Positions 1-43,359 of a DNA stretch of 43,359 bases are shown here, one piece after another. Source of the DNA: Mycoplasmataceae bacterium (GTDB lineage: Bacteria; Bacillota_I; Bacilli_A; Mycoplasmatales; Mycoplasmoidaceae). The notes under the pieces are model-generated. The model was not told the DNA's origin. It made no database searches and saw only the letters and a program-made list of their open reading frames with translations. The stretch's first letter is position 1. Each line of letters begins with the position of its first letter. A program made the position numbers and the translations under genes. Where the stretch lies: assembly GCA_031279765.1 (NCBI GenBank), contig JAITHU010000015.1:1-43359 (forward strand), given 5' to 3'.

Positions 1-567
1 TACGATATTACAGCTCGTGCAATGTTATAGGCTTGTGGTGTGCATTGTACATTTTCTATTATGCGTTTGGGTTGTGGGGTTTCACCAATGACAAAATTGG
101 TTAATGCTGGAATTAATGTATGTTTAGGAACAGATGGTCAAGGAAGTGGTGATAACTTTAGTATGTTTGAATTAATGCGAATTGCTAGTTACTTACAAAA
201 AGGTGTTAATGCTGATTCTAATTTATTAGATTCATATGATGCGTTAAAAATGGCAACAATAAATGGTGCAAAAGCATTAGGAATCGAAAATAAAACCGGA
301 AGTATTGAAGTTGGAAAAAATGCTGATTTAAATATTTTATTTTTCAGATCAATAAATATGTATCCAATAAATAATCCAATCGATAATATCGTTTACAACG
401 CAACAGATGATGAAATTGAAACTACTATTATTAACGGAAAAATTGTTCGTGAAAAAAATAACTTTGTTAATCTTAAAAAAGATGAATTATTAAATTCAAT
501 GGAACAAATTAGAAAAAATATGTCTAAATATTTAGAAAAAGCTATTAAAGATTCAAGTAAACGATAA
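1..567 (+). CDS. MtaD-like amidohydrolase, C-terminal part, 5' end outside window
   Basis: C-terminal part of a metal-dependent amidohydrolase of the TRZ/ATZ/MtaD group (deaminases acting on S-adenosylhomocysteine, methylthioadenosine or guanine-like substrates). Visible are a VHC segment followed by an S-x-MRLGCGVSP stretch, then LGTDGQGSGDN, where the Asp belongs to the metal centre, and the closing GSIEVGKNADL / NGKIV barrel-return motifs typical of the family C-terminus. An in-frame TAG lies at 28-30, upstream of the VHC segment. The reading frame on both sides still resembles the family, so this is a nonsense mutation or a sequence error; translation downstream could otherwise only start at an internal ATG. 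Exact substrate cannot be told. The stop is 10 bp before the next gene on the same strand. Confidence 0.75.
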
Positions 568-577
568 ACAATAACTT

Positions 578-1030
578 ATGAATTTTTTAAATTTTTCATC
601 TTCTATTATGAACGTGTTAAAAAACGGTGATACAAGTAGTGATTTAACATTGTACATAATCCTCCAAATAGTAGAATGATCTGCATCAATTTTAACTTTT
701 GTTGCTTTTATACCAGAAATTATTCATACAATAAAAAACAAATCAACAAGCGATACTAACTTGTACATGTTTTTAATATTAACAATTGAATATGGACTAT
801 GAATAATTTTTGATATTATCATTGGTGTATGAGATGAAGATCTTGTGTTATCGTTGGGATTAGTGATTTGTGATTTCGTTGCTTTTTGCTTAGTGGCGAT
901 ATTATTAACTAGAAAAATACATCACATTTATTTAGCAAAAAAAATGAATATGACAGAAAAACAATTTGATAAATGAAAAATAAAACAAAAACGTATTAAA
1001 AAAGCATCAAACAAAAAAAATAAAAAATAA
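578..1030 (+). CDS. PQ-loop / SemiSWEET-like membrane protein
   Basis: A 150-residue integral membrane protein, readable only with TGA as Trp (at least four TGA codons). After a short polar N-terminus it has three hydrophobic segments (about residues 35-52, 63-80 and 88-108) and a Lys-rich cytosolic tail. The first segment carries FIPEIIHTIKNKST, which matches the PQ-loop signature (P-Q-x-x-x-x-x-x-K-S-T) with Glu in place of Gln. One three-helix unit is the size of bacterial SemiSWEET transporters, which dimerise to move small sugars. Substrate is unknown. It follows the amidohydrolase by 10 bp and is probably cotranscribed. It converges with the exonuclease gene, with 9 bp between the stops. 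Confidence 0.6.
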
Positions 1031-1039
1031 TTTTATATA

Positions 1040-1907
1040 CTAATCAATAATTTTTTCAAAATTTATAAAGTGATATTTACTAATAAATTCTTGCAATTTA
1101 TTTTTATCAATTTCTTTCTTTGTAAAATCATTAATATTGTATTCGTTTAATACATCGCATTTTATTTTTGCAAGTTTTTTGCAATCAAACGCTGATTTTT
1201 TTGATTCACTAAATTTCTTTTTTTGTGTTTCATTCAATTCATCTAAATTTTCATAAATGTTTTCTAACGTTTGATATTTTTTTAAAAGTATAGAAGCTTG
1301 TTTTTCTCCTATTCCTTTTACACCATATAAACAATCAGATGAATCTCCTGAAATACCTTTAAAATCACAAACTTGTTCTGGTTTCAAATCGTGATAATAA
1401 TTAGAAAAATTTTCTACGTCAACTTTAATGATATTTGAAATACCAGTTTTAAATAAATTAACACTTGTTAAAACGTTTACTAATTGTAACATATCATTAT
1501 CGCTTGTATAAATATCAACAAAAATATTTTCTTTATTAGCGAGTTTGCAAAAACTTCCTATGATATCGTCAGCTTCTATTGTTTCGATTGACAAATTTGT
1601 GCATCCAACAATGTCAATCGCTTCTTTAATTAATGGAATTTGTGATACTAATTCCTCTGGCATTGGTTTACGATTTGCTTTATATTCAGAAAATTCATCG
1701 TGACGAAAAGTTTTTTTACCATGATCAAAAGCTACTAATGCATAATCGTAATTATTATTTTTTATTAATTTTAACAAAATCATTAAAAACAATTTTAATG
1801 CGTTAGTTGGCAAAAAATTTTTTTCTTTTTGAATAACTAATTGTTTATATGAAGCGTAAAAACAACGGTACATTAATGAATTGCCATCTATAACCAATGC
1901 TTTTTTA

Positions 1908-1915
<8 letters not shown>
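1040..1915 (-). CDS. Stand-alone 5'-3' exonuclease (PolA N-terminal domain type)
   Basis: A 291-residue 5' nuclease equivalent to the N-terminal domain of DNA polymerase I. Mollicutes commonly carry this domain as a separate gene. It starts with the conserved ALVIDGNSLMYRCFYA and has the acidic metal-binding series VAFDHGKKTFRH, EADDIIG, YTSDNDMLQL and GISGDSSDCLYGVKGIGEKQA (helix-hairpin-helix region). Expected role: removal of RNA primers and flaps in lagging-strand maturation and repair, working with another polymerase. The ATG overlaps the end of ileS by 8 bp, which points to translational coupling in an ileS-exo unit. Confidence 0.92.
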
Positions 1916-4640
<2,725 letters not shown>

Positions 4641-4644
4641 ATTT

Positions 4645-7600
4645 TTAATTTTTATCTTTAAAATTCTTAACTCAAGTTTTTCCTAATTGGTCATTAAATC
4701 TTCTATCGTACACAATAATTCCTTTATCATCTCCATAAATCGTATTAATGATTGTTGATAAAGCTTTATTTTGTGTAGAAGTATCAACAGCACATTGAAT
4801 TATCAATTGTTTGATTACATTTGCACCAAATTTTGTTTCTAAATTACTAATTATTTCATTTTCATCACCTTTTGAAACATCTTCGTAATTAATTTGCATA
4901 ATTGCTAAACGATCACCATTATGAGCTGATTGATCTTCATATATAACGTTAGGTTCACTAGGATTTTTTTCAACTGAAAAAATTTCCTTTACTCCGTTCG
5001 AAGAAACTTTATTAATACCTGTTAAATAATTCGTCATATCTCCAGTTGGAATGTTGTTATCGCTTGTGAAATTAGCTCATCATGTATTATTTTCTTCAGT
5101 TCCTGGAGAATTAGTAATAATATTAATAAAAATTTGTTTTTTCTCTGCTAAGCTTGGAAACGTTGAAGAAGTAGGATCGATAATAGACGTTGAACGATTA
5201 ATTAAATTATCTTGTGTTTGTCATTTGTTACCAAGTGCAGTAGAAAAATTTTTAGATAAAGCTTGTAAGCTATAAACATTTGTACATTTTGAAGCAATAT
5301 AATTAACCAACGTATTTGTTCCGTCATCGTTAGTAGCACTACTTCCACCTTGATAAACATTTCTTCAAGCTCCGATTCCAGAAGTTCCATCAGTATCTGT
5401 AGCACGATATTGATAAAGTGCACCAGCTAAATTAGTATCGTTTGGATTAGCTTTACGTCAATTATCAAATAATGCAGTAGTAACAGCTGATGGGAATGTA
5501 TTAACGCTTTTAGTTTGTAATCCTAAAAATCCAAAACCAGTAATTGTTGAACTAGCAACTGGCATTTCGCAAAAATGATAATGAGCAGTAGAAGAATCTA
5601 CATAAGAACCAACAGCTACTTGTGTACTTCCTGATTGAGGAGTAACATATGTACTATTAAAAGCATTCGCGTAATTTGTTACTCCACCATAAATATTATT
5701 AAATTCACTTGATGAACTAATAACATTTTTGAAGTTTTCGTTAGCGATTGTATTATCTTTTGCTAATCAAGCGATATATGCTGGTTCATAACTATTACCA
5801 ATTTTTTCTTTTAACCAAGAAATAAACTTTCCATAATTAATAGTTGATGCAGAACCATGAACATATTTAATTGATGCTAAAAATTTGTAATAATCAAATA
5901 ATTCAGAAGCAGTACCATTGTTTCAAGATATTTGTGTGTTGTTTTTTCTTTCTCATTCGTTTCATAAAACATTAACTAATTGATCAGATGTTAAAGCTCC
6001 ATTTGCGTTAATATTTGCTCCATATGTTAAAGAAGAAAGAGTTTGTGTTGAACTAATTATTTTATCTGTTAAAAATTGTGAAGCAATTTCTTTTTTATAA
6101 TCACTTAAAATATTATCAGTTTTATATTCATCACTTTCTAATCAATAATTTAATGCTTTATTTTTAACATCATTAGAAAAAGAAGCATCTTTTCCATATG
6201 TTGAAACTAAATAATTAATTGCTTGTGTTAGAACTGGAGAATTAGTTTTTATTAAAATGTTTTCGCTTCATGTACGTGTGTCATCTTTTGATACATCTGA
6301 AGCTAATTCAATATTAGAAAGTAAAGTGTCAGCGTTTGTTGAGATGGTATTTTGTAAATCATAAATAGAAATAGTTGTAGGACTAACAGAACCGGTAATG
6401 TATTTTGAAACAGTATTAGGGATTACTTTTGTAATATCGTAATACGAAAAATAATCATATTTAAAACTATCATTGAAATAATCAGGTGTTAATGATTGCC
6501 CGCTATTAGCAACAAACGGAAAACAAGCAGCTAAACCATTGTTATATATAAGTTTATTATTAGCTGTCGCTGAACCTCATAAAGCATTAGCAGTATGTGT
6601 TTCAGAAAATTTAAAAAGATTTTTATTCGCATCAGAATAATTCGTAACTGCTGTTTGCCAATAAAAAAGATTATTAATACTAGTAACTAGCGCAAAGAAA
6701 GTTTGTCAATTATTTTTAAAATTACTAATATCATCATTAATTGCAGGATTAAATATTTTATCAAACATGTTTCAAGATTGTGGATTATTAATTGCGTCGT
6801 TTGCAATAGATAATAAAACATCATTCATATTTTCAGTAAAGAAACTATTTAAATCTCCAGATTGTTTAGTAAAATCGAAACCTTTTCCTTCGTAAGGATC
6901 ATCTTTAGCATCTTGTAAACAACGTACTTTTAAAATTACATTTTCACGTTCTTGAGTTTTTGGTTGAGTATGAAATCCGCTACCATCAGTTGCGTTATAT
7001 GCAGCACTTAAATAACCAGCTCCATCTAAACCAATAACGTGAATTCCTGGGTTTTCTCTAATAAAAATGAAAGGCAAATTGCTAGAACTTGCTGTTTTTA
7101 ATTGAAAAGCTGGAACTTCCAAATAATATCCATTACGATATCAATCGGTTGGATTAAGATTATCATCATTATTAAAAATTTTTAATTTTTTTCCTAAATT
7201 TCCACCAAGATCAACTGATTCATAAATACTTGATAAATCAAACGAATTGTCACTAGATAAAGAAACACTAGCAATCGGATTAACACCAGATGTACCTGTA
7301 AATAAAAAATTCTTCATAATGTCTGCAGTTCATAACGAAGAAACACTATTAGGATTAATTAAACCTTTTGGTAAGGAAGTTGAACCGGAAGCGTTTGTAT
7401 ATGCATTCCATAAATCTGAAACTGATGAAGCGTATGTAACATCAAGTTTTGTAAAAGCATCAGATGCTAAATTAACTCTAAATAAACAAGAAGAATCATC
7501 AGTGTATGATGTTCTAACTCTAATTATTCCTGTACTAGTTGCATCGCCAGTTCATGCACCATAATAATTAGGAGTAGAACCGGGATCGAATCCATCGTTA

Positions 7601-8547
7601 TAAAAATCATAAAATTTTTGGTTAGAACCGTATGATGGTCCTTGCCCATCACCTTTAGAAATATAAGGAAACTCATAATTACTTGTAGTTGGAACAGTAT
7701 TATCTTTTAAAACTTGTGCGTTATATGTGTTTTTTAAATCATCATTTTTTGCATCATATTTTCATAAAGTCATTGAAGTAGCAACAGGATTTGTAAGTTG
7801 TGTCATCATTTCAAAAGCTTTATGTTGAATTTGTGCATAATCCGCGTTTCTTTCTTTATTAAAATTAAAACTATCGTTAACAGCTTTACCAAAAAAATCA
7901 ATATCTTCTCAACGTTTTACATTAGTACTAGATAAATCACCAGAAATAAAATCTATAGGTGGAGTTGTATCAACATTTATTGTAGGATCGTACGAACCAT
8001 TAAGCGGTGAAGAAGCAATTGATAAATAATTTTTGCCATCTTGAAATACTTGTGTTGAGAAAAAAGAACGCACACTGTTGTAAATTTGATCCATAATAAA
8101 AGAATCTTTTGTTCCACCAACAGGATCTAAAACGTTATTTTGAAAATAATAAGGTCAATTAGACAAATTAGTATCTTTTGATTGATTTAATTGCGTATCA
8201 TACGTATCATTTGCTGATTTATCTCATTCATCTCATTTATCTTTTCAAATGCTATATTCATCTTTGTGCAATTTAAATCATTCATACAAAAGTTTGTTTA
8301 CAACTGATGTCTTAAAAGTACCAGTCGATGTTTTGTCATTGAAAGCTTTAATAATTTCTTCTTTCAATGTTACTGAAAGATCATCATTATTTTTTGCTTT
8401 AGCAAAATAATTTCCATCACCTCTATCTACTAAGTTATCGATAATTTTTTGTTCAACACCACAAGAAGTAAGAAGAAGTGTAGAAATACTGCCGGCAACA
8501 AAAAAACCCAATAACGAAAATCTAGATATTTTTATTTTTTTACCCAT
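4645..8547 (-). CDS. Large lipoprotein (1300 aa), DUF3713-like mollicute family
   Basis: A 1300-residue surface lipoprotein in one frame once TGA is read as Trp. The N-terminus has Lys-rich residues, a hydrophobic stretch and the lipobox LLTSC, so the mature protein should be diacylated at Cys29 or close to it and exposed outside the membrane. The mature part is rich in Asn, Ser, Thr and aromatics and shows no enzymatic motif. The C-terminal end (IVYDRRFNDQLGKTWV) resembles the end of the large repeated lipoproteins of mycoplasmas annotated DUF3713; that assignment is from memory and is not certain. A TATAAT box at 8571-8576 gives a leader of about 17 nt. It is divergent from sufC across a 45-bp gap. 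Confidence 0.8.
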
Positions 8548-8570
8548 ATAACTAAGTTAACCTTACTTTT

Positions 8571-8576
8571 ATTATA
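8571..8576 (-). promoter_or_regulatory. -10 box of the 1300-aa lipoprotein
   Basis: A perfect TATAAT on the minus strand, 23 bp before the lipoprotein ATG. No clear -35 is visible, which is common in mollicutes. The 45-bp region must also hold the sufC promoter on the other strand. Confidence 0.6.
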
Positions 8577-8592
8577 CATTAAACATTTTCCA

Positions 8593-9258
8593 ATGATTAC
8601 TAAAAAAAATATTTTAATATTAAAGAAAGTTTCTATAAAAATAAAAAAGAAAAAAGTCATTTCTAATATAAGCGTAACAGCTAAAACTGGTGATGTTATT
8701 TGTATAAGTGGTCCTAACGGAATAGGAAAAACAACTTTATTCAAAGGAATAATGAAACATTTTTCTACTACTATTGATTCTGGAGAAATATTATTTAATG
8801 ATAAAAATATAAATAATCTTTCTACTGATGAAATAGCACGTTTAGGTTTTTTTTATATCGATCAAAATCCCGTTGAGTTACCTGGAATAAAATTAATCGA
8901 TTTACTAAGAATAATTCATAATAAAAAAAATAATGAGATTTTTGAAAAAAAAATAAACGAAGCAGTAAAAAAATTTGATTTCAACAACGAACTTTTATAT
9001 CGAGATATTAATGTTGGCTTTTCTGGTGGTCAAAAAAAGAAAAGTGAAATTTTACAAGCATATTTTTTTGAACCAAAAATTTTTCTACTAGATGAGATAG
9101 ATTCTGGTTTAGATGCGAAAGCAATGAAATATGTGATAACTTACTTAAATTCAATAAGAAATAAAAGTATTATTTTATTTATTTCGCATAATAAAACATT
9201 TAGCGATTTATTAAAACCTAACAAAACAATTGATTTGTCAAAAAAAATAAATGAATAA
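8593..9258 (+). CDS. sufC: SUF Fe-S assembly ATPase SufC
   Basis: A 221-residue ABC-type ATPase. The Walker A is SGPNGIGKTT (residues 39-48), the signature FSGGQKKK, the Walker B IFLLDEIDSGLD and the switch His is in FISHN. DEIDSGLD and LSTDEIARLG are characteristic of SufC rather than transporter ATPases. SufC energises assembly of Fe-S clusters on the SufB/SufD scaffold. It is the first gene of sufC-sufD-sufS-sufU and overlaps the next gene by 8 bp. The chosen ATG gives the normal N-terminus for the family. Confidence 0.93.
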   Translation: MITKKNILILKKVSIKIKKKKVISNISVTAKTGDVICISGPNGIGKTTLFKGIMKHFSTTIDSGEILFNDKNINNLSTDEIARLGFFYIDQNPVELPGIKLIDLLRIIHNKKNNEIFEKKINEAVKKFDFNNELLYRDINVGFSGGQKKKSEILQAYFFEPKIFLLDEIDSGLDAKAMKYVITYLNSIRNKSIILFISHNKTFSDLLKPNKTIDLSKKINE

Positions 9259-9817
9259 AATAATCAACGTTCTTGATAATAGCAAAATCAACATTAATTC
9301 ACAAACAAAACAAGAAATAAGTGTTATTGATTTTTGCAAATCTAATATTACAAAAAAAATAAATTGTAATATAGAAAAAGGACATGAGTTAAAAATAAAT
9401 TTCTTTATTTCAGCGAAAAACGCAAATAAAGAATATGTTGTTAGTTTTGATAACAAAGAAAATACAAAATTTAGTTGTAATATTTATTGTTTTTGCATCA
9501 AAAATTCAACAATAAATATTAAACTTAGCAACAGTGTTGGAATTATTGCTAATAACGTGGAATGTAAGCAATTGATAAAAGGTATAATTTTTGACAATAA
9601 TTCAACAATTGATGTTGAACCAATTATTATTGCAAACAACAATACAATACATGCATCGCACGAAGTTGATATAGGTAATATAGATTACAATCAATTATTT
9701 TATCTTTTATCACGCGGAGTTGAAAAAAAAGAAGCAACAAATATGTTAATTTTATCAGCGTTAAATAGTTGTGAAATAGATAATGAAATATTTAAAAAAC
9801 TAGAAAATATTTTATAA
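9251..9817 (+). CDS. sufD: Short SufD/SufB-type scaffold protein
   Basis: A 188-residue protein of the SufB/SufD beta-helix family, less than half the usual size (about 420-470). The C-terminal core is clear: PIIIANNNTIHASHEVDIG followed by YNQLFYLLSRGVEKKEATNMLI, matching the family's conserved H-x-A-T/S-H and LFYLMSRG motifs. The N-terminal region usually present is mostly missing. It overlaps sufC by 8 bp, so the two are translationally coupled. No second sufB or sufD is found in this operon, so this protein may act as a homodimer with SufC, or a sufB may lie elsewhere. The frame is intact, which argues against a pseudogene. Confidence 0.78.
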   Translation: MNKIINVLDNSKININSQTKQEISVIDFCKSNITKKINCNIEKGHELKINFFISAKNANKEYVVSFDNKENTKFSCNIYCFCIKNSTINIKLSNSVGIIANNVECKQLIKGIIFDNNSTIDVEPIIIANNNTIHASHEVDIGNIDYNQLFYLLSRGVEKKEATNMLILSALNSCEIDNEIFKKLENIL

Positions 9818-9854
9818 TAATTTTCAATCAAATTTTATTATAAAAATGTTCTCA

Positions 9855-9860
9855 TATAAT
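9855..9860 (+). promoter_or_regulatory. -10 box directly before sufS (leaderless candidate)
   Basis: TATAAT ends 6 nt before the sufS ATG at 9867. A start 6-7 nt after the box would put the first transcribed base on the A of ATG. It suggests sufS-sufU has its own promoter inside the suf cluster. Confidence 0.5.
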
Positions 9861-9866
9861 TAAGTT

Positions 9867-11108
9867 ATGAATGATGTAAAAAAAACACTATCGTTAGCCA
9901 AAATTAAAAAAGAATTTCCTTGATTTAAAAATAATCCGAATTGAACATATCTCGATTCATCAGCAACATCTCTAAAACCACAAGAAGTAATTGAAGCTGA
10001 AATTGAATATTATGCAAAATTAGGTGTTAGTACTCATAACACAGATTCAGATATTGCACAAAAAGTTAATGATTTAGTTAAAACCACAAGAAGTAATGTC
10101 GCAAAATTTATTAATGCTAGTTACGATGAAATTAGTTTTAATTCTGGTGCAACGGAAGGGTTAAATTTAATTGCTAATACTTTGAAAAAAAAACTAAAAA
10201 AAAATGATGAAATAGTTTTAGCATATTCTGAGCACGCTTCTAATTTACTACCATGAATTAAAATTGCTAATAACGTTAAATGCAAACTAGTATATGTTGG
10301 TGATAAAAAAAAAATACCTGATAATAATCTTTTTTTGAAAGCAATTACTAAGAATACAAAAATTGTTACCTTTTGTAATATTTCGAATGTTTTTGCATAC
10401 AACATTGATATCAATAAAATTACAGAAAAAATTAAAGAAATCAACAAAAATATTATCATTGTTATTGATGCAACACAAAGTATTCCACATATGAAAATTG
10501 ATACAAAAAAAGCAAATATAGATTATTTAGTTTTTAGTGGACACAAAATGTTAGGTCCAACCGGAATAGGTGTATTATATTGCAATAAAAAACACTTATT
10601 AACAACTGAACCATTGCGTCTCGGTGGAGGAATGAACACCAACGTAACTAAAAATAGTTTTACATTTGCAAATGCACCTGATAAGTTTGAAGGTGGTACA
10701 CATAATATTGCAGGAATAATTGGTTTAAATGCAGCAATAAATTTTATCAACCGTATTGGAATAGAAAATATTGAAGAACATGAAATGAAATTAAAAAATT
10801 ATATTAATAAAAAATTTAGTGAAATAAAAAATATCGAATTCTATAATAGTTTTGCAAAGTTCCCAATTTGCATTTTTAATATGAAAGGAATTTATCCGCA
10901 AGATTTAGCGAGTTTTTTAGCACACAATAAAATTATTGTTCGTAGTGGAACGATGTGTGCAAAACTTCAACACAATATTAGTAACAACGAAGTTGGATAC
11001 GTTAGAGCATCTTTTTATTTATACAACGATGAAAAAGATGTTGATAAATTAGTTAAGTTATTAAAAAACTTTAAAAAAGGGGATATATTGAAACATGTCA
11101 TTAAATAA
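9867..11108 (+). CDS. sufS: Cysteine desulfurase SufS
   Basis: A 413-residue PLP-dependent cysteine desulfurase that takes sulfur from cysteine as a persulfide and passes it to SufU. The PLP lysine is K227 in FSGHKMLGP, and the catalytic cysteine is C364 in VRSGTMCAKL, the group II (SufS/CsdA) arrangement RxGxxCA. NSGATEGLN and DATQSIPH are further cofactor-pocket motifs, and GGGMN and FEGGTHN are also conserved. Three early Trp codons are TGA. There is no Shine-Dalgarno before the ATG and a TATAAT lies just upstream. It overlaps sufU by 14 bp. Confidence 0.95.
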
Positions 11109-11550
11109 AAATAATAATATCGAATTAGAAAAACGAAGACAAAAAATTCTTCAACATTACGAAAGTCCGGTAAATAAACTTAAAAATAAAAATAAGTATT
11201 TAGATTATTCTTCGGTAAATGAAAATTCCCCAAGCTGTATTGATAATTTAACAATTTATACAAAAATAAAAAATAATAAAATAGTTGATATTGTATTCGA
11301 TGGAATCGGATGTGTAATTTCCACTTCATCTACTGACATGATGATTGAACAAATTAAAAATAAAACTATAAACGAAGGAATGAAAATCATTGATGAATAT
11401 TTAAAAATGATTTATAAAAAAAAATACGATGCTAAAAAAATAAATGATCTTGTTGTATTTGAAAATGTTAATAAGCAATTAAATAGAATTAAATGCGCAA
11501 CTATCGGTATTGAAGCAATAAAAAAAAGTATTGTAAAAGTAAAAAAATAA
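11095..11550 (+). CDS. sufU: SufU sulfur-transfer protein (IscU-like)
   Basis: A 151-residue IscU/SufU-family protein. The family's three cysteines are present: C in NSPSCID (usual form NPxCGD), C in GIGCVISTSSTDMM, and C in IKCATIG. In Firmicutes SufU is a zinc-dependent sulfur acceptor that works with SufS, matching its place right behind sufS with a 14-bp overlap. The N-terminal QHYESPVNK fits the family's N-terminal YxxPxNxG motif. It closes the suf cluster; a promoter and an unrelated lipoprotein gene follow. Confidence 0.92.
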   Translation: MSLNKNNNIELEKRRQKILQHYESPVNKLKNKNKYLDYSSVNENSPSCIDNLTIYTKIKNNKIVDIVFDGIGCVISTSSTDMMIEQIKNKTINEGMKIIDEYLKMIYKKKYDAKKINDLVVFENVNKQLNRIKCATIGIEAIKKSIVKVKK

Positions 11551-11559
11551 AATACCTGC

Positions 11560-11565
11560 TATAAT
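11560..11565 (+). promoter_or_regulatory. -10 box of the small lipoprotein gene
   Basis: TATAAT 9 nt before the ATG at 11575, predicting a 5' leader of only 2-4 nt. Confidence 0.5.
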
Positions 11566-11574
11566 GATAATGTT

Positions 11575-12123
11575 ATGATAAAAAATTTAAAGTTTTTAAT
11601 TCCAACAAGTCTTTTTTTCATTCCTGTTATTACAAGTTGTGGTGCACAAAAATTTGGTGATGTACCTAGCGTTACTTTTAGTGGAGGAAGTGAATGTACA
11701 GCACAACTATACGATACTCCAACGGGTGATAATTATTCTATTGTACTAACAAAAAGTGAATTCGATATTCATCACATGAAAATTGATATTCAAATTGTAG
11801 ATGCTGAAGGTGATTCTGTAGTTGGTGGTTGAAACACATATACGCATAGTTGAAATCATGCATTTAGTGGAATTTATGGTCAAAAAGTTAATGAAGTAGT
11901 ATGAGAAGTAACTTCAAGAGGTGGAACTCCGATACCTCCTCAAGATGCTTATGGTGGCAGTACTCCATACGGATATTGAAAAGTTAGTTTTGTAACTGAC
12001 GATAATGAAAGTGATTGTGCTCAAAGCAGATTGATTGTATATGGTTGCATAAAATATTCTTGAGGAACAACTTTTGATCCTAGTAGAGAACAAGAAACAA
12101 CATGATATTATAATTTTTTTTAA
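11575..12123 (+). CDS. Small surface lipoprotein, unknown function
   Basis: A 182-residue predicted lipoprotein with an N-terminal hydrophobic segment ending in VITSC (lipobox, Cys at about residue 22). The mature part is rich in Gly, Ser, Thr and Tyr, with tryptophans mostly encoded by TGA, and contains IPPQDAYGGSTPYGYW. It looks like a compact beta-rich extracellular domain, but I do not recognise the family. The gene converges with the M32 carboxypeptidase, 21 bp between stops, without a convincing hairpin between them. Confidence 0.75.
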
Positions 12124-12144
12124 AAAATTAAATAATAATAAAAT

Positions 12145-13653
12145 TTATATTTTTATTTTGTATAAGCTACTAAATTTTTTAATTAAATAATCAACATAAT
12201 ATTTTGGATTAAATTCTTCATTAGTAACTTTTTTTAATAATTGTATTGATGTATATAAAGCACCATATTGATGAATGTTATTTTTCAATCATTTTTTAAT
12301 TTCAATAAATTTGCCACTACTTAATAAATTATTTACATTAATCTTTTTTCGCATTGTGTTAATTCATTGAGCAGCCATTGCACTACCTAATGCGTATGCA
12401 GGGAAATAACCAAATGAACCATCAGATCAATGAATATCCTGCAAAATTCCTAGTGTATCTGTCGGTGGGGTAATTCCTAAATATTTTTTATATTTTTCGT
12501 TTCATACTTTGTTCAAATTATTTATATTTATTTTGCCATTAAATATTTCTTTCTCTAATTCATAACGAATGATAATGTGAATTGAATACGTTAATTCATC
12601 TGCTTCTGTTCTTATAAAGGAAGGGATAGAAATATTAATAGCATTAATAAATTTTTCTAAATTAACTTTCTCTAATTGTTTTGGAAAATGATTTTGCAAT
12701 TTTTTGTATAATGGTTTTCAAAATTCAATCGATCTACCTATTTGATTTTCTAATAATCTAGATTGTGATTCATGCATACCACTACCAATTGCACAAGTAA
12801 TTGGTGTACCTTCAAATTTTTTATCAATTTGTTGTTGAAAAAAAGCGTGTCCAATTTCGTGAATAACACTAAAAATATTTTCAGAAAGTTGTGTTTCATT
12901 ATACCTTGTTGTTATTCGTACATCACCAATTGATAATTCCATAGTAAAAGGGTGAGAACTAGTAGCCATGTAACCATTTTCTTTTTTAAAATCAAGATAT
13001 TCTAATAGAACATTGTTAAAATTTTTTTGAGAATCAATTGCAAATTTTTGGTTTAAGAATTTATCATCAATTTTTTTAGCACTATTAATTTTTTTAATCA
13101 ATGGAACAATTTTAGCTTTTAATAATTCGAAAAAAGCATCGTATTTTTTCATATCCATTCCTTCTTCGAAATCATCAAGCATTTGATCGTATAATGGCAT
13201 TTTACTTTTTCTACATGCATAAATTTTTTTTGTCATTTCAATAATTTTAAGCAAATACGGTTTGTACAAATTGTAATTATTGTCTTTCTTTGCTTTTCTT
13301 CAAATTTGTGTTGATTCTTTTTGTAATTTAACAAATTCAACATACATTTTTTTAGGAATGCATTTAGTTTTTTCAATAGATTTTATGTATATATCAACTA
13401 TTCTTTTTGTAGTTTCATCCAATTTACAAGATTGTAATTTTTTTAAATTATTAAAAGCAATATCACTAGTTTTATATATAAATATTTCTCCTGCTAGCAA
13501 AGCAAAAGCTTTATTACGATAATCTGCACCAGCGGATGGAGCAACAGTTTCATCGTCGAATGAAATTGTTCCCAACGCCAAATCAAAAGCATTAAGTTTT
13601 TCTTGAAATTCTTTTAACCAAATAAGTAATTTTTCTTTATTTTCCATATTCAT
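12145..13653 (-). CDS. M32-family metallocarboxypeptidase
   Basis: A 502-residue zinc carboxypeptidase of family M32 (Thermus aquaticus / Bacillus carboxypeptidase type), full length for the family. Zinc ligands are in HEIGH (H265, E266, H269) and the third ligand Glu is in HESQSRLLENQIGRS. VRITTRYNE, ATSSHPFTMELSIGD and the C-terminal HWSDGSFGYFPAYALGSAMAAQ are M32 hallmarks. It is expected to trim C-terminal residues from peptides in the cytosol, supplying amino acids to a host-dependent cell. The ATG overlaps the stop of the upstream PAP2-like gene by one base (TAATG), so the two are coupled. Confidence 0.95.
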
Positions 13654-14465
13654 TAAATGTTAATATTTAATTTTGATTTGTTTAATCAATTTTTAAATAC
13701 ATCTACAATATTATAATGCGCAATTATTAATGCAATTGTTAGTGTTAAAGAATAAGTAACAATAACATCAATTAAATTATGTTGGTGAAGAGTTAATGTA
13801 GAAAAAGTTATCATAATACCAATTGCAATACTAATAATACTTAATGATATTTCAAATTTAGTCATTGTTTTTATTTTATTTTTATTAAAAAAATTTTTTG
13901 CACCAAAAAAAACAAATAATGAAGCTCAATAATTATGATAAGAAGGACAAGAACCAAAAATGTTTAAATCATCACCAACTAATATATCTTTAATTTGATT
14001 GTAAAAAGGTGATGAAGGATCTAATTGATCAATAAATTCTGCAGGTCTACAAGTTGTTGGAATTAACGCATATAGTATTGTTGAAATAATATACATAAAA
14101 AAAGAATTTAACAAGTATTGCATATATGCATCTTTTCCGTTTTTTTTATAACCACCATTAATTGCATAAACTACTAATGGAATAATAATAGGTCAAGTAA
14201 ATGCTCAAGAAATATAGTATGGAAATATTCAACTGCATCATGGCATTCATTTATCAAATGGAGTTTGTAAATTCAATACTGGATCTGGTTCACCAGGAAC
14301 ATATTGTGGATTTGGATATCACATTTTTCCAAACCATATAGCAATGCATGCATAACTAAACATTTCGATGCCAAATATTACAAGTGATGAAAGCAACACA
14401 AAAACGTATCATTTAATTAAATCTGTTTTTTTAATATTTAATTTTTTATTTTTTTTAGTAACCAT
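13653..14465 (-). CDS. PAP2/AUR1-like membrane phosphatase family protein
   Basis: A 270-residue polytopic membrane protein with about six hydrophobic segments, intact only with TGA = Trp. TPFDKWMPWCSWIFPYY resembles the entry motif of inositolphosphotransferase/PAP2-like proteins. FGSCPSYHNYW carries the PSxH catalytic motif and LHQHNLIDV the second catalytic His with downstream Asp. The family removes or transfers phosphate head groups of lipids. The substrate cannot be told; a role in membrane lipid metabolism is inferred. The start is preceded by a TATAAT box and a TTGATT -35. The stop overlaps the ATG of the M32 gene. Confidence 0.72.
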
Positions 14466-14476
14466 TAGTTAAAGTA

Positions 14477-14504
14477 ATTATATCAATAACTCATATCTAA
14501 TCAA
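14477..14504 (-). promoter_or_regulatory. Promoter of the PAP2-like / M32 operon
   Basis: Minus-strand -35 TTGATT (14499-14504), 16-bp spacer, -10 TATAAT (14477-14482). The predicted start is about 5 nt before the ATG at 14465, so the leader is nearly absent. It faces the cas2 promoter in the same 108-bp gap. Confidence 0.6.
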
Positions 14505-14539
14505 AAAACTTTAATTAAATAATTAAATATTTTTTCAAT

Positions 14540-14567
14540 TTGCTTTTTATCAAATGTACACTAAAAT
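14540..14567 (+). promoter_or_regulatory. Promoter of cas2-csn2
   Basis: -35 TTGCTT (14540-14545), 16-bp spacer, -10 TAAAAT (14562-14567). The box ends 6 nt before the cas2 ATG, so a leaderless mRNA is predicted. It shows the pair has its own promoter, unlike canonical cas operons in which cas2 follows cas9-cas1. Confidence 0.5.
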
Positions 14568-14573
14568 AAATAT

Positions 14574-14900
14574 ATGATTAATAGTAGATATATGCGTATT
14601 TTACTTTTTTTTGATTTACCAATAGAATCAGTTGAGGAAAAAAGAAACTATACTATTTTTAGAAAAAATTTATTTAAACTAGGTTTTATCATGATGCAAT
14701 ATTCCGTTTACCACAAATGCGTTAATGTTGCTACTAAAATTGAAAGAGAAGAAGAAAAAATAACAAAAATATTACCTCCATATGGTAATATTCGTGTTTT
14801 AACAGTTACTGAACATCAATATCAAAAAATGAAAATAATGATTGGTGGCAAAACGTTTAACGAACAAATAAACGAACAACCAAACTATATTAAAGTATAA
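14574..14900 (+). CDS. cas2: CRISPR-associated Cas2 (type II)
   Basis: A 108-residue Cas2 of the type II kind. The first beta strand RILLFFDLP carries the conserved Asp (D14). GFIMMQYSVYHK and the C-terminal strand VLTVTEHQYQKM match type II Cas2 proteins closely. Cas2 is the structural core of the Cas1-Cas2 spacer integrase. A second in-frame ATG at 14592 (MRILLFFD) is the more usual Cas2 N-terminus; the upstream ATG fits the promoter position. No cas1 or cas9 is found next to it; the neighbour upstream is a divergent PAP2-like gene. csn2 follows after 3 bp. Confidence 0.92.
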   Translation: MINSRYMRILLFFDLPIESVEEKRNYTIFRKNLFKLGFIMMQYSVYHKCVNVATKIEREEEKITKILPPYGNIRVLTVTEHQYQKMKIMIGGKTFNEQINEQPNYIKV

Positions 14901-14903
14901 ACT

Positions 14904-15584
14904 ATGGCACATATTAAATACCACGATAAAAGTCTAGGATTCAATTTAGAAGATATAAAATTCATTAAAGTAAAAGACATGTTTACTTTTTATCAAAAAT
15001 TATTATCTGAAGAAATAAAAATATATGATGAAACTAATTTTATTAGCAAACATAATCTTTGTATTTTGCCAAGTACAAAGATTAGTGATTTGTTTAATTT
15101 TTCTAAGATTAATGTTTTAGGCAAACATTTGATTGAATGAATAAATGACAAAAACATAAACTTAGCAAATGAAGAAATTAAAAATATAGTTTCACATTTA
15201 TCAACTTTATTTGATGGTGTAGAGTTTAACCAAGATTATGATAAATTAGCAATCGTTTCAAAATTCATTGATATTAATGAAAGAATTATCAATAAAAAAG
15301 ATTTTGTTTCATTAATCAACTTATTAGATGATAAAATGTACAATACCAAAATTTTATTATTTAATAGCGAATGAATAGATGAAGAAGTTATAAATTTATT
15401 AAACGAAAAAAATTTAAAGACAATTATTATTTTCAACGAAAGTAATAATCTGCTTGATATTTTAAAACAAAATAAAGAAAACATTATTGTGTTTAAAGAA
15501 AACAATTTTTCTTTTATTGATGTAAAAAGTGATATCCCAGATGAATACGATGATAATATTGAAAAAATTTTTATTAAGCTTTAA
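14904..15584 (+). CDS. csn2: CRISPR-associated Csn2 (type II-A)
   Basis: A 226-residue protein (Trp by TGA) in the position and size of Csn2, the ring-shaped DNA-end-binding adaptation protein of type II-A systems. Similarity is in pattern: an N-terminal small beta domain (LGFNLEDIKFIKVKD), a central helical region (HLSTLFDGVEFNQDYDKL), and a C-terminal Rossmann-like half with TKILLFNSEWIDEEVINLL and a following beta strand TIIIFNESNN. Csn2 sequences diverge strongly, so the assignment rests also on the place right after cas2. No repeat array follows; the next features are a tRNA promoter and tRNA-Pro. Confidence 0.8.
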
Positions 15585-15611
15585 TATTTAATCATTAAAA
15601 AATTAAAAAGT

Positions 15612-15668
15612 TATAATATATATAACACGATAAGATGTATGAGATTTTATCAGCATATGTATCGCGTT
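15612..15668 (+). promoter_or_regulatory. tRNA operon promoter and leader stem
   Basis: TATAAT at 15612-15617 puts the start near 15624. From there 15624-15632 can pair with 15660-15668 (8 of 9 pairs), enclosing a smaller GATAA/TTATC hairpin and ending 2 nt before tRNA-Pro. It is probably the 5' leader removed by RNase P. The rest of 15585-15670 holds no gene and no CRISPR repeat. Confidence 0.45.
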
Positions 15669-15670
15669 AA

Positions 15671-15747
15671 CGGGAAGTAGCTTAGCTTGGTAGAGCACTT
15701 GGTTTGGGACCAAGGGGTCGCAGGTACAAATCCTGTCTTCCCGACCA
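15671..15747 (+). tRNA. tRNA-Pro (TGG)
   Basis: A 77-nt cloverleaf with encoded CCA. The acceptor CGGGAAG pairs with CTTCCCG, the anticodon loop is TTTGGGA (anticodon TGG), and the T loop starts with a standard C-rich stem. First of a Pro-Met-Ile cluster. Confidence 0.93.
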
Positions 15748-15751
15748 TTAA

Positions 15752-15828
15752 GGCAGGATATCTCAGTTGGTTAGAGAACTCGGCTCATACCCGGGGTGTC
15801 GTGAGTTCAACTCTCACTCCTGCTACCA
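15752..15828 (+). tRNA. tRNA-Met (CAT), elongator type
   Basis: A 77-nt cloverleaf with CCA encoded and anticodon loop CTCATAC. The acceptor begins GGCAGGA and ends TCCTGCT, with the G1-U72 wobble also seen in Bacillus elongator tRNA-Met, and it lacks the initiator-type first-pair mismatch. I therefore call it elongator rather than initiator. Confidence 0.8.
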
Positions 15829-15833
15829 GGTTT

Positions 15834-15909
15834 GGAGCTTTAGCTCAATGGTTAGAGCCCCCGACTCATAATCGGTTGGTTGTAGGTTCGAGTCCTACAA
15901 GCTCCACCA
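15834..15909 (+). tRNA. tRNA-Ile (CAT, lysidine type)
   Basis: A 76-nt cloverleaf with encoded CCA; acceptor GGAGCTT/AAGCTCC, anticodon loop CTCATAA. The body resembles Bacillus tRNA-Ile2, whose C34 is changed to lysidine by TilS so that it reads AUA, a very common codon in this genome. The 105 bp that follow (15910-16014) hold no gene; they must carry the fic promoter. Confidence 0.82.
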
Positions 15910-16014
15910 TTTTATACGGATATTTAAAGTTAACTACTTTTGAACCGGAAATATAGCTAGTTAATAGTAAGAACTTAATAAAACTACAATTATTTTTTCA
16001 GAAAGCAATGAACA

Positions 16015-16758
16015 ATGAAAGAATTTAAAAATAAATTATTTATAAATGATGAATTAAATTCTACTTCCGATTTGTATTTTAAATTAAAAGCTGATTTTAC
16101 TTACCATTCAAGTGCAATTGAAAATTCTACCGTTACTAAAGATGATAACTTTGATGTTATCAATTTTCCAAGCAAAACAAATACAGAAACAATTGCAACT
16201 AAATATAAAGGCAAGTACAAACATGATGAAATTATTGAAAACTTTAATTGTGGAAATATGTTTGAATATATTCTTCAAACAATTAATAAACCTATCAACG
16301 AAAAAGAATTAAAAATTTGACATAGCATTTTAAAGAAAGGAACAGAATGAACCTCTAAATATACAAATTCAGTAGGAGATTACAAAAAAATTCCTAATTC
16401 AATTGGAAATGATATCAAAACACCACAACCATGAGAAATAAATAATTTAATGAAAAAGTTATTAAGTAAAAAAACAAAAACATTTGATGATATAGTTGAA
16501 TTTCACGCGAAGTTTGAATCTATTCATCCTTTTCTTGATGGCAATGGTAGGATTGGTAGAGGAATAATGTTTAAACAATGTTTACAAAATAATTTAACTC
16601 CAATTATAGTAAATAACGAAAGTAAAAAATTTTACTATGATGGATTAAAACATTATCAATTAAATGGCAAAATAGATTTGTTAAAAGATTTTTTTAAAGA
16701 ACAACAAGAATATTTTGAAAAAGAATATAAAAAATATTTAAATAGCGATGTTTTATAA
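16015..16758 (+). CDS. Fic-domain protein (predicted AMPylase, autoinhibited class)
   Basis: A 247-residue Fic protein. The catalytic motif HPFLDGNGRIGR starts at H171 and fits HxFx(D/E)GNGRxxR exactly, so transfer of a nucleotide monophosphate (usually AMP) to a protein hydroxyl is expected. SSAIEN at residues 32-37 fits the [S/T]xxxE[G/N] inhibitory motif and precedes the Fic fold, as in class II enzymes with an N-terminal inhibitory helix; E36 would block ATP gamma-phosphate. Trp is encoded by TGA. The gene sits between a tRNA cluster and an R-M pair, 17 bp before the methyltransferase ATG, and is probably cotranscribed with it. The target is unknown. Confidence 0.9.
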
Positions 16759-16775
16759 TAAAACTAACCATAGTC

Positions 16776-17569
16776 ATGAATAAGTTAATTAATAAATCTA
16801 TAAGAGAGAGAGAGAGAGAGATAATCGCATAATTATATGGGCGTTATATGATGACGCTGAATCTTCTTATAAAAAAGCGATAGAAAAATATTTTGATAGT
16901 GAATTTGTTGTTCATTGTTTTGGAATAAATGATATTATATTTTCTCCGAATAAAAATTATTTTTATCACAAGATAGATTTAAGTTTATCTAATTTAAATT
17001 TATTAAAACAATTAGAAAAAATTGCGAACGATTATGGAAAACCAAAAATTATTTTAGCTTCTCCTCCGTGCGAATCATGAAGTGGTGCTGATTGTGCTGG
17101 AAAAATGTTCAGATCAATTGATAAAAACGGAAATTGAAAAGTAATGAATAAAAAATATTACAATAAATATAACGCAAATTGTAATCCAGTTAAAAGAAGA
17201 TTCTTTTTTCAAAAAGAACAAGGAAGAATTTTAGGAGAATCTACTATCGGAGCAACAATTCAAATAATTGAATATTTTAAACCAATAATTTGAGTAATAG
17301 AAAATCCACAAACTTCTAAAAGTTGAGATTTTCAATTGCATCATCATGATTTCATTGGTGAAATGAATCGAACATATTATTCATCATATGATAATAACTT
17401 TTCATCAAAACCAACAATTTTCAAATCTAACATAAAATTAAATTTTTCTTCAAAAAAACAACCAGGAAATAAATTGCATATGGCTATAGGAAATTATTCT
17501 AGAAGAAGTGCAATTCCATTAACATTAATAAAGACTATTATCGAACAAATTAAACATAAAATATGTTAA
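16776..17569 (+). pseudogene. DNA methyltransferase, switched off by an (AG)9 tract (phase variable)
   Basis: A DNA methyltransferase split between two frames. The ATG at 16776 reads into (AG)9 and stops at 16830 after 18 residues. The enzyme body begins in another frame right after the tract (IIIWALYDDAESSYKK) and runs to 17569 with no start codon of its own before an in-frame TAA at 16793. Losing one AG unit, or gaining two, joins them into a protein of 263 residues. The body has ASPPCESWS and WVIENPQTSKSWDF, like the PC and EN motifs of C5-cytosine methyltransferases, but I leave the modified base open. Four Trp codons are TGA. The last 7 bp overlap the endonuclease gene. Confidence 0.8.
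16803..16820 (+). repeat. (AG)9 dinucleotide tract inside the methyltransferase 5' end
   Basis: Nine perfect AG units 27 bp after the ATG. Slipped-strand changes of one unit shift the frame by two bases; n = 8 or 11 gives an open gene, n = 9 (seen) or 10 does not. Confidence 0.95.
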
Positions 17570-18843
17570 CAAAAGATAGGTTATTGGAAAAAATAAACGA
17601 TATTATTCATGCATATATCAAAAACGAATGTAAGACATGAAATATAGGTACTTCGTTTACAAATACATGAATTAAATTCGCAAAAGATCTTAAAAAAATA
17701 ACTTATGAAGAATTAGAAAAAGCTGAATGTATAGACATTGTATTTGTAAAAGAAGTTGAAGGAACCAAAAAAAGTAAAAAACCAGAAGCTAGATATAAAG
17801 TACAAATTTTAAATAACGATATTAATTGTTGAAGAGATAAAGAACCAAAATCATTAGCAGCTATAAGACAAATGTTACAAGTCGGTGATGCGTTTGGTTT
17901 TGTTTCGTATAATGGTTGTATTAAAAGTGATAGTGCTTTTCCATTATTGAAAAATATTAGTGAATTATTTATAGATAATTTCGAAAATAATTTACATAAT
18001 TTGTTATATAAAGTAATGTGCAAAGCTTTTACTTCAAAAAATAAGTGGGTTAAAAATTTAGGATTCACAATTTTTTTGACATTTTTATATTCAAATAATA
18101 TATGAGATATTGACAAAAATTGTCAAATTGCAAAATGAGTTGCAAAAAGAACACCAAGTAAAGGAACGGAAGAAAATTTAAAATATATTATGTTTGGAAG
18201 TGAACAATATAAAAAACATATCGAAGAAACATATAAAGATACTTATAAAAATTCTTGTAAAATATTAAAAAATAATTTTAATTTTGAGTACTTGATAAAT
18301 AAATTATGAAAAAATTGTAAAGAAAATAATAATGAAGCACTTGAATTATTATTATCAAAAGAAGAAAGTGAATTTGTAGAACAAGAAAATATATTCAGCA
18401 ATATAAGTATAAAAATTAAAAACGAACGAAGTAAATTAAGAGAAAATATTATTAAAAATCGTTGGAAAGATGATCCTAATAACGATTTAGATATTGAAAA
18501 AAAATGAAAGATTATTAATTGTGATGCTGCACATATCTTTGATGTATATAAAATACAAAGTGAAGCAAAAAGATGTATATATAAAGAACATAAAAAACTA
18601 GCTGAATTAGATTATCTTGTTGGATATGCATCGAATATTAATAATGGATTGATTTTAAAAAAAGATGTACACAGCTTATTAGATAATGATGTATTACGTA
18701 TCACACACTATGGTGAAATTATTTTCGATAAAGAACACAAAGAGGAAGTTGAAGAAGCATTCGGTTGCGAAATAAAAGATAAAATTTTTATTAAAAAATC
18801 TATATTAGATAATGGTATGATTGATTTTATAAAAAAAAGATAA
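17563..18843 (+). CDS. HNH endonuclease, restriction partner of the methyltransferase
   Basis: A 426-residue protein with an unrecognised N-terminal and middle region and a C-terminal HNH nuclease domain. NCDAAHIF (H324), NNGLILKK (N361) and DVHSLLDND (H370) match the HNH_2 pattern AH-I ... NGL-L ... H-LFD. Its start overlaps the end of the methyltransferase by 7 bp, so the pair looks like a type II restriction-modification system with coupled translation. Seven of nine Trp codons are TGA, so the gene has long resided in mollicutes. The frame is intact even though the methyltransferase reads as off. Recognition sequence is unknown. Confidence 0.78.
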
Positions 18844-18853
18844 TTTATTACGC

Positions 18854-19570
18854 TTAAGCGATAGTAAGAGTAATAGTAACAGAATCAGATCGAAAACCGT
18901 AAGAGGTTACAGTTAAATTGATGGTATAAACATTTGCTGGTACACCCATGCTCCTTAGAACAAGTTTTCCTAAATTAGCACCATAATCATAATTAATTTG
19001 AATAAAACCTTGTTCAGGAGAAACAGAAAAAACAAACTGAAAAGAAGTAATAGTTTCTGGCATTATATCGTAATTTGTAATGTTTCCCGAAGTACCAGCA
19101 GAATAACTAGGTGTTAAGTCACCATCAATAGCAATATCACCCAAATAATCTACAACATTAAAATCAAAAGTAAATTCTGCTATATTTTTATTGCCATCAA
19201 CATCTAATATATTTTCACATGAAATATTAAAAACGTGAGATTTAATATTCGATATCGGCGTTCAAGAAATAGTCAAAACATTTTTTACGTGACTAAAACT
19301 TACTTCTGGCATTTCTTCTGTGTAATAAGGATAACTTCATGCAAAATTTCCATTTAATTCAGAATTATCACTATTAGATGCGATAAAAGTTTTGCTACCA
19401 GATGTTTCTAAATAAGCTGTTATTCCTTTTTCTCCATGAATTTGAAATTTCTTACCAGAAAATCCAAAAATACATCCTAATAATATAGAAAAGCATACAA
19501 TAATTGAAGCGATTTCCGCACAAAGAATAATAATAACGTTCTTTTTAGTTTTTGAATATTTTCCCATCAT
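18854..19570 (-). CDS. Membrane-anchored surface protein, unknown function
   Basis: A 238-residue protein with a Lys-rich N-terminus, a hydrophobic segment (about residues 11-35) that contains LLGC, and a beta-rich outer part. LLGC could be a lipobox, but the residues after the Cys remain hydrophobic, so a signal anchor is as likely. The outer part has strands such as FQFVFSVSPEQGFI and YTINLTVTSYGF, suggesting two Ig- or cadherin-like repeats. I do not recognise the family. The chosen ATG (19570; 19567 also possible) lies 9 nt after a TATAAT at 19580-19585; starting earlier would translate the promoter. It converges with the endonuclease gene (10 bp gap). Confidence 0.68.
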
Positions 19571-19579
19571 AATAATAAT

Positions 19580-19585
19580 ATTATA
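19580..19585 (-). promoter_or_regulatory. -10 box of the surface protein gene
   Basis: TATAAT on the minus strand, directly after the rRNA terminator T-run; the predicted leader is about 3 nt. Any -35 would lie inside the terminator hairpin. Confidence 0.5.
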
Positions 19586-19590
19586 CAAAA

Positions 19591-19626
19591 AAAAGACTCA
19601 ATCCTAAAAAAAGGATTGAGTCTTTT
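19591..19626 (-). terminator. Intrinsic terminator of the rRNA operon
   Basis: A perfect 15-bp inverted repeat (19591-19605 against 19612-19626, core GACTCAATCCT/AGGATTGAGTC) with a 6-nt loop and a T-run on either strand. It lies 4 bp downstream of 5S rRNA. Confidence 0.92.
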
Positions 19627-19629
19627 TTT

Positions 19630-19736
19630 GCGTGGCATAACCTATTCTTGCGTTAACTACCTTCGGCCCAATAGTGCTTGACTTCTGTGTTCGGGATGGG
19701 AACAGGTATATCCACTATTAGTATGAACACCACACT
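19630..19736 (-). rRNA. rrf: 5S ribosomal RNA
   Basis: About 107 nt with the conserved CCCATCCCGAACACAGAAGTCAAGC and GGCCGAAGGTAGTT segments on the minus strand. The 5' and 3' ends pair (GTGTGGT.. with ..GCCACGC), so the ends are known to within a few bases. It is the last gene of the operon. Confidence 0.93.
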
Positions 19737-19821
19737 TGACATCGTTCGATGCAATTTTATAAATCTAACAATCAATTAAATCCGTATTGAATACAAATAA
19801 ATAATGATAACAATATTTAAA

Positions 19822-22733
<2,912 letters not shown>

Positions 22734-22870
22734 ATATCTATCATTTATTTAGATTGTTAAACTATTTCTAGCTTTTGTTAATCTCTTGGTATTTTTTAGG
22801 TTTGATTTTTATTTACTAACGTTTATTTTTACAAACAAACGTCAAGCAAAAAGATTGTTGATTTATAAAA

Positions 22871-22882
22871 TTTTCAAAGAAC
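22871..22882 (-). promoter_or_regulatory. boxA-like antitermination element before 23S
   Basis: GTTCTTTGAAAA on the minus strand, identical to the copy before 16S at 24547-24558. In Firmicutes this sequence recruits the NusB/NusE antitermination complex to rRNA transcripts. Confidence 0.65.
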
Positions 22883-22908
22883 GATCCTGAGAAGATAAAA
22901 ATCCTCTC

Positions 22909-22925
22909 AAAACTAAATAGAATCC
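22909..22925 (-). other. 16S processing stem, 3' half
   Basis: 17 nt perfectly complementary to 24534-24550, so the precursor can form a stem that loops out 16S, the usual RNase III substrate. Confidence 0.75.
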
Positions 22926-23017
22926 GACCATATAAAAAATAAATTTAGGTTGATAATTATTTATATGGATTTTAATGTGTACACGAATTTCATTCGTGTT
23001 ATTTTTTTAAACTCCGA

Positions 23018-24530
<1,513 letters not shown>

Positions 24531-24533
24531 GAC

Positions 24534-24550
24534 GGATTCTATTTAGTTTT
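24534..24550 (-). other. 16S processing stem, 5' half
   Basis: Pairs over all 17 nt with 22909-22925. The adjoining boxA (24547-24558) overlaps its upstream end. Confidence 0.75.
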
Positions 24551-24558
24551 CAAAGAAC
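24547..24558 (-). promoter_or_regulatory. boxA-like antitermination element before 16S
   Basis: GTTCTTTGAAAA on the minus strand, in the rRNA leader; identical to the copy before 23S. Confidence 0.65.
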
Positions 24559-24588
24559 TTTCGTAATAAAATGAATTATTACAATTTA

Positions 24589-24617
24589 ATTATAATTAAA
24601 TTAACAAAAAAATACAA
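24589..24617 (-). promoter_or_regulatory. rRNA operon promoter
   Basis: -35 TTGTAT (24612-24617), 17-bp spacer, -10 TATAAT (24589-24594). The start is expected near 24582, giving a leader of about 50 nt with boxA and the processing stem. Confidence 0.7.
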
Positions 24618-24651
24618 AAAATAATTTAATTTTAATACTTTAGTATTAGTA

Positions 24652-25224
24652 TTAACTTAAAATTAATCCCATATATCATAAAATTATTATCAAAACTGCT
24701 ATCGCTGTACAAATAGTTACAACGAAACAAGCAATAATTAATAATCTAACATTAACATCACTTTTTTCGTTAGATTTTTTATTTTCTTTTTTATCATTAT
24801 TTGTTTTACCAATAGCGGTTGTTTTTTTTGTGTTATCATTATTGCTCGTTTTATTTACAACAGTTGTTTTTGATATTTTTTTAGTTTTTGAAGTAGGAAC
24901 AATAGCGGTTGTTTTTTTTGTGTTGTTGTTATTATTTGATTTACTTACGATAGCTGTTTTTGATGTTTTTTTACCAACGCTAGAGTCACCATCCAAATAT
25001 CCAAGAGAAGAAAGGTTATCAGTTGTTGTTTCATCTGGTCTTGCTCTAATATAAGTTGATGATTTAGCAGATTTTTGTACAATCACTTCATTTGTTTCTT
25101 TTTTAACAAAATAATGTTGACCGCTTTTTATATTATTAGCAATTGTTTTTTTATCTTGTGGGTTTTTTTCACCAGAAACAATATATCCACCTTTTCTAGA
25201 TTTTGCAATAATTTTTTTAGCCAT
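24652..25224 (-). CDS. DUF3892-like protein with repeats and C-terminal membrane anchor
   Basis: A 190-residue protein. Residues 1-85 (MAKKIIAKSRKGGYIVSGEKN ... YIRARPDETTTDNLSSLGYL) resemble the small DUF3892 domain, whose end is typically YLRSxPDGTxxNNLDxLP. Then comes a Lys/Thr/Asn-rich region made of two 30-residue tandem copies (TKKTTAIV ... SKTTVVNK), and a C-terminal hydrophobic segment LLIIACFVVTICTAIAVLI. No signal peptide is seen, so the repeat and DUF parts should be cytosolic with a tail anchor. Function unknown. The ATG at 25224 is 10 nt after a TATAAT box (25235-25240). The gene lies between SRP RNA and the rRNA promoter. Confidence 0.68.
24811..24990 (-). repeat. 90-bp tandem duplication in the DUF3892-like gene
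   Basis: Two adjoining 90-bp copies (24811-24900 and 24901-24990); the first 24 bp of each are identical and the rest diverged. They encode a 30-residue repeat in frame, so copy number could vary without breaking the gene. Confidence 0.75.
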
Positions 25225-25234
25225 AATTTTATAT

Positions 25235-25240
25235 ATTATA
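25235..25240 (-). promoter_or_regulatory. -10 box of the DUF3892-like gene
   Basis: TATAAT on the minus strand; predicted leader about 4 nt. The A/T-only stretch 25245-25319 upstream shows nothing else except the T-run that ends SRP RNA. Confidence 0.5.
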
Positions 25241-25319
25241 TACAAAAAAATTTTATTAGCAAAAAAAACAAAATATTTTATTATTTTATTTTAATTAATA
25301 TTAAAACAAAAAAACAAAA

Positions 25320-25397
25320 GTCGTTGCACACATTAATAGATGCTTAGTGCTGCTTTGTTTCCAATCTGACACGGTTCGCAATTAATGTTGCAACGAC
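25320..25397 (-). ncRNA. ffs: Signal recognition particle RNA (4.5S)
   Basis: A 78-nt hairpin RNA. The ends pair (GTCGTTGCAAC with GTGTGCAACGAC, allowing small bulges) and the apical domain has the conserved GTCAG ... GGAAAC ... AAGCAGC ... CTAAG core with a GGAA-type tetraloop that binds Ffh and FtsY. A -10 box (TATAAT at 25404-25409) fits a start at about 25397, and a T-rich tract follows the 3' end and may terminate it. Confidence 0.9.
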
Positions 25398-25403
25398 AAT
25401 TAA

Positions 25404-25409
25404 ATTATA
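25404..25409 (-). promoter_or_regulatory. -10 box of SRP RNA
   Basis: TATAAT ending 6 nt before the RNA 5' end. Confidence 0.6.
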
Positions 25410-25449
25410 TTACTTTAGTAAAGAAAATGGTGCTTTCTTAGAAAACATT

Positions 25450-25524
25450 TGGTGCCCCACCCGCGACTCGAACGCGGGACCCTTTCATTAAAAGTGAAAT
25501 GCTCTACCACTGAGCTAGTGGGAC
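25450..25524 (-). tRNA. tRNA-Lys (TTT)
   Basis: A 75-nt cloverleaf with encoded CCA: acceptor GTCCCAC/GTGGGGC, anticodon loop CTTTTAA. Third gene of an Ile-Ala-Lys cluster on the minus strand. Confidence 0.93.
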
Positions 25525-25527
25525 TTT

Positions 25528-25604
25528 TGGTGGAGAATAGGGGATTCAAACCCCTGACCCTCTGAGTGCAAATCAGATGCTCTATCAGGCTGAGCTAATT
25601 CCCC
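25528..25604 (-). tRNA. tRNA-Ala (TGC)
   Basis: A 77-nt cloverleaf with encoded CCA: acceptor GGGGAAT/ATTCTCC, anticodon loop TTTGCAC. The Ile-Ala pair often found in rRNA spacers sits here outside the rRNA operon. Confidence 0.93.
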
Positions 25605-25607
25605 GTT

Positions 25608-25684
25608 TGGTTGGAGTAAATGGACTTGAACCATCGACCTCACCCTTATCAGGGGTGTGCTCTAACCAACTGAGCTATACTCCA
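25608..25684 (-). tRNA. tRNA-Ile (GAT)
   Basis: A 77-nt cloverleaf with encoded CCA: acceptor TGGAGTA/TACTCCA, anticodon loop CTGATAA. The first pair is U1-A72. Confidence 0.92.
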
Positions 25685-25724
25685 ATTATGGAAATTTCCA
25701 CAACCATTATGATAATTAAGAAAA

Positions 25725-26141
25725 CTATCGTTTAACGAATTGTGGTCGTTTACGTGCTCCATCCAATCACGGTTTTTTACGTTCTTTCATTCGACTATCT
25801 CTTGTTAACATTTTTTGTTTTTTAAGAATTGTTTTATATTCTGCATTTACTTGTAATAAAGCTCTAGCAATACCTAAACGAATCGCTCCAGCTTGTCCGG
25901 TAAAACCTCCACCTTCTGTTTTTGCTTTAATATCAAATTTACCTAAATTTTCAGTTAGTGCTAATGGTTGATTAATATCTTGCAAAATTATTTTTGAAGG
26001 AAAATATTTTTCAAAATCAACTCCGTTTGCAGTTGCTTTACCAGTTCCTGATGTTAAAACTACTCTAGCAATAGAAGATTTTCTTCTTCCTAAACCTTTG
26101 AATTCTATTTGATCACTTTTATTTTTTTTTACTACTGGCAT
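25725..26141 (-). CDS. rpsI: Ribosomal protein S9
   Basis: 138 residues, with one TGA Trp near the C-terminus. GLGRRKSSIARV, GGGFTGQAGAIRLGIARAL, LTRDSRMKERKK and the basic C-terminal tail ending FVKR (which reaches the P-site tRNA) are all typical of uS9. It is second in the rplM-rpsI pair, 18 bp behind rplM, as in almost all bacteria. Confidence 0.97.
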
Positions 26142-26159
26142 TGTTATATTTTGTTAAGA

Positions 26160-26612
26160 TTAAGCAAAAACAACTCCTTCTTTTATTTCTACTGGTTGTT
26201 GTGCAGAATGATCTTTGCCATTATCACGATAAACGAATAATTTTTTAAATACCGCATTTCCTAATTTTGTTTTTGGCAACATTCCTTGAATAGCACGTTC
26301 TAACATTTCTTCTGGATAACGAGCAATCATTTCTTTAGCTGTTCTTGTTCGCAAACCACCAATGTATAAAGAGTGATCATAATATTTTTTATCGTTAATT
26401 TTTTTTCCTGTTAAAACAACTTTGTTTGCGTTTGTAATAATTAAAAAATCTCCGCAATCAACATTTGGAGTATAAAATTTTTTATTTTTTCCTCGTAAAA
26501 TATTAGCAGCTTTTACAGCTAAATCACCAAGAACTCAATTAGTAGCATCAATTTTATACCACTTATGTTGATTTTGCATAACTTCTTTTTTTATCATTGT
26601 AGTTTTTTGCAT
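26160..26612 (-). CDS. rplM: Ribosomal protein L13
   Basis: 150 residues; KWYKIDATNWVLGDLAVKAANILRGK at the N-terminus, VDCGDFLIITNANKVVLTGKK in the middle and GMLPKTKLGNAVFKKLFVY at the end are uL13 signatures. One Trp is TGA. A start a few codons later (MIKKEVMQNQ or MQNQHKW) cannot be excluded. A TATAAT at 26642-26647, next to the rpoC stop, may be its promoter. Confidence 0.96.
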
Positions 26613-26651
26613 TGTTATCAAAATTATCTTATTTAAAAAATATTATAAGTA

Positions 26652-30476
<3,825 letters not shown>

Positions 30477-30491
30477 ATTTCTCCCTTCGTT

Positions 30492-33400
30492 TTATTCGTT
30501 TATTTCCTCTAAAAAAGTAGTATTTTTTTCTTGTTGATCATTACTAGCGTTTTCATCATTTTCATCATCAATATCAATATCATTAGTATATTTGTTAATA
30601 TCAACAATATCACCATTTTCTAATTCAGCAGACATTGACAAACATAAACCTTGTAATTGTTTTGTTAATAATTTAAATGATTCAGGCATTCCTGGTAATG
30701 GTAATTTTTTTCCTCTAATAATTGAGCGAATTAATTTTTCTCTTCCATCAATATCGTCAGATTTTATTGTAAGCATTTCTTGAAGAGTATGAGCAACACC
30801 GTATGCTTCAAGAGCTCAAACTTCCATTTCACCAACTTTTTGACCACCATTTTGTCGTTTTCCACCTAATGGTTGTTGAGTAATTTTTGAATATGGTCCA
30901 GTAGCTCTTGCATGAATTTTATCTTCAACCATATGGTTAAGTTTAAGAATATTCATAGTTCCAACAGTAATTTCACCATTAAAATATTCTCCAGTTCTAC
31001 CATCTATTAATTTATATTTTCCATATTTTTTTTCTGGTTCCATTCCAGCTTCTTGCATTGTCGAAAATACATCATTACTATTAGCTCCACTAAAAACTGG
31101 GTTAGCAACTTTATAATTTAAATCTTCATACGTTAAACCAACATTATTTAAAATAATATTCAAATCTAATTCATCAATTTCTTTGTCTCCTTGTTCTTTC
31201 AAATAGCGAGCAACAAATTTTTTAAGTGATTCAACTTTTTCAACACTAATACCAAATAGTAATGATATTTCTTTGACATCAATTTTGTTAGCGTTAATAA
31301 ATTCTATCATTTTTTTCTTAGCGATTTCACGCATTGCCATCGCTAAATTAACCTCATAAATTTGTCCGATATTCATACGAGAAGGAACACCTTGCGGATT
31401 CAAACAAATATCGATTGGTGTACCATCTTCTAAATAAGGCATGTCTTCTTCCGGTAACACAATCGAAATAATACCTTTATTTCCGTGACATCCAGCAAGT
31501 TTATCACCAACTTGTATTTTTCTTTTTTGAACAATAAAAATTTTTATTTTTTCAATAACATCATCATCCATCGTACTAGATCCGTTAACCGCACTAAATC
31601 GTTGAACTCTAATAACAATCCCTCCACCTCCGTGTGGAACTCTTAACGAAGCATCTTTAAAATTTTTTGATTTATTTCCAAAAATTGCTTGCAATAATTT
31701 TTCTTCAGCGGAATAATCAACTTGACCTCTTGGCAAAATTTTTCCAACAAGAATATCACCTTCTTCAACATAACTACCAACTAATACTATACCATCTTCA
31801 TCTAAACAACTTTTTGCATCTTCAGAAACATTCGGAATATCCCTAGTAATTTCTTCATCACCGTTCTTTGTTCGCATACATTGAATAATGTGTTCTTCAA
31901 TAGTTAAAGAAGTAAAAACTTCATCTTTAACAAGACGTTCAGAAATAACGATCGCATCATCCATGTTAAAACCATCTCACGTTGTAAAAGCAATTAATGG
32001 GTTTCTTCCTAATGCTAATTCACCATTTTGTGTTGCAGGACCATCAGCGATAATTTCATCTTTAACAACTTTTTGTCCAACATTAACAATTGGTATTTGA
32101 TTTACAGAAGTATTTTGATTAGAACGACGATATTTAATTAATTTATAAGTTGTTTTTTTATCATTTTTATTAGCAATAACAATCTTATTAGCATCAACAA
32201 AAATTACTTCTCCATCTTCTTCGGCAGTTACGGTAACTCCAGAGTCTTTAGCAATTTTATATTCGCTACCAGAACCAATAGTTGCTGCGATTGGTTTTAC
32301 TAACGGAACAGCTTGTCGTTGCATATTAGAAGCATACATTGTTCGCACACCATCATCAGAACCAATAAACGGAATTTGACCAGTAGAAACAGATAAAACT
32401 TGTCTAGGTGAAACATCTGCATAATGTACACCAGATGGAGATAACATAATTTCTTCACCACGATAACGAGCAACAACTTGTTCATCTGTTATCTTATTTT
32501 TAGCATCAACATTTACTGTTGCTCCACAAATCGCATGTTCTTCTTCTTTTAATGGTGTTAATCATTCAATTTCATTGGTAATAACACCGTTAACAACTTT
32601 TTTATAAGGAGCAACAACAAAACCATTATCATCAACTTTTGCAAAAGCTGCTAACGACATGATTAAACCAATGTTTTGTCCTTCTGGTGTTTCTGTAGGA
32701 CAAATACGACTATAATACGAAGAATGAATATCACGAATATCAAGATTAGGATCCTCACGTGAAACTCCACCATCACCTAGCAAAGAAATTTTACGTTTAT
32801 TAGATAAAATTGATAATGGGTTTTGTTGATCAGCGAATTGTGTTAATTGGTATGTGTTAAAAAAACTTTTAACAACTAATTGAAAAGCTTTTGTGTTAAC
32901 AACTGATCTTAAAGTAGTTTTTGCTTCAATTTTTGCTTTATTTTCATCGTTAGCTGTTCCAATAGATAATGAAGCAAGTTTTTCTTTAATGTATTTTTCA
33001 ACACGTGCCATTCCAATAAAAAGTTTGCTTTTTAATTGATCGCAAATTAAACGAAATCTTTTGTTTCCTAAGTGTTCTTTATCATCATATGTACCAATTT
33101 CATAATTTAAACCAATAGTATAAGAAATTGCAGAAATAAAATCAGCTAACGTTAATGTTGTAAGTGTGTTAGTTGGAAGAACTCCAATAATAGGAACAAC
33201 ATCTGTTTGTAACTCGTTATCAGCATAAACTAAAATTTTCTCAACTTTTTTGCATTTTTTTATAAATTTTGACGTATTAACAATTTCAATTTCTTCCGCT
33301 GGAAAAATAAGTTTATCGGATTCGATGTTACTTTTAATGATATCTAATTCTTCTTTTAAAATTAATTGACCAGTACTAAAAAGTTTTTTACCATTTACTA

Positions 33401-34694
33401 AAACAATATCTTGTGCTAAAACACGTTGATATAAACGTTCTGTTGCACAAAGTTTTCTATTAATTTTATAACGACCAGCATTGTTCAAATCATAAACACG
33501 GTTATCCATAAATCGTTGACACAAAATATCACAATAACAAAAATTAACACTTTTTTTATCATCAGAAATATTTTTTTCAATAGCTTTAATGGAAATTTTT
33601 AAATCGTTAACTAAATCTTTAGCAGCTTTTTCAGAAATCAAAACACTAGTAACTTCTTCTAATTCTTCATATTTTTTATCTAATTTAGCTTTTGTTTTTT
33701 TTGCCTCGTCACTATTGCTTTTGTTTTTTAAAAGACTATCATATTCATTTTTAATTGCATCATATTCATTTTTAATTGCAAAAGAATTTATGATAGATTT
33801 TTTAAATTTTTCATCAATTGGTGAACCGCTTATTGAATTCTTATTTTTTTCCTTTGACAAAAAACTATACGTTTCGATAATTTCTTTATTATCAAAAATA
33901 TTTTTTGTATTGTATACTTCTAACTTTAAAGAATTTGTAATGTATTCGTTACCAGAAAAAATATTAATAATTTCTTGTTGGCTCATACCAAATCCTTTTA
34001 ATAGTTGTGTAACTAAAATTTTTGGTGCGTCTTTTCCAATAAAATCACGAAGAAAACAATAAATAACTTTTGCATTTTCATCTACTCATAAATTGATTAA
34101 CGTACCACGTGATGGAAAAATTTCACAAATACGTCCAGTATTAATTTTTTTCTTTGAAACAAGTTTGATTTGTGATTTATTAAAAATATAAACACCAGGA
34201 GAACGTGTTAATTGAGAAATAACTATTTTTTCGCAACCATTCACAACGAACGAACCACTTTTTGTCATTGCTGGAATATTTGCAAAAAAAGTTAAACCAT
34301 CAGAGATATCATCGTTTTTCTTACTTTTTTTGTGAGAATTTTTTTTTATTTCACCAGTTTCATTATCAATCATCGATAAATCAACATATAACGGATATTC
34401 GTAACTCCTATTGTTATCACGCGCTTCTTCTTCTGTAGAAGTAGGGTTTTTTACCTTGAAACCGTTATATCGTACTTCGTAACGAGGATTTTTTGGATGT
34501 GAAATTGGAAAATAAGAAGAAAAAATAACATCCAATTCTTGTTTAAGAAATTTATTATAAGACTTAATTTGATTTTCTAATAAATCAGATTCAACAAAAA
34601 AACTAGTATCTATCTTCGAATAATCACGACGAGAAACTAAATTTGAAAAAACTGTTTGTTTAAATTCTTTATTTATTTTATTATTAACTTTCAC
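30492..34694 (-). CDS. rpoB: RNA polymerase beta subunit
   Basis: 1400 residues, somewhat long. The rifampicin pocket reads [13 protein letters not shown] ... SNKRKIS, with Asn at the position of E. coli His526. GAYCHGN-type region [19 protein letters not shown] and the C-terminal [15 protein letters not shown] are conserved. A lysine/glutamate-rich coiled insert (about residues 295-345 by position in the reading frame near 33650-33800) contains an exact 7-residue duplication from a 21-bp direct repeat. Trp codons are TGA. It has its own promoter behind rpsO with a structured leader. Confidence 0.97.
33739..33780 (-). repeat. 21-bp exact tandem repeat in rpoB
   Basis: Two identical 21-bp units (33739-33759, 33760-33780) encode AIKNEYD twice, within the charged coiled insert of the beta subunit. 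Confidence 0.9.
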
Positions 34695-34718
34695 TAGAAA
34701 AATATTTCTGCTAGTTTG

Positions 34719-34740
34719 ATAACATATGCTAGTATGTTAT
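34719..34740 (-). promoter_or_regulatory. Hairpin in the rpoB leader
   Basis: An 8-bp perfect stem (ATAACATA/TATGTTAT) with a 6-nt loop, 24 bp before the rpoB ATG and downstream of its -10. No T-run follows on the minus strand, so a regulatory or processing role is more likely than termination. Confidence 0.45.
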
Positions 34741-34765
34741 TTATCTAAAAACAAAAGCTAAAATA

Positions 34766-34771
34766 ATTATA
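34766..34771 (-). promoter_or_regulatory. -10 box of rpoB-rpoC
   Basis: TATAAT right after the rpsO stop codon, giving a leader of about 65 nt that holds the hairpin at 34719-34740. Confidence 0.55.
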
Positions 34772-34777
34772 GCACTT

Positions 34778-35047
34778 TTATCCACGAAGATGTAATTTTT
34801 CTATAATTGCACGATATCTATTAATATTTGTATCGCGTAAATATTCTAAATGAGAACGACGTTGAGAAACTTTTTTGTGTAAACTTCTTTTAGAAATAAA
34901 ATCTTTTTTATTTTTTTGAATATGTTTACTAATAATATTAATTTCTTCTGTTAAAAAAGCTATTTGTACTTCTGGTAAACCTGTATTTTCTTTTTTTGCA
35001 TGTTGTTCGATAATAGAAATTTTAGTTTTTGAATCTAATTTTGACAT
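34778..35047 (-). CDS. rpsO: Ribosomal protein S15
   Basis: 89 residues, the standard uS15 length. TGLPEVQIAFLTEEI, HKKVSQRRSHLEYLR and the final YRAIIEKLHLRG are typical. It binds 16S rRNA near the central junction. It lies between nusG and rpoB, a position not usual outside mollicutes. Confidence 0.97.
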   Translation of the reverse strand: MSKLDSKTKISIIEQHAKKENTGLPEVQIAFLTEEINIISKHIQKNKKDFISKRSLHKKVSQRRSHLEYLRDTNINRYRAIIEKLHLRG

Positions 35048-35066
35048 ATTTTATTTATATTATAAA

Positions 35067-35720
35067 TTAATCAGCTAATTTTATTTGATCAATTGTTGTT
35101 GCTAATTCAGTTTTTCTTCCTAAAATATCAACGAGTAAAGTAACAAGATTGTTTTCGTAATCAATATTTTTTATTGTGCCAACAGTATCTTTCATATTTT
35201 CGGACAATACAACAACCGACATACCTTTTTTAAATTTTAATGTTTCTGTTTTATCTTCTTTAACTTTTTCTACAATTTCTTCTGTTTGACTTTTACCAGA
35301 AATTTTTTCATATTCTTCTATTGAAATAGGGATTGGTTGCGCTCCTTTTCCAGAAGAACCAACAAAACCAAGTATACCAGGAAGATTACGAATAGCGTAT
35401 CATACATTTTTTTCCATTACCATTTTTATAAAAATGTATCCGGGGTATTTATTAGCAATACGAGTTTGTTCTTTTTCGTAACGTCCATCTGATAAGATAG
35501 TTCATTTAACAGTTTTACTATTATTTATTTTCGCAGGAATATTTGGATCATCACGGTTATAAATCTTCTTTGTTACTTCTTTAGTTTTAAGTACTTTTAT
35601 TTCTTCAATATAAGAACTATAGTTGAAATTACGAATTTTATCATTTAACGCTGAAATGATCGAATCTTCTTTTCCTCTAATAGTAGTAATAATAAATCAT
35701 TGTGCAGGAATATTTGCCAT
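35067..35720 (-). CDS. nusG: Transcription elongation/antitermination factor NusG
   Basis: 217 residues. The NGN domain starts with AQWFIITTIRGKED and includes YPGYIFIKMVM and NLPGILGFVGSSGKGAQPIP; the KOW motif is in KFKKGMSVVVLSENMKDTVGTIKNID. NusG joins RNA polymerase to ribosome or Rho. The ATG is 1 bp behind the secE stop, the conserved secE-nusG pairing. One or more Trp are TGA. Confidence 0.95.
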
Positions 35721-35721
35721 T

Positions 35722-36210
35722 TTAAATTAATGTTATTATATAATCGACAGCTAAAAAAACTAGCGAAAGGAATAATACAATACCTATTATAATAGTAAAA
35801 TTTATTAGTACTTTATTTTTACTAGGTCAACTAATCCTATTAAATTCTTTTCCAATACCAAAAAATCATCTTTTAAATTGATAAGAAAATGTTTTTTTTA
35901 AAACTTCAGGTGTTTCAAAAAAAATTATATTTTTTTCATCCTGAATTGATTTTTTATACTTTATTTTTTCTTTTTGAATTTCGATATTTATATCGTGTTT
36001 TGAAGAATTATTTTCTTCACCGTATTTTTTTATTTCAATTACTTTAAGTGCGTATGCTTTTTTACTTTCATCAATAAATTTATTATTTCTATCGATATTT
36101 TTCTTTCTACATTCAATAATTATTTTTTTTCGTTCTTCTTTAGCAATCGTTTTATCTTTTCTCAATTGATCGCTAATTTTTTTTTTGTTTTCTTTATTTA
36201 TTTTATCCAT
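35722..36210 (-). CDS. secE: SecE translocase subunit with long charged N-terminal extension
   Basis: 162 residues, more than twice the usual single-span SecE (about 60). The C-terminal 45 residues are the true SecE core: FNRISWPSKNKVLINF, the conserved amphipathic helix, followed by one membrane helix (IIIGIVLFLSLVFLAV). Residues 1-110 are an extremely Lys/Glu/Ile-rich, probably coiled-coil, cytosolic extension without a known motif. Two Trp are TGA, one of which joins the extension to the core, so the two parts are a single frame. It sits between rpmG (5 bp) and nusG (1 bp). Confidence 0.88.
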
Positions 36211-36215
36211 AAATT

Positions 36216-36356
36216 TTATCTAGTTTCTTTATGCACAGTATACTTTTTGCAACAAGAGCAATATTTATTCAACTCTAATCTTTTAGAATTGAACTTACTT
36301 TTATTATAATGGTAATTTCTAGAATTACATTCAGAACAAACAAGAATTATTTTCAT
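36216..36356 (-). CDS. rpmG: Ribosomal protein L33
   Basis: 46 residues with the zinc-ribbon pairs VCSEC and CSCC (four cysteines kept), [11 protein letters not shown] and the [16 protein letters not shown] end typical of bL33 type. Order rpmG-secE-nusG is the classical one. Confidence 0.93.
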
Positions 36357-36403
36357 AATAAATATTATGGTCGAATAATTTATTGTTAATAAATTTATCG
36401 TTT

Positions 36404-36478
36404 TGGCTGGGGATGGTGGATTCGAACCACCGCGTGAAAGAATCAAAATCTTTTGCCTTACCGCTTGGCTAAACCCCA
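36404..36478 (-). tRNA. tRNA-Gln (TTG)
   Basis: A 75-nt cloverleaf with encoded CCA: acceptor TGGGGTT with CATCCCC-A side, first pair U1-A72 as usual in tRNA-Gln; anticodon loop TTTTGAT. Confidence 0.92.
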
Positions 36479-36483
36479 ATAAA

Positions 36484-36569
36484 TGGTGGACGAGAGTGGA
36501 TTCGAACCACTGAAACCGAAAGATGGCTGATTTACAGTCAGCTGCGTTTAGCCGCTTCGCTACTCGTCC
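36484..36569 (-). tRNA. tRNA-Tyr (GTA)
   Basis: An 86-nt class II tRNA with encoded CCA and a long variable arm. The anticodon loop is CTGTAAA (GTA). It is 5 bp upstream of tRNA-Gln, so the two share a transcript. Confidence 0.92.
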
Positions 36570-36634
36570 GAAACGCATTTTTTTTTGTTAAAATTGCTAT
36601 ACAAATAAAAGAAGGAATCTTTTATTCTTTGCTT

Positions 36635-37117
36635 CTAATTAACAATTTTAACAATTTTAACTTTGTATGGTTTTTCAATATTGTGTATTTTTGAAACGTC
36701 ACCAACTTTTTTTCCGAAAATCGCTCGTGCTAATGGTGATTTATTAGAAATTTTATTATTATCTGGATCAGTTTCTACTTCTCCAACGATTTCATATGTA
36801 TTTTTTTCACCATCTTCTGTTTCGATTGTAACTTTAGAACCAATATGAATAGAAGAATCATTTTTACTAGAAGTATGTTTTTCATCAATAACGCTAGCAT
36901 TTTCAAGAATCTCTTTGATTTCAGCAATACGACTTTCTATTTTTCCTTGTTCATCTTTAGCAGTTGCATAATCTGCGTTTTCGCTTAAATCACCTTGTTC
37001 ACGAGCTGATTGAATCATTTTAATGATTTCAGGACGTTTAACCTCGATTAAATCTTTAAGTTCTTTTTTAAGATTATCTATTCCGTTTTTTGTTAAAAAA
37101 TTATCGTTCTTTATCAT
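36635..37117 (-). CDS. greA: Transcript cleavage factor GreA
   Basis: 160 residues, standard size. N-terminal coiled coil with SAREQGDLSENADYATAKDEQGKIESRI, which includes the acidic tip (D/E pair) that enters the polymerase secondary channel; C-terminal globular domain with SPLARAIFGKKVGD. It rescues backtracked RNA polymerase. TATAAT at 37124-37129 ends 6 nt before the ATG, so a leaderless mRNA is expected. Confidence 0.96.
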   Translation of the reverse strand: MIKNDNFLTKNGIDNLKKELKDLIEVKRPEIIKMIQSAREQGDLSENADYATAKDEQGKIESRIAEIKEILENASVIDEKHTSSKNDSSIHIGSKVTIETEDGEKNTYEIVGEVETDPDNNKISNKSPLARAIFGKKVGDVSKIHNIEKPYKVKIVKIVN

Positions 37118-37123
37118 ATGCTA

Positions 37124-37129
37124 ATTATA
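37124..37129 (-). promoter_or_regulatory. -10 box directly before greA (leaderless candidate)
   Basis: TATAAT on the minus strand with exactly 6 nt between it and the ATG, the same spacing as before sufS. Confidence 0.5.
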
Positions 37130-37170
37130 TTACATTTAATCTTATTATCTAATTATTTGAATTATTAACA

Positions 37171-37431
37171 TTAATTCTTTGCTTCAATAATAGAAACTTT
37201 TTTTTTATTTCCAGAAAATGTAGAATATTTTACATTGCCATTAATTTTCGCAAACAACGTATAATCTTTTCCCATTCCAACATTCATTCCAGGATAAATT
37301 TTAGTTCCCCTTTGACGGTAAATAATCATTCCTGCTTTAGCAAATTGACCATCTCCTAATTTTATTCCCAAGTTTTTTGGTTGTGAATCTCTACCGTTTT
37401 GTGTTGAACCACCAGCTTTTTTTGTTGCCAT
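37171..37431 (-). CDS. rpmA: Ribosomal protein L27 (without N-terminal prosequence)
   Basis: 86 residues. It begins [19 protein letters not shown], the mature bL27 N-terminus, whereas Firmicutes and many mollicutes add about nine residues removed by the Prp protease. No upstream in-frame start exists that would add such an extension. The N-terminus reaches the peptidyl-transferase centre. A strong Shine-Dalgarno (GGAGG) lies 5 nt before the ATG and overlaps the end of rplU, 9 bp away; prp, usually between the two, is absent. Confidence 0.96.
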
Positions 37432-37440
37432 TTTTCCTCC

Positions 37441-37740
37441 TTACCCAATAATTTCCTTTACTACTAATTTTGTATATGGTTGACGGTGTCCTTGATGTTT
37501 AGTATGGTGACGTTGTGGCAAATGTTTAATAATTAAAATTTTATTTTGTTTACCATGTTTCACTACTTCACAAATAACATACGCTCCTGAAATATATGGA
37601 TTTCCAACTTTTTCATCACACATTAAAATTTTTTCGAAACGAACAGCATCACCAACATTAGCGATGATTTTTTCTACATAAATCTCATCGTTTTGTTTAA
37701 CTTTATATTGCTTTCCGCCAGTTTCAAATATTGCAAACAT
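37441..37740 (-). CDS. rplU: Ribosomal protein L21
   Basis: 99 residues. MFAIFETGGKQYKVKQNDEIYVEK at the start and KHGKQNKILIIKHLPQRHHTKHQGHRQPYT (the conserved basic loop binding 23S rRNA) at the end identify bL21. First gene of rplU-rpmA, behind a structured leader of about 85 nt. No Shine-Dalgarno is seen at its ATG. Confidence 0.96.
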   Translation of the reverse strand: MFAIFETGGKQYKVKQNDEIYVEKIIANVGDAVRFEKILMCDEKVGNPYISGAYVICEVVKHGKQNKILIIKHLPQRHHTKHQGHRQPYTKLVVKEIIG

Positions 37741-37836
37741 TTTTTTCTTAGACTCATCTTAACGGTGTCTGTTAAGAACTTGTAAACCGCATTAGTATGG
37801 TTGAAGCTGAGTATATCTACAGCTATTTATATCATA
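37741..37836 (-). promoter_or_regulatory. rplU leader, probable L21-type autoregulatory RNA, with promoter
   Basis: The minus-strand leader has three short stems: 37805-37809/37820-37824 (AGCTG/CAGCT), 37785-37788/37799-37802, and 37757-37763/37771-37777 (TCTTAAC/GTTAAGA) near the gene. A -10 box TATGAT (37831-37836) places the start at about 37824, exactly at the first stem. Conserved leaders that control rplU by L21 binding are known in Firmicutes; identity with that family is inferred from position and structure, not from a covariance search. Confidence 0.55.
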
Positions 37837-37862
37837 ACATAAATATTGCATATATTTATATT

Positions 37863-39197
37863 TTATTGCACGTGTTCATCATCTTTTTTTGTTCTTATTC
37901 GTGCATTCTTACTTTTGTAATAGAGAGTAATTGGTACGCAATCTATCCCAAAAGCATCTCTAATTTTATTTTCAATATATCGTGCATAAGAAAAATGCAA
38001 GTGATCAGGATTATTAACGAATATTACAAAAGTAGGTATTTTTCCTTTAACTTGCGTTGCATATGATATGCTTATTCTATCTCCTTTTATTTTTGGAGCA
38101 TTATTACTAAATTCAGCTTGTGCTAGAGTTCTATTTAACATTGAAGTAGAAACATTCATTTTAGCTTGTTCTCTAATTTTTTCAATTGTTGAAAAAATTG
38201 TATGCAAATGTTTTTTTTCTTTTGCACTAATAAAAATAATTGGTGCTCATGATAAATATTGAAATTCTTTTGTAATTATTTTTTTAACTTCATCAACTTT
38301 TTTCTCGTTTTGTTTTGCAACATCTCATTTGTTCACACAAATAATCGTTGGAATATTAGCTTTGTATGCGAGCCCACCAATAATTTTATCTTGTTCATCA
38401 AATGGTTTACTTCCGTCTAACATTAAAATTATTAATTCACTTCTTTGAATTGCTCCTTCAGTTCGCATGATAGCAAATTTTTCAATATCATCTTTAATTT
38501 TTCCTTTTCTTCTAATTCCGGCAGTATCAACAATTGTATAGTTTTTATTATTGTATTTAAAATCAACATCTATGCTATCTCGTGTTGTATGTTCAATTGG
38601 AGAAACAATTACTCTTTCTTCGTTAACTACCGCATTTAATAATGTTGATTTTCCAACGTTTGTTTTTCCGATTATACAAAATGAAAAAGATTCTTCTTTT
38701 ATATTATTTTTTTTCTTATCATAAGTGATTATTTTGTCTAATAAATCGCCCATTCCAATACTATGTTCGGCAGAAATTAAAATTGGTTCTTTAAATCCTA
38801 ACGAATAATATATGTTATCAACTTTTTTGATGTTTTCTGCTTTATTAATAACTAAAATAATATCTTTGTTTTTATATTTTTTTAACAACTTTGCAACATA
38901 ATAATCATCGTTATTGATACCATCTTTTGCTGATACAATAAATAAAATCAAATTCGCTTCATCAATAGCATATTTTACTTGTTGTTCGATATTTTCACGA
39001 AATGTTAAAATATTATTTGTAAGTCCACCAGTATCAATAACAATAAATTCTTTATCTAATCAATTAGCAATCCCATGAATTCGATCACGAGTAACACCTG
39101 GAAAATCACTAACAATAGCTTTTTTATGCCTAATGATTCTATTGAAAATTGTAGATTTACCAACATTTTGTTTTCCTACTAAAGCGATTTTCAACAT
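37863..39197 (-). CDS. der: GTPase Der (EngA)
   Basis: 444 residues with two G domains in tandem and a C-terminal KH-like domain. G1 motifs are GKQNVGKST (start of the protein) and [10 protein letters not shown]3 motifs are DTGG and DTAG; G4 of the second domain is the canonical NKWD, but that of the first is NKAE. The protein acts in 50S subunit maturation. Several Trp are TGA (for example in NKWD and YLSWAPI). Confidence 0.96.
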
Positions 39198-39246
39198 AAC
39201 TTATCTAGTTTTTGTATATATCTTTAGTATAAATTATTAATTATTA

Positions 39247-40191
39247 TTAATTTTTATTTCCACCAGTACTATTGTATCCGTTTATGTTTGAACCAGTTTT
39301 TTCGATAAACTCTTTTTCTAATTTGTTTATTTCATCAAGTGAATCTGAAGGAACATATGCTATCATAATATCATCGATATTCGTTGTTGGAAATTTTGCA
39401 TTTTTTGTCATTCCAGTTTTTCAATCGATATGTTGTTTTTGTCGTTTAATTAATTCACGTGTTTGACCAACATAATATTTCATATTATTTTTAAATCAAA
39501 TAATATACATTGCTTTACCATTGTACTTACAATTTTCAATAAAATAACGATACTCCAAAAAATCAAGACCAATTTTTTCAGTTTTTATTATATCATTATC
39601 ATTAATAATTTTGTTTCTTTGTTCTTGCAAGGAGTGAATTAAAATTGTAAGATTATTCAATAAACTTGTATCGTCTTTTAATTTTAATTCCCAATAATCA
39701 ATTTTTTTTTTTTTATTTTCCCGGTAAAAGTTTTTAACCGGTATATATAAAAAAGATAATAAAATACAAAAAATAATAGGTAATATTTTTTGTTTTAAAA
39801 AACTTTTTTTAAAATTTTTAAGTTTATTTATTTTAAGAACATCATTATCACATTCTTTTTGAATCACTTTTCTTTCGAAATCATTTTTTTCTATTAGAAA
39901 TCACTTTGGATATAAATTTATTTTTTTAAATATTTTTTCTCAATCATAAATATTTGGTTCATAAAAAATAATTTTTAAATTTCCAAAAATACTTTTATCT
40001 TCAAAAGATTTTTTTAAATTTCCGGTAAAATTTAATGTTGAAAATATACATAGTTGATTCCTTGTTGGATGATGACCTCAAAATTTTGCTTTCAATGAAT
40101 GATGTATACAATTTTTTGAAGAAAACTCAAATTCAATTTTGCAAGATTTTGCTTTATTTAAATTATTTGCTATTTTTTTTCAAAAAAACAT
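39247..40191 (-). CDS. Membrane-anchored GIY-YIG nuclease-domain protein
   Basis: 314 residues, one frame with TGA = Trp. Residues 1-120 form an unrecognised soluble domain (contains FWGHHPTRNQLCIFSTLNFTG). One transmembrane helix follows (KILPIIFCILLSFLYIPV, about residues 140-157), then a charged helical linker, and a C-terminal GIY-YIG domain (about 220-314): MYIIW ... KYYVGQTRELIKRQKQH, a Glu-containing helix (DEINKLEKEFIE) and the closing NINGYNSTGG. The key Tyr, Arg and Glu positions are kept, so catalysis is possible. The helix topology decides whether the domain is cytosolic or outside; function is unknown. Confidence 0.72.
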
Positions 40192-40214
40192 ACAAATAAA
40201 TTATACTTTTTATA

Positions 40215-40835
40215 TTATTCTATCACCAATTCCTTAACAGGTTTGTAAGAGAAACGGTGAAGGTTTTTTATTGGTCCAAATTTCATAAGTGCATTCATAT
40301 GAAGTTTTGTTCCGTAACCTTTATGTTTTTTAAAATGATACATTGGATATTTTATATCTATAGTATCAACCATATATCTATCTCGTGCTACTTTTGCTAA
40401 GATGCTCGCAGCAGCAATAGTAATTGATTTTGCATCTCCTTTAATAATTGAAATAGTTGGGATATCAGTATTTATTTTTTCTGCATCAATAAGAATGATA
40501 TCAGGTTTTATTTTTATTTTTTTAATACATTGTTCCATGCCGTAAACGCTTGCTTTTTTAGGATTTAATTTATCAACCTCGTTTGAATCAACAAAAAATA
40601 TTTCGTATGCAATTGCATCTTTAATGATAATATCAAACAATTCTTCGCGTTGTTTAGAAGAAAGCTTTTTTGAGTCATTAATTTTATCATTAACATAATT
40701 AATTGGTAATATACAACATGCAGTAACTAAAGGACCTGCTAAACAACCTCTTCCTACTTCATCAGTGCCAGCAATAAGTTTGTATCCTTCTTGAATACAT
40801 TTATTTTCATATTCATATAAATTATTTTTTATCAT
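40215..40835 (-). CDS. rnhB: Ribonuclease HII
   Basis: 206 residues. Catalytic acidic residues are in GTDEVGRGCLAGPL (Asp-Glu) and IDAEKI; SIIKGDAKSITIAAASILAKVARDRYM and the C-terminal HKGYGTK motif complete the RNase HII pattern. It removes RNA primers and misincorporated ribonucleotides. It overlaps rbgA by 14 bp at the end of a rpsP-trmD-rplS-rbgA-rnhB unit. Confidence 0.97.
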   Translation of the reverse strand: MIKNNLYEYENKCIQEGYKLIAGTDEVGRGCLAGPLVTACCILPINYVNDKINDSKKLSSKQREELFDIIIKDAIAYEIFFVDSNEVDKLNPKKASVYGMEQCIKKIKIKPDIILIDAEKINTDIPTISIIKGDAKSITIAAASILAKVARDRYMVDTIDIKYPMYHFKKHKGYGTKLHMNALMKFGPIKNLHRFSYKPVKELVIE

Positions 40836-41631
40836 AGTTTACTTTGAACATGGTATTTCCGATAAATTTATTAAACAAAAATTCATGTGCTCTTTTAAAA
40901 TCTGGTTTATTTTTTTCTTTAATAAATTTAAAACGTTCACATATAAACGACAAAAAATCATCAAAACTTTTAAACGGTTTATCATTCTCAAACATTTTTA
41001 AAAAAACATTAGTATAATTTTTCATAAAAAAATTAAACGCATAATTAGTTATTTCTTCGATAGGAACAATGTTTTTTTTAATTATGTTTAAAAGACATAA
41101 TTTATAACCTTCTTCATTGGTATTAATTTTTTTAGTCATAATACCAGGTGTATCGTAAATATAAAACATATCGTTTAATTTTACTAATTGATTTTTTCTA
41201 GTAACACCTGGGCGATTTTCAGAAACAAGTTTAGTATTTGATAAAACACTAATCAACGATGATTTTCCAACATTCGGCATACCGATAACTAAAATATAAA
41301 ACTGTGGTTTTACTATTCCTTTTTTTTTTAGTTTTAATATTTTTTCAGAAAAGATATCTTGCAATTTATTAATTATTATTTTTTTTATATTTTTTTCTTT
41401 GATGGAAGAAAATATTATATTAGTTGATGTATTTTTTTCAACATCAGCTAAATCATTTTTTAACGCAATCGTTAAAAAAGGTTTATTATTTTTTTCTAAA
41501 ATATTATTATTTGCGGAAGTGATAATTGCTCTAGCATCAATCACTTGTATTGTTGCATCAATATGTTGAAGATCATTAATTTCTCTTAACGATCTCGCCA
41601 TATGTCCAGGAAATCAATTGATGTTAGACAT
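40822..41631 (-). CDS. rbgA: Ribosome biogenesis GTPase RbgA (YlqF)
   Basis: 269 residues; circularly permuted GTPase needed for late 50S assembly. WFPGHMARSL at the N-terminus is its signature. Order of motifs is G4-G1-G2-G3: G4 reads LKND where NKxD is expected, G1 is GMPNVGKSSL, G2 PGVTRKNQ and G3 DTPGIM. The start at 41631 includes the WFPGHM motif (Trp by TGA); the later Met would lose it. It follows rplS by 16 bp, the same linkage as in Bacillus. Confidence 0.94.
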
Positions 41632-41647
41632 AATATTTAGAAGTTAA

Positions 41648-42022
41648 TTATTTTTTCTTAACAACTTCTTTTAAACGCGCAGTTTTTCCAGAACGTTCAC
41701 GCATATATGTAATATACGCACGTCTTACTTTACCGTGTTTAGAAACAAGTATCTTAGTAATTAATGGTGAATTATAAAAAAAGTTTTGTTCTATCGCAAC
41801 ACCATCAGTTTCTTTTCTAACTAAAAAAGTTTTCGCGATACCATGTCCTTTTGTACGCATTACAATACCATTAAATTTTTGAATTCTCGTTTTGTTACCT
41901 TCGATAATTTTAATATGAACAGAAACGGTATCACCAGTACGAATAACTGGTAAATCATCTCGTAATTGGTTAGATTCAATTAAATCAATTATTTGTTGTT
42001 TATTTTTTTTTTGTTCTGACAT
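41648..42022 (-). CDS. rplS: Ribosomal protein L19
   Basis: 124 residues. RTGDTVSVHIKIIEGNKTRIQKFNGIV, GIAKTFLVRK, GVAIEQNFFYNSPLI and the C-terminal KHGKVRRAYITYMRERSGKTARLKE are bL19 hallmarks. It overlaps trmD by 23 bp. Confidence 0.97.
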   Translation of the reverse strand: MSEQKKNKQQIIDLIESNQLRDDLPVIRTGDTVSVHIKIIEGNKTRIQKFNGIVMRTKGHGIAKTFLVRKETDGVAIEQNFFYNSPLITKILVSKHGKVRRAYITYMRERSGKTARLKEVVKKK

Positions 42023-42707
42023 TTTTTTGTGTATCTATATATAGATTATACAAATCAACACGATTTTTCTTAGTTTTTATTATTCTTTCGTTTGCTCTAT
42101 ATTTTTTTATTTCTTCATGATTTCCACTTAATAAAACTTTTGGCACAGCGTATCCATCAAAAATAATTGGTTTAGTATAAACTGGATAATCCAATAAGTT
42201 ATCAGTGAACGTTTCAGATTCTAAACTTTTTTTATTTATCGTATTATCAATTAGACGTATTACTGATTCAATTATTACCATCGCTGGAATTTCACCACCC
42301 ATAAGAATATAATCGCCAATTGAAATAATCTCATCAACATAATTGATTATTCTTTCATCAAAACCCTCATAACGTCCACAAATAATGATCAAATCATTTT
42401 CTTGTGATAAAAAATTTGCTTTTTTTTGTGTGAATTTTTCTCCTTGTGGTGAAAGTAAAATTACTTTTGTCTTTTTAGTGCGATATTTTTTAATAGCATC
42501 AACTATCGGTTGCAATTTAATTATCATGCCAGCTCCACCACCATATTGATAATCATCAACCCGTTGATGTTTTTTATCATTTGAAAAATCTCGAAAGTTA
42601 ACTATATTAATACTTACAATTTTTTTTGAAATTGTTCGTTTAACAATCGATTCATTTAAAAAATTTTCAAATAAATTAGGAAATAAAGTTAGTATAGTTA
42701 TTTTCAC
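42000..42707 (-). CDS. trmD: tRNA (guanine-37-N1)-methyltransferase TrmD
   Basis: 235 residues. The SPOUT knot motifs are YGGGAGMI, LLSPQGEKFTQ, CGRYEGFDERI and SIGDYILMGGEIPA; the C-terminus has VPKVLLSGNHEEIKKYR. It makes m1G37 in tRNAs that read CNN codons (including Pro), preventing +1 frameshifts. It is directly behind rpsP (8 bp), with rimM, often between the two, absent. Confidence 0.97.
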   Translation of the reverse strand: MKITILTLFPNLFENFLNESIVKRTISKKIVSINIVNFRDFSNDKKHQRVDDYQYGGGAGMIIKLQPIVDAIKKYRTKKTKVILLSPQGEKFTQKKANFLSQENDLIIICGRYEGFDERIINYVDEIISIGDYILMGGEIPAMVIIESVIRLIDNTINKKSLESETFTDNLLDYPVYTKPIIFDGYAVPKVLLSGNHEEIKKYRANERIIKTKKNRVDLYNLYIDTQKNVRTKKK

Positions 42708-42715
42708 AAGTTAAA

Positions 42716-43051
42716 CTATTTTTTTTCTTTTTTAGTAACATTACTAGTTTTTTTAACTTTTGAAGTTTTCTTTTCGGATACTTTTTTAACTTTGTTTACC
42801 TTAGTTTTTAAAAATTCTGCATAAATACCTTGTTTTTTCAATAAATTTAAAACAGTTTCTGATGGTTGTGCTCCTTTTTGCAACGCTTCAATAATTGCGG
42901 TCTTGTCTAAATCAACAACACCTTTTTTCGGTTCGAAAGTGCCAAACAACTGCAAATATTCTCCATCACGTTTTTTTCTAGAGTCAACGAGAACTACACG
43001 ATAAAATGGAACTTTATGTCTTCCTAATAGCATTAATCTTATTTTTACCAT
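42716..43051 (-). CDS. rpsP: Ribosomal protein S16
   Basis: 111 residues: a normal bS16 core of about 85 (MVKIRLMLLGRHKVPFYRVVLVDSR, DGEYLQLFGTFEP, GAQPSETVLNLLKKQG) plus a Lys/Thr/Val-rich C-terminal tail (KVKKVSEKKTSKVKKT) common in mollicutes. Confidence 0.96.
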   Translation of the reverse strand: MVKIRLMLLGRHKVPFYRVVLVDSRKKRDGEYLQLFGTFEPKKGVVDLDKTAIIEALQKGAQPSETVLNLLKKQGIYAEFLKTKVNKVKKVSEKKTSKVKKTSNVTKKEKK

Positions 43052-43075
43052 AATATAATTATACCTATATAAGAA

Positions 43076-43324
43076 CTAATCTTCATATACTTTTTTTATT
43101 AATTCTTGATTTATTTCATTACTATCGTTAATTACATTTTCTTTTTTCGCTAATGAATAAATCAATTCTTCTAAAATTTTTGTTTGTGTTTGTTTTTTAA
43201 CATTAGCTAATATTTTTAATAAATATAACGTAGAAGGCAAAAAACGAAAAGTTGTTAATAAACGCTTATTCGTTTCGTTATTTTGCTCCATTTTTGATAA
43301 TCTTTTGCGTTTTTTTGCATCCAT
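43076..43324 (-). CDS. Small RHH-like protein, unknown function
   Basis: 82 residues, strongly basic N-terminus (MDAKKRKRLSK). TTFRFLPSTLYLLKILANVKKQTQTKILEELIYSL fits a ribbon-helix-helix: one strand, two helices with a turn, as in small DNA-binding repressors. No toxin or partner gene is seen in the window. The ATG at 43324 follows a TATAAT at 43338-43343 by 13 nt. It is the last complete gene; rpsP follows 24 bp downstream. Confidence 0.5.
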   Translation of the reverse strand: MDAKKRKRLSKMEQNNETNKRLLTTFRFLPSTLYLLKILANVKKQTQTKILEELIYSLAKKENVINDSNEINQELIKKVYED

Positions 43325-43337
43325 AAGTATACTCAAT

Positions 43338-43343
43338 ATTATA
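43338..43343 (-). promoter_or_regulatory. -10 box of the RHH-like gene and possibly the rpsP operon
   Basis: TATAAT on the minus strand; predicted leader about 7 nt. With only 24 bp before rpsP it may serve the whole rpsP-trmD-rplS-rbgA-rnhB series. Confidence 0.45.
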
Positions 43344-43359
43344 TGTTATATTCTTTTGT

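Follow-up and report, generated by a model that had tools for sequence, protein, structure and literature searches.

In Haemophilus and Neisseria, the modA and modB phasevarions use slipped-strand changes in tetra- and pentanucleotide repeats to switch type III adenine methyltransferases on and off, and this switching has been shown to affect gene expression. The type III mod gene for M.MmyCI of Mycoplasma mycoides subsp. capri carries a dinucleotide tract that is off as (AG)12 and on as (AG)10, with activity only at (AG)10 (PMC3498834). Excerpts of a report on M. agalactiae describe measured length variation in a (GA)n tract of mod and in a poly-G tract of a CpG methyltransferase; the same excerpts assign poly(GA) to the CpG methyltransferases of M. 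pulmonis and M. crocodyli and cite AG repeats in hsdS of other mycoplasmas (PMC9465063). In Candidatus Mycoplasma girerdii, as set out in part of the corresponding report, dinucleotide variants occur at read level and both type III methyltransferases are out of frame in the assembly (PMC5476646). The idea of (AG)n-switched methyltransferases in mycoplasmas is already known, and the initial annotation of the locus described here, which put the design forward for a mollicute, was preceded by these published switches (PMC3498834, PMC9465063).

The locus lies in the window, our term for the whole 43,359-nt stretch of DNA analysed, which corresponds to the complete contig C46 in a draft genome of 613 kb and 48 contigs. 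An AG tract begins 27 nt 3' of ATG 16776, and its last unit is followed by one more A at 16821 (Table 1). At n = 9, the consensus count in this fragmented, 83% complete assembly, the ATG frame yields MNKLINKSIREREREIIA and is ended by TAA. Behind the tract, the methyltransferase body continues intact for 248 codons to a stop codon at 17567-17569, with no TAA or TAG in its own frame compared with 20 and 21 in the two other frames and a mean of 19 in shuffled bodies of equal size (TGA encodes Trp in this genome). The earliest in-frame ATG of the body, at 17105, stands behind the PPC motif, so the whole enzyme cannot start there. The frames of ATG 16776 and of the body differ by an offset of 2, and n = 8 or n = 11 would therefore join them. 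The sequence thus bears out what had been annotated about the start codon, the nine AG units 27 nt further on, the 18-residue product and the intact body without a usable start, and the unit counts said to restore the frame are arithmetically correct. The tract is not a product of chance, since dinucleotide-preserving shuffles give an expectation of 0.02 occurrences of AGAGAGAGAG in the window and runs of at least five AG units occupy just three places in the 613-kb assembly.

Table 1 Features of the switch locus and its surroundings (window coordinates).
Feature	Position	Strand	Remark
Fic-domain protein	16015..16758	+	directly upstream of ATG 16776, 17-nt gap
Short frame with start codon	16776..16832	+	18 residues, translated at n = 9
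Methyltransferase body frame, phrog_2882, predicted C5-methyltransferase type	16796..17569	+	conserved part from W at 16838
(AG)9 dinucleotide tract	16803..16820	+	proposed switch
PPCESW, motif IV	17063..17080	+	expected catalytic Cys codon 17069-17071; invariant in aligned relatives; also in M.HaeIII 1dct
ENP	17300..17308	+	in position of C5 methyltransferase motif VI ENV
Putative HNH restriction endonuclease	17563..18843	+	ATG overlaps methyltransferase stop by 7 nt

We assigned the body by profile, motif and predicted fold. It matches PHROG family 2882, 'DNA methyltransferase', at 2.6e-54, and all of its 32 aligned relatives match this family too. The Pfam C-5 cytosine methylase profile (PF00145) is matched by 28 of these 32 and is not reached by the window protein itself in a Pfam profile search. 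An AlphaFold2 model (mean pLDDT 84.6) retrieved the C5 methyltransferases DNMT3B and DNMT3A as top Foldseek matches among solved structures, with E-values of 1.7e-6 to 1e-4 and a modest TM of about 0.45; a sequence search of solved structures returned solely the PPC motif of M.HaeIII (1dct, E 0.035). A heparinase match in Pfam fell under the cut-off and was judged to be chance. The closest named relative, with 60% identity over 95%, is MarMP, a 'putative C5 methylase' of Mycoplasma phage MAV1 (NC_001942), which differs from the window enzyme in having a plain ATG start and no tract. Streptococcal phages also carry relatives annotated 'putative C5 methylase', and a scan of viral contigs revealed no close relatives. 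Together, these matches identify the body as a predicted C5-type DNA methyltransferase of the phrog_2882 family that would modify cytosine. The annotated function as a DNA methyltransferase stands, with the correction that family, motifs and fold indicate a C5-type rather than a mod-type adenine enzyme.

The methyltransferase gene overlaps that of a putative HNH endonuclease, and the pair therefore has the makings of a type II-like restriction-modification cassette with putative activities. The second gene resembles the NCBIfam family MAG4270, 'putative restriction endonuclease' (7.4e-8), and weakly Pfam HNH_2, both under the cut-off, and searching solved structures with its sequence gave no useful match. 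Nine aligned relatives all retain H324, N361 and H370, as expected for HNH. The gene that follows MarMP in MAV1, MarRP, was considered as a further relative and set aside because the similarity was not significant. Endonuclease homologues also lie downstream of the methyltransferase in other mollicute copies, L090 included, with starts about -13 to +6 nt from the methyltransferase stop. This layout suggests translational coupling, by which the endonuclease would be lowered too when the methyltransferase is off, so that the switch probably acts on the whole cassette and not on the methyltransferase alone.

No Fic relative lies beside the other copies and their upstream genes are unrelated, which suggests that the methyltransferase and endonuclease genes move together as a pair. 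By the same gene context, we take the Fic gene, which adjoins the window copy only, to lie next to the cassette and not to belong to it. Within window positions 14574-18843, a Cas2 gene, a tRNA-Pro/Met/Met cluster, the Fic gene (PADLOC PDC-S04 candidate defence family) and the cassette are contiguous, an arrangement like a small defence island. Further on, 5 kb without a substantial ORF (19600-24600) is probably an rRNA operon.

Set against the described systems, the locus combines familiar and differing traits. It shares the proposed slipped-strand on/off design with modA and modB but differs in repeat type and enzyme class. Like M.MmyCI, it has an AG tract in the coding region and a methyltransferase gene followed by an overlapping endonuclease gene; M.MmyCI, however, is a type III adenine enzyme (TGAG) with its tract about 320 nt in, whereas the window enzyme is of C5 type and has its tract at codon 10 (PMC3498834). 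The CpG methyltransferases of M. agalactiae, M. pulmonis and M. crocodyli are likewise mollicute C5 enzymes behind short-repeat switches, of GA in two species, but their tracts lie mid-gene, just 5' of the dcm domain, instead of at the gene start; they also belong to a different C5 branch, given that the window protein does not reach PF00145, and the excerpts of the report make no mention of a coupled HNH endonuclease (PMC9465063). Candidatus M. girerdii resembles the window genome as an uncultured mollicute with dinucleotide tracts in restriction-modification genes, although the tract genes named in that part of the report encode type III methyltransferases, hsdS and BspA-like proteins, with no mention of the MarMP-like family (PMC5476646).

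We scanned the genomes of relatives, comprising uncultured Mycoplasmataceae and their neighbours, for orthologues. Those with 62-66% identity carry an AG tract in the same position at other lengths: n = 10 in L088/L010 and in L092/L011, n = 12 in L096/L012 and n = 6 in L095/L013, a comparison between species and not within one. The DNA upstream of these tract-bearing copies is unrelated. In L096, (AG)12 is in frame from the gene's own ATG, and the window gene, L088, L092 and L095 are out of frame. Other copies depart from the AG pattern: L089 has (CA)8 where the others have AG, and L093 has (AG)4, both in frame; L090 and L097 are in frame without a tract; L091 has neither a tract nor a clear start; and L094 is cut by a contig end. 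A tree of the mollicute copies lacks the resolution needed for counting how often tracts were gained or lost. Differences from L088 at codon positions 1, 2 and 3 amount to 0.26, 0.20 and 0.49, with similar values for the others. Because divergence is biased to third positions and the other frames hold many stops, the body is under purifying selection on its product, even though several assemblies show the gene off. The initial annotation had called this a phase-variable methyltransferase in the off state. The orthologous tracts, the same repeat at other lengths with one in frame, strengthen that claim, and it is the best-supported reading of this assembly.

Repeats of this kind also mark other methyltransferase genes of the window genome. 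Its three runs of at least five AG units each sit at the 5' end of a methyltransferase, namely the phrog_2882 gene of the window, an hsdM on C8 (N6_Mtase, 1.5e-114) and, at the end of C14, a type III-like mod (N6_N4_Mtase, 2.7e-33), and at none of the three is there an in-frame ATG, GTG or TTG ahead of the tract. A second phrog_2882 enzyme at C14:32487 (1.2e-26; L025 1490-2406, equivalent to G000:C14 about 32476-33392) has a G7 run within motif I that breaks the ATG frame, and adjoins an McrB-like ATPase followed by a restriction-endonuclease-like gene. The methyltransferase at C14:23708, the fifth, lacks a tract. Of the five methyltransferases, which were found by three Pfam searches and one protein search, four thus follow a repeat, each of them assembled out of frame. 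As a control count, (AC)7 tracts are absent from the window genome and numerous in some sister species; parts of the genus are thus rich in dinucleotide tracts generally, and AG is not special. The C8 locus (L027, G000:C8, minus strand, repeats at 3738-3745 and 5921-5938) is a type I system. Its hsdM, assembled in the off state, has (AG)9 at the 5' end, and its hsdS contains the single G8 of the genome, between the two specificity halves.

We consider it highly probable that the locus is a phase-variable type II-like restriction-modification cassette whose coupled methyltransferase and endonuclease are turned on and off through AG slippage. Slipped-strand mispairing during replication would alter the number of AG units just 3' of the start codon within a population. 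At n = 9 the ribosome would halt after 18 codons, whereas in the in-frame class a run of RERERE... would be read through into the C5-type methyltransferase. Translation of the HNH endonuclease is probably coupled to that of the methyltransferase, so that both activities would go on and off jointly; lowering the endonuclease as the methyltransferase goes off would avoid self-cleavage upon lost modification. The population would then be a mix of cells in which this modification and restriction are present and cells that lack both. Its benefit may be bet-hedging between phage restriction and DNA uptake, possibly with expression changes too. A phasevarion-type switch of gene expression fits no better than on/off restriction directed at phage or incoming DNA.

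Several other explanations compete with this reading. Programmed ribosomal frameshifting or RNA polymerase slippage on the AG run could join the frames and provide a constant low level of protein. The window gene, L088, L092 and L095 are all shifted the same way relative to the ATG frame, as random switching would have it 1 time in 8, and this identical offset in four out-of-frame AG orthologues speaks for such a mechanism. We nonetheless find it very unlikely: tract lengths vary among species, L096 with (AG)12, L089 with (CA)8 and L093 with (AG)4 are in frame as they stand, as are L090 and L097, which lack a tract, and other AG-tract methyltransferases of the genus (L028, L056, L071, L073) are off in the other frame. 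An assembly error, with a true length that is in frame and a gene that is constitutively on, is even less likely. The draft is fragmented and short tracts are prone to error, yet three independent sister assemblies also show out-of-frame lengths, and in the window genome all three AG tracts and the G7 tract are out of frame; moreover, a true in-frame length would still mean a long, unstable tract.

The two other readings are less credible again. That the methyltransferase is a decaying pseudogene with the frame break as a fixed mutation is suggested by its being out of frame in the assembly, but 248 codons free of any further lesion, where about 19 chance stops would be expected, the third-position bias of its divergence and the intact overlapping endonuclease make this extremely improbable. 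Just as improbable is a role for the AG run as a ribosome-binding site, with translation from an unusual start codon (ATT or ATA) behind it. The run is AG-rich and the codons ATA ATT ATA lie immediately 5' of the conserved body, but in L092 the codons from tract to body (ACG AGT TAT GTA GTT TGA) include none that resembles a start, and the tracts of L096 and L089 each place an ATG in frame.

Beyond the mollicutes, runs of single nucleotides occur in distant members of the family. Streptococcal members (30-35% identity) have a G run near codon 25, found as G7, G8, G10 and G11; L123 and L128 are out of frame, and L119 (G11) is in frame with one additional Gly. In L116 (Erysipelotrichaceae), a C8 run coincides with a frame break 5' of PPC (L116 position 4001), and in Lactobacillaceae and Aerococcaceae members G7 or G8 is located further into the gene. 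A G run coding for Gly-Gly in a single gene can arise by chance; more telling is that lengths in frame and lengths out of frame both occur. Taking these copies together with those of the mollicutes, the balance tips slightly towards the MarMP-like (phrog_2882) family being a recurrent target of phase switches, with (AG)n, (CA)n, poly-G and poly-C gained at different places in mollicutes, streptococci and an Erysipelotrichaceae member, and towards the four repeat-borne methyltransferases of the window genome giving up to 16 methylation states per clone. An open-access search found no literature on switching of MarMP-like enzymes, a result short of proof of absence; three points look newly described, namely the family to which the enzyme belongs, its gene's overlap with that of an HNH endonuclease, and the gain, more than once, of different repeat switches. 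With this locus, the range of methyltransferases switched by repeats would come to include a phage-related family of C5 enzymes and reach an uncultured genus of mollicutes, and one enzyme with several unrelated repeat types could serve as a natural set for asking why restriction-modification genes keep gaining switches.

Finally, we surveyed AG tracts across the genus, searching 36 genomes and examining 117 distinct places with at least seven AG units. Tracts read in the AG sense occur in or just ahead of the ORF of 29 genes, which include 19 firm methyltransferases or HsdS proteins, 5 more that are probable and 5 that are neither. Many further AG tracts are located outside any ORF, and those with a CT reading often fall in signal peptides that resemble lipoprotein ones, chiefly in two species; more than one kind of contingency gene is therefore marked by such tracts. 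The CT reading within lipoprotein-like signal peptides (LSLSLS...), seen in G008 and certain other species (L036, L043, L064, L084, L154, L155, L172, L174, L175 and others), suggests repeat-switched surface proteins. Many of the non-ORF tracts belong to L129-L153 (G020, G023 and G024), where n reaches 21 and the flanking words are similar; these are possibly promoter or terminator elements. AG tracts also accompany PAPS-reductase-domain genes with weak BrxP matches in L156 (G008) and L165 (G033), the tract of L165 being 5'-terminal and out of frame.
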